DNA of 64,000 nt. Source: Akkermansia muciniphila. GTDB lineage: Bacteria > Verrucomicrobiota > Verrucomicrobiia > Opitutales > Opitutaceae. Made by a program: the position numbers and the translations under genes. This document shows, in pieces, positions 1 to 64,000 of the stretch. The stretch covers positions 62,001 through 126,000 of the forward strand of contig CAMCZZ010000003.1 in the NCBI GenBank assembly GCA_945888375.1, read 5' to 3'. The notes beneath the pieces are model-generated. The model did not search any database. It saw only the letters and a list, made by a program, of their open reading frames with translations, and was not told where the DNA came from. The stretch's first letter is position 1. Each line of letters starts with the position of its first letter.

Positions 1-6
1 CTATGC

Positions 7-837
7 TTGCTGCGACGGCAGCTTATCCAGCAGAGTTGTCATAAATTCGTGAAAAAGACTCGTCAGGCAAATCTCTCCTCACACCGCCGGCCATCCGGCG
101 CCGTGTTGCGCCTGCTTTGCCCCTTGCTCACGCTGAATACCGCTCTGTCCGCGCAAACCACTTTCTCGGAAAGTTTTACCGGCAGCTCCGCTCAGGGTTG
201 GGTCTTTGGCGCAAACACCGGAGATAACAAACCCTTCCTCACCGCCGCGACCGGCGCCGGCGGCTACGATGGGGCAGGTAACGCCATAGGAGCCGCGATC
301 GACACCACCGGAAATGGCTGGCTGAGACTAAACTCCAACACGAGCAACCAATCCACCTTCGCCCTGCTGGACACCGAGATTTTCGCGGCTAACGCCCGCA
401 TCGAGATCGACATGGAGTATGCCTTCTGGAACGGGTCCGGTGCCGACGGTATCACCTTCTTCCTGATCGATGGCACGAAGGACTCCTCGACTTTCACCCC
501 GGGCGCCTATGGCGGTTCCATGGGCTACGCTCAACGCACCGGGGAGGCCGGCATGCCAGGCGGTTACCTCGGCTTCGCCTTGGATAATTTCGGTAACTAC
601 TCGAACGGCAGCGAAGGTCGCGTCGGCGGAATCACCAACGACGGAACCCTCTACCCCAACCGCATCTCCGTCCGCGGACCCGAGTCCAGCAACTACGCCT
701 ACATCGCCTCCAACTCCACCCCGCTTCCCGGGCAGATGGACTTCCCGCAGCCACCACTCGCCCTGATCAAACCGGCGCCGATTACCGAGCTTTCAAAATC
801 ATCTTTGACGCCAATAATCAGCTCACCGTCGAGATGA
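7..837 (+). CDS. N-terminal part of a frameshifted lectin-like PEP-CTERM protein
   Basis: This reading frame encodes an export signal (hydrophobic stretch VLRLLCPLLTLNTALSA) followed by the first part of a legume-lectin-like beta-sandwich; the segment GADGITFFLIDG is characteristic of L-type lectin folds in bacterial surface proteins. The frame is open to the window edge, so TTG at 7, GTG at 49 or an upstream codon could be the start. The lectin similarity stops near residue 245. It resumes in the frame used by the next feature, which reads GADYRAFKIIFDANNQL in codons overlapping this ORF's tail. The last 30 or so residues here are therefore probably nonsense sequence. One base appears lost between about 700 and 770; this could be a real mutation or a sequencing error. 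Confidence 0.6.
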   Translation: MLRRQLIQQSCHKFVKKTRQANLSSHRRPSGAVLRLLCPLLTLNTALSAQTTFSESFTGSSAQGWVFGANTGDNKPFLTAATGAGGYDGAGNAIGAAIDTTGNGWLRLNSNTSNQSTFALLDTEIFAANARIEIDMEYAFWNGSGADGITFFLIDGTKDSSTFTPGAYGGSMGYAQRTGEAGMPGGYLGFALDNFGNYSNGSEGRVGGITNDGTLYPNRISVRGPESSNYAYIASNSTPLPGQMDFPQPPLALIKPAPITELSKSSLTPIISSPSR

Positions 838-3800
838 AGTTCGGCGCCGACAGCGCCTACACCACCGCGTTCACCACCGACCTGTCCGCCTACGAACGCC
901 CCGAGATCTTCAAGATTGGCTTCACCGGAGCCACCGGTGGATCGACCGAACTCCACGAAATCCGCAACCTCACCCTGACTTCCAACCCCTGGTCCACCGG
1001 CTCCGGCGCCTACGAGTGGGACAACGGCGCCGGCACCACCACGTGGGGCACGCTCGCCGGCGGCGAAGCCAACACCAACTGGTATTCCACCGTCCCAGCC
1101 GACGACAACAAGACCCCCCTGCGCGACTCCGACGTCCTCTTCGGCAACCGCCCGACCAACAACGGCACTAACAACACGCAGCAGGTCGCCCTAGGTAACA
1201 ACGTCGAGGTGCGAAACATGACCTTCGACACCGGCATCAACTACACCATCGGCACCGTCGGCGACGGTCGGCTGATCACGTTCGGCGATACCACGCTGAC
1301 CGGCCTCCCTTCGATCAACGTAAACGATTACAACGGCGTCTACGGTCGGCACAAAATCAACACCGACCTCGCCATCGTCGAAAACATCGCGATCCGGAAC
1401 TACTCCTACTCCACCCTCTGCATCAACGGCGCCATCGGCCTTGGCGCCAACACCCTCACCACCTCCGGCTTCGGCGCCACCAACCTGAACGGCGTGATCA
1501 CCGGCTCCGGACCCATCGTCGTCAACGGCGCCACCTTCGACCCCGCCACCGGCGCCGGCATCGTCACCATCGCCGGCAATAACGCCGCCACCTACACCGG
1601 CGCCATCACCGTCAACAACGGCCAGCTCGTCGTCCTCGCCAACAACGCCCTCGGCAACACCGGCTCGGCCACCACCGTCAACTCCGGCGGCACCCTCACC
1701 TTCCGCGGCGGCGTGACCTCACCCGAGAACGTCACCATCGCCGGCGTCGGCACCACCCTCGGCCGCGGCGAACAAGCCGGCGCCCTCTACAACGACGGCG
1801 GCGACAGCACCCTTTCCGGCACCGTCACCCTCGGCGCCAACGCCGCCGTCGGCTCCCGCTCCGGCAACCTCACCCTCTCCGGCACCATTTCCGACGGCGC
1901 TTCGGATTTCTCGCTCACCAAGATCAACGACGGCGTAGTCACGCTTTCCGGTGCCAACACCTACTCCGGTGCCACCATCCTCTCGGCCGGTGCCCTGCGC
2001 ATTACCACCGCCGGCGCACTATCCTCAAACAGCAATCTAGAATTCGCTGGCGGGGTCCTGGAGATCGCCGGCGATCTTAACGGCGGATCCACTGGAGATT
2101 TTTCCTATAATTTAGCCACCACCGCCGGCGCCCTCCAATGGACCGGCGATGGCGGTTTCTCCGCTTCCGGAGCCAACCGAACCGTTCGTCTCAACAACGG
2201 CACCGGCAACCTCACCTGGGCCTCCACCACTAACTTTGCCGGCGACGGCCAAGCCCTGCTTTTAGGCGCCGGCTCCGCCGACTCGACCCTCACCTTCGCC
2301 AACGCCCTCTCTTTCAACAACGCCCAACGTGAAATCCGAGTCGCCGACGGTTCGGCCGCCGTAGACGGCAACCTTTCCGGCCGTATCCGAGGCGGCAACA
2401 ACGGCACCGGCACCGGCGGTTTGATCAAAACGGGGACCGGCACCTTGGAGCTTTCCTATTCCGGCACCGGGGCCAACGACTACAGCGGAGCGACCGAGAT
2501 CCGTGGCGGCGCACTTCGCATCACCACCACCGACGGCCTCTCCGCCAACTCCACCGTCCAGCTCAACGGCGGCGTTCTCGAAATCGGCACCGATCTAAAC
2601 GGAGGCGCCGGCGGAGACTACTCCCCCTCGCTCGGCAACGCCGCCGGTAACCTCCAGTGGACCGGCTCAGGCGGCTTCTCCGCTGCCTCGGCGGCCCGCA
2701 CCGTCACGCTCGCCGGCGGCACCGCCCTCACCTGGGGCACCACCGGGAATTTTGTCAGCTCCGCCAGCTCGCTCCTCTTCGGCGCCACCGGCTCAGACAA
2801 CACCGTTACCCTCACCAACGATATCGGCCTAGGCTCAAGCGGCACTCGCACCATCCAGACCACCCAAGGCACGAGCTCGACCCTCGCCTCCGGCGTGCTT
2901 TCCGGAGTCGTTTCCGGCTCCGCTTCCCTCGCCGTCACCGGCAACGGCCGCCTCGACCTGACCGCCAACAACACCCACACCGGCGCTGTCACCATCACCG
3001 GCGCGGAAGTCCGACTGGCCAGCGCCACCGGCGACCTCGCCCAGTCCTCCGGCTTCACCGTCCGCCTCGGCGGCACCCTCGCGTTGGATAACACCAACGG
3101 CGCCGCCGACCGCATTGGAGCCGTCGGCGTCACTCTCGCCGGCGCCACCCTCAATTTCCTCGGCCAGACCGGCAACGTCGACACCGCCGAGACCATCGGC
3201 ACCGTCACCCTCGCTGGCACCACCGCCACCGGCGGCACCTCGGGCAGCGCCAACACGATCCAAGTCGCACGCGGCGACGCCACCGGCTCCGCCACCCTCA
3301 CCGCCGCCGCCCTCACCCGTAACGCCGGCACGACGGTCAATTTCACCAATCCCGCCGGCACCCTCGGGACCACCGGCGATAATCCCCGTCTCGTCCTCAC
3401 CGCCGCCCCCGCGCTGGATGACGGCATTCTGGCCTACGCCACGGTGAACGGAACCGACTTCGCCACCTACAGCTCCGTAAACGGTGTGACCCCCGACGGC
3501 CTTAGCGCCTACACCGGCTACGACACCGGCACCCAGACCGGGTGGACCCTCACGACCGACAACGCCGCCCCCACCGCCGACCAGACGCTGGCCGGCTCTC
3601 GCACCATTAATTCCCTCAAACTTGCCTCGGGCATAGATGTCGCCCAGGCCGGCTTCACCCTCACCCTCCAGTCCGGCGGCATCCTCACCACCGGCGGCAC
3701 CGCCACCACCCTCTCCGGCGGCTCGCTCACCACCGGCAGCGCCACCGATCTCGTCGTTCACGCCTACAATACTGCCGATACCACCCTCGCCTCCACCGTG

Positions 3801-4508
3801 GCTGGCTCCGGCGGCTTGGTGAAATCCGGCACCGGCACCCTCACCCTCTCCGGCACCTTGGCCAACACCTTCACCGGAGTCACCCGCCTAAACGAAGGCA
3901 CCCTCGTTCTCGCCAAGTCAGACGGCATCGCCGCCATCGCCGGAGACGGCAATACTTCCACCACCGACCTTTTCATCGGCGACGGACGCGGCATCGACAC
4001 CCTCCGGCTCGCAGGCAACGAGCAAATCGCCAACAACGCCAACCTCGTTCTCCAAGGCGGAACGCTCGGCAACGACGCCAACCAGGCCGTGCTCGACTTG
4101 AACGGCACCAGCGTCATCAGCGGCACCGCCCGCTCCGAGTCCTTCCGCTCGCTCCGCATCGAGGGCAACTCGGTCGTCGATTTCACCGGCGGCACTGTGT
4201 GCGCCCCCAGCTTCCTTTACCTCGACATCCTCGACGTGGCGAGCGACGCCCTGCTCACCGTAGGCAACTGGATCGAATTCACCGACTTCCTGCTGGTCAA
4301 CAAGCTCAGCTTCGACTCGACCGACATGCCGCGCATCGTCTTCGACGGCTACGGCGGCACCGCCAACTGGAAGGACTACGATAGCTCCTACTACCAGATC
4401 GTCCCCTACGCACCCGTGCCCGAACCCTCCACCTACGGCGCCCTCGCCGTCGGAGGGCTCACCGCCTTCGCCTTCTACCGCCGCCGTCGTCAGCGCACTG
4501 CGGCCTGA
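834..4508 (+). CDS. Autotransporter-type beta-repeat PEP-CTERM surface protein (C-terminal part of frameshifted gene)
   Basis: The 1224-residue frame finishes the lectin-like domain begun upstream; the frame is open back to at least 663, so the ATG at 834 is only a convenient start. It continues with long Gly/Thr/Asn-rich beta-helical sequence. At least four autotransporter-associated beta-strand repeats of the type KTGTGTLELS...GATEIRGGALRI are visible, at about residues 365-390, 530-570, 690-730 and 985-1030. The C-terminus is a PEP-CTERM sorting signal: VPEPST, about 18 hydrophobic residues, then RRRR. PEP-CTERM tails are recognised by exosortase-type enzymes, so the product is expected on the cell surface or in matrix. 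There is no outer-membrane autotransporter barrel. Ligand and exact role are unknown. Confidence 0.8.
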   Translation: MKFGADSAYTTAFTTDLSAYERPEIFKIGFTGATGGSTELHEIRNLTLTSNPWSTGSGAYEWDNGAGTTTWGTLAGGEANTNWYSTVPADDNKTPLRDSDVLFGNRPTNNGTNNTQQVALGNNVEVRNMTFDTGINYTIGTVGDGRLITFGDTTLTGLPSINVNDYNGVYGRHKINTDLAIVENIAIRNYSYSTLCINGAIGLGANTLTTSGFGATNLNGVITGSGPIVVNGATFDPATGAGIVTIAGNNAATYTGAITVNNGQLVVLANNALGNTGSATTVNSGGTLTFRGGVTSPENVTIAGVGTTLGRGEQAGALYNDGGDSTLSGTVTLGANAAVGSRSGNLTLSGTISDGASDFSLTKINDGVVTLSGANTYSGATILSAGALRITTAGALSSNSNLEFAGGVLEIAGDLNGGSTGDFSYNLATTAGALQWTGDGGFSASGANRTVRLNNGTGNLTWASTTNFAGDGQALLLGAGSADSTLTFANALSFNNAQREIRVADGSAAVDGNLSGRIRGGNNGTGTGGLIKTGTGTLELSYSGTGANDYSGATEIRGGALRITTTDGLSANSTVQLNGGVLEIGTDLNGGAGGDYSPSLGNAAGNLQWTGSGGFSAASAARTVTLAGGTALTWGTTGNFVSSASSLLFGATGSDNTVTLTNDIGLGSSGTRTIQTTQGTSSTLASGVLSGVVSGSASLAVTGNGRLDLTANNTHTGAVTITGAEVRLASATGDLAQSSGFTVRLGGTLALDNTNGAADRIGAVGVTLAGATLNFLGQTGNVDTAETIGTVTLAGTTATGGTSGSANTIQVARGDATGSATLTAAALTRNAGTTVNFTNPAGTLGTTGDNPRLVLTAAPALDDGILAYATVNGTDFATYSSVNGVTPDGLSAYTGYDTGTQTGWTLTTDNAAPTADQTLAGSRTINSLKLASGIDVAQAGFTLTLQSGGILTTGGTATTLSGGSLTTGSATDLVVHAYNTADTTLASTVAGSGGLVKSGTGTLTLSGTLANTFTGVTRLNEGTLVLAKSDGIAAIAGDGNTSTTDLFIGDGRGIDTLRLAGNEQIANNANLVLQGGTLGNDANQAVLDLNGTSVISGTARSESFRSLRIEGNSVVDFTGGTVCAPSFLYLDILDVASDALLTVGNWIEFTDFLLVNKLSFDSTDMPRIVFDGYGGTANWKDYDSSYYQIVPYAPVPEPSTYGALAVGGLTAFAFYRRRRQRTAA

Positions 4509-4534
4509 GCGCCCGCCGGAAGGTTCGCTGCTCC

Positions 4535-4960
4535 TCAGCGGGCGTTTACGGGAGCCCCCGAGCCGCCGAGGTTCTTCTCGATCTGATAAAAAATCTGCCG
4601 GGATAGCGCCTTGTCCCCCGCCACATTCACCCGGATGGTGAGGTCACTCTGACGGCTGTTGATCTCCTTGATCCTGACCGTGACCTTGGCGTCCTTGGGC
4701 GTCCGCCCCACCAGCAAGGCGGCGTAATTTTGCTGCTGGTTTTTGATTTCGAAATAACCCAGCTGCCGGAAAGCCTCGCTCGTCGCCTTGCTCGCAGCGC
4801 GGGCATCCGCGTTCACCAACATCAGGAATTCGCCCGACACATAGACCGCCTGCATCTGCCCGCTCTCGTCCAGCGGCACAGAGCTGCACCCGTTGAAAAA
4901 AGCGGCGGTCGCGCAGACCCCGGAGACAATCATAAAGCGGGAAAAAAAGTTGGCGCGCAT
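4535..4960 (-). CDS. Small secreted lipoprotein, DUF3568-like
   Basis: A 141-residue protein starting at the ATG at 4960 (MRANFFSRF); a longer frame opens 15 codons upstream, but this start places a normal signal peptide at the N-terminus. A hydrophobic segment ends in AAFFNGCSS, a plausible lipobox with the Cys as lipidation site. The remainder alternates strands and helices with a pattern like the DUF3568 family of small verrucomicrobial lipoproteins ([20 protein letters not shown], then a [10 protein letters not shown] strand). Function is unknown. It is convergent with the PEP-CTERM gene, and the two stop codons lie 26 bp apart. Confidence 0.75.
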
Positions 4961-5089
4961 GGTGACGAAAGCACTGCGCCCGCACCTCCCGCCCGTCAAC
5001 GCCACAGCCGCCGCGTTTTGATTTTCTCACCCATCCACCGGTTTTTGTGCTTTTTGCGTCGTGCTCTCCCGTTCCATCATAACGGCCTT

Positions 5090-5575
5090 ATGTCGCAACC
5101 ACTCGTCGGCCTGATCATGGGCAGCACCTCCGACTGGGAAACCCTCCAGCACGCCGCCGCCATCCTCGAACGCCTCGGCGTGCCCTTTGAAAAAGACGTC
5201 GTGAGCGCACACCGCACGCCGGATAAAATGGCCGACTACGCCCGCTCCGCCGAAGGCCGCGGACTCCGCGTGATCATCGCCGGGGCCGGTGGCGCCGCCC
5301 ACCTGCCGGGCATGACCGCCGCCTTCACCCCCCTACCCGTCCTTGGCGTGCCGGTCGAAAGCCACAGCCTGAAGGGCCAAGACAGCCTGCTCTCGATTGT
5401 GCAAATGCCCGGCGGCGTGCCCGTAGCCACCTTCGCCATCGGGAAACCCGGCGCCATCAACGCCGCCCTCTTCGCCGCCGCCATCCTCGCCGCCGATCAC
5501 CCGCCCATCCGCACCGCCTGGCACGCCTTCCGGGCCGAACAAACCGCCGCCGTGCTCGCCGCCAAACTCCCCTGA
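5090..5575 (+). CDS. purE: N5-carboxyaminoimidazole ribonucleotide mutase
   Basis: A 161-residue class I PurE. It moves the carboxyl group of N5-CAIR to C4 to give CAIR in de novo purine synthesis. The family motifs are all visible: GSTSDW at the phosphate-binding loop, SAHRTPD with the catalytic His, and [13 protein letters not shown] chose the ATG at 5090 because [12 protein letters not shown] starts exactly where the family starts; the open frame extends back to 4730 only as antisense of the lipoprotein gene. It lies 42 bp upstream of purK, which marks it as the PurK-dependent mutase rather than a direct AIR carboxylase. Confidence 0.96.
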
Positions 5576-5617
5576 GCCGGTTTCCGGTTTCCGCTTTTTA
5601 GCTTTCCTCTTTTACCG

Positions 5618-6760
5618 ATGATCCCCCCCGGCAACACCCTCGGCGTCCTCGGCGGCGGCCAACTCGGCCGCATGTTCGCCCACGCCGCCGAACGCCTCGG
5701 CTACCGCATCCACATCTACGAGCCCTCGCCTGAATCCCCCGCCGCGGAGGTCAGCGCCCACGCCGTCCACGCCCCCTACACCGACCTCGCCGCGCTCGAA
5801 GCCTTTGTCCGCAGCTGCGACGCCGTCACCTACGAGTTCGAAAATATCCCTGCCGAACCTCTCTGGCGGCTCGAGCACGCCGGCGTCTTCCGCCCCAAAT
5901 GGCAGATTCTCGAAATCACCCAAAATCGACTGCGAGAGAAGACCTGGCTCCGTAAAAACGATTTTCCGCACGTGCCGTTCACCGAGTGCGAGGCAGGCGG
6001 CGACCTCACCGCCGCCATCCGTCAGACCGGAATACCCTGCGTGGTTAAAACCGCCGACTTTGGCTACGACGGCAAGGGCCAGCAAAAAGTGTCTGACGAA
6101 GCCTCCCTTGCCCGTGCCGTGTCCGGCTTCTGCGGACAACGCGCCGTCGTTGAGCGCTGGATCGACTTCAAATGCGAGCTGTCCGTGCTCGTCGCCCGCT
6201 CCACCCGGGGCGAGACCCGCAGCTTCCCCGTCGCGGAAAATATCCACACCCGCCACATTCTCGATTTCTCCATCGTGCCCGCCCGCGTATCCGCCGCGGT
6301 CCAGGAACGCGCCCGCGCCCTAGCCGAGGCCATCGCCACCCGTCTGGATCTTGTCGGTCTGCTCGCCGTTGAGCTCTTCCTGACCGATCAAGACGAAATC
6401 CTCGTCAACGAACTCGCCCCCCGCCCCCACAACAGCGGCCACTGGACCCTCGACGCCTGCGCCACCTCGCAGTTCGAGCAACACGTGCGCGCCGTGGCCG
6501 GCCTGCCCCTCGGCGACATCTCCCCCACCGCTCCCGCCGCCGTGATGGTCAACATCCTCGGCGATGCCTGGAAATGGTCCGGCGAACAATGCACGGGCAC
6601 GCCCGATTGGTCGGCCCTCTTGCGCGAGCCCCGCGTCCATTTGCACCTCTACGGGAAAAAGGAGCCGCGCCCCGGCCGGAAAATGGGCCACTTCACCGTG
6701 ATAGGCGACACTGCCGACAGCGCCCTAGAACGCGCCCGTCAGCTCAAAGCCGCCCTGTAA
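5618..6760 (+). CDS. purK: 5-(carboxyamino)imidazole ribonucleotide synthase
   Basis: A 380-residue ATP-grasp enzyme that carboxylates AIR with bicarbonate and ATP, feeding the adjacent PurE. The N-terminal glycine-rich loop LGVLGGGQLGRM, the EFENIP motif, the ATP-grasp segment GIPCVVKTADFGYDGKGQ and NELAPRPHNSGHWT are all diagnostic and intact. The length is normal. It follows purE by 42 bp in the same direction and is probably cotranscribed with it. No separate promoter or terminator is obvious between the two genes. Confidence 0.97.
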   Translation: MIPPGNTLGVLGGGQLGRMFAHAAERLGYRIHIYEPSPESPAAEVSAHAVHAPYTDLAALEAFVRSCDAVTYEFENIPAEPLWRLEHAGVFRPKWQILEITQNRLREKTWLRKNDFPHVPFTECEAGGDLTAAIRQTGIPCVVKTADFGYDGKGQQKVSDEASLARAVSGFCGQRAVVERWIDFKCELSVLVARSTRGETRSFPVAENIHTRHILDFSIVPARVSAAVQERARALAEAIATRLDLVGLLAVELFLTDQDEILVNELAPRPHNSGHWTLDACATSQFEQHVRAVAGLPLGDISPTAPAAVMVNILGDAWKWSGEQCTGTPDWSALLREPRVHLHLYGKKEPRPGRKMGHFTVIGDTADSALERARQLKAAL

Positions 6761-6894
6761 ACAGCCGCGCGGAACCGGGCACAAAGCGCCGTTGTCCGCC
6801 GGATTTTCCTGCTCGTGATTCCTGCTTCAAACCTGGCTCACGCCGCCGGTTTTCCCTCGCCTCCCGCCAGCCTCGCGGGCCTTTTTCTTCAAAC

Positions 6895-7266
6895 ATGATC
6901 GAGGGCGAATGGCGCATCCTGGCGGTGGACTTCGGCGGCGAAACCGTGCCCGCCCGCACCGGCCTACTCCAAATCCTCGGGTCCCGCTTTTCCCTGCAAG
7001 TCAGCGGCACCCCGCGCGAGGTCGGCCAGGTCGAGCACGATCCCACCGCCACCCCCGCCACCCTCGATCTCGTGTGGCACCATCCAGACGGCAGCGAAGC
7101 CCGGCGCCTGCGCGCCATCCTCCGCCGGCGCGGCGAGTTGCTCCAACTCTGCTATTTCCCGAACGAAAACACCGGACGCCCTTCTCTGTTCGAATCCCGC
7201 GCCACCGACACCACCCCGCCCGCCATCCTCGTGCGCTGCCGCCTCGCGCCACCCGCCTCCGCTTGA
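6895..7266 (+). CDS. Small TIGR03067-like domain protein
   Basis: A 123-residue protein read from the ATG at 6895 (MIEGEWRILAVDFGGE); the open frame runs further upstream only by overlapping purK. The pattern 'EGEWRILAVDFGGETVPA ... LQILGSRFSLQ' resembles the TIGR03067 domain, a beta-rich unit common in Planctomycetes and Verrucomicrobia whose function is not known. There is no signal peptide. It lies 134 bp after purK and 44 bp before the aldo/keto reductase, so it may belong to either transcript. The family assignment is by eye and moderate. Confidence 0.65.
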   Translation: MIEGEWRILAVDFGGETVPARTGLLQILGSRFSLQVSGTPREVGQVEHDPTATPATLDLVWHHPDGSEARRLRAILRRRGELLQLCYFPNENTGRPSLFESRATDTTPPAILVRCRLAPPASA

Positions 7267-7310
7267 TCCACCGAGCCGAGCCCTCACCGTCACTCGCAAA
7301 CGCTTAACCC

Positions 7311-8303
7311 ATGCCCTACGACGCCGCCCCCGCCCGCTACGCTAACCCCGCCTTCTTCGCCCGCTGCGGTCGCTCCGGCCTCTTCCTACCCCGCATCTCC
7401 CTCGGCCTGTGGCACAACTTCGGCGGCGTTGACGAGTTTGAGAACGGCCGCGCCATCGTGCGCCGCGCCTTCGACCTCGGCGTCACCCACTTCGACCTGG
7501 CCAATAACTACGGCCCGCCCCCCGGCTCCGCCGAAGAGGCCTTCGGTCGCATGCTCACCCTCGACCTCGCACCCTATCGCGACGAACTCGTGATCTCCAC
7601 CAAGGCCGGCTACCGCATGTGGCCCGGCCCCTATGGCGAATGGGGCTCCCGCAAATACCTGCTCGCCTCCCTCGACCAATCCCTAAGGCGCCTGGGGCTC
7701 GATTACGTCGATATTTTCTACAGCCATCGCTTCGACCCCCACACCCCACTCGAAGAGACGATGGGAGCCCTCGCCACCGCCGTGAAATCCGGCAAGGCCC
7801 TCTACGCGGGCATCTCCAGCTACGACGCCCCCACCACCGCCCGCGCGGCGAAAATCCTCCGCGAACTCGGCGTGCCCGCCCTGATCCACCAACCGGTCTA
7901 TAATATGTTCAATCGCTGGATCGAGCCCGCCCTGCTCGATACCCTCGCCGCCGAGGGCCTGGGCTGCATCCCCTTCTCCCCCCTTGCCCAAGGCCTTCTC
8001 ACCAATCGCTACCTCCAAGGCATCCCCGACGACGCCCGCGCCGCCAAGGCCCATGGCTTCCTCAAGGCCTCCGGCGTCACCCCCGAGGTCCTCGCCAAGG
8101 TCCAGCAACTGGGCGAAGTCGCCCGCGAACGCGACCAGTCCCTCGCCCAGCTCGCTCTCGCCTGGGTGCTGCGCGATCCCCGCGTCACCACAGCACTCAT
8201 CGGGGCGAGCAAGATCTCCCAGCTCGAAGACTGCGTCGGCGCGGCCGCCCACACCCACTTTTCCGCCGAGGAACTTGCCCGCATCGACGCCATCCTCGCC
8301 TGA
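7311..8303 (+). CDS. Aldo/keto reductase, YghZ/L-glyceraldehyde-3-phosphate reductase type
   Basis: A 330-residue AKR14-like NADPH-dependent reductase with a TIM-barrel fold. The catalytic Asp and Tyr lie in FDLANNYGPPPGSAEE, the Lys in VISTKAGYRMWPGPYGEWGS and the His in YSHRFD. The GPPPGSAEE and KAGYRMWPGPYGEWGSRKY segments are typical of YghZ/Gpr proteins, which reduce L-glyceraldehyde 3-phosphate and methylglyoxal. The NADPH-binding segment LIGASKISQLEDCVGA is near the C-terminus. The gene sits 18 bp upstream of rsmE, which suggests cotranscription. The physiological substrate in this organism is not shown by context. Confidence 0.9.
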   Translation: MPYDAAPARYANPAFFARCGRSGLFLPRISLGLWHNFGGVDEFENGRAIVRRAFDLGVTHFDLANNYGPPPGSAEEAFGRMLTLDLAPYRDELVISTKAGYRMWPGPYGEWGSRKYLLASLDQSLRRLGLDYVDIFYSHRFDPHTPLEETMGALATAVKSGKALYAGISSYDAPTTARAAKILRELGVPALIHQPVYNMFNRWIEPALLDTLAAEGLGCIPFSPLAQGLLTNRYLQGIPDDARAAKAHGFLKASGVTPEVLAKVQQLGEVARERDQSLAQLALAWVLRDPRVTTALIGASKISQLEDCVGAAAHTHFSAEELARIDAILA

Positions 8304-8321
8304 TTTTTCCGCGCCCCCCCC

Positions 8322-9047
8322 GTGAACCTCGTCCTCTTCGACGCCGGAGAGCTCGCCGCCCCTCTGCCCCTAGCCGATCCGCGCGCGCAACACGTTTTAA
8401 AGGTGCTGCGTCGCGCCCCGGGTGACACCTTCGTCGCCGGGCTGGTCGACGGCCCGCTGGGCGAGGCCACCCTGCTCGCGGTCGGAGCCGACGCGCTCAC
8501 CCTCGCTTTTACGCCCACCCGCCAGCCGCCAGCCCTCCCGCCGGTCACGCTGCTCGTTGGTCTGCCCCGCCCGCAAACCGCCCGCGATCTTCTCCGCGAT
8601 GCCACCACCCTCGGTGTCTCCGCGATCCACTTTGTCGTTACCGAAAGGGCCGACCCCAACTACGCCGCTGCCACCCTGTGGCCGTCGGGAGAATGGCGCC
8701 GCCACGTCCTCGCCGGTGCCGCCCAGGCATGCGATACCCGCTTACCCGCCATCCACTGGAAGGAAGATCTGGAAAACGCCCTCGCCAATTTGCCAGCCGG
8801 GACCCAACGCCTCGCTTTGGACAACTACGAGGCCTCCGTCCGGTTGGCCGACGCACTGGCCGTCCCACCCGGTCAGGCGACAACGCTGGCCTTCGGCCCC
8901 GAGCGTGGCTGGGGCCCAGCCGACCGCACCGTGCTCCGCGCCGCCGGGTTCACCCTATGTTCGCTGGGCGAGCGAGTGCTACGGCTAGAAACCGCCGTAA
9001 CCGCCGCGCTCGCCCTGACCCACGGCCTATCGCGAGCCGCGGGCTAG
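8322..9047 (+). CDS. rsmE: 16S rRNA (uracil-1498-N3)-methyltransferase
   Basis: A 241-residue SPOUT-family methyltransferase that methylates N3 of U1498 in 16S rRNA using S-adenosylmethionine. The knotted C-terminal SAM site is clear: LAFGPERGWGPADR followed by LGERVLRLETAVTAAL. An N-terminal PUA-like part (ADPRAQHVLKVLRRAPGD) precedes it. The start is the GTG at 8322, 18 bp after the aldo/keto reductase stop. It converges with secA, and the stop codons are separated by only 13 bp. Confidence 0.95.
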   Translation: MNLVLFDAGELAAPLPLADPRAQHVLKVLRRAPGDTFVAGLVDGPLGEATLLAVGADALTLAFTPTRQPPALPPVTLLVGLPRPQTARDLLRDATTLGVSAIHFVVTERADPNYAAATLWPSGEWRRHVLAGAAQACDTRLPAIHWKEDLENALANLPAGTQRLALDNYEASVRLADALAVPPGQATTLAFGPERGWGPADRTVLRAAGFTLCSLGERVLRLETAVTAALALTHGLSRAAG

Positions 9048-9060
9048 CCCCGGGCCGCGC

Positions 9061-12021
9061 TCACTGGCCCGCATCGGGCTTCGGGCCCGGTTGCGGCGCG
9101 TTCGTCTTGCCGCTGGTGGTGATCATGGTCCGCACCTGCGCGGTCACGCGGGGCGTCTCCGCCTTGACCGCCGGGGCGGGGGTCTTGGGCGCGGCCAGCA
9201 TCGGCGCGGCCGTGCCGCTCGGCCCCTGGGCGCGCGCGCCCTTGGCCAGCATCGCGAGCATGTTCTCGAAAACCTGCACGTTCGACGCGCTGCGGAACAG
9301 GCCGGTGCAGATCTGCAGGCGCACGTTCTGCATCAGCTCCTCGAAATACTTGTAGGCCTCGGTCTTGTATTCGACCAGCGGATCTTTCTGGCCATAGCTG
9401 CGCAGGCCGACCGACTGGCGCAGGCTCTCCATCTCGGTGAGGTGCTCCTGCCAGTGGTGGTCGATCGCGTTGATCACCACGTAGCGCTCGATCGAGCCGA
9501 GCGCCTCGGGGATTTCCACCGACTCCTTCACCGCGTAGGCCTCGCGGACCTTGCCGACCACCAGAGCCGAGACCGCCTCGAGCGATTTACCGGTGATGTC
9601 CTCGATCTTCAGCCCGACCGGGAAGTGGGTGTTGGCCCAACCCACAAAGCCCTCCGCCGACGCCGCCGTCACCGCCGAGGGACCGCCGGTATAGCCGGCC
9701 GTCTCGAGACGCGCCGCAACCTCCTCCTCGACCTGTTCGAAGATGATCTCCTTCGGTCGGTCGGCATGGATCGCACCATTGCGGATGCCGTAAACCACCT
9801 CGCGCTGCTGATTGAGCACATCGTCGTATTGAAGCAGGCGCTTGCGCTGCGAAAAATTCTGCTGCTCGACCTTCTTCTGCGCGCTTTCGATCGAGCGGTT
9901 CAGCCACGGGTGCTCCAGCTCCTCGCCCTCCTTCATCGAGCCCTCCATCATACGGGAGGCCAGGTTGCCCTGGAGGAAAAGGCGCATCAGCTCGTCCTCG
10001 AGGGAGAGGAAAAACTTGGTCATGCCCGGATCGCCCTGGCGGGAGCAACGGCCGCGCAGCTGCCGGTCGACGCGCCGGCTTTGGTGGCGCTCGGTGCCGA
10101 TCACCAGCAAGCCACCCAATTCACGCACCCCTTCACCCAATTTGATGTCGGTGCCACGACCGGCCATGTTGGTGGCGATAGTGACGGCGGCGCGCTGACC
10201 AGCCCGGGCCACGATCTCGGCCTCCTGCTGGTGCATCTTGGCGTTGAGCACGGTGTGGACGATACCGCTGCGCTTGAGCATGCGCGAGAGCACTTCGGAT
10301 TGCTCGACCGAGACGGTGCCGACTAGGACGGGCTGGCCCTTCTTGTTGGCCGACTCGATCTCCTTCAGCACCGCGTTATATTTGTCGCGGCGAGTCTTGA
10401 AGATGGAGTCGTTCTTGTCGATGCGGATGCAGGGCCGGTTGGTCGGCACGACCTGCACGGTGAGCTTGTAAATGTCATGGAACTCGGTCGCCTCGGTCTC
10501 GGCCGTGCCGGTCATGCCCGCGAGCTTCTCATACATGCGGAAGTAGTTCTGGATCGTGACCGTCGCGTAGGTGCGCGTCTCCCGCTCGATGGTGACGTTC
10601 TCCTTGGCCTCGACCGCCTGGTGCAGGCCGTCGGACCAGCGGCGGCCGGGCATGACGCGGCCGGTGTTTTCGTCGACGATCATCACCTTGCCCTCGGCCA
10701 CTACGTATTGCACATCCCGCTCGTAGAGCGAGTAGGCGCGGAGCAGCTGGGAGATGGCGTGGATCTCCTCGGAGGTCTGGGCGAATTCCTCCTGCATGGC
10801 GGCGCGGCGCGCCTCCTTCTGCTCGGGAGTCGGCCCCTGCTCGCGCTCGAGATCGCTGAAGGCGGTAGCGAGGTCGGGCAGGGTGAAGGCGTCGGGATGG
10901 TCGGGGCGGAGCAGTTTTCGACCGATCTCGCTGAGGTCGGCCTGATGCTGGCGCTCGTCGATGGAGTAGTAGAGCTCCTCCTTGAGCTGGAAGAGTTCGG
11001 TCTTCTGGAAGTCGGAGTTGTATTCGACCTCGGTCTTGTCGAGCAGCTTGCGCCACTCGGGGGTCTCCATCAGTCCGCGCAGGAGTTTGTTCTGCGGATT
11101 GCCGATCTTGACCTGCAACATGCGGCGCGCGGCCTGGGCGCGGTCCTCGGGAGTAAGCGGCTCTTTTTTGAGAAGGGTCTGAGCCTCGCCAATAAAACGG
11201 TTGCACAGGCGGGTCTGCTCCTGGACCAACCGGGCGACCTGGGGTTGAAGACGGGTGTAAGGCTGCTCGCGCTCGATCGGCGCGGGACCAGAAATGATCA
11301 GCGGAGTGCGGGCCTCGTCCACGAGGATGGAGTCGATCTCATCCACAATGCAGAACCAGTGGTCGCGCTGCACCTGGTCTTCCTTGCGCGTGGCCATGCC
11401 GTTGTCGCGAAGGTAGTCGAAGCCAAACTCAGAGGCGGTGCCATAGGTGATGTCGCACCCATACATCTGGCGGCGCACATCGGGCGGCATCTGTTGTTGG
11501 ATGCAGCCGACCGAAAGCCCGAGGAACCGATAAAGGTAGCCCATCCACTCGGAGTCGCGGCGGGCGAGGTAGTCGTTTACCGTGACAAGTTGGGAATTTC
11601 GCCCGGTGAGGGCGTTTAGATACATCGCGGTGGTGGCGACGAGTGTCTTGCCCTCGCCAGTCGCCATCTCGGCGATGCGGCCGTGATGAAGGGCGATGCC
11701 GCCGATGAGCTGGACGTCAAAATGGACCATGTTCCACTCCAACTCCTGCCCGCAAACCTGCCCCTTCAGGCCCACCAGACGGCGGGCGGCGTTCTTTACC
11801 GCCGCGAAGGCCTCGGGAAGGATGGCGTCGAGCGCGGCATTCTTGTCCGACGCAGCCGCCACGCGGGCCTTGAACTCCGCCGTCTTGGCCCGCAGCTGAT
11901 CGTCGGTCAGCGCCTTGTAGGCCTCGTCGTGCTCGTTGATTTTGACCACGAGGGGTTTGGCGCGCTCGATGAACTTGCGGTAGTGACGACCGGCAAAACG
12001 CTTGAAGAAAAACGACAACAT
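9061..12021 (-). CDS. secA: Preprotein translocase ATPase SecA
   Basis: A 986-residue SecA, the cytoplasmic motor that drives preproteins through SecYEG. I chose the ATG at 12021 ([11 protein letters not shown]) rather than the longer frame at 12066. The DEAD motor is intact: Walker [22 protein letters not shown] and [11 protein letters not shown] in the second nucleotide-binding fold. Between the first motor segments there is the long variable insert seen in Bacteroidetes, Chlamydiae and Verrucomicrobia. The C-terminus is an Ala/Pro/Lys-rich tail, with no CxCxSGK...CH zinc motif of the kind that binds SecB in Escherichia coli. It is transcribed away from the coiled-coil gene at 12203. Confidence 0.97.
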
Positions 12022-12114
12022 GGAACGGCAAATCCTAGACCAGCTCCTTCCCATGGCAAACGGCAAATCAAGCGGCTTCGCCAGGCCTGGCTCGTTCGCA
12101 CAGAGCTTTACAGT

Positions 12115-12190
12115 CGGGCAGTGCTGAGCACCGCCGGCTGTTTTCTCCCTTGTTCCACCGGCTCACGGCCCGCATACCGAGCACTGCCCG
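12115..12190. repeat. 11-bp inverted repeat between secA and the coiled-coil gene
   Basis: The arm CGGGCAGTGCT (12115-12125) is matched exactly by AGCACTGCCCG (12180-12190), with 54 bp between. It lies in the divergent promoter region between secA and the gene at 12203. It could be a regulator-binding pair or chance in GC-rich sequence. Confidence 0.35.
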
Positions 12191-12202
12191 GGTGGCAATT
12201 CC

Positions 12203-13648
12203 ATGAAAGACCTTCCCCCTGACGTGCCCCGTCTAGACCCCGTTCCGTTTATCATCACCGACATCGTCTTGGTCGGTTGCGCGACCTTCCTGGGAGTTCA
12301 AGCTGACGCTCCGCTAGGCGCCGCCCCGCTGGCCGCCATCGCCGCCTGCGTAGGCCTCGGCGCCATCGCCGGGCTCTATCCCTTCGTCGTCAACCACGCC
12401 CGCCGGCAGGAGGAAGCCCTCCAGGACCGCGCCAACCAGATCGAGGCCCTCGCCCGCACCGTCGCCGCGTCCGCCGAGCAGATCAGTATTGCCGCCGCCA
12501 GCCTGCCCGCCGTCGCCGACAACGCCGCCCGCCAGCTCAAGGCCGCCGAAATGCTCCCCGCATCCCTGCAAAGCCAGCTGCAGGCCCTCCAACTCCAAGT
12601 CGCCAACAACAACAACGAGGAAAATTCCGCCCTGCGCCAGCAAGTCGAGGCCCTGCGCTCCGCCGGCACAGACAAGCTCCTCGACGCCTTCGAGAAACTG
12701 AACCTCGCCACCCTCGAGATCACTCGCCTGGAAACCCTCACGACCACCCATACCGCCACCCTCGACGAAGCCCTCGCCCGGCTGCCCCGCTTGGCCGAGA
12801 CCTTGGCGGAGCAAGCCGCCAACACCCTGCGCCGCGAGACCGCCAACGCCATCTCCGCCCTGGAGGCCGCCACCGATTCCGCCCGCATCAAGATCGACGC
12901 CTCCGCCCACGCCACCCAGGCCGCCGTCGCCGCCGCCGCCGAACAGGCCCGCGCCACCCTCGAACGCGCCGTCCAAGACGCCGCCGCTACACTCGCCGCC
13001 GCCACCCCACCCCCGCCCGTCGCTCTTCCGCCCGCCGTCAGCGCGGCCGCCCCCACGCCACCGCCGGAACCCGCCGCCCCCGCGCCCATCGTCGCCGCCC
13101 CGGAAACACCCGCCGCCCCCGCCTCGACTCCGCCGCCCTCGCTCCTGCTGATCGACGACGCCGATCTCGACGAACCCGCCGCGCCCGCCGCCCACGAACC
13201 CACGCCCGAACCCGCTCCGGAACCCGTGCCCGCTCCTCAACCCGTGGCAGAACAGCCGGCGCCGAAGCTCCCCCTACCCCCGTCCGCTCCATCCGAACCG
13301 GAAGCCGAACCCGACCTTGAACCGGAGCCCACCACCGAACCCGATCCCGAGCCCTCCCCAGCCCACGCCGAGCCCGCGCTGTCCAACGATGGCTTCACCC
13401 GGCTCATCGCCACCGCCTACATCGGCATCGGTAACAAACTTTTCATTCGCGGTGACGGCCCCGGCCTGCGGCGCGACAAGGGCGTCCCCCTCCAGTTTAT
13501 CTCCATCGGCAAGTGGCGCTGGGAAAGCGCCGAGCTGCTTTTCCCGGCCAAGGTCCGCCTTTACAAAAACGACCAGATCGAATGCACCGCCCTTGGCGAA
13601 TTTGCCCTCGATCCAGGCCACCACCACGAGGTCAACGCCACCTTCTGA
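12203..13648 (+). CDS. Membrane-anchored coiled-coil protein with Pro-rich linker and C-terminal beta domain
   Basis: I do not recognise a named family for this 481-residue protein. Two short hydrophobic segments (about residues 16-36 and 40-60) suggest an N-terminal membrane hairpin. A long Ala/Gln/Leu-rich region (about 65-265) looks like a coiled coil similar in style to chemoreceptor or RmuC-like helices. A Pro/Ala/Glu-rich linker of about 130 residues follows. The C-terminal 80 residues (NKLFIRGDGPGLRRDKGVPL, then a GKWRWE strand) form a compact domain seen in verrucomicrobial proteins and reminiscent of small carbohydrate-binding beta sandwiches. Role unknown; perhaps envelope organisation. 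It is divergent from secA. Confidence 0.75.
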   Translation: MKDLPPDVPRLDPVPFIITDIVLVGCATFLGVQADAPLGAAPLAAIAACVGLGAIAGLYPFVVNHARRQEEALQDRANQIEALARTVAASAEQISIAAASLPAVADNAARQLKAAEMLPASLQSQLQALQLQVANNNNEENSALRQQVEALRSAGTDKLLDAFEKLNLATLEITRLETLTTTHTATLDEALARLPRLAETLAEQAANTLRRETANAISALEAATDSARIKIDASAHATQAAVAAAAEQARATLERAVQDAAATLAAATPPPPVALPPAVSAAAPTPPPEPAAPAPIVAAPETPAAPASTPPPSLLLIDDADLDEPAAPAAHEPTPEPAPEPVPAPQPVAEQPAPKLPLPPSAPSEPEAEPDLEPEPTTEPDPEPSPAHAEPALSNDGFTRLIATAYIGIGNKLFIRGDGPGLRRDKGVPLQFISIGKWRWESAELLFPAKVRLYKNDQIECTALGEFALDPGHHHEVNATF

Positions 13649-13682
13649 GCCCCGCCGCATCGCCCCGGTTTCAAAACCCCGC

Positions 13683-13688
13683 TTGACG
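13683..13688 (+). promoter_or_regulatory. Possible -35 element of the Val-rich leader transcript
   Basis: TTGACG lies 33-38 bp upstream of the candidate leader peptide GTG at 13721. A convincing -10 hexamer is not visible at the expected distance (CTTGTC is the nearest), so this is a weak call supported mainly by the position of the attenuator behind it. Confidence 0.3.
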
Positions 13689-13720
13689 CCCGCCGGCCAA
13701 CGCGCCTTGTCTTCGCCGCA

Positions 13721-13819
13721 GTGATCTTCGCTTACTCCGCCTCCGTGAAAGCCTCCGCCCACGTCGTATCCGTGGTCGTAGCTATTTCCGTGTCCGAAAC
13801 GGGCACACCGCGAGGCTAA
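13721..13819 (+). CDS. Valine-rich leader peptide (ilv-type attenuator ORF)
   Basis: A 32-codon ORF (GTG at 13721) or 24-codon ORF (GTG at 13745) ends at the TAA at 13817-13819. Its core reads HVVSVVVAISV: six Val and one Ile in eleven codons, followed by SETGTPRG. Such clusters of regulatory codons are the hallmark of leader peptides controlling branched-chain amino-acid (ilv) operons by ribosome-mediated attenuation. The stop codon lies just after a predicted antiterminator arm (13807-13815), and a strong terminator follows at 13840. No ilvB, ilvN, ilvC or leuA gene lies downstream; only a 90-codon Pro-rich ORF follows. No clear Shine-Dalgarno is seen, so the start is uncertain. Confidence 0.6.
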   Translation: MIFAYSASVKASAHVVSVVVAISVSETGTPRG

Positions 13820-13871
13820 CGAAAGCAACCCACTTTCCGCCCCCTCCGGTGACTACCGGAGGGGGTTTTTT
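13807..13871 (+). promoter_or_regulatory. Transcription attenuator with competing antiterminator
   Basis: Three complementary segments are visible. Segment 2, ACCG-C-GAGG (13807-13815), overlaps the end of the leader ORF. Segment 3 is CCCCCTCCGGT (13840-13850). Segment 4 is ACCGGAGGGGG (13855-13865), followed by six T. Segment 3 can pair with segment 2 (eight pairs with one bulged C) or perfectly with segment 4 (11 bp, GACT loop). This gives the standard choice between antiterminator and terminator. A ribosome stalled on the Val codons would leave segment 2 free. Confidence 0.7.
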
Positions 13872-13900
13872 GTTTTAAAACAAAAAACCCGGCCTCCGGG
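13863..13900. terminator. Bidirectional terminator region after the leader
   Basis: A perfect 28-bp palindrome (13863-13890) is made of GGG, a T-tract, an A-tract and CCC. On the minus strand the hairpin CCCGG-AGG-CCGGG (13888-13900) precedes TTTTTTG. The plus-strand attenuator uses the T-tract; the minus-strand hairpin could stop transcription coming from the TPR gene at 14225. Confidence 0.6.
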
Positions 13901-13941
13901 GGAAATCGAAGGGGGTGGCCTCCTCTCCAACGCCACCACCC

Positions 13942-14214
13942 ATGACCGACCAAGACCCGCCCCTCCCGCCGCTCGCCCTCGCGCTCGGCCGCCTCCGCCA
14001 GCCCCGGCCCGCCCCTAGGGCAGCCTGGCCCTTTGCTCCGCGCCCGGCCGGCGATCCGCTCCCCGCGGAAACCCTTCCGCCCGGCGACACCTCGACCGGC
14101 CCGTCCCACGATTTCCTCCGGATTCTGCCGGAGCCCGCCCTGAACGGCGATCTTCCGCCACCCCGCCCAACCCCGGCGACGGCGCTGAACCGCCCTTACT
14201 GGTTCGATTTATAA
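13942..14214 (+). CDS. Hypothetical Pro-rich 90-residue protein
   Basis: An ORF starting at the ATG at 13942 encodes a Pro/Ala/Leu-rich, low-complexity protein ending in LNRPYWFDL. I recognise no domain, signal peptide or membrane segment. It is the only plus-strand ORF behind the Val-rich attenuator, so it would be the formal target of that control. It could equally be a chance ORF in GC-rich DNA: there is no clear ribosome-binding site and the composition is biased. It ends 10 bp from the stop of the convergent TPR gene. Confidence 0.4.
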   Translation: MTDQDPPLPPLALALGRLRQPRPAPRAAWPFAPRPAGDPLPAETLPPGDTSTGPSHDFLRILPEPALNGDLPPPRPTPATALNRPYWFDL

Positions 14215-14224
14215 ACCAACGCGG

Positions 14225-16213
14225 TCACTGCAAATCCACGGGCCGCAAGCCCCCGACGGGCTCCCACGCCGCGAGTTGCTTGAGCGCCTCGGAGGCTGCG
14301 GGATCCCGCCGGATGATCTCCTTCACCAAAAGAGTGGCATTGGCGGCATAGCCCTCCTCGCGCACCGCCCGAGCCAGCGCCAGCAATCGCTCCGACGCAC
14401 CAGCGTCGCGCCCGAGCGTATTACGCGCCAGCAATTGCAGCACCAAAGGATCGTCACCACGAGCCCGAAGCGGCAATTCTAGGGCTTCCAGTCGCGCCGT
14501 CTCGGCCGAGAGCCAGGCCGGCTGTGCTCTTCGCGCAGAAGACAACAAGGCCAGCGCCCCAGCCGTATCACGAATGAGCACCAGCCGCTCAAATGCCGCG
14601 CGGAAACCCGCAAACGTGTCGAGCGCCGGCACCGCCACCGGCTCGGCCGGGAGAGGCGCCGGGATTGCCGCTTTCTCCTCCTTGGCGATGCGCTCGCGTG
14701 CCACCGCGAGACTGCGCGCGGCGGGAAAAGGCCCATCCGCCAGGGTGAGAATCTGCCTGGCGGTTTCCACCCGGCCCGCGTCGATCAGCGCCCCCAGCAA
14801 CATGGCGTAGAGTCGCAGCGTGCCCGGGCGGTCGGCGACGATCGCAACTAGCGCGGCCTGCGCGCCGCCCCCTCCATCCAAACAGGCACCCGCAAGCCGC
14901 GTCATCGTTTCCAAATACGAGTTTTGAGCTTCAGTGAGTCGTTCGCGGTCATTTTGACGGAGCCGCTCAATAAACGTCAGCGCCGCCGGCCAGTCCCGCG
15001 CCCGAATCGTCTGTTGCAAACGCATCCACCCCACCGGCGAGGTGCTCAGGCCGCGCTCGCGCAACTCACGCTCCACCCGCTCCAGCCCCCCGGGGAACTT
15101 CACCTCCGAAAGGACCGCCGCAAGCGTTTGGTAAAGCCCGGGGGTCGCACCATGGCGAAAAATCAACTCGTCTAGATTCGCCCGCGCCTCCCCGGCACGA
15201 CCAGCCAGCTGGTTCTGGGTCAAGGCATAGAGCAACCCGTCGGGACTGGTCGGCGCAAGCGCGCGCAGCCTCCGCAACGCCTCATCCATCGCCGTCGGAT
15301 CGCGCGCTTCCCGCCCGGCGCGCACCACCAGACGCAGCGCCTCGGCCGAGGCCGGCGCCTCCGCCGCCCACTGGGCCGCCAGCGCGAGCGCCTCCTGCGG
15401 CTTATCCGTGGAAAGCAGATGCAGCACCGTAACCTCGCGCCGCAGGGGATCAGCCTCCGGGTAGGCATGGGTCACCAAGGCCAGCGCCTCCGCCGGACGA
15501 CCGGCAGACATAAACGCCCGCACCGCCTGCTCATCAAGCCAACGCGCCTCGGCCGCGCCCCCCCCCTTCTCTATTGCTGCGGCCAGCGCCGCTCGGGCCT
15601 CCCGACAAAAGTCCACCCACTCGTCCGGCCTGTCCCCCTCCTCCAACACGACAAAAGCCGACTCGAGATAGTTTCGCCCCGGGTATCCATAGTTCAACCC
15701 GGCCCGCAGAATCTGCGCCCCCTGGGGACGCAGCCGCAAAGCTATGTAGATGCGCGCCACATCAAGCCGGGTGAGGACGTCCGCCGGATTCCGATCCAAG
15801 CCCAGACGCAAGAGGCCGAAACCCTCGCTAAATTGCCCCGCCCGCAGCTGATCCCGCCCCAGCTCGGCAAACCCTTCACCCCGCAGCCGCCGCAACTCCG
15901 CCCAGCGGTGCGGAGCCACCAAATCAAAATAGGTGACTCGATTATGCGGATTGGCCGCCACCAAGCGCTGCAAGAGGATCGCCGCGCCCATCAAGTAGGC
16001 CAAAAATAAAACGGCCGCAGCCCAAACCAAAAGCCCGCGCGCACTGAGATTGAGCGTGTGGTGCAGATAATTCTTCCAATAGGCAGGCACCCCGCCAGCG
16101 GGCAACGGCCGCGCCGGATCAGGCGTCTGCTGCCAATGATACAGACCCAAACGCCAACACCCGTCGGGCAAGGGGGGCGTAGCCCACATCAAACGTATTC
16201 GTTTCAGCGCCAT
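14225..16213 (-). CDS. Membrane-anchored TPR-repeat protein
   Basis: A 662-residue protein read from the ATG at 16213 (MALKRIRLMWATPP); a frame 15 codons longer exists. One transmembrane helix lies at about residues 58-82 (LLVWAAAVLFLAYLMGAAIL). It is followed by an all-helical region with repeated 34-residue-like units (FSEGFGLLRLGLDRNPADVL, PQEALALAAQWAAEAPASAE, DPTAMDEALRRLRALAPTSP), typical of tetratricopeptide repeats on the outer face of the inner membrane. Partner unknown. The three tRNA genes lie upstream on the same strand but are separated from it by a terminator. The gene is convergent with the 90-residue ORF. Confidence 0.8.
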   Translation of the reverse strand: MALKRIRLMWATPPLPDGCWRLGLYHWQQTPDPARPLPAGGVPAYWKNYLHHTLNLSARGLLVWAAAVLFLAYLMGAAILLQRLVAANPHNRVTYFDLVAPHRWAELRRLRGEGFAELGRDQLRAGQFSEGFGLLRLGLDRNPADVLTRLDVARIYIALRLRPQGAQILRAGLNYGYPGRNYLESAFVVLEEGDRPDEWVDFCREARAALAAAIEKGGGAAEARWLDEQAVRAFMSAGRPAEALALVTHAYPEADPLRREVTVLHLLSTDKPQEALALAAQWAAEAPASAEALRLVVRAGREARDPTAMDEALRRLRALAPTSPDGLLYALTQNQLAGRAGEARANLDELIFRHGATPGLYQTLAAVLSEVKFPGGLERVERELRERGLSTSPVGWMRLQQTIRARDWPAALTFIERLRQNDRERLTEAQNSYLETMTRLAGACLDGGGGAQAALVAIVADRPGTLRLYAMLLGALIDAGRVETARQILTLADGPFPAARSLAVARERIAKEEKAAIPAPLPAEPVAVPALDTFAGFRAAFERLVLIRDTAGALALLSSARRAQPAWLSAETARLEALELPLRARGDDPLVLQLLARNTLGRDAGASERLLALARAVREEGYAANATLLVKEIIRRDPAASEALKQLAAWEPVGGLRPVDLQ

Positions 16214-16286
16214 GAAGAGCCTGAAACTTGCGGAGGTTTGCCCGTCGGGCAAGAACACGAATGCGCAGACTGGCGGGGCCAGACGT

Positions 16287-16317
16287 AAAAAATCCCCGGA
16301 TGTAAAAACCGGGGATT
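16287..16317 (-). terminator. Intrinsic terminator of the tRNA cluster
   Basis: On the minus strand a 9-bp stem (AATCCCCGG / CCGGGGATT) is followed by a run of T. It lies directly downstream of tRNA-Gln and upstream of the TPR gene. Confidence 0.75.
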
Positions 16318-16322
16318 GAAAG

Positions 16323-16396
16323 TGGCTGCCCGACTAGGACTCGAACCTAGACAAAGCGAGTCAGAGTCGCTTGTGCTACCATTACACCATCGAGCA
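16323..16396 (-). tRNA. tRNA-Gln (anticodon CTG)
   Basis: The minus strand folds as a complete cloverleaf: acceptor TGCTCGA / TCGGGCA, D-arm GTGTAATGGTAGCAC, anticodon loop CTCTGAC with CTG at 34-36, T-arm with GGTTCGAGTCC, discriminator G and encoded CCA. It reads CAG Gln codons. It is the last of three tandem tRNAs (Lys-Thr-Gln in transcription order). Confidence 0.95.
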
Positions 16397-16436
16397 GTAA
16401 AACTGGGATAACCTCGGCGCAAAAAATGACGGCGGC

Positions 16437-16511
16437 TGGAGCCGGCGACTGGATTTGAACCCGCAACCGCCTGTTTACAAAACAGGTGCTCTACCGTTGA
16501 GCTACACCGGC
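16437..16511 (-). tRNA. tRNA-Thr (anticodon TGT)
   Basis: The minus strand has acceptor GCCGGTG / CGCCGGC, D-arm AGCTCAACGGTAGAGC, anticodon stem CCTGT / ACAGG with loop TTTGTAA (TGT at 34-36), T-loop GGTTCAAATCC, discriminator T and encoded CCA. It reads ACA and probably other Thr codons. Confidence 0.95.
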
Positions 16512-16578
16512 GACTAGTGCCGTTGATGCGACCAAGGACTAAAAAGAACACCGCCGGAAAGACTGACCCGGCGTAAAG

Positions 16579-16653
<75 letters not shown>

Positions 16654-16782
16654 AAAAAACGGAAGGGAGAACAGTCCGGTCGAAGCCCCCCCTGTCAACG
16701 CCGTTTTCTCCCAAAAACCAAAGTTCAACGAATTTGCCCTTGCCACGCCCAGCGCCGTTCTCTGCGTTCTTCCCCCCTTCCC

Positions 16783-16977
16783 ATGCAAAAGACCAAGAAG
16801 TCCGTCGCCAAGCGCTTCAAGCTGACCGCCAAAGGTAAGCTCGTGCGCCGCACTCCCGGCTTCCGTCACCTGCTTGCCGCGAAGAGCACGAAGTCCAAAC
16901 GCCGTGCCTCCCGCGACAAATTGGTGGCCGAAGGCCACGCCGCGCCCCTGAAGCGCTGTCTCCCGTTCGGCCTGTAA
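16783..16977 (+). CDS. rpmI: 50S ribosomal protein L35
   Basis: A 64-residue basic protein, MQKTKKSVAKRFKLTAKGKL at the start and ending in LPFGL. Length and the Lys/Arg-rich N-terminal half with a KSTKSKRRAS segment match L35. It heads the conserved rpmI-rplT-pheS-pheT block. infC, which usually precedes it, is absent; divergent tRNA genes lie there instead. A promoter must lie in the 129 bp between tRNA-Lys and 16783, but I see no convincing hexamers. Confidence 0.97.
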   Translation: MQKTKKSVAKRFKLTAKGKLVRRTPGFRHLLAAKSTKSKRRASRDKLVAEGHAAPLKRCLPFGL

Positions 16978-17060
16978 TCCACAGCCGCACACAACCAAAA
17001 CCGCCTGCCGGGTGATCCCAACGAGACGACCCGGCGGCCCAAACCAGAAAAAATACCAAC

Positions 17061-17444
17061 ATGCCTCGTGCCACAAATGCAGCCGCTTCCCGCCGTCGCC
17101 GGAAGAAGGTCCTCGGTTACGCCAAAGGTTACTTTGGCAATAAGTCCAAGCTCTTCCGCTACGCGAAAGAAGCCGTCCATCACGCCTGGCTCTATGCCTT
17201 CCGTGACCGCCGCAAGAAGAAGAGCAATTTCCGCGCTCTCTGGGTCGTCCGCCTCAACGCGGCCGCCCGGGCGAACGGTATGAGCTACAGCCGCCTCATC
17301 GAAGGTCTCAAAGCCGCCAACATCCAGCTCGACCGCAAGGTCCTGTCGGACATCGCCATCCGCGATGAGGTTGCCTTCACCTCCTTGGTCGGCAAAGCCC
17401 AGGACGCGCTAAAGGCCAAAGCCGCGGCCGCGAAGGCCGCCTAA
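17061..17444 (+). CDS. rplT: 50S ribosomal protein L20
   Basis: A 127-residue L20, an early 23S rRNA-binding assembly protein and a translational regulator of its own operon in several bacteria. Recognisable segments are RRRKKVLGYAKGYFGNKSKL, HAWLYAFRDRRKKKSNFR and MSYSRLIEGLKAANIQLDRK. A short Ala/Lys-rich tail follows the usual end. It follows rpmI by 83 bp and is followed by an intrinsic terminator, so pheS may have its own promoter or depend on read-through. Confidence 0.97.
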   Translation: MPRATNAAASRRRRKKVLGYAKGYFGNKSKLFRYAKEAVHHAWLYAFRDRRKKKSNFRALWVVRLNAAARANGMSYSRLIEGLKAANIQLDRKVLSDIAIRDEVAFTSLVGKAQDALKAKAAAAKAA

Positions 17445-17494
17445 GCGCCCCGAAGATCACGCGGGCCCCGCCGGCTCGCTCCCCCCAGTCCCCG

Positions 17495-17533
17495 GAGGAC
17501 GGACCCTTTCCAAAGGCGCCGTCCTCTTTTTTT
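17495..17533 (+). terminator. Intrinsic terminator after rplT
   Basis: An 8-bp stem GAGGACGG (17495-17502) / CCGTCCTC (17519-17526) is followed by seven T. It separates the ribosomal protein genes from pheS. Confidence 0.8.
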
Positions 17534-17614
17534 GCCCGCGAATCGCCCCAAAACCACCCTTCTGTTTTCCGCCTGTTCCGTGGGCCAACCCTTCCGCCTT
17601 TCGTCTCTCCTCTG

Positions 17615-18658
17615 ATGCAAGACCAACTCGCCGCCCTGCTCGCCAAAGCCTCCGCCGAACTGCCAGCTCTCGCCTCACGCCCCGATTTCGAGGCGGCCAA
17701 AGCCCGTTACGTCGGCCCCAACGGCGAACTCACCGCGCTCATGAAGCAAATGGGCGCCGTCCCCAAGGAGCAGAAGCCGGTCGTCGGCAAACTGGTGAAC
17801 GAGGCCAAAACCGCCCTCCAAGCCCACCTCGACGCCGCCCTAGCCCGCCTCGAGGCCGCCGAACTCGCCGCCCGCCTCGGCCCCGCCGTCGACCCCACCC
17901 TGCCCTCACCCGACCGCGGGCCCGGCACCCACCACCCGCTCACCCTCGTCCGCGAGGAAATGACCCGCATCCTGCGCAAGGTAGGCTTCACCGTGGTTGA
18001 AGGCCCCGAGGTGGAGACCGAGTATTACTGCTTCGACGCCCTTAATACCCCCGCCGACCACCCCGCCCGCGACGCCCAGGACACGTTCTACCTGCCCGCC
18101 TCCGCCCGCTTTGGCAACGTGTCCAAGAAAAACCCAGGCGAACGCTACCTGCTCCGCACCCACACCAGTTCGGTGCAGATCCGCACCATGCTGAAGGGCA
18201 CGCCGCCCATCCGCATCGTATCCCCCGGCCGAGTTTACCGTCGCGATACCACCGACGCCACCCATTCGGCCAACTTCCACCAGTTGGAGTGTCTTTACGT
18301 CGATAAAAACGTCACCGTGCGCGACCTGAAAGCCCTCCTCGATTACATCTTCGCCTCCCTCCTCGGCAAGGATACCAAAACCCGCTTCCGCCCCCACTAC
18401 TTCGGCTACACCGAACCCAGCTTCGAGGTGGACCTGTCCGCCACCCACCTGCCCAAGGTAAACAAACCCTGGATCGAGATCGGCGGCTGCGGCATGGTGG
18501 ACCCGGTGGTGTTCCAAGATGTCGGCTACGACCCCGAAATCTGGAGCGGTTACGCCTTCGGGATGGGCCTCGAGCGCCTCGCCATGCTGCTCTACGGTAT
18601 CGATGACATCCGTTATTTCTACCAAAACGACGTCCGCTTCCTTCGCCAATTCGCCTGA
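17615..18658 (+). CDS. pheS: Phenylalanyl-tRNA synthetase alpha subunit
   Basis: A 347-residue class II synthetase subunit that carries the catalytic core of the alpha2-beta2 enzyme charging tRNA-Phe. An N-terminal coiled-coil tRNA-binding arm (about residues 1-90) precedes the core. HPLTLVREEMTRILRKVGF, the motif 2 region (SPGRVYRRDTTDATHSANFH) and motif 3 (GYAFGMGLERLAML) are intact. pheT follows after a 134-bp spacer containing a palindromic repeat. Confidence 0.97.
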   Translation: MQDQLAALLAKASAELPALASRPDFEAAKARYVGPNGELTALMKQMGAVPKEQKPVVGKLVNEAKTALQAHLDAALARLEAAELAARLGPAVDPTLPSPDRGPGTHHPLTLVREEMTRILRKVGFTVVEGPEVETEYYCFDALNTPADHPARDAQDTFYLPASARFGNVSKKNPGERYLLRTHTSSVQIRTMLKGTPPIRIVSPGRVYRRDTTDATHSANFHQLECLYVDKNVTVRDLKALLDYIFASLLGKDTKTRFRPHYFGYTEPSFEVDLSATHLPKVNKPWIEIGGCGMVDPVVFQDVGYDPEIWSGYAFGMGLERLAMLLYGIDDIRYFYQNDVRFLRQFA

Positions 18659-18674
18659 ACTCGATCCCCTGAAA

Positions 18675-18771
18675 TTAAACCACGGAGAGCACGGAGGTCA
18701 CGGAGAGTAAAACCGAGGACTGACTCGTTTAACTCCTCCTCTCCGTGCTCTCCGTGTCCTCCGTGGTTTAA
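18675..18771. repeat. Palindromic CCACGGAG-family repeat between pheS and pheT
   Basis: Two 33-bp arms (18675-18707 and 18739-18771) form a nearly perfect inverted repeat around a 31-nt centre. The arms are built from the unit CACGGAG repeated three times and flanked by TTAAAC / GTTTAA. The same units flank the GxxExxY ORF at 28242 and recur at 35903 and 26513, so this looks like a small mobile intergenic element. As RNA it would form a long stem inside the pheST transcript. Confidence 0.8.
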
Positions 18772-18792
18772 AACTCTGAAAATCTTTTCCCC

Positions 18793-21255
18793 GTGAAACT
18801 CTCCCGCTCCTGGCTTCAAGACTACGTCGACCTGTCCGGTATCACCGATGACGATATCTCGCGCGCCATCACCTTCCTCGGCTTCGAGGTCGAGCAAGTC
18901 CTGCGCACCGGCGCGCCCCGCTTCGATCTCGTGGTCGCCGGCCGCATCCTCACCCGCGATAAACATCCCAACGCGGACAAACTCTCCATCTGCACCGTCG
19001 ATGTCGGCCCGGCCCACGGCGGCGTGCGCACCATCGTCTGCGGCGCGCCCAATTGCGACGCCGGCAACCACGTGCCCGTCGCCCTCCCCGGCGCCGTCCT
19101 GCCCGGTGATTTTGTGATCAAGGAGGCCAAGGTCCGCGGCCAGGCCTCCTCCGGCATGATGTGCTCCGCCAAGGAGCTCACCCTCGCCGAGGACGCGCAG
19201 GGCCTCCTCCTCCTCGCCGGCGAACCCGCCCCCGGCACCCCGCTCAACGCCCTGCTCCCGCCCGGCGACGTGGTGTTCGACATCGAGATCACGCCCAACC
19301 GCCCCGACGCCCTCAGCCACCTCGGCGTCGCCCGCGAACTCGCCGCCTGGTTCGGCAAAACGCTGCGCTACCCCGATGTCTCCTTCACCCCCGCCGCCAT
19401 CTCGGCCGACCCCCGCCCCGACCTGCTCGCCTCCGTCCGCGTGCTCGCCGAGACCGATTGCCCGCTCTACACCGCCACCGTCGTGACCGGCGTGAAGGTC
19501 GGCCCTTCGCCCGACTGGCTCCAGCGCCGCCTCGCCGCCGTCGGCCTGCGCCCGATCAACAACGTCGTCGATATCGGCAACTACGTGATGCTCGAATACG
19601 GCCAGCCCGTGCACGCGTTCGACGCCGCCCGCCTAGCCGGGGCCGAGCTCATCGTGCGCCCCGCCGCCGAGGGCGAAAAAATCACCACGCTGGACGGCAA
19701 GGAACGCACCCTCGCCGCCGGCCTGCTGGTGATCGCCGACGCCCAGAAACCCGTGGTCATCGCCGGCGTGATGGGCTCGGCCGAGGCCGGTGTCACCACC
19801 TCCACCACCGACCTCGTGCTGGAGGTCGCCTACTTCAAACGCCAGGCCGTCCGCGCTGCGTCCAAACGCCTCGGCCTCGCCTCCGATTCATCCTACCGTT
19901 ATGAGCGCGGCGTCGACGTGCATTCACTCGATGAGGCCGCCCATCGCTTCATCGACCTCATTCTCGCCCACGCCGGCGGCGCGGTCGCCGGTCCCAGCCA
20001 CCGCGTCGGCTCCGTCGCGCCGTGGGAACGCGAGATCACCGTGACCCCGGCCTTCCTTAACGAGAAACTCGGCTTCGAGATCCCCGCCGCCGAGATGCGC
20101 GCCGCCCTCGAATCGCTTGAGCTTATCGTCACCCACGAGGAACCGACCGCAACCCGCGGCCCCGCCTGGACCTTCTCCATCCCTAGTTGGCGTGACGACC
20201 TAGACCGCCCCATCGACCTCGTGGAGGAAGTCGTTCGTCTCCACGGCACCGAAAAAATTCCCGCCTCCGTCATCCAGTCGCCCGGCCTCGTGGGCAACGA
20301 CGACCCCATCGTGCTCTTCAACCGCAAGGTCGCGGAAGCCTTCGTCGGCCAGGGTTTCCACGAGTGCGTAAACTACACCCTTCGCCCCGCCAGAGAGGTC
20401 GCCGCCTGGGCCCCGCCCGCGCAAGTCGAAGCCCTCGCCCTCGCCAATCCCTTCGTCGAGGACCAGTCCCACCTCCGCTCCTCCCTCGTAGGCGGCCTGC
20501 TGGAATCACTTAAACTCAACCAGGCCCGCGGCGTCGCCGCCACGCGCCTCTTTGAGACCGGCCGTGTTTTCCTGGAGCGCAACGGCGCTCTCTCCGAGTG
20601 TGTCGCCGCCGCCTTCGTGCTCGCCGAGGAGACCGGCGAGCGCTCCTGGCGCCCCCGCGAAGCGGCCGATTTCTACACCGCCAAACGCCACGCCGCCACC
20701 CTCGCCGCCCTCGCCGGGCTCGAGCTGGAACGCCAGCCCACCGCACTGGTCGCTGCGCCCGCCCTCGGCTGGCAAACCGGCCACGCCGCCACCGCCGGCG
20801 ATATTCAACACGGCTGGACCGCGACCTTTGGACTGGTCGACCTCGCCCACCTGAAAGCCCTCGGCCTCACTGGTAAAGTTTACGCCGGCTTCTTCGCCCT
20901 TGTGTCGGAAAAAGTCGAGGCCGACGCCGACCGCCGCGGCTACAAGCCCTTCGGCCTCCAGCCCGCCGCCCTGCGCGACCTCGCTCTGGTCGTGCCCGCC
21001 GCCACCCCCGCCGCTGAGGTCCAGAAAGCCGTCGCCAAACACGCCCGCGCCGCCACCGGCCAGGCCTTCGCCCTTGAGAGCGTTGAATTGTTCGACGTTT
21101 ACACCGGCAAAGGCGTGCCCGAGGACCACAAGAGCCTCGCCTACGCCCTGACCTTCCGCGCCCCGGACCGGACCTTGACCGACGAAGAGGTCAACGTCGC
21201 CTTCACCAAGGTGCAATCCGACCTCGCCGCGGCCGGCTTCCAAATCCGTAAATAA
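18793..21255 (+). CDS. pheT: Phenylalanyl-tRNA synthetase beta subunit
   Basis: An 820-residue PheT starting at the GTG at 18793. Domains in order: EMAP/tRNA-binding OB fold (about 40-150, ADKLSICTVDVG...VCGAPN), B3/B4 editing domain (about 210-380), B5 domain (about 400-470), catalytic-like core, and a C-terminal anticodon-binding FDX-ACB domain (about 725-820, from FGLQPAALRDLALVVPA). It hydrolyses misacylated Tyr-tRNA-Phe and binds the anticodon. It is followed by gatC after 21 bp. Confidence 0.97.
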   Translation: MKLSRSWLQDYVDLSGITDDDISRAITFLGFEVEQVLRTGAPRFDLVVAGRILTRDKHPNADKLSICTVDVGPAHGGVRTIVCGAPNCDAGNHVPVALPGAVLPGDFVIKEAKVRGQASSGMMCSAKELTLAEDAQGLLLLAGEPAPGTPLNALLPPGDVVFDIEITPNRPDALSHLGVARELAAWFGKTLRYPDVSFTPAAISADPRPDLLASVRVLAETDCPLYTATVVTGVKVGPSPDWLQRRLAAVGLRPINNVVDIGNYVMLEYGQPVHAFDAARLAGAELIVRPAAEGEKITTLDGKERTLAAGLLVIADAQKPVVIAGVMGSAEAGVTTSTTDLVLEVAYFKRQAVRAASKRLGLASDSSYRYERGVDVHSLDEAAHRFIDLILAHAGGAVAGPSHRVGSVAPWEREITVTPAFLNEKLGFEIPAAEMRAALESLELIVTHEEPTATRGPAWTFSIPSWRDDLDRPIDLVEEVVRLHGTEKIPASVIQSPGLVGNDDPIVLFNRKVAEAFVGQGFHECVNYTLRPAREVAAWAPPAQVEALALANPFVEDQSHLRSSLVGGLLESLKLNQARGVAATRLFETGRVFLERNGALSECVAAAFVLAEETGERSWRPREAADFYTAKRHAATLAALAGLELERQPTALVAAPALGWQTGHAATAGDIQHGWTATFGLVDLAHLKALGLTGKVYAGFFALVSEKVEADADRRGYKPFGLQPAALRDLALVVPAATPAAEVQKAVAKHARAATGQAFALESVELFDVYTGKGVPEDHKSLAYALTFRAPDRTLTDEEVNVAFTKVQSDLAAAGFQIRK

Positions 21256-21276
21256 GCGCCCAAAACCCCGCCGCTC

Positions 21277-21564
21277 ATGTCCTCCCCGCACATCGACATC
21301 GACCACCTCGCGACCCTTGCCCGCCTGGCCCTCACGCCGGAGGAGAAAACCCGCTTCACCGCCCAGCTGGGCGACATCCTCGGCTACATCGAGCAGCTCA
21401 AAACGGTGAACGTCGACGGCGTCGAGCCAACCGCCCACGCCACGCCGATCTTCAACGTCCTTCAAGCCGACGAGCCGCGCCCCGGCCTCTCCGTCGAGGA
21501 CGCCCTGCGCAACGCCCCCGCACAACGGGACCACATGATCGTCGTCCCGCGCGTGGTGGAGTAG
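21277..21564 (+). CDS. gatC: Aspartyl/glutamyl-tRNA amidotransferase subunit C
   Basis: A 95-residue GatC (HIDIDHLATLARLALTPEEK...RDHMIVVPRVVE), the small scaffold that wraps GatA and GatB in the GatCAB transamidosome. It lies 21 bp after pheT, so it is probably transcribed with pheST. Its partners gatA and gatB are 5 kb downstream, beyond a convergent subtilase gene, which breaks the usual gatC-gatA-gatB operon. Confidence 0.95.
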   Translation: MSSPHIDIDHLATLARLALTPEEKTRFTAQLGDILGYIEQLKTVNVDGVEPTAHATPIFNVLQADEPRPGLSVEDALRNAPAQRDHMIVVPRVVE

Positions 21565-21586
21565 TCCCCGGCGTCTCCTCGACGCG

Positions 21587-24500
21587 TCAGGGCTGGCTGA
21601 CGCGGAGGCGGAGAAACTTAAGCGGCTCGCCCGCCGTGAACGTCACCGCTGCGCGGCGGATTTCGTAGGTGCCCTGATCGGAAACCTGCGTGTCCGTGAC
21701 GCCCGCCGTGGACCACACCGGAGCCCCCGCAAGGTCAAACGTCCACTCGGCGCCGCCACTCACCCCGCTCAACGCTTTGCTCCGGCGGTAGTCGATCCGC
21801 AGCTCGGAGCCCATGACGGATACCTGCGGCGCACCCGCGTCGGAAACCGCGGCGTTCAGGCCCATGAAATACTCCAACAAGTTGGCCACCCCATCGTGGT
21901 CGGGATCGGCGGCCGCGGCGGGATCGGCGAGGCCGGCCGCCCACTCGGCGAAAGTCGGGGCGGTGACGGTGAGCACGCCCGGCAGGTAGGACACGGCGTA
22001 GTTACCCGGAGCGAAAGCCCCGCCGGTGGCACCGGCAGGCGTGATGACATAAGTGCCCGCCGGGTCGTTGGCAGCCGTGCCACCATTGGCCGTGAGGGTC
22101 ACGGAGCCGACCGTCTCGCCTGGGACGAGTCCGCTCGCGTCAAACGCCGATGTGCCCAGCACGAGCGTGGTGCCGAAGGGCTTGGTGCGATTCTGGGCGG
22201 TGACGACCAGCAGCTTGGGCGCAACCGTGCTGGCGACCGTCGCGACGTTCACGCTGGTGGCGCCCGCGCTGGAACAGACGACATCACCCGCATAAGTGCC
22301 AGCGGCCGTGCCGGCGGCGAGGCGCAGATAGATCGTGGTGGTAGGGACCGTGCCCGCCGCGCCAACCGTCTGGGTAGAGGCGTAGCCCGCAGCTCCGCCG
22401 GCCGTTTGGGAAACCTCGAAACCGGCCGGCGGCGTCACCACGATGGCCGCCGTCAGATTCGCACCCGATACTGTGAAAGAGGCCGGACTGGCCGAGGGCG
22501 CGCCATAGGTGGCGGCGACGGCCGAGAGCGTGCCGGTGGCGGAGATCGCGGGAGTGGCCAAGGCGGCGTCGGTGATCAGGATATCATCTACGTTAGCGCG
22601 GCGATTGGTCGAACCGATCGACGCGGTGCGGATGCGAATGCGGCCGGCGGCGGCCTGGTTGACGGTGGCAGTAAAGGTGGCAGCGGTGGCGCCGGGGGTG
22701 AATTTGCCGGCCTCCGTCCAAGTGGAACCGGAATCAGCACTGTATTCGACAATCCACTCCACCTGGGTGTCGGTGCCGTAGCGGCGATGCTGGCAGGAAA
22801 TCGTGCCGATGCCGCCGGACTTGTCGGCCAACATGGTAATGGCCGATCCTGTAATGCCTTGGAGCCGCGCTGATTTAAAACCATTTTTGAAATCGTTCGC
22901 GAGCTCACCCACGAGCGCATTGGTCAGGTTCCAGGCAATGCCGTTCAACGTGACAGTGCCCGAAGCGTAGCCGGGTTTGGTGCCGTCCTCAAAATCCACC
23001 GTGTATCCGCCGCCGCCGTTCAGGGTGATGGTGATCGTCAGCGTGGCGGTGCCCGTGCCGGTGTCGTTGGTGGCAGAGATGGTGACGCTGGAGAGTGCGG
23101 CGCTGGTTGGTGTGCCCGAGATCAGACCGGTGGCGGTGTTGACACTCAGGCCGGCAGGTAGGCCGGTGGCGGCGAAGCTGGTGGGCGTATTGCTCGCGAC
23201 GATTTGGTAGCTGAAGGCCTGGCCGACCGTGCCGCTGGCCGAGGTGGCGCTGGAGAGCACAGGCGCGGCGGGCAGACCAGCGGTGGAATTGCGCGGATTG
23301 GGCGCGGCCGGGGCGAAGTCGGCGGCGTTGTTGGCCGTGTCGGTCGCGCCTCCATCGACGCGGAAGAGCGCGGTGGTGGTGGTCAAACCGGGCGCAGCCG
23401 AGCCCTCAAACCCGGTGGCCGAGCCGTAGCCGACCAGGTCGAGCAGACCGGTCTGGCCGACCGGGGAGGCACCGGTGAAGGCGACCGTGGTGTTTCGTAG
23501 AGCGACTTTACCGTTGGTGCTGCTCAGGTTCATCAAGCCGGTGGCGTCGGCGGCAGGCAAAGCCACGCCCCCGGAACCGTTGCTCGCCAGTTTCACCAAG
23601 TAGTATTTACCAGCCGCGATGATCCCGCTCAAAGAAGCTGACGACCAATTCGTCCGCGAAGCCGAGGCATATTGCACGGTCCAGCCGGACAGGTTTACGG
23701 CCGTAGCCCCGCGATTGTAGAGCTCCACATAATCTGCGTTGAAAGGGGCGCCCGTGCTACCGCCCGCGCCATAAATCTGGCTGATGAGCACGGGATTTTG
23801 CAGGAGTGTAAAAACCGTAGCGCTCACGGCGGTGCCGCGGGAAGAAGTCACCGTGATGGCACCGGTGGTGGCAGTCGCCGGCACGGTTGCCGTGATGGAA
23901 GTCAGGGAGTCGACCGCATACAGCGCATCCACCCCGTTGAATTTAACGGAGGAAACCCCGGCGAAGTTTTCCCCGGTGATCGTGACGGTATCCCCGGCCT
24001 TGCCGCTGGCCGGGGTGAAGGAGACGATGGCGGGAGTGCCGTCACCCGAAAGCACGACGATGTTGGCCACGGCGGAGGCACCGGTCACGCCCTCCGTGTC
24101 GGTAGCCTTGGCGGTGAGCGCGTAGGCTCCGGAGGAGGGTGGCGTCCAATTCAGGGTATAGGGCGGGGAGGAATCGGAACCGATTAAAGCGGAGCCATTA
24201 AAAAACTCGACGCCGGCCACCATGCCGGCCCCGCCGCCGGCAATTTTGTCCGTGGCGGTGGCCGCAAGGAGGAGCGGAAGGTCAGGCAAGAAGACCGCGC
24301 CATCCGCCGGCGTATCGAGGGTGACCACCGGTGCGGGATTGGTTTCAACCTTGGTGCCTCCCGTAACCGCGAGGGAATACACTTGGGAGGCTCCGGTGAG
24401 CGTGCCGGGCAGGGTCACCATGACGGTGTATTGGCCAGCCTGGGCGGGAGTCGCGATGTAAACCTGCTCGACGTTATCCACGTGGTTCACACCCGTCGCC

Positions 24501-26323
24501 GCCGCCAGTTGCATCGACGCATCCGTCCACGTGCCGACGAAGGGCATGACGTAGGGCAGGCTCACGGTGCTCCCGTTGGGCGCGGTGATTTTGAGATCGA
24601 GGTCGTGGACGAGATTCGGCGTGCGCACGTCGACCTGCGCGGCGATGGACGGATCGAGTGCCGTGCCGGCCGGGTCGGTCCAGCAAAGGGTAGCGCGGAT
24701 CGGGCTGACGCCGTCCCAAGTGAAAGTGTGGGTCTTGGTTCTGGCGGCGGAGGTCAGCGTTCCCTCGATCAGCTTGGGGCTGGCGAGACTGGCCTTGTGG
24801 GCGAGGATGAGATCGGCGGCAGCCTTCGCGTTGAGGTAGCCCCAGCCATACTGATAATCGGGGCCGGCGCGACCCACGTCGTCCGCGGTATTTATCAGCA
24901 ATGCCTTCAGCGTGCTGGCGCGGAGGCGCTGACCGGGAAACTCACGGGTGTAGAGTTGCTGGAGGAGAATGGCGGAGCCGACGGCGTTGGGCGTCGCCAT
25001 ACTGGTGCCGCTATAGGTGTCGTAGGAAGTCGTGCTGGCGGCGGTTCCGGCCGGGGGGGTGAAGGCCACGCTGGAGTAGAGATTCACTCCATTGGCGGTG
25101 AGGTCGGGTTTGATGCGGCCGTCATCGCAAGGCCCCTCACTGGAGAAATAAGCCAGCGTGCCGGCGGCGGGATTGCGCGCGCCGGAACTGACGGCGTCAT
25201 CGCCGGCGGCGATGGTAATGATATTTTTGGCGAGGCCGTTGAAGGTGATCGATTGGTAGCCGCCTTTGGTGAGAAGGTAGTCCTGTTCGTTCCCGGCGGC
25301 CCAAAAAATCTGGTAATAAGGCAGGGCGGCGGCGAGGGCATCGGTGGTCTGGGCCTCGAGCTCATAAGCACCCATATAGGGCACGTATTCGGCGGCGGTG
25401 TTGAAGCCGGCGCCGTAAGAGTGATTGGACATCGTGATCTTGCTCAAATCGGTCGCGGTGGCCGCGCCGGCGGCAGTCATCTCGGAGTAGTCGTTGTTCC
25501 AATCATAAGAATCGATGGCGACCTTGGGAGCCATGCCCTTGGCTAGGGGATCGGTGCCGGCGCCGCCGATAGTGCCGGCGACATGGGTGGCGTGATCAGA
25601 ATAGATCGTGGAGCTATCCCTGAGCAGGACGCGCGTGGTGGCGAACTCACGGTGGGTGTTACGGACGCGTGCTTCATCCCAGACCCCCACTTTCATTCCC
25701 GTGCCGTCCAATCCGTAGGGCGTGCCTTGGTCACGCAGAAGATTGGCAGCGGTAGAAATGGCGGCGTTGACGTTGAGGGTCACGCGGTAAAGCGGCTTGT
25801 CGCCGCGAAAATCATAGAGCACGGCGACCTTGCGTCCGGGCCCTTCGATGCGCACCGGGATACCCAGACGCTCGGCCTTGGCCAGCGCGGCCTCTTGCTG
25901 GTCTTCCTGCAACTCCGACAGGCGGGCCACCACCAATGCCCGCACCGCCGGGTCACTGAGATCAACCTCGTGCAATAATTCGGCCGGCGTGGTGGCCTGG
26001 GCTAAACGGACGGCAAGCGCATCGGCAACCCCGCCGGCTACAGCCCGGGGAGCGGCCAAGGCCGTAACCGGGACCCGGCTCGAGGCCGGCGACAGGCCGG
26101 AAACACCAGCCGATGAAGCGGCAGAAACGGCAAGCACATCGGTGTTTTCCTCAGTCGCGGCACCGGCAGGCGGCTTGCCCGCAACTGGCCCCGAGGCAGA
26201 GCGGTCTGCTCCATCGGAGCGGGCCGCGACCGCGACCGGCGCGTGGAAAAGCCCTGCCCCGAAATGGGCCGCTAAAAAGGCGACGATAAAAACAAGGGCA
26301 GGCAGAAAACGGCTTGTATTCAC
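21587..26323 (-). CDS. Large secreted subtilisin-like serine protease with multidomain C-terminus
   Basis: A 1578-residue S8 family protease starting at GTG 26323. An N-terminal hydrophobic signal segment (FLPALVFIVAFLAAHFGAGL) is followed by a propeptide-like region to about 200. The catalytic triad is visible: Asp in MKVGVWDE (about 216), His in SDHATHVAGT (about 244) and Ser in SGTSMATPNAVG; the oxyanion Asn is in WAAGNEQD. Downstream modules include Ig-like beta domains, an IPT/TIG domain (ASGKAGDTVTITGENFAG), a lamin-tail-like domain (NADYVELYNRGATAVNLSGW), a putative-Ig domain and a C-terminal DPDHDGVANLLEYFMGL segment common in verrucomicrobial secreted proteins. There is no PEP-CTERM tail. 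It separates gatC from gatA. Confidence 0.92.
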   Translation of the reverse strand: MNTSRFLPALVFIVAFLAAHFGAGLFHAPVAVAARSDGADRSASGPVAGKPPAGAATEENTDVLAVSAASSAGVSGLSPASSRVPVTALAAPRAVAGGVADALAVRLAQATTPAELLHEVDLSDPAVRALVVARLSELQEDQQEAALAKAERLGIPVRIEGPGRKVAVLYDFRGDKPLYRVTLNVNAAISTAANLLRDQGTPYGLDGTGMKVGVWDEARVRNTHREFATTRVLLRDSSTIYSDHATHVAGTIGGAGTDPLAKGMAPKVAIDSYDWNNDYSEMTAAGAATATDLSKITMSNHSYGAGFNTAAEYVPYMGAYELEAQTTDALAAALPYYQIFWAAGNEQDYLLTKGGYQSITFNGLAKNIITIAAGDDAVSSGARNPAAGTLAYFSSEGPCDDGRIKPDLTANGVNLYSSVAFTPPAGTAASTTSYDTYSGTSMATPNAVGSAILLQQLYTREFPGQRLRASTLKALLINTADDVGRAGPDYQYGWGYLNAKAAADLILAHKASLASPKLIEGTLTSAARTKTHTFTWDGVSPIRATLCWTDPAGTALDPSIAAQVDVRTPNLVHDLDLKITAPNGSTVSLPYVMPFVGTWTDASMQLAAATGVNHVDNVEQVYIATPAQAGQYTVMVTLPGTLTGASQVYSLAVTGGTKVETNPAPVVTLDTPADGAVFLPDLPLLLAATATDKIAGGGAGMVAGVEFFNGSALIGSDSSPPYTLNWTPPSSGAYALTAKATDTEGVTGASAVANIVVLSGDGTPAIVSFTPASGKAGDTVTITGENFAGVSSVKFNGVDALYAVDSLTSITATVPATATTGAITVTSSRGTAVSATVFTLLQNPVLISQIYGAGGSTGAPFNADYVELYNRGATAVNLSGWTVQYASASRTNWSSASLSGIIAAGKYYLVKLASNGSGGVALPAADATGLMNLSSTNGKVALRNTTVAFTGASPVGQTGLLDLVGYGSATGFEGSAAPGLTTTTALFRVDGGATDTANNAADFAPAAPNPRNSTAGLPAAPVLSSATSASGTVGQAFSYQIVASNTPTSFAATGLPAGLSVNTATGLISGTPTSAALSSVTISATNDTGTGTATLTITITLNGGGGYTVDFEDGTKPGYASGTVTLNGIAWNLTNALVGELANDFKNGFKSARLQGITGSAITMLADKSGGIGTISCQHRRYGTDTQVEWIVEYSADSGSTWTEAGKFTPGATAATFTATVNQAAAGRIRIRTASIGSTNRRANVDDILITDAALATPAISATGTLSAVAATYGAPSASPASFTVSGANLTAAIVVTPPAGFEVSQTAGGAAGYASTQTVGAAGTVPTTTIYLRLAAGTAAGTYAGDVVCSSAGATSVNVATVASTVAPKLLVVTAQNRTKPFGTTLVLGTSAFDASGLVPGETVGSVTLTANGGTAANDPAGTYVITPAGATGGAFAPGNYAVSYLPGVLTVTAPTFAEWAAGLADPAAAADPDHDGVANLLEYFMGLNAAVSDAGAPQVSVMGSELRIDYRRSKALSGVSGGAEWTFDLAGAPVWSTAGVTDTQVSDQGTYEIRRAAVTFTAGEPLKFLRLRVSQP

Positions 26324-26734
26324 ATCTAAAAAAAGGGGGGGCTACGGGAAACCTGAACGAAAGCTCTGGGGACAGGCTTGCGCAGAAATTAATTCAGTTA
26401 AATGGCCGAAAAGCGAATGCCTTCCCGGTCTTCACCAGAACGTTGAACACCGCGAAGAGGGGTCCGCTGCCGACGGCTGACCTCCTCTAGACCGCAAGCA
26501 CCCGATTTTTTGACCACGGATCGCCCGGATAATCACCGATATACCAAGCCCAATCCGTGCCCGTTCGAGAAACCCGAGTTAAAGTCTTAATGTTTTGGGC
26601 GATTGGTATGAAGCACCACCCGTTGAGCGGAAACCGGCTCGCTCCAAACCCATGGTCGCGACCAGCGAACTGCCTGCACATCCTTGTTGTCCTCGCCGGT
26701 TCATAATCGGCATAAAGGCGATCCACCTTTTACC
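26324..26734. other. Intergenic region upstream of gatA
   Basis: This 411-bp stretch separates the divergent subtilase and gatA genes. It contains a degenerate copy of the CCACGGA repeat (arm 26513-26540) and AT-richer patches such as ATTAATTCAGTTAAAT near 26387-26402 that could hold promoters for both genes. I see no supported gene in it. Confidence 0.5.
26513..26563. repeat. Degenerate CCACGGA-family repeat
   Basis: The left arm ACCACGGATCGCCCGGAT and following bases (26513-26540) match the left arm of the repeat at 35905-35931. Only a short right-arm remnant, AATCCGTGCCCGTTC (about 26552), is left. Confidence 0.5.
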
Positions 26735-28207
26735 GTGTCCGACACCCCGCTCCACTTCCAGACCGTCGCCGAGCTATCCACCTCGCTCGCAGCCGGCTCG
26801 CTCACCTCCGTCGCGCTCACCGAGGCCATCATCGCCCGCACCCTCGCGGTCGAGGATCGCGTGCAGGCGTTTAACTCCCACGATCGCGAGAGCGCACTCG
26901 AACAGGCCCGGGCGTCCGACGCCCGGCGAGCCGCCGGACGCCCGCTCAGTCCGCTGGATGGCATACCCATCGGACTCAAGGATGTGATCGCGGTCCGTGA
27001 CCAACCGCTCACCGCCTCGTCCAGGATCCTCGCCAATTTTGTCAGCCCCTACGACGCTACCGTGACAACCCGTCTGCGAGACGCCGGTATGGTTTTTTGG
27101 GGACGCCTCAACCTGGACGAGTTTGCGATGGGGTCCTCGACTGAAAACTCGGCCACCCGCATCACCGCCAACCCCCACGACCTGACTCGGATTCCCGGCG
27201 GCTCCTCGGGGGGCAGTGCCGCCTCTCTCGCCGCCGGCCAAGTCCCTGCCACCCTTGGCTCCGATACCGGCGGGTCGATCCGCCAGCCCGCCGCGCTTTG
27301 CGGCGTGGTCGGGCTCAAGCCGACCTACGGCCGCGTATCGCGCTACGGCCTCGTCGCCTACGCTTCCTCCCTCGATCAGATCGGACCCTTCGGCCGCACC
27401 GTGGAGGACGTCGCGATGCTGCTGCAGGCCATCGCCGGGGCCGACGACCGCGACTCCACCTCATTCGACACCCCCGTGCCTGATTACCGCGCCGCCCTAT
27501 CGGCGCCACGTGCGCGCCCCTGGCGCATCGGCATACCCCGGGAATACTTCGGGGCCGGTCTGGATCCCGCAGTCGCCAGCGCCGTGCAAACCGCCATCGC
27601 CCACTATCAAGCCCTTGGGGCCGAGATCCGCGAGATTTCCTTGCCCCACACCGAATACGCCTTGGCTGCTTACTACATCATCGCCACCGCCGAGGCCTCT
27701 TCAAATCTCGCCCGATTTGACGGCGTGCGCTACGGACACCGCAGCGCAGAAGCGGAGTCCCTGCTCGACGTCTACTTCAAATCCCGCGCCGAGGGCTTCG
27801 GCTCCGAGGTCAAACTGCGCATCATCCTCGGCACCTACGTTCTCAGTTCGGGCTACTACGACGCTTATTACGGTCGTGCCCAAAAAGTCCGCACCCTCAT
27901 CCGCGAGGATTTTATCCGCGCCTTCGGCGAAGTGGACGTCGTGCTGACTCCTACCGCGCCCACCGCCGCTTTCAAACGCGGGGAAAAATCGGCGGATCCG
28001 CTCGCGATGTATCTGGCGGATATCTACACCATCGGCGTCAACCTCGCCGGCCTGCCCGCGATCAGCGTGCCCTGCGGCTTCACCGCCGCCGGCCTGCCTA
28101 TCGGCCTGCAGCTGATCGGCCGCCCCTTCGCCGAGGCTGACCTGCTCGCCGCCGCGCACGCCTACGACCACGCCCACGCTTGGGGCAAACGAACCCCAAA
28201 CCTCTAA
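26735..28207 (+). CDS. gatA: Aspartyl/glutamyl-tRNA amidotransferase subunit A
   Basis: A 490-residue amidase-signature enzyme that releases ammonia from glutamine or asparagine for GatB. I chose GTG at 26735 ([15 protein letters not shown]); the frame opens 17 codons earlier with TTG and an unrelated sequence. The catalytic Lys is in [13 protein letters not shown]; the Ser pair is in [10 protein letters not shown] and [33 protein letters not shown] is typical. It is followed directly by the left repeat arm of the GxxExxY element. Confidence 0.95.
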
Positions 28208-28213
28208 AATTTT

Positions 28214-28241
28214 CACCACGGCGAACACGGAGGACACGGAG
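28214..28241 (+). repeat. Left inverted-repeat arm of the GxxExxY element
   Basis: CACCACGGCGAACACGGAGG and following bases up to the GxxExxY ATG. It matches the reverse complement of 28615-28643 imperfectly; the first seven bases after the initial C (ACCACGG) and the CACGGAGG core are identical. Confidence 0.75.
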
Positions 28242-28613
28242 ATGGAGAACGAAGCACTGACCGAGAAAATCATTGGCGCGGCCATCGAAGTTCACCGCGA
28301 GCTCGGGCCGGGCTTGTTGGAATCGGCGTATGAAGCTGCGTTGGCCCATGAACTTTATCTTCGTCAGATCAGGTTTGAGCGGCAGAAAGAAATGCCGGTT
28401 CGGTATAAGGGCTTTCTGATCGAGGTCGGTTATCGTCTCGATCTGCTGGTCGAGAATCAGGTCATTGTGGAGCTCAAGGCCGTAACCGAAATGCATCCGA
28501 TCTTCGAGGCCCAGTTGATTACTCACCTCCGTCTTTCTGGTCATCGGGTCGGCCTGATTATCAATTTCAACGTTCCCCGCCTCAAGGACGGCCTCATTCG
28601 CCGAATCGTCTGA
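28242..28613 (+). CDS. GxxExxY family protein (PD-(D/E)XK nuclease fold)
   Basis: A 123-residue protein with the name-giving motif G24-L-L-E27-S-A-Y30 and a nuclease-like D67...E77-x-K79 core ([18 protein letters not shown]). These families belong to the PD-(D/E)XK superfamily (PDDEXK_3-like); their biological role is not established. The ORF begins at the end of a 28-bp arm and stops 1 bp before the matching inverted arm, so ORF and repeats form one unit of about 430 bp between gatA and gatB. Codon use differs from the neighbours, with many T- and A-ending codons, suggesting acquisition. It may be the autonomous member of the CCACGGAG repeat family. Confidence 0.85.
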
Positions 28614-28614
28614 A

Positions 28615-28643
28615 CCTCCGAGGCCCTCCGTGCCCTCCGTGGT
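28615..28643 (-). repeat. Right inverted-repeat arm of the GxxExxY element
   Basis: CCTCCGAGGCCCTCCGTGCC and CTCCGTGGT follow the GxxExxY stop codon by 1 bp and mirror the left arm. The same unit forms the right arm of the pheS-pheT repeat. Confidence 0.75.
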
Positions 28644-28664
28644 AAAAATCCTCTCTCCGAAAAA

Positions 28665-30137
28665 ATGAATTACGAAGCCGTCATCGGTCTTGAAGTCCAC
28701 GTCCAGATCAAGACCCGCTCCAAAATGTTCACGCGCGCCGCCGCCGGCTACGGCCGACCCGAAAACACGCTCACCGATCCCGTCGTGCTCGCCCTGCCCG
28801 GCGCGCTGCCGGTGATGAACCGCGCGGCCGTCGACGCCATCATCAAGGCCGGCCTCATGCTCGGCTGCGCCATCGCTCCGGTCTGCAAGTGGGACCGCAA
28901 AAACTATTTCTACCCCGACAGCCCGAAGAACTACCAGATCTCCCAATACGACCAGCCCATCTGCGCCGGCGGCGCGGTCGAGATCGAGCTGCCCGGCCCC
29001 GCCCGCAACGTCATGGGCGAGCACAAATCCATCCCGCTCACCCGCATCCATCTCGAAGAAGACGTCGGTAAACTCAACCACGGCGCCGGCGGCTCGCTGA
29101 TTGATTACAATCGGGCCGGCACCCCGCTGATGGAGATCGTATCGGATCCAGCCCTACGCTCCGCCGAGGAGGCCTACGCCTACCTGCAATCCCTGCGCAC
29201 CAGCATCGTCTACGCCGGCATCTCCGACTGCGACATGGAGAAGGGGCAATTGCGCTGTGACGCCAATGTCTCCATCCGCCCCGTTGGCGAGATGCGCCTG
29301 GGCACGAAGGTCGAATTAAAGAACCTCAACTCCATCGCCTTCGTCCGCGATGGCATCGCCCACGAAATCGCCCGCCAGCTCGCCGTCGTGAAGGCCGGGG
29401 GCGTCATCGTGCAAGAGACGCGCGACTACGACGGCCTCACCGGCACCAGCCAGTCCCTCCGCTCAAAGGAGATGGCGCACGACTACCGTTATTTCCCCGA
29501 TCCTGATTTGATGCCGGTAAAGGTCGATCCCGCCTGGCAGGCCCGCCTCGCCGCCGAATTGCCGGAGCGCCCGTTCGACCGGCAACGCCGCTTCATGGCC
29601 CCCGAGACCGAGCGCGGCTACGGCCTGCCCTATACCTTGGCCAGCGTGCTGGTCCCCGACCGCGAGCTTTCGGACTGGTTTGAAATCGCCGCCAAGCTCG
29701 CCGGGCCCGCGCTCGCCCAGGCCGTGGGCAACTGGATCGTCAACGACCTCCAGCGCGAGCTCGCCGCCTCCGGCGTCGCGCTGACCGCTGCCAAAATCAC
29801 CCCCGCCGCGATCGCCGATTTGGTGAAACTTATCGCCGCCGGCACCTTGCTGCAAAATGCGGCCAAGGAGGTTTTTGCAGAGATGTTCTCCTCCGGGGAG
29901 GCCCCCGCCGCGATCGTCGCCCGCCTGGGCCTCGCCGCCGCCCCCACCGATTCCGCTGAACTCGAAAACTGGTGCCGGGAGAGCATCGCCGCCAACGCCA
30001 AGGCCGTGGCCGAGTTCAAATCAGGCAAGGAAAGCGCGCTGAATGGACTCAAGGGCCCCGTGATGAAAGCCGCGAAGGGCAAGGCCAACCCGAAAGCCGT
30101 CGATGAAACCCTGCGCCGGCTTCTCGCCTCCGGCTAG
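28665..30137 (+). CDS. gatB: Aspartyl/glutamyl-tRNA amidotransferase subunit B
   Basis: A 490-residue GatB that binds Glu-tRNA-Gln or Asp-tRNA-Asn, phosphorylates the side chain and transfers ammonia delivered from GatA. Diagnostic segments: YEAVIGLEVHVQIKTRSKMF, DRKNYFYPDSPKNYQISQYD, VELKNLNSIAFVRDGIAHE and MAHDYRYFPDPDLMP. A C-terminal helical YqeY-like tRNA-binding domain follows (about 340-490). Without the inserted repeat element it would lie close behind gatA. Confidence 0.96.
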   Translation: MNYEAVIGLEVHVQIKTRSKMFTRAAAGYGRPENTLTDPVVLALPGALPVMNRAAVDAIIKAGLMLGCAIAPVCKWDRKNYFYPDSPKNYQISQYDQPICAGGAVEIELPGPARNVMGEHKSIPLTRIHLEEDVGKLNHGAGGSLIDYNRAGTPLMEIVSDPALRSAEEAYAYLQSLRTSIVYAGISDCDMEKGQLRCDANVSIRPVGEMRLGTKVELKNLNSIAFVRDGIAHEIARQLAVVKAGGVIVQETRDYDGLTGTSQSLRSKEMAHDYRYFPDPDLMPVKVDPAWQARLAAELPERPFDRQRRFMAPETERGYGLPYTLASVLVPDRELSDWFEIAAKLAGPALAQAVGNWIVNDLQRELAASGVALTAAKITPAAIADLVKLIAAGTLLQNAAKEVFAEMFSSGEAPAAIVARLGLAAAPTDSAELENWCRESIAANAKAVAEFKSGKESALNGLKGPVMKAAKGKANPKAVDETLRRLLASG

Positions 30138-30236
30138 CCACACCCGACCAAGTAAACGCGGAACGCCATGCCGGCAAATACCGCCCGAACCGCGCCTAGG
30201 TTTGCACACCGCCACTCCCTCCTCAAAGTAAGACCT

Positions 30237-30980
30237 ATGAAGTGTCCTTCCGCCCCAGTCTCGCGTCGACAGGTTTTGCAATCGCTGGGCCTCGGCGCCG
30301 TCGTGCTCGCCTTCCACCCGCCCCAAGCCTTTGGCGGCACTCCTCCCAGTCCCGAAGCCACCACACTCCAGCCCTTCACCCTGCCGCCCCTGGGCTATGC
30401 TTACGATGCCCTCGCGCCCTACATCGACGCGCGAACCATGGAGATCCACCACGCCAAACACCACCAGGCCTACATAAATGCCGCTAACAAGGCCTTGGAG
30501 TCCCGTCCCGACCTGCGCGAACTGTCCGCCGAACAGATTATCGCCCGCATAGATGCCTTTGAGGAGCCCCTCCGCACCACACTTCGCAACCACGTAGGCG
30601 GACACCTCAACCACAGCTTTTTTTGGAAAATCCTCGCCGCCCCGGCCGACTATTCCCCCGGCCCTCTGCAAGCCGCCATCGCCCGGCGCTTTGGCTCGTT
30701 CGCGGGCTTTCAAAAAGAATTCACCTCCGCATGCCTCACACGCTTCGGCAGCGGTTGGTGCTGGCTGACCCTAAAAGACGGCGAACTCGATATCGTGACC
30801 ACCCCCAATCAGGATACCCCGCTCCTCGAGAGAGCCCAGCCCATCATCGCCCTCGATTTGTGGGAACACGCTTACTACCTGAATTACCAAAACCGGCGCT
30901 CCGATTATGTGCAGGCTTTCTGGAAGGTCCTGAACTGGAACACCGCAGAAGCCCTCTACGCTGCCGGTGGCCCGCTCTGA
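30237..30980 (+). CDS. Exported Fe/Mn superoxide dismutase
   Basis: A 247-residue SOD of the Fe/Mn family, read from the ATG at 30237. The N-terminus SRRQVLQSLGLGAVVLA is a twin-arginine signal, so the enzyme should be exported folded with its metal. Metal ligands are visible: His in IHHAKHHQAY, His in GGHLNHSFFW, Asp and His in ALDLWEHAYYLNY. GSGWCWL is the second-sphere segment. Whether it uses Fe or Mn cannot be settled by eye. It converges with a Fur-like regulator gene 53 bp away, a context suggesting metal or oxidative-stress control. Confidence 0.92.
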   Translation: MKCPSAPVSRRQVLQSLGLGAVVLAFHPPQAFGGTPPSPEATTLQPFTLPPLGYAYDALAPYIDARTMEIHHAKHHQAYINAANKALESRPDLRELSAEQIIARIDAFEEPLRTTLRNHVGGHLNHSFFWKILAAPADYSPGPLQAAIARRFGSFAGFQKEFTSACLTRFGSGWCWLTLKDGELDIVTTPNQDTPLLERAQPIIALDLWEHAYYLNYQNRRSDYVQAFWKVLNWNTAEALYAAGGPL

Positions 30981-31033
30981 GCCAGGGACCTTCAGTTGGA
31001 CGGTGCGAGCCACACACCCTATAACTCTAAACC

Positions 31034-31567
31034 TTAAATAGTGACCTGCCGGTTGCGGACAGGCAGAGCCCCGGCGGCTCCCGTATTCTTGACGAAAAAC
31101 CCCAACACGTGAGTCACGTTTTCGTAACCATTGGCCCGCAATTCCTGCTCAACCGTCCCGATCAAAGCGGCCAAACGCGCGCTGGTTGGCTCATCAAGGG
31201 CCTGCATTTCCCCGGTTTCTTTTGAAACGATATGATACGCCGCATCATGGCGGTCATTTAGCTGATACAGGCTTGTGCCATTGTGCAGAAAAGAACGACG
31301 CACGATGCCGATGTCCTCAAATGCACCCAGACAACGATAAACCGTCACGAGATCGCACGACTTGCCATCCAGTTGGGTATGGATTTTTTCGATGCTGATG
31401 GGTTGATCGCTGTTGATCAAAATGTTGATTATAGCGACCCGCGGCTGGGTAATACGCAGGCCAGCCCCACGCAAGCGGTCGCAAGCCAGTGAAAGCCGTG
31501 ACCCGACGGCCACGAGGTCGTCCGCAGAACCTTTCAAGGGATGGTTGGTCTGGGTAGAAGATATCAT
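31034..31567 (-). CDS. Fur-family transcriptional regulator, atypical metal site
   Basis: A 177-residue regulator (ATG 31567; an ATG at 31615 would add 16 residues and has a weak AAGG upstream). The winged helix is clear: LRITQPRVAIINILINSDQP, then CDLVTVYRCLGAFEDIGIVR. The dimerisation half is unusual: where Fur, Zur and PerR have a HHHH-type cluster followed by CxxC, this protein has RHDAAYHIVSKETGEMQALD and no Cys pair. It may sense metal differently or not at all. It is convergent with the exported SOD, and the AT-rich region upstream holds inverted repeats that could be its operator. Confidence 0.85.
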   Translation of the reverse strand: MISSTQTNHPLKGSADDLVAVGSRLSLACDRLRGAGLRITQPRVAIINILINSDQPISIEKIHTQLDGKSCDLVTVYRCLGAFEDIGIVRRSFLHNGTSLYQLNDRHDAAYHIVSKETGEMQALDEPTSARLAALIGTVEQELRANGYENVTHVLGFFVKNTGAAGALPVRNRQVTI

Positions 31568-31644
31568 GAAAATAAAAGTTAGCGGCAAAATCGCTCTGTT
31601 ACAAATGTCAGACATAAATTGCTAAACCCGCCTTTCTCTAGCGA

Positions 31645-31677
31645 ATTTATATGAATAAATATACCCACCTTAAGGTG
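31645..31677. promoter_or_regulatory. Palindromes in the divergent promoter of the Fur-like gene
   Basis: An inverted repeat ATTTAT-ATGA-ATAAAT (31645-31660) and a perfect 12-bp palindrome CACCTTAAGGTG (31666-31677) lie in the only AT-rich patch here, between the Fur-like gene and the Minf_1886 gene. They are candidate operator sites; neither matches the classical Fur box closely. Confidence 0.45.
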
Positions 31678-31747
31678 TAAAATTTTCACAATCAACACTC
31701 AGCCGAGCATTGCGCCACGCCGCGTCCACGCCTTTGAATCCTTAGAA

Positions 31748-32179
31748 ATGTCTGCTTTCGACTTTGACCAAGTTGTCACCCTGATCCGCAAGGAAGACCC
31801 CCGGTTTGATCGGCAGGCCTATCGGTTCGTGCGCGACGGCTTGGATTTCGCCGTGAAAGAGTTAAAGAAAAAGGACACCGCCCGCGCCAGAATCTCCCGC
31901 CACGTAAGCGGCCAGGAGTTATCCGAAGGCCTGCGCAGTTACGCCCTAGACCAGTTCGGCCCCCTGACCAAAACCGTGCTCAATTCCTGGGGTGTGCACG
32001 AGACCATTCATTTCGGCGACATCGTTTATAACCTGATTGAATATAATATGTTCAGCAAAACAGAATCCGACCGGCGCGAAGATTTCGCCGACGTTTTCGA
32101 CTTCGATGCCGCCTTCGTCGCCCCCTTCCAGCCGCGCGCCCGAAAGCTCCCGCTGCCGAGCTTCGCCGAAAGCGAATAA
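31748..32179 (+). CDS. Minf_1886 family protein
   Basis: A 143-residue conserved protein with the pattern of the Minf_1886 family, found in Verrucomicrobia and Planctomycetes: DPRFDRQAYRFVRDGLDFAV, then HVSGQELSEGLRSYALDQFG and NSWGVHETIHFGDIVYNLIE. There is no signal peptide or membrane helix. Its function is not known. It is divergent from the Fur-like regulator and 21 bp upstream of the M16 protease, so the two may be cotranscribed. Confidence 0.85.
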   Translation: MSAFDFDQVVTLIRKEDPRFDRQAYRFVRDGLDFAVKELKKKDTARARISRHVSGQELSEGLRSYALDQFGPLTKTVLNSWGVHETIHFGDIVYNLIEYNMFSKTESDRREDFADVFDFDAAFVAPFQPRARKLPLPSFAESE

Positions 32180-32200
32180 ACCCGGCCTAGCCCGGCCTCC

Positions 32201-34792
32201 ATGACCCCACGTCCACCGTCCGCACTCATGCCCTCCCTGCTCGCCCCCGCCGACCAACGCCTGCTCGAACGCCTCTGGTCCCAGCCCGTCCATCGCACCG
32301 AACTGCCCAACGGGTTGGTCCTCCTCGTCCAGCCCGACGACGCCGCACCTGTCGTGTCCGTCCAGGTCTGGGTCCGCACCGGCAGCCAGCACGAGGGCGC
32401 CCTTCTCGGCGCCGGCCTCTCCCACTACCTTGAACACCTCCTGTTCAAAGGCACCCCGACCCGCGCCGGCCGCGAGATCTCCGCGACCGTCCAGGCCCAC
32501 GGCGGCTCGATCAACGCCTACACCACCTACGACCGCACCGTCTACCACATCGACCTGCCCGCGCCCCACCTTGAGATCGCGGTCGACCTGCTCGCCGACA
32601 TGACCTTGCGCAGCACCCTGCCCGCCGACGAGGTCGCCCGCGAACGCGACGTCATCCTGCGCGAGATCGCGATGGGCGACGACGACCACGACCGCCGCCA
32701 CTGGGACGCCCTCGCCCGCAGCGTGTTCAAACAACACCCCCTGCGCGAACCCGTAATCGGCCACCGCGACGTGTTCTCCGCCGTCACCCGCGAGGAATTG
32801 CTCGCGTATTACCACGAGCGCTACGCGCCAAATAATCTCGTGGTCGTGGTCGCCGGTGATGTCTCCGCCGAGACCGTCCGCGCCAGCGTGGAAAAACACT
32901 TCGGCGCCGCGCCCCGCCGCCGCCTCGCACCGGTCTTCCAGCCTTCCGAACCCGCGCAACTGGCACCCCGCGTGCACCGCGAAACCGCCGAGGTCGAGCA
33001 GTCGCGCGGCGCCCTCGCCTGGCCCACTGTCGCCCTCACCCACCCCGACGCCCCCTTGCTCGACCTGCTGGCCGTCGTCATCGGCTACGGCGACAGTTCC
33101 CCGCTCTGGCGCGAGCTGCGCGAAAAACGCCGCCTCGTGCACAGTATCGACGCCCACCACTGGTCGCCGGGCGAAGCCGGTCTCTTCGCATTGTTCTTCA
33201 CCTGCGATCCGGCCAAACGCGCCGCCGCCGAAAAAGCCGCCCGCGCCGAGCTGGAACGCCTGTCCGAAAAAGGTGGCTTCACCCGCGACGAACTCGCCCG
33301 GGCCGTGCGCCAGCTCGTCGTCGGTGAAATCGGCGGCCGCAAGACCGTCTCCCGCCGCGCCGCCCGCCTCGGTTCAGCCGAGGTCGTGGCCGGAGACCTG
33401 GACTTCAGCCGCACTTGGTTCGCCCGCGTGGCCCAGGCCACCCCAGGCGACCTCCGCCGCGTGCTCCGCGAATGGCTAGTCCCCACCCGCGAAAACACCG
33501 TGTCGCTCGACCCCGTCCCAAAAGCCGCCGCGAAAAAATCCACCGCCGTCCCCGCCCGCAAAACCACGCCCGCCTGGAAACTCAGGACCCTGCCCAACGG
33601 CGTGCGCCTGCTCCTGCGCCGCGACGTCCGCCAGCCCAACCTCCACCTCCACCTGCTTTGCGAGGGCGGGCCGCTCCACGAGACGCCGGGTAAACGCGGC
33701 GCCACCGCACTGCTCGCCACCCTGCTGACCAAGGACACCGCCACACGCGATGCCGCCGCCGTCGCCGCCGCCATCGAGGCCGTCGGCGGCAGCTTTTCAC
33801 CCCTTCCCGGCAACAACACCCTCGGCCTCGCCCTGGAGGTCTTGCCCGGCGACGCCGCCCTCGCGGTCGGGTTGCTGCGCGACGCCGTGCTCACCCCGGC
33901 CTTCGCCCCGCGCACCTTTGCCGTCGAGCGAGACGCCGAGCTCGCCCAGCTCCAACAGGACGAGGACGACGTAGTCACCGCCGGCCACCGCCTCGCCCGC
34001 GCCCGGTTTTTCGGCTCACATCCGCTCGCCCTCGACGCCCACGGCGACCGTGCAGGCGTGGCCGCCCTCAAACCGGCCGACTTGCGCACCCAGTGGGCCA
34101 AACTCTGCGTCGGCGGCAACGTAGTCCTCACCGTCGCGGGTGATTTTGAAGAAAAGAAACTCGTGCCCGCGCTGTCCGCCTGGCTCGCGAAAATCCCCCC
34201 GGGCGCCGCCCCGGCCCGCCCCGCCCGCCACGCGCCCGCCCGCGCCGCCACCCACGCCCACGCCCGCGAATGCCAGCAGGCTCTCGTGTTCGATGCCTTC
34301 CCCGGCCCCGGCGCCCTGAACCCGGCCGACACCGTTGCCGCCGTCGTGCACGAGATCCTGAGCGGTATGGCCGCACGTTTGTTCGAACGGGTCCGCGAGG
34401 AAAAAGGCCTGGCCTACTTCGTCAGCGCCAGCCGCGTGGTCGGCATCGAGGACGGCATGTTCTACCTCTACGCCGGCACCCAGCCGGGCAAGGAGACGGA
34501 GGTGCTGGCCGAGTTTGACGCCGAGCTCGCGCGCCTCGCCGCCGGCGGCATCGAGCCCGCGGAACTGGCCCGCGCCGTCACCCGCCTCCAGGCCTCGCGC
34601 CGCATGCGGCTGCAAACCAACGCCGCCCACGCCGGCGAGGCCGCCGTCCGCCGATTGCTCGGCCTGCCCCAGGAAAGCCTGGCCGAATGGGACGCCCGCC
34701 TCGCCGCCGTGGATCTGCCCGCGCTCGCCGCCTTCGCCCGCACCTGGCTGGCCGCCGGCAAACGCCAGCGTTTGGTGGTGCGCCCGGGCTAG
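32201..34792 (+). CDS. M16 family zinc metallopeptidase (tandem domains)
   Basis: An 863-residue protein with two pitrilysin/processing-peptidase halves. The N-terminal half carries the inverted zinc motif H75-Y-L-E78-H79 (LSHYLEHLLFKGT) and the downstream Glu in ARERDVILREI. The second half (from about 450) has the fold signatures (ETPGKRGATALLATLLTKDT, EKGLAYFVSASRVVG) but no HxxEH, so it is structural. No signal peptide is evident, which points to a cytoplasmic peptidase or a non-classical signal. It follows the Minf_1886 gene by 21 bp and precedes the EF-hand gene by 34 bp. Confidence 0.93.
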   Translation: MTPRPPSALMPSLLAPADQRLLERLWSQPVHRTELPNGLVLLVQPDDAAPVVSVQVWVRTGSQHEGALLGAGLSHYLEHLLFKGTPTRAGREISATVQAHGGSINAYTTYDRTVYHIDLPAPHLEIAVDLLADMTLRSTLPADEVARERDVILREIAMGDDDHDRRHWDALARSVFKQHPLREPVIGHRDVFSAVTREELLAYYHERYAPNNLVVVVAGDVSAETVRASVEKHFGAAPRRRLAPVFQPSEPAQLAPRVHRETAEVEQSRGALAWPTVALTHPDAPLLDLLAVVIGYGDSSPLWRELREKRRLVHSIDAHHWSPGEAGLFALFFTCDPAKRAAAEKAARAELERLSEKGGFTRDELARAVRQLVVGEIGGRKTVSRRAARLGSAEVVAGDLDFSRTWFARVAQATPGDLRRVLREWLVPTRENTVSLDPVPKAAAKKSTAVPARKTTPAWKLRTLPNGVRLLLRRDVRQPNLHLHLLCEGGPLHETPGKRGATALLATLLTKDTATRDAAAVAAAIEAVGGSFSPLPGNNTLGLALEVLPGDAALAVGLLRDAVLTPAFAPRTFAVERDAELAQLQQDEDDVVTAGHRLARARFFGSHPLALDAHGDRAGVAALKPADLRTQWAKLCVGGNVVLTVAGDFEEKKLVPALSAWLAKIPPGAAPARPARHAPARAATHAHARECQQALVFDAFPGPGALNPADTVAAVVHEILSGMAARLFERVREEKGLAYFVSASRVVGIEDGMFYLYAGTQPGKETEVLAEFDAELARLAAGGIEPAELARAVTRLQASRRMRLQTNAAHAGEAAVRRLLGLPQESLAEWDARLAAVDLPALAAFARTWLAAGKRQRLVVRPG

Positions 34793-34826
34793 GTTGCCCC
34801 CACCCTTACCCCGTCACCCCCTCCCC

Positions 34827-35312
34827 ATGCCCACCCCAGCCTTACCCCTCCGTCTCGTCGCCGCCGGACTGCTCGCCGCCAGCACCTTTTTGCACGCCGA
34901 GACTCCCGCCAAGCCCGTGCCCGCCTCCGTCCTCAAGCGCTACGATAAAAACAAAAACGGCACGCTCGAAGCGGCCGAGGCCGCCAAATGGGAGGCGGAC
35001 AAGGCCGCCGTCCGTGCCAAACGCAAAGGCGAACGCGACGCCCTGCTCGCGAAATACGACGCCAACCAAGACGGCCGCCTGGATGAAGCCGAGGCCGCCG
35101 AGGCCAAACTGGGGATGGAAAAGGAACGCGCCGAACGCGAAGGCGAAAAAATCATGGCCCGCGCGGCCGCCGAAAAAGCCGCCCAGCAGGCCGCGGCGGT
35201 CGACTCCGGGGCCAAGAACCCGGCTCCCGTCGCGCCCTCCGCCGCCCGCTCGCCGGATAAAACGACCGCGCCAGCCATGACCGAGGGCGGCGACATGATG
35301 ATGATGCAGTAA
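34827..35312 (+). CDS. Secreted EF-hand protein
   Basis: A 161-residue protein from the ATG at 34827 with a signal peptide (LRLVAAGLLAASTFLHA). Two EF-hand calcium loops are visible: DKNKNGTLEAAE and DANQDGRLDEAE. Between and after them the sequence is Ala/Lys/Glu-rich helix, ending in a low-complexity tail with MMMMQ. Likely a periplasmic calcium-binding protein; partner unknown. The frame is open upstream inside the protease gene, but that part is a shadow. Confidence 0.82.
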   Translation: MPTPALPLRLVAAGLLAASTFLHAETPAKPVPASVLKRYDKNKNGTLEAAEAAKWEADKAAVRAKRKGERDALLAKYDANQDGRLDEAEAAEAKLGMEKERAEREGEKIMARAAAEKAAQQAAAVDSGAKNPAPVAPSAARSPDKTTAPAMTEGGDMMMMQ

Positions 35313-35370
35313 TCGCGCGCGGTCGGGCGCACGGGGCGGATTTTCCGCAACCCCTTCTGAAAAAAAGTCT

Positions 35371-35834
35371 GATCCCGAGGCTGTAAGCCGGGTTATGTAG
35401 CCGACGCGTCACCGCGCCGGTTGACGGCCATTTCTCTCAACGCCGGCCTCGCGGCCGGCCTGCCCACCCCTCGCTTGCGCGGGGGCGGATGCGGCATACC
35501 CGCGACCATTGGACGAGCCGCCCGGTCGCCTATTTTGCCTTGCACCGGACGGGGTTTACCGTGCCGCCGACCTCACGATCGACGCGGTGGGCTCTTACCC
35601 CACCTTTTCACCCTTACCCTTGGGTTTCCCCTCGGGCGGTATATTCTCTGTGGCACTTTCCGTCGACGCGCCTTGACGCGCGCCGCCTGGACTTGGCCCT
35701 CGCGGACCTCGGCCAGCATCCTGCCCTGCGGTGTCCGGACTTTCCTCTCCGACGAGGTTCTCTGCCGGACGCGGGTGCTTAACCCGCGTCTTGGGATGCG
35801 AAAGAACGTCGGAGCGGCCATCCACCCCGGGATC
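35371..35834 (-). ncRNA. rnpB: RNase P RNA (bacterial type A)
   Basis: On the minus strand the invariant core GAGGAAAGTCCGGACACC is present at about 35731-35750, and the conserved 3' segment ACCCGGCTTACA at 35382-35393. Helix P1 closes the molecule: 5' GATCCCGGGG (35825-35834) pairs with CCTCGGGATC (35371-35380). Length is about 464 nt. A T-tract (35361-35367) directly follows as the probable terminator. ORFs in both directions here are shadows. RNase P removes 5' leaders of tRNA precursors. Confidence 0.93.
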
Positions 35835-35902
35835 AGGCACGCAGTCTTTCCCATCCCTCCCCGCGCTTCAATCCGATTAAAAAACCGAAACCGGCGCAGC
35901 TG

Positions 35903-35970
35903 AACCACGGACCACCCGGATGAACACGGATTGGCGGTCTGTATCCGTGCCCATCCGTGAAATCCGTGGT
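35903..35970. repeat. Palindromic CCACGGAT-family repeat
   Basis: The left arm (35905-35931, ACCACGGACCACCCGGAT...) and right arm (35943-35970) form an inverted repeat of about 27 bp with an 11-nt centre. It lies between rnpB and the zinc-ribbon gene and resembles the arms at 18675 and 28214. Confidence 0.75.
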
Positions 35971-36005
35971 GCGAACTTAGGTCTTAGGTCAATATGCCGA
36001 CAACC

Positions 36006-36719
36006 TCACGCGTAGTCCCAATACAAGATGCGCCCGCACTGGTCGCAGATGCCGAGTTTGGCCGGATCGGCGCTGCGCGAACCCGACTCCGCCTCACTGG
36101 AAACCTTCAGGTGGCAACCGCCACACTTGCCGCCGCGCAGGGGTGCGACGACCGGCCACTGGCGCGAAGCCACCCGGTCGTAGATTTTGATCGTGAGCTC
36201 GGACAAGCCGACCCGCGACTCCGCCGTCGCCGCCCTCGCCTCGACCAGCTCCGCCGCGAGGTTTTTCTCCCGCTCCGCCAGCGTGACCAGCCGGCCCTCG
36301 TGCTTGGAGATATTGCCCTTCAGCACCGCCTCGGCCGCCGCGAAGCGTTTTTTCGCTTCGTCGATCTGATACATGATCTCGAGCTCCTGCCCCTCGAACT
36401 CGCCGATCGCCGCAACCATGGTGGCGATCTCTTTGCCGAGGGCGTGATACTCGTCGTTCTTTTTTACCGAAAGCTGCTGGGTGCGATACTTCGCGAGCTT
36501 GGTCTCGGCCGAGCCGATCTCGGTTTCGAGCAGCTTTTTCTTCGTCTCCAGCCCACGCAATTCGTCGCGCGCGCCGTCGATGCCGGCCTTGTCGGCGGCG
36601 ATGTCCTTTTCCACCCGCGCCCTATCGCTGGGCACGGCCGCGAGCTGCTGCTCGAGCTGGCGACGACGGGCGTCGCGATCCTGCACCACCAGCAACTGGG
36701 TCAACACGGCATGCGGCAT
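36006..36719 (-). CDS. Coiled-coil protein with C4 zinc ribbon
   Basis: A 237-residue protein from the ATG at 36719 (MPHAVLTQLL); the upstream frame overlaps the Rrf2 gene. An antiparallel coiled coil fills about residues 10-180. A C-terminal zinc ribbon follows with KCGGC and ICDQC (two CxxC pairs). This architecture matches the widespread 'zinc ribbon domain, C4-type' family that includes Chlamydia CdsZ (CT398). Those members bind RNA-polymerase or secretion partners in some species, but the role here is not shown. It follows the Rrf2-like gene on the same strand by 77 bp. Confidence 0.85.
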   Translation of the reverse strand: MPHAVLTQLLVVQDRDARRRQLEQQLAAVPSDRARVEKDIAADKAGIDGARDELRGLETKKKLLETEIGSAETKLAKYRTQQLSVKKNDEYHALGKEIATMVAAIGEFEGQELEIMYQIDEAKKRFAAAEAVLKGNISKHEGRLVTLAEREKNLAAELVEARAATAESRVGLSELTIKIYDRVASRQWPVVAPLRGGKCGGCHLKVSSEAESGSRSADPAKLGICDQCGRILYWDYA

Positions 36720-36796
36720 AGCTCCCTTGCATGCCCAACGCCGCGCGGGGTTCAACGTCCGATTCGCCGGGCCGGGCGAGCCTCGCCGGGCTTTGA

Positions 36797-37210
36797 TCAG
36801 ATATAATACATTTCGCCGCCCGCTTTCGCCGCGAGCTTCTCCAACGTCAACTCGGCGCACTTGGCCGCCAAGACTGCCCGCACCTCGCGCCAGGCCTGGG
36901 CGACGCGTTTACCGGAGGCGCCCTCGGCCGCGCCGCCGAGATCGAGCACGTCGCCCTCGATCAAGGTCACCACGTCGAGCAAAGATATCTCGGCCGGCGG
37001 GCGGGCCAGCGCATAGCCACCCTGCTTGCCGCGCCGGCTCGTGATGAGCCCGCCGTTGCGCAGCTCGCCGAGGATCTGGACGAGGTAGGTCGCCGGCACC
37101 GCCTCGATGCGCGCGAGCTCCTCGATGTGGGCCAGCCCCTCGCGGCCGTCCATGCGCGCGAGCTGCACCAGCACGCGGCAGGCATAATCGACTTTGACGG
37201 AGAGTTTCAC
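36797..37210 (-). CDS. Rrf2-family transcriptional regulator
   Basis: A 137-residue winged-helix regulator starting at the GTG at 37210 (VKLSVKVDYACRVLVQLARM). The recognition region ELARIEAVPATYLVQILGEL and wing GLITSRRGKQGGYALARPP are typical of Rrf2/IscR proteins. The three clustered cysteines that hold the Fe-S cluster in IscR are missing, so it probably does not bind a cluster. It is divergent from the Rieske gene (170 bp apart), which it may control. Confidence 0.9.
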   Translation of the reverse strand: MKLSVKVDYACRVLVQLARMDGREGLAHIEELARIEAVPATYLVQILGELRNGGLITSRRGKQGGYALARPPAEISLLDVVTLIEGDVLDLGGAAEGASGKRVAQAWREVRAVLAAKCAELTLEKLAAKAGGEMYYI

Positions 37211-37379
37211 GGAAAGGGGATGAAGAAAATGTGTCACACCGTGGTAGAACGACGGCTGCGACCGCAAGACTTGCCCACACCGACGCCCGTTTGGGTAAAG
37301 CTTCGGCAACAGCGGGCGAAAGGATTTGCGAAGGCGGGGCGCCCGCCTCGAGTGAACGCCAAAGTCCATCCCCGCCCTC

Positions 37380-38120
37380 ATGCCCACGCCCCACCTCGTT
37401 GATCGTCGCACCGTGGTGCGCCAGCTTTTCCTCGGCACCGCCATTTCGCTGCTCGGCGGCAAAATTCTCTCCCAACCCGTCCTCGCCGCCGAAGGCGCGG
37501 GCAACCTTCCCGAAGGCCTGCTCACGCTGAAACCGAGCGACTTCCCCGTCCTGTTGAACGTCGGTGGCTCGCTTTTGCTCAAGGTGGGCCTGAGTTACGA
37601 AATCGTTTTAAGCCGCGCGGCGAATAACGTTTTTCACGCGGTGACCTCGGAATGCCAGCACAACGGCTGTGTCGTAAACGCCTACGATCCCGCACTCGGC
37701 CTCATCCGTTGCGGCTGCCACGGCTCCACCTACCAGATCGACGGCACCCTAGTCGGCGGTCCCGCCGAACGCTCGCTGCCTCGCTACCCGACCACTTTAG
37801 ACGATCAGGGAAACATCGTCGTTCGCTTGCCCTTGGGCTACGGAGCGCGGCAACTCACCTTGCACAGTGTGAAGGGCCATACCCGCCGCTTCAGCTTCGT
37901 GTTCAATCCCGCCCTCGAAAACACCTACCAGGTCCAGTTTCGCCCCGATCTGAACGGTCCGGCCGTAATCGTTCCCTTTTCCACCACGCCGACCGGTCCT
38001 GCCAACAAGACTAGCTATTTCAACGGCAACTTCGCCAACCCCACGCCTACCATCACCCTTTACGTGGACATGACGACACCAAATGGTTTTTATCAAATCG
38101 TCTGCCAGGCAAAGCCTTAA
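37380..38120 (+). CDS. Exported Rieske [2Fe-2S] protein
   Basis: A 246-residue protein with a twin-arginine-like N-terminus (DRRTVVRQLFLGTAISLLGG). The Rieske motifs are complete: CQHNGC (C-x-H) and CGCHGS about 20 residues later, ligating a 2Fe-2S cluster through two Cys and two His. A C-terminal beta-rich extension of about 110 residues (from FVFNPALENTYQVQF) has no recognised domain. It is not next to cytochrome b or oxygenase genes, so the redox partner is unknown. Divergent from the Rrf2-like regulator. Confidence 0.88.
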   Translation: MPTPHLVDRRTVVRQLFLGTAISLLGGKILSQPVLAAEGAGNLPEGLLTLKPSDFPVLLNVGGSLLLKVGLSYEIVLSRAANNVFHAVTSECQHNGCVVNAYDPALGLIRCGCHGSTYQIDGTLVGGPAERSLPRYPTTLDDQGNIVVRLPLGYGARQLTLHSVKGHTRRFSFVFNPALENTYQVQFRPDLNGPAVIVPFSTTPTGPANKTSYFNGNFANPTPTITLYVDMTTPNGFYQIVCQAKP

Positions 38121-38183
38121 GAAAAAGGGGGGGGAGTCGCGCAAGTTTTGGGCAAACATGCCGCAAACTTGAGAACTAAAAGC

Positions 38184-38235
38184 AAAACGTAACACTCTAC
38201 CCCAAAACGTAACCCACAACCCATGTTAACGTAAC
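38184..38235. promoter_or_regulatory. Three direct repeats upstream of the PhoX-like gene
   Basis: Copies of AACGTAAC occur at 38186, 38206 and 38228: AAAACGTAAC, AAAACGTAAC and TTAACGTAAC. The spacing of 20 and 22 bp is about two helical turns each, placing them on one face of the DNA. They lie 50-100 bp before the start codon. Candidate binding sites for a response regulator such as PhoB. Confidence 0.55.
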
Positions 38236-38287
38236 AGAGTAGGCCTAGGATTTGGATCGGTGACTTATTTCAGGCCACCCTTCTAAC

Positions 38288-39862
38288 ATGAAACACAAAG
38301 CCAAAGCCTCCTTCGCCGCTGCCCTGGCCTCCGCCAGCGCCGCGTTTGCCCAAATCCCCACCGTTACTCTTTCCTCGCATACCAGCTACATTGAGCCCAC
38401 CGCGAACGGCTGGTCCGCCGTTCCCCTCATCACCGTGGGCGACACCGTCGGTGGCTACGCCATGGTTGGTATCCCCGACGGCCTCGGCGCCTACTCCACG
38501 GGCAGCTCTGTAACCGTTCTCATGAACCATGAGATCGGTTACACTCAGGCTACCCCGCCTGTGCTTCAAGGTGCGGTCCGCGCCCACGGCTCCGCCGGCG
38601 GCTTCGTGTCCCAGTGGACCCTCGACAAGAATAGCCTGATGATCACCGCCGGCCAGGACCTCGTTCAGTCCGCCAACGATGTCTTCACCTGGAATGGCTC
38701 TGCTTTCACGGCCGGCACCACCGTCTTCGCCCGTCTCTGCTCGGCCGATCTTCCCGCCGCCTCCGCTTTCTACAATAGCAACACCTCCACCGGTTACAAC
38801 GGCCGTATTTTCATGAACGGTGAAGAGACCGGCGCCGAAGGCCGCGCCTTCGCATTCGTCGCCACCGGCAGCGCTGCCGGCCGCGCCTACGAGTTGCCCA
38901 AGCTCGGCAACTTCTCCTGGGAAAACTCCATCGCCCGGCCCACCCCTGGCGCCACCACCGCCGTTATCGGCACAGACGACACTACTCCCGGCCAAGTTTA
39001 CCTCTATGTCGGCACCAAACAAACCGAGGGCAATGCGGTCGAGCAAGCCGGCCTGCACAACGGTAACCTCTACGGCATCAAGGTCGCAGGCGTAGCCCTC
39101 GAGACCACCGGCGCCCACAACGCCACCGGCGCCGTCGGCACCTTCACCCTTGAGCAGATCGACACCACCCCCACCGGCGCCGCCCAGCAGACCGCATCCG
39201 TCGCTGCCGGTGTTACCGAGTTCGCCCGTCCCGAAGACGGCCAGTGGGTCGATGACGACACCTTCGTGTTCGCCACCACCGGCTCCACTGCCGGCGGCTC
39301 CGCCAAGCTCTACAGCGTCAACTTCTCCGACGCCAACAACCTCACCGCCGGCGGCACCGTCAGCCTGCTGCTTAACAGCTCCAGCTTGACTGGCACCGAC
39401 GGCGCCAGCGCACGCTCCTTCGACAATCTCACCGTCGGCCTCGACGGTAAGGTCTACATTCAGGAAGATCCGGGTAACAGCTCCTACGTCGCCAAGGTCT
39501 GGCAGGTCGATCTCAGCAACCCCACCGCCGCCGTGCAGATCTTCGAGTCCGATCGCGATCGTTTCGCCATTCCGGTCACCGCTCCCTTCACCCAGGACGA
39601 AGAGCACTCCGGCATCATCGACGTGACCAACCTGTTCAACGGTGTCGAAGGCGACGCCGCCAACTGGTATGTCGCCGGCATGAAGATCTTCATGGCCGAC
39701 ACCCAGGCCCACTACAGCATCGGCACCGGTGGCCTCGTCGAGGGCGGTCAGCTCCAACTCCTGATCGACAGCTCTTCCGCCATCCCTGAGCCCGCCAGCT
39801 TCGCCGCCCTCGCCGGCCTCGCCGGTCTCGGTCTCGCTGCCTCCCGCCGCCGCCGCGCCTAA
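38288..39862 (+). CDS. PhoX-like (DUF839) alkaline phosphatase with PEP-CTERM signal
   Basis: A 524-residue secreted protein with a signal peptide ending in AAFAQ. The body has PhoX/DUF839 features: VLMNHEIG, GRIFMNGEETG and FARPEDGQW, the Glu- and Arg-bearing segments that bind the Ca/Fe site in PhoX. The C-terminus is a PEP-CTERM tail: IPEPAS, hydrophobic helix, RRRR. It is therefore probably a surface-attached phosphatase, but phosphatase activity is inferred from family only. Upstream are three AACGTAAC repeats; an intrinsic terminator follows. Confidence 0.88.
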   Translation: MKHKAKASFAAALASASAAFAQIPTVTLSSHTSYIEPTANGWSAVPLITVGDTVGGYAMVGIPDGLGAYSTGSSVTVLMNHEIGYTQATPPVLQGAVRAHGSAGGFVSQWTLDKNSLMITAGQDLVQSANDVFTWNGSAFTAGTTVFARLCSADLPAASAFYNSNTSTGYNGRIFMNGEETGAEGRAFAFVATGSAAGRAYELPKLGNFSWENSIARPTPGATTAVIGTDDTTPGQVYLYVGTKQTEGNAVEQAGLHNGNLYGIKVAGVALETTGAHNATGAVGTFTLEQIDTTPTGAAQQTASVAAGVTEFARPEDGQWVDDDTFVFATTGSTAGGSAKLYSVNFSDANNLTAGGTVSLLLNSSSLTGTDGASARSFDNLTVGLDGKVYIQEDPGNSSYVAKVWQVDLSNPTAAVQIFESDRDRFAIPVTAPFTQDEEHSGIIDVTNLFNGVEGDAANWYVAGMKIFMADTQAHYSIGTGGLVEGGQLQLLIDSSSAIPEPASFAALAGLAGLGLAASRRRRA

Positions 39863-39921
39863 GCTCCGACCTAGAATATCCCGCTGTAGAACCGGTCACC
39901 GACCGGTTCCTCCGGCCCCCA

Positions 39922-39950
39922 GCCCGCCCCTTCCCGGGGCGGGCTTTTTT
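39922..39950 (+). terminator. Intrinsic terminator after the PhoX-like gene
   Basis: A 9-bp stem GCCCGCCCC (39922-39930) / GGGGCGGGC (39936-39944) is followed by six T. Confidence 0.85.
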
Positions 39951-40043
39951 GCGCCCTTTCGCCATCGTTTCGCGGGCCAAAAATCACACAGAAAACCGTT
40001 GTCCCGGCCGCCCTTTTCGGATGCCTTCGACACTTCGATTTAA

Positions 40044-42692
<2,649 letters not shown>

Positions 42693-42694
42693 AC

Positions 42695-42967
42695 ATGTCC
42701 ACTTCCACGAAATCCAAGTCCGCCGCCACCCGGCGACCCGAGCCTCGCGGCAAATCCGCAGCCGCGTCCTCCTCCGTCAAGTTTTCGCTAACCGCAGCCG
42801 ATTTCATCGCGGCCGCCGTTGCCGACGGCTTGTCTATCCAGCACCGCTTCAAGGCCGAGCCCGTTTATGCCCGCACCGGCAAGGGTTTTATGGCCCCGTC
42901 CGGTGTCACCGAGATAGCCGCCGCCAAACGTGCGTCGAAAAAAACTCCGCTCCAAAACAATGGCTGA
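42695..42967 (+). CDS. Unknown 90-residue protein between gyrB and gyrA (first of pair)
   Basis: An ORF whose ATG comes 2 bp after the gyrB stop, suggesting translational coupling. The N-terminal third is Ser/Lys/Arg-rich and disordered; residues 28-80 look folded (VKFSLTAADFIAAAVADGLS...RTGKGFMAPSGVTEIAAAKR). I do not recognise a family. No signal peptide or membrane helix. It overlaps the next ORF by 8 bp. Its tight packing on both sides argues that it is real and functionally tied to this operon. Confidence 0.7.
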   Translation: MSTSTKSKSAATRRPEPRGKSAAASSSVKFSLTAADFIAAAVADGLSIQHRFKAEPVYARTGKGFMAPSGVTEIAAAKRASKKTPLQNNG

Positions 42968-43337
42968 CGCTTGGCTTAAGGCCGTCGATTGGTCGGTCGT
43001 CTGCGCGATCAACCAACAACTCTGCGCCGCCAAACACGCCCAATACGGCCCCACGTCCGATGGCCACGCCACAACCAAGGCACTCTGGGATAAAACCCAC
43101 CGCGAGCCGCTCACTCTCGACGCCCTTGTCGAACTCTGCCGCCGCTGCCACCAGCAAGCCCCTTTCCTAAACTACAATGGCAACACCTTCGTCGCCATCG
43201 CCCGCCAAGTGATCGCCGGCCTTCCCCTCGGGGCCGGCACCGCCGCCCTTCGCTCGCTCGCCGGCCACATCATCGCGGGCACCGCCTCACCTGAGGAACG
43301 CAAGGCCTTCCAAGCCGCCGCCGCCAAACTTTCCTAA
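42960..43337 (+). CDS. Unknown 125-residue protein between gyrB and gyrA (second of pair)
   Basis: It starts at the ATG at 42960, 8 bp inside the previous ORF (stop at 42965-42967), and ends 25 bp before gyrA. It is a soluble, mostly helical protein with a CRRCHQQAPF segment near the middle and a C-terminal EERKAFQAAAAKLS helix. I recognise no domain. The overlap with its neighbour and the position inside the gyrase operon suggest coupled expression with the topoisomerase subunits. Confidence 0.72.
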   Translation: MADAWLKAVDWSVVCAINQQLCAAKHAQYGPTSDGHATTKALWDKTHREPLTLDALVELCRRCHQQAPFLNYNGNTFVAIARQVIAGLPLGAGTAALRSLAGHIIAGTASPEERKAFQAAAAKLS

Positions 43338-43362
43338 CCCTCCCGCCTGACCCCTTTCCGGC

Positions 43363-45864
<2,502 letters not shown>

Positions 45865-45916
45865 CCCGTGGGGTTGTCGCTCGCCGACGACCGCGCCCGC
45901 GAAGGATAAACGCAAA

Positions 45917-45948
45917 AAAGGCCGGCGAGGAAATCCTCGCCGGCCTTT
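45917..45948. terminator. Bidirectional terminator between gyrA and a PEP-CTERM gene
   Basis: A 15-bp stem (45917-45931 / 45934-45948) with A-rich and T-rich flanks: AAAGGCCGGCGAGGA / TCCTCGCCGGCCTTT. It serves gyrA on plus and the PEP-CTERM gene on minus. Confidence 0.85.
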
Positions 45949-45980
45949 GTATTAAATTGAACCGAGTCGCCTACACCCGC

Positions 45981-46688
45981 TCAAACCGAGCGACGGCGAC
46001 GAGCGGCAACGCCCACCAAGGCGGCCACGCCAAGGACGGCAGCAAAGGTGGAGGGCTCGGGGATGGCGGTTCCCGCGATTTCGACGTTATCCACACGAGT
46101 CGTTCCAGCGGCAGCGACGCCGGTGCCGGTGTGAATTAGTCGGATATGAAGAAATGAAGAGTTATTCACCGCAGAAATTGCAGACAAGGAGAAACTGTAG
46201 CTGGTATTAACTGCTGTCTTGGTGGCGGACCAACTCGTCCCGGAGGTAGAATCACTAAAATTCACGGCATTAACCACTGTATACGATCCAGCAGAAAGAT
46301 CTGTAAATGTCGTTCCATTAGTGCTGTAGGCGACTTTAAACGCCGAAGGACCCGTGCTACTACGAAACTGATCAAAACTTACTGAAATACTGTCAAAACC
46401 TACAGTAGAAGCGGTAAACTGAAAGTAATCGTTTTGTGCCCAGGTGTTTACACTAAAGGATTCCGCAGAGTTATTTCCAACAGGGTTTGACCAATCCGTC
46501 AAACTGGAGGCATGAAAGCCGGAGGCGGTGCCTGTTCCCACTTCGGCAGCAAGTGAGCCGATAGTAGAACTGTCAGTGAGCAGAGGTAACGAAGTTTCGA
46601 AGGTCCACTTGGCGATAGTCGCCGCTTGAGCAAAACCAAATTGGGCGACGCCAACTGCTAAGAGAAGAGTGTATTTTGATAGGTTCAT
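45981..46688 (-). CDS. PEP-CTERM secreted protein
   Basis: A 235-residue protein from the ATG at 46688 (MNLSKYTLLLAVGVAQFGFA). After the signal peptide it is a Ser/Thr/Asn-rich beta protein beginning ATIAKWTFET, a start shared by many verrucomicrobial PEP-CTERM proteins. The tail is IPEPSTFAAV, hydrophobic, then RRRR. Base composition is clearly lower in GC than gyrA or DUF2062 on either side. Function unknown; expected on the surface. Confidence 0.85.
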   Translation of the reverse strand: MNLSKYTLLLAVGVAQFGFAQAATIAKWTFETSLPLLTDSSTIGSLAAEVGTGTASGFHASSLTDWSNPVGNNSAESFSVNTWAQNDYFQFTASTVGFDSISVSFDQFRSSTGPSAFKVAYSTNGTTFTDLSAGSYTVVNAVNFSDSTSGTSWSATKTAVNTSYSFSLSAISAVNNSSFLHIRLIHTGTGVAAAGTTRVDNVEIAGTAIPEPSTFAAVLGVAALVGVAARRRRSV

Positions 46689-46895
46689 AATTTTGAAGGA
46701 CAAATTAAGCACACCCCACACCACTCCCCTCGCGCAAACCGCTGGCGTGACGTTCGTGAAAACTCTTTTGCCCTGCCTTCCCTATACCAATCTATATAAA
46801 CCGCACATTATTAATACCCTAGGCAGCTTAATACTAGTAAACACGAAGTATAAAACCGCCAACTCGAACCCCAACAACACCAGCACCCATTCAGC

Positions 46896-47435
46896 CTACT
46901 CCCGCCCGCGCTCTGGCAGTAAATAACTGAGCCGCCTTAACCCCGCGCGGGCCGGGAAATACAACACCACGAACAGCGCCGGCGCGGTCGCCAGCCAGCC
47001 AGTGAACGCGTGCGCGCCCACCCAGCCGAATTCCCGCAAAAACGCTCCGAAACTCAACTCACGGAACGACGCCAGCATGCCGCTGAGCGAAAAATGCCCG
47101 TCCTCCGCCCGCCACAGCCATTCGCCGATGCGCACGTAGACTAGGATCATCACCAGGTGCAGCGGGCTGAGCGCGTAGTTAAGCGCTTGGAGCAGCGGTT
47201 GGTTGAGCTTTCGCCACACCCCCACCAGTGCGTTCAGCCCGGTGGTGAAGCCGAGAAAGGGGAACAGCGAACACACAAAGCCCCAGGCAATCGCCGAGGC
47301 CAGTTTCTCGGGCGTCGCCCCTTGCGTGAGCAGAGCGATCAGCGGCTGGCGCACGCGGCGCTGCCAAAAACCGGCCGGAGCGGGGGGAGGCGGGACGAGG
47401 GAGGCGGCGGGAGAACTCAAGGGCGGATCAACCAA
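46896..47435 (-). CDS. DUF2062 membrane protein
   Basis: A 179-residue protein with the DUF2062 pattern: RQPLIALLTQGATPEKLASA, then WGFVCSLFPFLGFTTGLNAL and two or three further hydrophobic helices. The start is probably TTG 47435, overlapping the stop of the upstream DUF1475 gene by 8 bp, which implies translational coupling. Function unknown. Confidence 0.82.
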   Translation of the reverse strand: MVDPPLSSPAASLVPPPPAPAGFWQRRVRQPLIALLTQGATPEKLASAIAWGFVCSLFPFLGFTTGLNALVGVWRKLNQPLLQALNYALSPLHLVMILVYVRIGEWLWRAEDGHFSLSGMLASFRELSFGAFLREFGWVGAHAFTGWLATAPALFVVLYFPARAGLRRLSYLLPERGRE

Positions 47436-47844
47436 ACAGCACGTTCTTGGCCCCGATGAGATAAACCACCAGCGCCGAGCCCAAAAGAATCGCCGGCAAC
47501 TTCACTGCGCCCGGCCGCTTGCGGGTAAACACCGCGTCCACCCCGCCGCCCTCGCGCCGCACCCGGGCGATTTCGAGCAGCATGTAGAGCGCGATCGCCG
47601 GGTTGCCCCAGAGCAGGATGACGAGGAGCCAAAGCACCCGCGCCGTCGCCGTCCCTTCTTTCCAAGCGACCCACACCCAAAACGCGACAAAGGCGAAGTA
47701 GGCATCGAGCAGGGTGGCGATGAACCACGGGTGCCGCAGCACCTCGCCCGGGATGTCGAAGAGCGCGCACCGGCTGCTGGCCCAGGCGATAACCCCGAGC
47801 ATGCTGATAAGGACGAGGGAAAACCAAAGACGAAGCGCGTTCAT
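47428..47844 (-). CDS. DUF1475-like membrane protein
   Basis: A 138-residue protein with four hydrophobic helices; the segment PWFIATLLDAYFAFVAFWVW and WLLVILLWGNPAIALYMLLE match the DUF1475 family. Function unknown. Its stop overlaps the start of the DUF2062 gene, so the two form an operon. A repeat of a second palindromic family lies directly upstream. Confidence 0.82.
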   Translation of the reverse strand: MNALRLWFSLVLISMLGVIAWASSRCALFDIPGEVLRHPWFIATLLDAYFAFVAFWVWVAWKEGTATARVLWLLVILLWGNPAIALYMLLEIARVRREGGGVDAVFTRKRPGAVKLPAILLGSALVVYLIGAKNVLFG

Positions 47845-47860
47845 GGAATAGAAAGGTCCA

Positions 47861-47952
47861 TTTGAAGCGCAAAGGCGCGAAGACGCAAAGGCCTGAGTTT
47901 TTTGAGATTCGCACCCTTTGTCCGAACTTCGCGCCTTCGCGTCTTAGCGCTT
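47861..47952. repeat. Palindromic repeat of a second family (GCGAAGACGC units)
   Basis: The left arm (47861-47891, GAAGCGCAAAGGCGCGAAGA...) and right arm (47927-47952) form an imperfect inverted repeat around about 35 nt. The units differ from the CCACGGAG family, but the layout is similar. Confidence 0.65.
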
Positions 47953-48000
47953 CCCACCGCCTTGATCGTCGCTCTCCGCCGTCGTCATTCTCCCAACGCC

Positions 48001-50097
48001 TCACGCCCGTTTGACGTCGCGGATGGGATACTGGGTCACGGTCACGCCCTTGTTGCCGCGCGCGCCGACCGTCAGCTCGCTCAGGTCAAAGACAAACTCC
48101 TTCAACCGCGCCGAGCAGCGACCGCTGAGGTAGATCGTCACCGCCTTGGGCATGCTCTCGGGGTTCTTCGTCTCGTCGAGGAAGACCAGTTTGCTGCCCT
48201 CGCTGGCGGCCAGGTTGTAAATCTTTTCTCGGGTCATGCCGCCGAGTTGGAAGCGTTTGGCGAAGGCCTTGCCGCTCTCCTTGTCCTGGTAAATCAAGGT
48301 GTAGTAGCGGTCGTCGCCGTCCTTCGGCACGACGTGGAGATGGACCAGGTCCTTGCCGATGAACACCTTGTCCGCGACCTTGACCAGTTTGCAGGTGGCG
48401 TCGGGCATGAAGCCGACCACGTCGTCCAGCGGGGTGCAGTCCTGCACGAACTCGAAGTCGTCCTTGTTGCGCACGTTCAGCGCGATGAAGCCCTCGGCGC
48501 GCTGCACGTAGAGCTTCTGGTTGGCGGTGACGACGGACGCCGCGCTGATCTGCTCGATCTCGTCGGACGTGGTGCGGCGCTTCACGCCCTTGCCGAACTT
48601 TTCCTGGAGGCGCTCGAACCAGGCGATGGTGGTGTCGGTGAGGTGGGCGAGGTCGTGCTTCACCGTCTTCATCTCCTTTTCGAGGGCGAGGATGGCCTCG
48701 TCGGCCTTGAAACGGTTGTAGGCGGAGATGCGCTTGATGCGGATCTCGGTGAGGCGTGCGACGTCGTCGTCCGTCACCTCGCGGCGGAGCTTTTTCACGT
48801 GGGGCTTCAGGCCCTCGCGGATCTCGGCCAGCACGGCCTCCCAGGTCTTCGCGCCCTCGATGCGGCGGTAGATCCGCTCCTCGATGAAAATACGCTCCAG
48901 CGAGTCGGCATGCCACTGGTCGTCGAGCTCGCCGAGGCGGATCTCCAGCTCGCGGCCGATCAGCAGGCGGGCGCGGTCAACTGAACGTCTCAGGATCTCG
49001 GATACGCCCATGAAGGAGGGCTTGTCGTCGATGATCACGCAAGCGGCGGGCGAGAGGGTGAGCTCGCAGTCGGTGAAGACGTAGAGCTGGTCGATGAATT
49101 TTTCCGGTTCGGCGGTCGAGCTGAGCTCGATCAGGATCTCGACCGATTCGGAGGTCATGTCCTCAATGCGCTTCACCTTCAGCTTGCCCTTGGCGATCGC
49201 GCCCTCGATCGAGGCCTTCAGCGACTCGGTGGTGGCGCCGTAGGGCAGCTCGGTGATGGCGAACTGGGTGCGCGAGCGCTGTTCGACCTTGGCGCGGACC
49301 TTCACCTTGGCCCCGCGTTCGCCGTCGTGGTAGGCGGAGAAATCGGCGATGCCGCCCGACGGGAAATCCGGCCGGATGCGGAACGTTTTACCCTGGAGGT
49401 GGTTGATCGCGGCGCGGCAGAGGTCGTTGAAATTGTGCGGTAGTATCTTGGTGGTCAGGCCCACCGCGATGCCCTCGCAGCCCTCAAGCAGGGTGATGGG
49501 GAACTTCGCCGGCAGGGCGACGGGCTCCAGGTTGCGGCCGTCGTAGGACTTTTGCCAGTTCGTGGTCTTCGGGTTGAACATCACCTCGCGGGCGAAGACG
49601 GTCAGGCGGCACTCGATGTAGCGGGGCGCGGCCGCATCGTCGCCGGTGAGGGTGTTGCCGTAGTTGCCCTGGGGCTCGATCAGCCAGCCGCGCTGGCCCA
49701 TGCCGACGAGCGCGGCGCCGATGGAGGCGTCACCGTGCGGGTGGTAGGCCATGGTGGCTCCGACGATGTTGGCGACCTTGTGGAAGCGGCCGTCGTCCTT
49801 TTCCCAGAGGGTATGGAGGATGCGGCGCTGGACGGGCTTAAGGCCGTCGTCGAGGTGGGGGACGGCGCGGTCGAGGATGACGTAGCTGGCGTATTCGAGG
49901 AACCAGTTGCGGTAGGAGTGGGCGAGCGGGGCGTTGTCGTTGTTTTGCGGGGCGACCGGCAGCGCGATCTCGGCGGAGGGAGGGTGGGCGGCTTCGGGTT
50001 CGGCCAAGACCGGTAGGGGAACGGAATCGGCGGGCCCACCGGGACCGGAGAGCGGGAGTTCAGGCTGGTCGTCGGATGGTGTTTTGCCTTTGGGCAT
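48001..50097 (-). CDS. parC: DNA topoisomerase IV subunit A (ParC-like)
   Basis: A 698-residue type IIA topoisomerase subunit with the catalytic Tyr in APRYIECRLTVFARE and DGLKPVQRRILHTLWEKDDG. It resembles the shorter ParC-like proteins of Bacteroidetes, Chlamydiae and Verrucomicrobia and has no GyrA box, so decatenation is likely. A Pro/Ala-rich extension of about 55 residues precedes the core. parE is not in the window. It lies 2.1 kb from gyrA, on the other strand. Confidence 0.9.
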   Translation of the reverse strand: MPKGKTPSDDQPELPLSGPGGPADSVPLPVLAEPEAAHPPSAEIALPVAPQNNDNAPLAHSYRNWFLEYASYVILDRAVPHLDDGLKPVQRRILHTLWEKDDGRFHKVANIVGATMAYHPHGDASIGAALVGMGQRGWLIEPQGNYGNTLTGDDAAAPRYIECRLTVFAREVMFNPKTTNWQKSYDGRNLEPVALPAKFPITLLEGCEGIAVGLTTKILPHNFNDLCRAAINHLQGKTFRIRPDFPSGGIADFSAYHDGERGAKVKVRAKVEQRSRTQFAITELPYGATTESLKASIEGAIAKGKLKVKRIEDMTSESVEILIELSSTAEPEKFIDQLYVFTDCELTLSPAACVIIDDKPSFMGVSEILRRSVDRARLLIGRELEIRLGELDDQWHADSLERIFIEERIYRRIEGAKTWEAVLAEIREGLKPHVKKLRREVTDDDVARLTEIRIKRISAYNRFKADEAILALEKEMKTVKHDLAHLTDTTIAWFERLQEKFGKGVKRRTTSDEIEQISAASVVTANQKLYVQRAEGFIALNVRNKDDFEFVQDCTPLDDVVGFMPDATCKLVKVADKVFIGKDLVHLHVVPKDGDDRYYTLIYQDKESGKAFAKRFQLGGMTREKIYNLAASEGSKLVFLDETKNPESMPKAVTIYLSGRCSARLKEFVFDLSELTVGARGNKGVTVTQYPIRDVKRA

Positions 50098-50217
50098 CGC
50101 TGGAAAGAAAAGGGGGAGGGTCGGCGGAGGTGCCGGTTAGCAGGCCGAAAGTCACAAAGGGGCATCAATCGTCAACGCCGCGCATGCCTCTCGGGGTCCT
50201 GATGGACCGAAACCTGA

Positions 50218-51132
50218 TCAAAACAGCTCCGCCAAAGTGCCCAAGTAGGCGTCAACCCAGCGGTCCGCCCCGAGAAAATAAATCGCACCCGCCACCGCCA
50301 GCATGGGCCCGAAAGGCACCTGCACGCCCAGGGCCAATTCCTCCGCCGCTACACCTTCGGAGCTCTCCGCCCGGGGCGCGATCGGAGCTTTTTGGCCCGA
50401 GATACGTTGCCAAAGCCAGGCCACCGCGACCCACAAAGTGCCGACGATGGCCCCGCCAAAGACGCTGAAAACCGCCCCCTGCCAGCCGCAAAAGGCCCCG
50501 ATCGCACCGACAAATTTCACGTCGCCAAACCCCATGGCCTCCTTGCGCAGCACCGCCTCCGCCACCAGTGCGATCCAAAGCACGAGACCCGAGCCGATTA
50601 ACAAGCCCACCAGCCCGACGCCACCCGCGCGCAAATGCGCCAGCACCGGCGCCTCCGCCTCCACCCCGTGCAACTGCGGCCAGGCCAGCGACACCACCAC
50701 CCCCGCCACTCCCAACCCGATGGTGAACACATCCGGGATGATCATGTGGTCGAGATCGATAAAGGTCGCACACACCAGACACGCCAGAAAGAGCATGCCG
50801 AGGAGCGCCTTCGCGGGCGTAAATTGCACCGCACAGGCCCAGAACAATGCCGCCGTGAGCAACTCAACGAAGGCATAACGAAAGGAATAGGCCCGGCCGC
50901 AGCAACGCGCCTTGCCCCGCAGAATGAACCACGAAAAGACCGGAATGTTGTCGAACCACGCAATGGGCCGCCCGCAACCACATTGCGAGCCGGGCGTGAT
51001 GATGGATTTATCCAGCGGCATCCGGTAGATCACCACGTTCAAAAAACTGCCCACGATGGCACCGAAAAGCGCCGCGCAGAGCGGGAAAAACCAGGGGAAA
51101 TCAGTGGCGAAGGCGGCGAAGTCGTAGTTCAT
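50218..51132 (-). CDS. pilD: Type IV prepilin peptidase / N-methyltransferase
   Basis: A 304-residue A24 aspartyl protease that cleaves type IV pilin or pseudopilin leaders and methylates the new N-terminus. Both catalytic Asp are seen, in FIDLDHMIIPD and GFGDVKFVGAIGAF. Multiple transmembrane helices. The zinc knuckles of the N-terminal methylase domain are unusual: QCGCGRPI and ARCCGRAYS (CxC and CC) instead of two CxxC pairs. No other pilus genes are in the window. Confidence 0.92.
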   Translation of the reverse strand: MNYDFAAFATDFPWFFPLCAALFGAIVGSFLNVVIYRMPLDKSIITPGSQCGCGRPIAWFDNIPVFSWFILRGKARCCGRAYSFRYAFVELLTAALFWACAVQFTPAKALLGMLFLACLVCATFIDLDHMIIPDVFTIGLGVAGVVVSLAWPQLHGVEAEAPVLAHLRAGGVGLVGLLIGSGLVLWIALVAEAVLRKEAMGFGDVKFVGAIGAFCGWQGAVFSVFGGAIVGTLWVAVAWLWQRISGQKAPIAPRAESSEGVAAEELALGVQVPFGPMLAVAGAIYFLGADRWVDAYLGTLAELF

Positions 51133-51727
51133 GCGGATTCAGGTCGGGCGGACGCGAAGACCCACCCACTCGCGCACAAGCCCGCGCAAAAGACGAGCCA
51201 GACCACACGCCAAACCCGAGGCCTGTATGTTACGCGGATATTAAAACCATATTACATTGTTAATTAGGGTTTAACCCGAAAACCGGGATTGGATTCAATG
51301 AGCTATCGAAAGTTCGCAGAGCAGATATCGATGCGCGAAATCCGAGGTGAACCAGAAGGTGCCTCGAGGCGGTTTCGCAATTCACCAGCTGCCCGCGAGA
51401 TTCCGGCGCATCCCGGAGAGGAATCGCGGTTTTCGGATTTTAAATCCGTTTATCCTCTTGTTTTTCAAGGGCTCCACCTTGGCCTCCGCCACAGGTTTAG
51501 CCGCAGGCGAGTCGCCTGACTGCACCGCTGCGAGCAAAGCGGCTCCGTAGGGGATGCTTCGCTTTAAAACCGGAGCGAGCAAAGGCCGTCTCGTTTTGGG
51601 CCTTACTGGCTCACCCCAGGCCCACCGGCGGGCCAGTTCGCCCTGCACCGCGCCACGCGACCCCGCCTACCCCCTCTCAGGCAGCCGAAAACCACACTGG
51701 CCCGCCGTCTGCGAAGAGGGACTGACC
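51133..51727. other. Intergenic region between prepilin peptidase and clpB
   Basis: This 595-bp divergent region holds no convincing gene. It contains a perfect inverted repeat CGGATTT-T-AAATCCG (51434-51448), a direct repeat GCGAGCAAAG at 51530 and 51575 enclosing GGCTCCG...CGGAGC arms, and an AT-rich patch near 51240-51265 that may promote the prepilin peptidase gene. No CIRCE (TTAGCACTC) element is seen ahead of clpB. Confidence 0.5.
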
Positions 51728-54310
<2,583 letters not shown>

Positions 54311-54317
54311 CCTCCAC

Positions 54318-54351
54318 AAAGAAGCCGTCCCCGGGCGGGGACGGCTTCTTT
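54318..54351. terminator. Terminator between clpB and the TonB operon
   Basis: A 15-bp stem AAAGAAGCCGTCCCC / GGGGACGGCTTCTTT with GGGC loop (54318-54351) lies between converging genes and can act on both strands. Confidence 0.85.
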
Positions 54352-54381
54352 ATAAAACCGAATGGCAGGCCGTGCCGTCCG

Positions 54382-54897
54382 TTACGGGGTGGCGGCGAGG
54401 GGGGCGAGAGTGGTGCCGTTTTTGCGGGCGATCATCTCGACCAGGCGCTGGATTTCCAGTTCGGTCGCGCGCTTCGCAATGCGGGCCTTTTCGACCTCCA
54501 GATCGAAGTCCAAACCGGCCTGGATCGCCTTATCCTTTTCCTCGCGCAGGCTCTTCAGCTTGGCTTCGAGAGCCTTTACTTCGGCGGCGTTTTTCTCGGC
54601 TTGGGAGCTGTAGGTCGCGGTATCGTCAGCGATGGCCTTGGACTGGGCTTCCCACTTGGCGCGTTTTTCGTCCTCTTTTTTCTTCTCCTCGGCGACGCGC
54701 TCGGCCGTGCGACGATCGGCATCATCGCGGGCCTGTTTTTCGGCCTCGGCTTTTTGAGCTGCGGCCTCGGCGGCAGCCTTGGCGGCTTCAGCCTGCGCTT
54801 GGACGGCGGCGGCGGCGGCCTCCTTCTGGTGGGTTAAATAGAACCCGCTGAAGGTCAGGGTAAGCACCAAGGGGATGATCAGATAGAGCTTGTTCAT
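54382..54897 (-). CDS. Membrane-anchored coiled-coil protein (TonB operon, paralogue B)
   Basis: A 171-residue protein: an N-terminal transmembrane helix (LYLIIPLVLTLTFSGFYLTH) and a long Ala/Glu/Lys-rich coiled coil facing the periplasm. It resembles the preceding gene's product in length, in the MNK start and SGFY motif, and in composition, so the two are probably tandem duplicates. No family name recognised. It is the last gene of the exbB-exbD-exbD-tonB-TPR operon. Confidence 0.8.
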   Translation of the reverse strand: MNKLYLIIPLVLTLTFSGFYLTHQKEAAAAAVQAQAEAAKAAAEAAAQKAEAEKQARDDADRRTAERVAEEKKKEDEKRAKWEAQSKAIADDTATYSSQAEKNAAEVKALEAKLKSLREEKDKAIQAGLDFDLEVEKARIAKRATELEIQRLVEMIARKNGTTLAPLAATP

Positions 54898-54907
54898 GGG
54901 CGGGTCC

Positions 54908-55420
54908 TTATTTTGCAGCGGGAGCCGGTGCGGGCGGCGGGGTGTTCAACTTGACGAGCAGGGCTTGCAAGGCCTGGACGTTGGCCTGGGCCTTGGTCAC
55001 GAAGGCTTCCTGAAAAGCTTTTTCGGCGGCGGCTTCTTGGCGGGAGGCCCCCAGCTTGGCGAGGGCGACTTGTTCTACCTCGACGTCTTTTTTGAGTTTT
55101 TCGAGCTGACGGGAGAGTTTCTCCTGCTCGCGGAAGGCCTTGTCGCGGACATCGATGGCCGCCTGGCGGGCCTCCTTATCAAGTTTTTCTTGGGCCTCTC
55201 TGGCGGCCTTGTCTTTTTTGCGTTGTTCGGCAGCGGCGATCGCATCGGCCATGGCGGCTTTGCGGGCGGCTTGCTCGGCGTCGAGTTTCGCTTGGCGCTC
55301 GGCTTCGACCTTGGCGGTGCGGGCAGCTTCGCGGGCCTTCAGGCCGTTGTGGTGCACGGTGTAAAAACCGGAGAACACCACCAGCAGAAGCAGGGGCGCG
55401 ATGAAGTAGGCTTTGTTCAT
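54908..55420 (-). CDS. Membrane-anchored coiled-coil protein (TonB operon, paralogue A)
   Basis: A 170-residue protein starting MNKAYFIAPLLLLVVFSGFY, then a coiled coil rich in Ala, Lys and Glu and a short Pro/Ala tail. It lies 10 bp before paralogue B and 20 bp after the TPR gene. Function unknown; probably an inner-membrane protein with a periplasmic rod that works with the TonB complex. Confidence 0.8.
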   Translation of the reverse strand: MNKAYFIAPLLLLVVFSGFYTVHHNGLKAREAARTAKVEAERQAKLDAEQAARKAAMADAIAAAEQRKKDKAAREAQEKLDKEARQAAIDVRDKAFREQEKLSRQLEKLKKDVEVEQVALAKLGASRQEAAAEKAFQEAFVTKAQANVQALQALLVKLNTPPPAPAPAAK

Positions 55421-55440
55421 GGTTCGGGTCCTGAAAAAAA

Positions 55441-56763
55441 TTAGGCGCGAGCGCGGATGGCCTCGGCGATGGCGTTGGCGAGAGGATCGAGAGTTGCGGC
55501 TGGCACTTCCCCACTGGCCCGCGCCTTCTCGACCCAGGCCTTGGCGTCGTCATAGCGCTGCAGTTCGTAGGCGAGGTAGGCGAGGTAGACCTGGGCTTGG
55601 CCGGGCTTATCCAAACCCTTGGTCAGAGCTTCTTGGGCCCGAGTGTAAGCCTCGGGTAACTTGCCCGTGTTGTAAAGGAACTGGGCAAGGGAAAATTCAA
55701 GGGAGGCGTCTTGGGGGAAACGGCTGCTGGCGCGCTGCATGGCGTCGAGCGCTTTTTCGTCCTGGCTGGTCTGCTGGTAGGCCGAGGTCAAAAGTTCCCA
55801 ATTGCGCTTTTGGTTCTCAATGGAGCCATCGGCCAAACCCTTTTCAAGCAGGGCGGCCGCGCGGCTGAATTGCTGGATATTAAAGAGGATCGCGACGCGG
55901 GTATAGTTATCCTTTGGAGCAGTGAGAAAACCGAGGGCTTGGGCGCGCTCAAGCACGAGCAGGGCGCGGAGATTTTGGCGGCGGCTTTCCTCGGGGTCTT
56001 TGCTATCGGCGGCGGCGGCGAGGTAGAGCGATTGCAACTGGGACCAAGTGGTGGCACTCTTCGAGTCGCGCAGGGCGAGCGCTTCGAGTTGCTCCGCAGC
56101 GAGGGCATTTTCGCTCAGCTGGAGATGACAGGCGACCAGCAGCAGAACGAGTTGATTGGTCGGGTTGAGCGAAAGGAGCAGGCCTTCGCGAGCGTGGCCG
56201 ATGGCCTCGCGCAGACGGGGCTCATCGGGTTTGGAAGGATCGATGGAGCCGAGTTGGTAGTTCAGGGACGCGGCGAAGAGACGAGAATCCGCGGTTGGCT
56301 TGGGAGTTTTGGCCAGCCAGCGAGTCATCAGATCAAGGGCGGTGAGGTAGCCGGCCTTTTGTGCGGCGGCGTCCTTCAACTCGGCGGCCTTTTGGTAATG
56401 GAGCTGGGCAAGCAGGTTCATCTGCTCGAGCTCGGCGGCGGCGTCGTAGAAATTGGAATTGGTCTGCCCGAGACGCAGCGAAGTTTCAAGAGGCGCGATG
56501 GCGTCGGTGAGCTTGCCCTGGGTGAGAAGGATCTGGGCTTTGATCTGGGAAAGGACGTAGGTGTCGAAAGACGCCGGCTCGGCCTTGGCCAAGAGGGTAT
56601 CGATGAGGAGCAATCCCTTGGGATAGTCCTTGGCGTCGATAAACGTCTTGAGCTGGGCCAAGGAGCCGGAAGTCTTTTCCGAAATTTCCTTTTTAGGCAG
56701 ATCGGCCTGAGCGCGAAGCGCAGGCGTAAAGGCGAGGGCGAGGACTAGGAATAGGCGGCGCAT
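55441..56763 (-). CDS. Secreted TPR protein of the TonB operon
   Basis: A 440-residue protein from the ATG at 56763 (a GTG 6 bp upstream would overlap tonB). Signal peptide RRLFLVLALAFTPALRAQ. The rest is helical with TPR-type units (AKDYPKGLLLIDTLLAKAEP, DEKALDAMQRASSRFPQDAS, GKLPEAYTRAQEALTKGLDK). It probably binds a partner in the periplasm. It follows tonB with 2 bp between stop and ATG. Confidence 0.85.
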   Translation of the reverse strand: MRRLFLVLALAFTPALRAQADLPKKEISEKTSGSLAQLKTFIDAKDYPKGLLLIDTLLAKAEPASFDTYVLSQIKAQILLTQGKLTDAIAPLETSLRLGQTNSNFYDAAAELEQMNLLAQLHYQKAAELKDAAAQKAGYLTALDLMTRWLAKTPKPTADSRLFAASLNYQLGSIDPSKPDEPRLREAIGHAREGLLLSLNPTNQLVLLLVACHLQLSENALAAEQLEALALRDSKSATTWSQLQSLYLAAAADSKDPEESRRQNLRALLVLERAQALGFLTAPKDNYTRVAILFNIQQFSRAAALLEKGLADGSIENQKRNWELLTSAYQQTSQDEKALDAMQRASSRFPQDASLEFSLAQFLYNTGKLPEAYTRAQEALTKGLDKPGQAQVYLAYLAYELQRYDDAKAWVEKARASGEVPAATLDPLANAIAEAIRARA

Positions 56764-56765
56764 GG

Positions 56766-57434
56766 TCACTCGGCGTTGAGGCTGAAGGAGAGGGGCTGGG
56801 CGACGCGGGTGTTGACCGCCACGCCACCTTTCTTACCGGGCTTAAATTTCCATTTGAGAACGGCTTGGATGGCAGCTTCCTCAAACCCAGGATTGGAGGA
56901 ACGCACGACGTAGGGATCGCGGACTTCACCCACGGAATCGACGATGAAACCCACCACCACTTCGCCTTTGAGGCCGGAGCGACGCATTTCAAAGGGATAA
57001 ACCGGTTTGATGCGGACCCGGGCTTCCGGTTTGTTATCCAACTGAGCGAGGTCGAAGATGTTGCCCAAACCCTTGCCGGAGGCGACGGCGGGACGGGTGT
57101 TGGTGGGGATGACGATGCTGCCGGAGGGCCGATTTAGTCCGGGGGGCGGGGGAGCCTGGATCTGTTGCACGAATGGCGAGTCAATGACCGCAGACGGCAT
57201 ATCGTTCTGCATTGGAGGGGCCAAGTCGGCGACCTCGGAAGGCTGGTCGGAAGTCGCATCCTCGACCACCTCGGGTTCCTCAGGCTCGGGGGGAGGCGGC
57301 AGGTCCAGCGCGATGGTTGGCGTTTCCTCCACCACCACGACGGCTTCCTTCTTTTTAAAGAGAAGACCGCTGGCCGCGGCTCCACCGTGGACGAGAATTG
57401 ATACGATCAGGGCAATGATCAGGTCGCGGCTCAT
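56766..57434 (-). CDS. tonB: TonB family energy-transducing protein
   Basis: A 222-residue TonB with an N-terminal transmembrane helix (LIIALIVSILVHGGAAASGL), a Pro/Glu-rich spacer (LPPPPEPEEPEVVED) and a C-terminal TonB fold (VYPFEMRRSGLKGEVVVGFI...AIQAVLKWKFKPGKKGG). It couples the ExbB/ExbD proton channel to outer-membrane transporters. It lies 5 bp after the second exbD. No TonB-dependent receptor is in the window. Confidence 0.93.
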   Translation of the reverse strand: MSRDLIIALIVSILVHGGAAASGLLFKKKEAVVVVEETPTIALDLPPPPEPEEPEVVEDATSDQPSEVADLAPPMQNDMPSAVIDSPFVQQIQAPPPPGLNRPSGSIVIPTNTRPAVASGKGLGNIFDLAQLDNKPEARVRIKPVYPFEMRRSGLKGEVVVGFIVDSVGEVRDPYVVRSSNPGFEEAAIQAVLKWKFKPGKKGGVAVNTRVAQPLSFSLNAE

Positions 57435-57439
57435 GTGGT

Positions 57440-57877
57440 TCAGCGGCCGGAGGCCCGGTAAGCGGTCTCGATAGTGACAGTGGCGATGCCGGAGAGGCGG
57501 ACCTCATCGAGCACCTTGATGACGTTGCCGTAGCGGGCCCGGTCGTCGCCGGAGACCAATACGCGAGGCAAAGGAGTGTTGGCCTTGTAGTTAGCCAAGC
57601 GCGGAGCGATTTCCGAAAGGGAGATGGGCTCCTTGTTCCAGAAGGCGGCGTCGCCGTCGGATACTTGGATCACCACAGAGGTGTCTTCCTGATCTTTCGG
57701 GGCAGAGGCGGAGGCCTGGGGAAGATTCACCGGCACCGACTGGATCTTGTTCAGAGACAGGGTGAAGAGAACGAAGGTAGCCAGCAGGAAGAAGATAACA
57801 TCGATCAGGGGAATGATCTCGATGCGCGCCTTCTTGGCCGGGGCAAGCTGGATGGGACTGCCGAAGATGGAGGACAT
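57440..57877 (-). CDS. exbD: ExbD/TolR-like biopolymer transport protein (second copy)
   Basis: A 145-residue ExbD with one transmembrane helix carrying the conserved Asp in IIPLIDVIFFLLATFVLFTL. Its first 60 residues are almost identical to the preceding exbD, while the periplasmic halves differ, indicating duplication with divergence. Two ExbD types may form a mixed stator. Confidence 0.93.
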   Translation of the reverse strand: MSSIFGSPIQLAPAKKARIEIIPLIDVIFFLLATFVLFTLSLNKIQSVPVNLPQASASAPKDQEDTSVVIQVSDGDAAFWNKEPISLSEIAPRLANYKANTPLPRVLVSGDDRARYGNVIKVLDEVRLSGIATVTIETAYRASGR

Positions 57878-57880
57878 GGG

Positions 57881-58312
57881 TCAGCTGGCGGGGCGAATGC
57901 GAGTTTCGATCAGGACCTTGGTGATGCCGGCCTTGCGGACCTCATCAACCACGTAGCGCACCTGGGCGAACAGAGCATTTTCGTCACCATTGATCAGGAC
58001 CTTGGGATCCTGCTGGGTTTGTTTGTAAGCTTGGAGCCGGATCAAAAACTGATCGAGCGTGATGGGTTCCTTGTCCCAGCCCAAAGTGCCATCTTCGCGG
58101 ATCGACAAGGTTACGGAAGTGCCCGGATCGCGAGGTTCGCTAGTCTGCGTGGCCGGAAGGGCCACGGAGAACCCGCCGCTCTTATTGAGCGAGAGAGTGA
58201 AGAGCACGAACGTGGCGAGAAGGAAAAAGATCACATCGATCAAGGGAATGATCTCGATGCGCGCCTTTTTCGGTCCGCCGCCGCCGCGATTGCCGCCGCC
58301 TCCGCCTGCCAT
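57881..58312 (-). CDS. exbD: ExbD/TolR-like biopolymer transport protein (first copy)
   Basis: A 143-residue ExbD with a Gly-rich cytoplasmic start (MAGGGGGNRGGGGPKK) and the same membrane segment with its proton-relay Asp as its neighbour. The periplasmic domain starts after SLNKSGGFSVALPATQ. The second exbD follows after 3 bp. It lies 24 bp behind exbB. Confidence 0.93.
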   Translation of the reverse strand: MAGGGGGNRGGGGPKKARIEIIPLIDVIFFLLATFVLFTLSLNKSGGFSVALPATQTSEPRDPGTSVTLSIREDGTLGWDKEPITLDQFLIRLQAYKQTQQDPKVLINGDENALFAQVRYVVDEVRKAGITKVLIETRIRPAS

Positions 58313-58336
58313 GATGGGTGGGTGGGGGGGGTGAAA

Positions 58337-59035
58337 TTAGACCGGGGCCGAGGCGTGTGCCTTGGATGACATCGGGAAGGGGGCGCGCGTGGCGGCCTCT
58401 TTCTTGATATTCAATTCCAGGGCATTGGCAGCATCGGTGATATTGTGACGGGCCTCTTCAACCTTGGCGTTGAGCACGTTGTAGGGAAGAACGCCGAGAA
58501 TTGCGATAAAGAGACCTGCTGCCGTGGCGATGAGCGCCTCGCCCACGCCGCCAGTGATCTTGCCAGCGTTGGCCGCGATGTCGCCATCGCCCAGAGCGCC
58601 GAAGGTGTTCATCATGCCGAGCACCGTGCCGAGAAGGCCGAGGAGGGGGGAGATGGTGATGCAGGTATCGAGCACAGCGATGCCGCGCTGGAAGCGATTC
58701 AACTCTTGGTTGGCGGCGCGGGTAAAGGCATTGGTGAGAGAATGATCACGATGGGTCAGGGCATAGACCAAGACTTTGGCCACGTAGTCTTTGGAAGAGG
58801 AACCGAGGGTAACCGCGCCATTGGCGTCGCCCTTTTCCACCTTCTCCAACATCTGGTCCACCAAGGCAGCCTGCCGGCGGGAAGACTCCGTGAACATAAA
58901 GAGCACGCGCTCAACGACCGCGGTCACCGCGACGAAGGACACCAGAAGGATGGGCCACATGATCCAGCCGCCGTGGACAAACAGCTCCATCGGGGACTGG
59001 CCCATCACAAACGCCAAGGGAAGATTCAGTTGCAT
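58337..59035 (-). CDS. exbB: ExbB/TolQ/MotA proton channel protein
   Basis: A 232-residue three-helix protein: FVHGGWIMWPILLVSFVAVT, then ISPLLGLLGTVLGMMNTFGAL and GGVGEALIATAAGLFIAILG. These are the diagnostic ExbB/TolQ segments. It forms the pentameric channel around ExbD. It is the first gene of the operon; the promoter must lie in 59036-59282. Confidence 0.94.
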   Translation of the reverse strand: MQLNLPLAFVMGQSPMELFVHGGWIMWPILLVSFVAVTAVVERVLFMFTESSRRQAALVDQMLEKVEKGDANGAVTLGSSSKDYVAKVLVYALTHRDHSLTNAFTRAANQELNRFQRGIAVLDTCITISPLLGLLGTVLGMMNTFGALGDGDIAANAGKITGGVGEALIATAAGLFIAILGVLPYNVLNAKVEEARHNITDAANALELNIKKEAATRAPFPMSSKAHASAPV

Positions 59036-59282
59036 AGGTTTAAGTTAGGTAGAGAAAAGGTTGGAGAAAGAGTTCAAACAAGAAAAAGTTACGAGAAACT
59101 CTTAACAGAAAGATGACTAGTTGTGACTTTTAATGCACTTGGCATCAATAAAAACGCTCAGTCACAAGAAGTTCACATACTGGATGTTTCAAAATCTAAA
59201 AGAGAGCAAAAAAGGGAGTTTTTAAGCAGTAAACAAACTGCGGAACCTGAATTTGCGTCAAATTCCGCGGAAAAGTTTAAAA
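59036..59282. promoter_or_regulatory. AT-rich promoter region of the TonB operon
   Basis: This 247-bp AT-rich intergenic region precedes exbB on the minus strand. It contains an 8-bp inverted repeat TTGTGACT (59121-59128) / AGTCACAA (59160-59167), about 85-130 bp upstream of the exbB start, which may bind a regulator. No clear Fur-box-like sequence is seen. Confidence 0.5.
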
Positions 59283-62200
59283 TCAGCGTGAGGTGAGCGT
59301 GGGTTTCAAACTGAGATCGATCGCACTGGCCGAGCCAACAGCAGGTTTCACCCAGCTAAATAGACCACTCGAAGACTCGTTAGCCCCATATTTCGAGCCG
59401 GACAAGACTAGGGTCAGCCCACCGGTAACCTGGCCAACTGAATTTTTATAAGGCTGCAGGAAAACGGCATAGGTAGCATTTACCGAGGAGGGAATGGAGG
59501 CCTTGATCGACGCACCGTCCGGCAATTTCCCGGAAAGCGCGAGATTGCCCTTGGCATCGATGTTTGCCGTGAGGGTGACCGACACAGGCGCAAGGCTTTT
59601 GACTGGCTCAAGCTGGAGGGTATATCGACCCTTCCACGCCACCGCTGAGGAAGAGGCCCGTAGGGCACCCTGAGCTCTAGCGATTACGACCTCATTGTCA
59701 CCCAAGGATAGCGCAACCGCGAGGGTGGAAGCGCGGGCGTCGAGATTAAAAGCCAGATTTAAGGGGGTAAGTTCTCCCGCACGCACGACCTTGGTATCCG
59801 CTTCGCCTAGGTAGACCGCTTGCGGGAAGGTGAAGTTACCCTTGAAGCTGTAAACCTTGCCATCTTCGTAGGCGATGCTGCCGGTATACAAGCCTGTGCC
59901 CGTAACCGCCACCTGCACCCGCCCGATCACCTCGTCGGATACAACGTCGCGGAGCAGGGCGTCGTAGGAACCAGCAACCGTGACCCGTAAATCGACTACG
60001 GTGAACGATTTCAAGAAACGACCCGATGCAGCACTTACGCGCACAGAATAGGTGCCGGTATCCTTAGCGGATGATTTGGAGATGAGGTAGGTGGAGCCCT
60101 TGGCACCGGGTATGGCCTTGCCATTGCGCAACCACTGGAAGCGATAGCCGCCATCCGACCGGAACTGCGAATCAAGGATAAGAAGTGAGCCAGGGGCGAC
60201 GTTTTGCGGGCCGGCAAGACGGGGCAGACGGACCGCAACCTCCACCTTGGCCACCGCGCTGGTATCCGAACCACCGGCGTTGGTGGCCACGACCGTGTAA
60301 TCGCCGGCATCGGCAGTGCTGGAGGTGGATACGGTGTAGGTTGATCCTGTTGCGTTAAGGATATCCTCCCCATTCTTGCGCCACTGGTAGGTGGGTGCCG
60401 GAGTGCCGGTCGCCGTCACGCTAAGAGTAAACGCGGAACCCGAACCCACCGTTAGACCAACCGGATCCGTAACGATTTGGGCGGGAACGTAAACGGTGAG
60501 ATTCGCCACATCGGAACGCACGCTGCCGGCGGCGTTGGTCGCCACCACCGTATAATCTCCAGCGGACGCTAGGGTGACGCCGGTCAACACCAAGGAGGAA
60601 GCGGACTCCCCCTCCAAGGCTACCTCGCCTTTGAACCACTTGAACGTGGGGGCCGGCAGTCCGGTCGCGGAAACCGTGAAGGTAACGTTGGTGCCTACGT
60701 TGACCGCTTGGCTGACCGGACCGGATCCCTGTGGGATGATCGGAGCTACTTGAACGGTCAAGGCGGCGGGTTCCGAATCGACCGTGCCCGCCGTGTTGGA
60801 AACCACCACGCGATAATCGCCGGCTTGGGCAGCGGAACTCGGCGTGATGCGAAGCGTAGCCGTGGTCGCACCCTCAACTCCGTTGCCATCCGCCAAAACG
60901 TCATCGCCAAAATACCACTGATAAGAGGGCGCGGGTGCGCCGGACGCAGCGACGCGGAAAACGGCTTCCTGGCCAACATTGACCGTTACGTCAACAGGCT
61001 GGTCTTGAATGGTCGGGGCGATACTTTCCTCAGTGACGGTCAGGGTAGCTGGCACGGAGGTTACCGAACCCGCATCATTGCTGACCTTCACGGTGTATTC
61101 ACCGGATGAACCCAAGGTGAGATTGGTCAAGGAGAGGGTGCTCGTGGTCGCACCAGTGACGCCGGGACCGTCGGAAAGCACGACCTTGTCTTTAAACCAC
61201 AGGTAGGACGGGGCCGGACTGCCGGTGGCCTCGACCGAGAAAATAATATTCTCGCCAGGGTTGGCGGAAGACGAGGAAGGCTCGCCGATAATGACCGGGA
61301 CGGTATTAACCGTGAGCACGCCGGGCTGGGATTCGGCAGTGGCGCCGTTATTGTTGGCCACCACGGTATAGTTGCCGGCCTGATCGGTGGTCACGCCGGT
61401 CAAAACCAAGGTGCTAGTGGTCACACCGGCGACGGCGGCCGAGTTGGACAACGCGACACCATTGCGGCGCCACTGATAGGTCGGACTGGCGGCGCCGGTC
61501 ACGGTCACCGTGAAGGTGACGTTGGAGCCGGACGTGACGCTCTGGCTCACGGGAGAATTTGTAAAACTAACTGGGGTGGCCCTGATGCCGTTGATCTGTA
61601 GGTGATCGATGGCAATATCGCCAGTAACGCGGCCCGTGAGCACTGCATTGCTCTGCCCAAAGAAATTGCTGGGCAAATCAATATTAAAAGCTGCTGGATT
61701 TTGAGAGGAAGTGGTTGTGTTACCGATGAGAATCCCATCATAATACCATTCGATGGAAGCTGAGGCGCCGGAGAACTTATATGCGGCTAACGTCAGGTTA
61801 AAATCGTTATCCTGAAAATAAGCCGAGGGATCAAAATCGCTGTAGCCAGAAGTGGCAAGGGACAGTGTAAAATCAGTGGTTTGGCCGGAAGTAAAACGCA
61901 GCTGTGCATTGTTATCATCGCCCTCATACATTTGGCGACCCGTCACGGTTGTTCCGTTGGCAGCCTCAATGGAGATAGCCTCGAAAATGGTCACCCCGCC
62001 AGGGGTCGCGGCAGTGCCGTCATGGGGGACCCAAGCGGGAAAATTGAGGAGACCAGTGCCAGCGGTGAAAAAACCAGAGCGGGCGTTCTGGGCGCGGTAT
62101 ACGCCACCATCTTCCGCGGAAGGGGTAGTGGTTCCCGAATAATTAGAAGTGACCGAAGTGACGGTGGTGAAATTTTCCGGATCGGTGGAAGGAGCACCAG

Positions 62201-62324
62201 ACCCCACAAACTGACCGAAATTCCATCCAGCGATGAGCTCGACGGAATTTGCACCCGCACGCATGGTGGCGGAGAAAAATACGAAGAGACTGATCAGGTA
62301 AGCGAAAAGCGCAGGGAATTTCAT
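59283..62324 (-). CDS. Large secreted protein with six Ig-like domains
   Basis: A 1013-residue protein with a signal peptide (FPALFAYLISLFVFFSATMR). Residues 28-250 form a beta domain almost the same as the whole body of the next gene's product (VELIAGWNFGQFVG...GDIAIDHLQINGI). About six Ig-like repeats follow (PTYQWRRNGVALSNSAAVAG, PSYLWFKDKVVLSDGPGVTG, PSYQWYFGDDVLADGNGVEG and others), then a C-terminal beta region (about 760-1013). No PEP-CTERM tail, so attachment must differ. Probably an adhesin or matrix protein. Confidence 0.85.
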   Translation of the reverse strand: MKFPALFAYLISLFVFFSATMRAGANSVELIAGWNFGQFVGSGAPSTDPENFTTVTSVTSNYSGTTTPSAEDGGVYRAQNARSGFFTAGTGLLNFPAWVPHDGTAATPGGVTIFEAISIEAANGTTVTGRQMYEGDDNNAQLRFTSGQTTDFTLSLATSGYSDFDPSAYFQDNDFNLTLAAYKFSGASASIEWYYDGILIGNTTTSSQNPAAFNIDLPSNFFGQSNAVLTGRVTGDIAIDHLQINGIRATPVSFTNSPVSQSVTSGSNVTFTVTVTGAASPTYQWRRNGVALSNSAAVAGVTTSTLVLTGVTTDQAGNYTVVANNNGATAESQPGVLTVNTVPVIIGEPSSSSANPGENIIFSVEATGSPAPSYLWFKDKVVLSDGPGVTGATTSTLSLTNLTLGSSGEYTVKVSNDAGSVTSVPATLTVTEESIAPTIQDQPVDVTVNVGQEAVFRVAASGAPAPSYQWYFGDDVLADGNGVEGATTATLRITPSSAAQAGDYRVVVSNTAGTVDSEPAALTVQVAPIIPQGSGPVSQAVNVGTNVTFTVSATGLPAPTFKWFKGEVALEGESASSLVLTGVTLASAGDYTVVATNAAGSVRSDVANLTVYVPAQIVTDPVGLTVGSGSAFTLSVTATGTPAPTYQWRKNGEDILNATGSTYTVSTSSTADAGDYTVVATNAGGSDTSAVAKVEVAVRLPRLAGPQNVAPGSLLILDSQFRSDGGYRFQWLRNGKAIPGAKGSTYLISKSSAKDTGTYSVRVSAASGRFLKSFTVVDLRVTVAGSYDALLRDVVSDEVIGRVQVAVTGTGLYTGSIAYEDGKVYSFKGNFTFPQAVYLGEADTKVVRAGELTPLNLAFNLDARASTLAVALSLGDNEVVIARAQGALRASSSAVAWKGRYTLQLEPVKSLAPVSVTLTANIDAKGNLALSGKLPDGASIKASIPSSVNATYAVFLQPYKNSVGQVTGGLTLVLSGSKYGANESSSGLFSWVKPAVGSASAIDLSLKPTLTSR

Positions 62325-62356
62325 TGAATTAACTAAATGAGCCGGGAGGAATAAAT

Positions 62357-62384
62357 GGCCGTCGACCGATGCGGATCGACGGCC
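62357..62384 (-). terminator. Hairpin between the two paralogous surface-protein genes
   Basis: A perfect 9-bp stem GGCCGTCGA (62357-62365) / TCGACGGCC (62376-62384), followed on the minus strand by ATTTATT. It ends the transcript of the gene at 62417. Confidence 0.65.
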
Positions 62385-62416
62385 AAAGCGAGTCTATATT
62401 ATTAAGAACCCAGTAT

Positions 62417-63241
62417 TCAGGCGCGACGGCGGCGGAGGCCGGCGGTGGCAAGGCCGAAGAAGGCCGCGATGATTGCGTAGGAGGAGGGCTCGGGGATGGC
62501 GCTCACGGCAACACCGTTGATTTGGAGATGGTCGATCGTGATATCGCCAGTGACACGGCCGGTGAGCGTAGCGTTGCTTTGACCGTAAAAAGATACGGGC
62601 AAATCAATGCTGAAGCCTGCAGCGTTAGCAGAGCTGGTGGTCACACTGCCCAAGGAGCTGCCATTAAAGAACCACTCGATGGAAGCGGACGCACCCGTGT
62701 TTTTGTAAGCGGCTACGGTCAGGTTAGAATCATTCGTCTGGGTGAAATCGGCCGGAGCATAATCACCAAAGCCAACGGTGTTTAGGCTAACGGTAAAATC
62801 GGTAACTCCATTGCCAGCGGTAAAACGGAGCTGGGCGTTGTTGTCGTCACCGTTAAAAATGGTAACACCATTGACGTTGTCACCGTTCGCGGCTTCGATA
62901 GAAAAAACTTCGAAAACCGTGACGCCACCAGGCGTCACGGTAGTGCCCATATGCGGGTCCCAAGCGGCAAAATCGAGCACGCCAGTGCCGGACGTAAAAA
63001 ATCCAGAGCCGGAGTTTCCAGCACGGTAAACGCCACCATCCTCGGGAGAGGGGCGGGTTGTTCCAGAGAAGTTAGAGGTTACCGATGTGACCAGGTTGTA
63101 GTTTGCGGGATCGGTAGAGGGTGCACCAGCACCTACAAACTGACCGAAGTTCCAACCGGCGATGAGTTTGACTTGAGCCGTGGCGCTGGAGGCAACGGTG
63201 AGAGCACAGATAGCTGTGGTGAGGACAATAGATTTATTCAT
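62417..63241 (-). CDS. PEP-CTERM secreted protein (short paralogue)
   Basis: A 274-residue protein with a signal peptide ending in SATAQ. The body (VKLIAGWNFGQFVGAGAPST...) is a clear paralogue of the N-terminal domain of the Ig-repeat protein downstream; both share SIEWFFNGSSLG/SIEWYYDGILIG-type and RVTGDI.IDHLQING segments. The tail is IPEPSSYAII, hydrophobic, RRRR. So one domain occurs both alone with a PEP-CTERM tail and fused to Ig repeats. Confidence 0.87.
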   Translation of the reverse strand: MNKSIVLTTAICALTVASSATAQVKLIAGWNFGQFVGAGAPSTDPANYNLVTSVTSNFSGTTRPSPEDGGVYRAGNSGSGFFTSGTGVLDFAAWDPHMGTTVTPGGVTVFEVFSIEAANGDNVNGVTIFNGDDNNAQLRFTAGNGVTDFTVSLNTVGFGDYAPADFTQTNDSNLTVAAYKNTGASASIEWFFNGSSLGSVTTSSANAAGFSIDLPVSFYGQSNATLTGRVTGDITIDHLQINGVAVSAIPEPSSYAIIAAFFGLATAGLRRRRA

Positions 63242-63261
63242 AGTAGTAGTATTTTGTCGGG

Positions 63262-63296
63262 AAAAAAACCCCGAACACCTTTTTCGGCGCAGGGGG
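63262..63296 (-). terminator. Intrinsic terminator after the partial PEP-CTERM gene
   Basis: On the minus strand the hairpin CCCC...GGGG with inner GCGCC/GGTGT pairs (63269-63296) is followed by seven T (63262-63268). Confidence 0.7.
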
Positions 63297-63329
63297 AAGA
63301 AAATTGAGTTTAATAGTTGATGGAAGAAA

Positions 63330-64000
63330 TCAACGGCGGCGGCGGCTAGCTACAACGGCCAAGGCACCTAAACCGGCAAAAGCGGCGAAAACAGACGGCT
63401 CTGGAACAGGAACCGCGTTGATTACGACGTTGTCGAAGCTGATGTTGGCGCCAGCGCTCAGACGTGCCACAAGGGTGGAGCTAGCTTTATTGTAGAATCC
63501 GGTGGGCAGATTCAACGCGTAGCGCTCCTCGGTGCCAGAGACCGTTACGACTCCAACCGAGCTACCTTGATGAAAGAACTCAACCGAACCGCTTCCGTAG
63601 GCAGCGAAGCTGAAATTCTCATCGTTATTTTGAGAATAGGACGCATCGTCATAGTCGTAAAACCCGAGAGTGCTTGCCGAGATGGCAAAATCATTCTGGG
63701 TTCCGTTCTGGTTGAAGCGGAGCTGAAAATTGTAAATCTGCCCAGCATTGAAATCGTTGTTATAGACGAGCTGGCCATTGATAGAGCTGTAGTCTTCCGG
63801 ATTGTTGTTTACAGTAACACCATCCGCATCAACAGTTCCCGTCATAGTCCAAACGTCGGAACCATTGGTTCCGTCCCACGAAATAACACCGGTGCCAGCA
63901 CTAAAAACGGTGTTAAGCTGATCCGTGGCTTTTTCATAGCCGCTTGTGCCTACACCAGGGCGCTGGGTGAGGGTAAAGTTTGATGGTATGGAACCTACAT
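63330..64000 (-). CDS. PEP-CTERM secreted protein (5' end beyond the window)
   Basis: The frame is open from 63330 to the window edge, so the start lies outside; the internal Met at 63845 is not the true start. Visible residues include SIPSNFTLTQRPGVGTSGYE and AGTGVISWDGTNGSDVWTMT, then beta-rich sequence with FNAGQIYNFQLRFNQNGTQN, similar in layout to the two neighbouring genes. The tail is VPEPSVFAAF, hydrophobic, RRRR. A third member of the local secreted-protein cluster. Confidence 0.85.
   Translation of the reverse strand, partial: VGSIPSNFTLTQRPGVGTSGYEKATDQLNTVFSAGTGVISWDGTNGSDVWTMTGTVDADGVTVNNNPEDYSSINGQLVYNNDFNAGQIYNFQLRFNQNGTQNDFAISASTLGFYDYDDASYSQNNDENFSFAAYGSGSVEFFHQGSSVGVVTVSGTEERYALNLPTGFYNKASSTLVARLSAGANISFDNVVINAVPVPEPSVFAAFAGLGALAVVASRRRR

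Follow-up and report, generated by a model that had tools for sequence, protein, structure and literature searches.

The stretch of DNA analysed here (64,000 nt, hereafter the window, with coordinates counted from its first letter) encodes a valine-rich leader peptide followed by an intrinsic terminator. With a probability of roughly 0.7, we conclude that these form a valyl-tRNA-sensing, ribosome-mediated transcription attenuator whose target is a small protein encoded downstream. The candidate regulated gene is a 90-aa ORF (13942–14214, plus strand) with counterparts in 24 genera. Attenuators of this type are well known; one dedicated to such a microprotein would be new.

All elements of the leader lie on the plus strand. 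A probable -35 element, TTGACG (13683–13688), is followed at 18-nt spacing by a weak -10, TTGTCT (13707–13712), assigned by eye. The leader ORF (13721–13819) runs from GTG to TAA over 32 codons, and its product as read from the window sequence is MIFAYSASVKASAHVVSVVVAISVSETGTPRG. It includes the valine-rich run HVVSVVVAISV, in an ORF that also contains Ser and Ile codons, and the putative regulatory codons for VVSVVV (GTC GTA TCC GTG GTC GTA) occupy 13763–13780. AGCCTC (13750–13755), a possible arm 1, complements GAGGCT (13812–13817) by eye. A small hairpin, GTGTCC...GGGCAC (13790–13806), was likewise seen by eye within the leader and across the genus, with compensated changes in the alignment such as GTATCC/GGATAC in L016 and L017. 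The putative antiterminator arm 2, ACCGCGAGG (13807–13815), overlaps the last codons of the leader ORF and is able to pair with CCTCCGGT (13843–13850) with one C bulged. The terminator scan placed a hairpin formed by arms 3 and 4 at 13839–13866, with 12 pairs (11 Watson–Crick and a closing G.T) and a loop of 4, followed by the T-tract TTTTTGTTTT (13867–13876). Thus the valine-rich ORF, the overlapping antiterminator arm and the perfect terminator with its T-tract, from which an earlier note on this DNA had proposed an attenuator, are all present in the sequence and the scan.

The layout of leader ORF, antiterminator and terminator controls ilv and leu operons via ribosome stalling at Val, Leu or Ile codons, and ivbL and ilvL of Escherichia coli are ribosome-mediated attenuator leaders of ilv genes. 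In the reading that we favour, a ribosome supplied with ample valine would pass the Val codons to the stop codon (13817–13819) and cover arm 2, whereupon the terminator would form and the short leader RNA would be the sole product. When valyl-tRNA is scarce, the ribosome would stall at the Val codons, arm 2 could pair with the 5' arm of the terminator, RNA polymerase would read on, and the 90-aa protein would be made. That protein, which is probably disordered, would act via its short HDFL motif and perhaps also its C-terminus, and would most likely tune branched-chain amino-acid metabolism in valine shortage. We infer the valine response, the expression and every step of the small protein's action, and the putative specificity of the leader for valine is read from its codons.

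The 181-nt RNA spanning 13700–13880 folds better than all 200 of its shuffles (z -3.19), and much of this signal is explained by the terminator alone. The stretch 13837–13918, comprising the terminator and the sequence after it, matches its own reverse complement at 79%, so a larger hairpin that pairs the U-tract is possible in the read-through RNA; terminator-like sites are found here on the minus strand too. No Rfam family reached its gathering score in the leader stretch, and the best leader-type match was PyrG_leader, at 28.8 bits of the 65 needed. Assignment of the leader to any Rfam family was rejected: the microRNA and PyrG-leader matches are below threshold, and sub-threshold matches in the leader region look like palindrome artefacts. 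A 6S RNA was also rejected, the genome's 6S RNA match being separate, on contig C11. Downstream, the 90-aa ORF is followed by a convergent ORF (14225–16258), past which the minus strand carries three consecutive tRNA genes (16326–16653). The window further contains an RNase P RNA of bacterial class A (35368–35797, minus strand).

No branched-chain biosynthesis gene lies behind the window's leader, and because this defining gene is absent the device is not an ilv operon attenuator. The only IlvB match in the window's genome at E ≤ 0.001 is on another contig (C14:84096–85811), in agreement with the earlier note, which had seen no such gene behind the leader. Two kinds of gene for the acetolactate synthase (AHAS) large subunit score high in the family, ilvB1 and ilvB2, and the window's genome has ilvB1 as a 591-aa ORF on C14. 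At E ≤ 1e-150, 48 of 252 family genomes had an ilvB2 match, and the 15 genomes of the window's genus (the window's own included), the Opitutaceae group of isolate IMCC26134, had none. The suggestion that the ilv operon had moved away was rejected, since at this threshold ilvB2 is missing from all 15 genus genomes and the remaining ilvB1 is a different gene.

We then profiled what stands behind homologous leaders. A valine-rich leader and terminator were found by eye just upstream of ilvB2 in all 14 loci read in the family and order. A covariance model (R1) built on the terminator and the end of the leader matched 179 of the 252 family genomes at E ≤ 0.1. We classified 134 loci, namely the best listed R1 matches (E up to ~4e-6) and earlier ones, leaving out two listed matches in G170 and G085. 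The leader precedes ilvB2 in 30 of these loci (9 of the genomes are among the 14 above), a small ORF in 91 (described below), an MFS transporter-like ORF in 4 and an ilvN-like gene alone in 1 (G018); contig ends truncate 4 loci, and another 4 (L255–L258) proved not to be leaders. Twelve further loci, from 15 regions fetched, comprised seven with ilvB2 behind the leader, one with a small ORF and four that are not leaders. The covariance search in relatives that had been proposed for this leader found its end and terminator conserved, mostly with ilvB2 or a small ORF behind them. Since leaders recurrently precede ilvB2, the ancestral target was probably ilvB2, and by sequence likeness the window's leader is homologous to those preceding ilvB2 elsewhere in the order.

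Two of the minor classes deserve description. Leader and terminator stand directly before an ORF that we take to be MFS transporter-like in L206 (G231), L240 (G234), L254 (G238) and L243 (G019), that is, in three g66 genomes and G019, which would make a third kind of target for the attenuator family. A similar-looking long minus-strand ORF was noticed by eye downstream in L079 (G018:C1:2403000–2413000) and L075 (G023:C11:11500–21500). The ilvN-like gene behind the leader in G018, with a downstream ORF as in L075, suggests that ilvB2 was deleted in place there.

The 90-aa ORF was found in 14 of the 15 genus genomes, complete in 13 and truncated at a contig end in one. Of the 134 classified loci, 87, each from a different genome and together representing 21 genera, have behind the leader an ATG-started ORF of 60–111 aa matching the pattern [HNYF]D[FLM]L, and another 4 have ORFs of 58–72 aa with the variants TDFL (twice), HEFL and HGLL, read by eye outside the pattern. 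Leader, terminator and an ORF of 58–111 aa thus occur together in at least 105 of the 252 family genomes, in 24 genera (the 87 with the pattern, the 4 variants, L287 and 13 of the genus). An initial idea that ilvB2 loss was limited to the window's genus and a few others was replaced, given the small ORF in many genera. Markov-shuffled loci showed the ORF pattern in a mean of 0.2% of cases, the reverse strands of the 87 loci showed it once, and 216 control stretches also showed it once. Both ilvB2 and the small ORF are present in only 4 of 252 genomes, against ~20 expected (Fisher p 3e-8, with shared ancestry ignored). These distributions favour one option of the earlier note, that the attenuator now controls the 90-codon ORF at 13942, and make its term "orphan" misleading, as the attenuator comes with a partner gene, in a unit found widely across the family.

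The pairing of leader and small ORF persists within the genus even where the surroundings differ. The window and L084 have upstream neighbours in common, one of them presumably SecA-like, and different neighbours are found in L082 (G010) and L083 (G005), where a long ORF has what we take to be a ClpB-like start. A Shine–Dalgarno-like stretch was seen by eye ~26 nt upstream of the small ORF's ATG, farther than usual. A plasmid search with the window's small protein returned no matches.

Across genera, the small ORFs share little beyond the motif HDFLVxxxxPDL, which in the window is HDFLRILPEPAL (14107–14142). Over 100 sequences, its first positions have H in 90, D in 100, F in 74, L in 100 and V in 59 (D and L were required by the search pattern), and positions 10–12 have P in 86, D or E in 65 and L in 69. 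The pN/pS of the motif is 0.21 over 5 codons and 0.31 over 12 codons, versus 0.95 for the codons just before it. Its first five codons have 60 different DNA spellings in the 100 sequences, which indicates constraint on the protein. Codons 2–19 gave a pN/pS of 0.94, a value inflated because it was taken without gaps, and the last five codons gave 0.55; the C-terminal YWFDL (14197–14211) is invariant in 13 genus sequences (alignment A1). Whole small ORFs have median dN/dS values of 0.34–0.62 in 12 genera. Outside the motif, the small ORF evolves close to neutral.

AlphaFold predicted no fold for the window's small protein (mean pLDDT 60.7, pTM 0.13), which is probably mostly disordered with a short working motif. 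The 13 small proteins of the genus belong to no Pfam or NCBIfam family, with one Pfam match (TetR_C_7) at E 0.17. Their profile (A1) had only weak matches outside the genus (6 genomes, E 0.003–0.01), the motif being nearly all that the proteins have in common. A hydrophobic-acidic tail (FNxDFP, FNxDRP, xIDLP or FDIDFP) was observed in L128–L130, L136–L138, L143, L146–L149, L180, L183, L199 and L205, and is a possible second short motif beside HDFL.

We compared the small proteins with IlvB, the AHAS large subunit (TIGR00118). Two parts of IlvB, its N-terminus and the KHNFLV..EL segment, have look-alikes at corresponding, co-linear places in the small proteins, although the latter have 58–111 aa against ~565 and are not members of TIGR00118. 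Small-protein N-termini fit IlvB2 windows 3, 2, 0 and 1 at ranks 1, 3, 4 and 5 of 528 (22 genera), and the motif fits IlvB2's KHNFLVRSAAELLE at 12.2, with the next window at 4.95. For L222 (MNTTTALQRNLLLTQHDIRLPAGFPGGQLP) against the IlvB2 start, none of 60,000 shuffles was as good, a result uncorrected for the ~100 sequences. Some C-termini (IDLP, FDFP, YWFDL) recall IDLPKDV of IlvB by eye. A search of the 87 small proteins with an IlvB2 profile was not significant (best HMMER E 0.07), hhalign of the small proteins against IlvB gave P 0.071, no N-terminal IlvB2 signal was seen for the window's own genus (mean z 0.37), and for this fit mean z was negative in another six genera. Overall, these comparisons point in both directions, and descent of the small protein from IlvB is a possibility with at most moderate support.

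A more specific history can be put forward only tentatively. An acetolactate synthase gene under a valine attenuator might have been whittled, in an ancestor of many Opitutaceae, to a disordered microprotein of 58–111 aa that keeps scraps of the first domain (the N-terminus, the HNFLV strand and perhaps the IDLP strand) and was kept as a regulator induced by valine starvation, e.g., by binding the surviving AHAS subunits. The history of the leader and the weak sequence likeness are the basis for proposing that the small protein may act on acetolactate synthase.

The near-neutral evolution of most of the small ORF would also be expected if ilvB2 had simply been deleted, leaving an attenuator that is working or dying and a functionless pseudogene scrap behind it. 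The rarity of ilvB2 and the small ORF in one genome, the resemblance of the N-terminus to IlvB2 in several genera and the leader of G018, where loss of ilvB2 in place seems to have happened, fit such a relic as well. We nevertheless consider it unlikely, given that a small ORF is open behind the leader in 24 genera, that 87 of 91 complete small ORFs match one pattern (the others being the four variants) and that the motif is strongly constrained (pN/pS 0.21–0.31) despite its many DNA spellings. Moreover, D is kept in 89 of the 91 complete small ORFs, where the search pattern itself required D and the four ORFs outside it were read by eye, whereas the IlvB2 proteins listed have N; separate recent decays would not share this change.

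The leader is conserved beyond the window. In a DNA search of 57 genomes, the window's genome and 13 of the other 14 genus members carried the leader block, the remaining one (G009) having only a 35-nt match at a contig end, and weaker matches were found in other genera. Matches dropped from this search were L026 (no terminator found), L022 (a 25-nt terminator match in a different family), L027 (35 nt at the end of a contig), L003, and also L002 and L028–L032, which are self-complementary. This conservation exceeds chance. The 14-row genus alignment has TTGACG identical in all rows and keeps the Val codons and the terminator; HVVSVVV is kept in 13 of the 14 aligned leader peptides, with one V to I in the other. 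A pattern scan of named genomes found the leader in 13 records, including the complete genome of Verrucomicrobia bacterium IMCC26134 (CP011265.1). Valine-rich leaders similar to the window's occur in family loci among the matches listed, and in 77 of 87 family loci a TTGAC precedes the start of the small ORF by 150–290 nt (mean of shuffles, 8.0).

Selection on the leader ORF had been suggested as a check. Its low synonymous change in the genus (pS 0.23, versus 0.54 for the small ORF) fits constraint at the RNA level, and its pN/pS of 0.69 indicates weak selection at the amino-acid level, which is a reservation with regard to this check. The greater conservation of the leader at synonymous sites could mean that the product is the leader itself, working in trans either as terminated RNA or as peptide, with the small ORF mattering less. 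A trans role has been published for such a peptide, peTrpL of Sinorhizobium meliloti (PMC7298713). We find this account improbable for the window, as it leaves unexplained both the one-motif small ORF behind the leader in ~100 genomes and the likeness to the leaders that precede ilvB2. The system favoured here would share with peTrpL an attenuator-linked small product with a function beyond control of the biosynthetic operon; unlike peTrpL, which itself acts in trans, the candidate product is a separate downstream small gene.

Evidence for the alternative structures came from comparing the arms of 20 loci, some of them divergent and from the order level. Duplexes of arm 2 with its cognate arm 3 averaged -17.5 kcal/mol versus -14.0 when arms were swapped, and none of 20,000 permutations matched the cognate pairing (relatedness of the loci was ignored). 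In the 11-locus subset with differing arms, the values were -16.7 and -12.6. Against shuffled upstream sequence, the window's own duplex is unexceptional (z -0.56), and the mean z over the 20 loci is only -1.34. The terminator arm columns are nearly invariant in 100 aligned loci, and with so little variation of arms 2 and 3 within the family, pair counting there would say little. Arm 2/arm 3 pairing is thus supported as a predicted structure. Together with the conservation of the leader in the genus, the better pairing of cognate than swapped arms supports the proposed identity as an attenuator. A constitutive terminator with incidental Val codons and no regulation by stalling, to which the leader's pN/pS of only 0.69 and the window's unexceptional duplex would lend themselves, is very improbable in view of the Val runs that recur in the leaders of 14 of 14 ilvB2 loci read and the better fit of arms 2 and 3 over swapped arms in 20 loci.

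Leader and terminator pass the sequence-based tests for a classic valine attenuator: the leader ORF is short and rich in codons of one amino acid, an intrinsic terminator precedes the putative regulated gene, and a mutually exclusive antiterminator is supported by covariation, judged from cognate against swapped arms in 20 loci with relatedness ignored, in arms that vary little within the family. As in ilv and leu attenuators, the antiterminator arm overlaps the end of a short valine-rich ORF, a terminator follows, and homologues stand before ilvB2. Unlike them, the window and the small-ORF loci of 24 genera have a small orphan ORF, and no enzyme, behind the leader. E. coli IlvX, a 16-aa protein encoded between the ilvL attenuator and ilvG, is alike, by description only, in that its short coding region comes immediately behind an ilv attenuator; it is followed by ilvG in an operon, whereas in the window no same-strand enzyme gene comes next.

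Leader-peptide attenuators of ilvB have been described in Corynebacterium and elsewhere (PMC11857589, PMC10272879 and PMC1262725). MicroProteins of plants and animals, small relatives of larger proteins that act on their complexes (PMC6003976 and PMC4807768), offer a possible model for a shrunken IlvB; they are described as usually consisting of one domain, whereas the protein here is predicted to be disordered and its descent from IlvB has no more than moderate support. In the accessible parts of the open-licence literature searched, on attenuators of Opitutaceae, Verrucomicrobia and Opitutus and on acetolactate synthase microproteins, we found no description of the unit of leader and small ORF, and within the same limits none of a branched-chain attenuator of such kind in Verrucomicrobiota.

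If this reading is true, the Opitutaceae would have a widespread family of small proteins that carry the signal for their induction, valine shortage, in their own leader. Bacteria would then also offer an example of an enzyme gene that shrank to a regulatory peptide and kept its attenuator. The reading gives a testable prediction on the control of branched-chain amino acids in Verrucomicrobiota.
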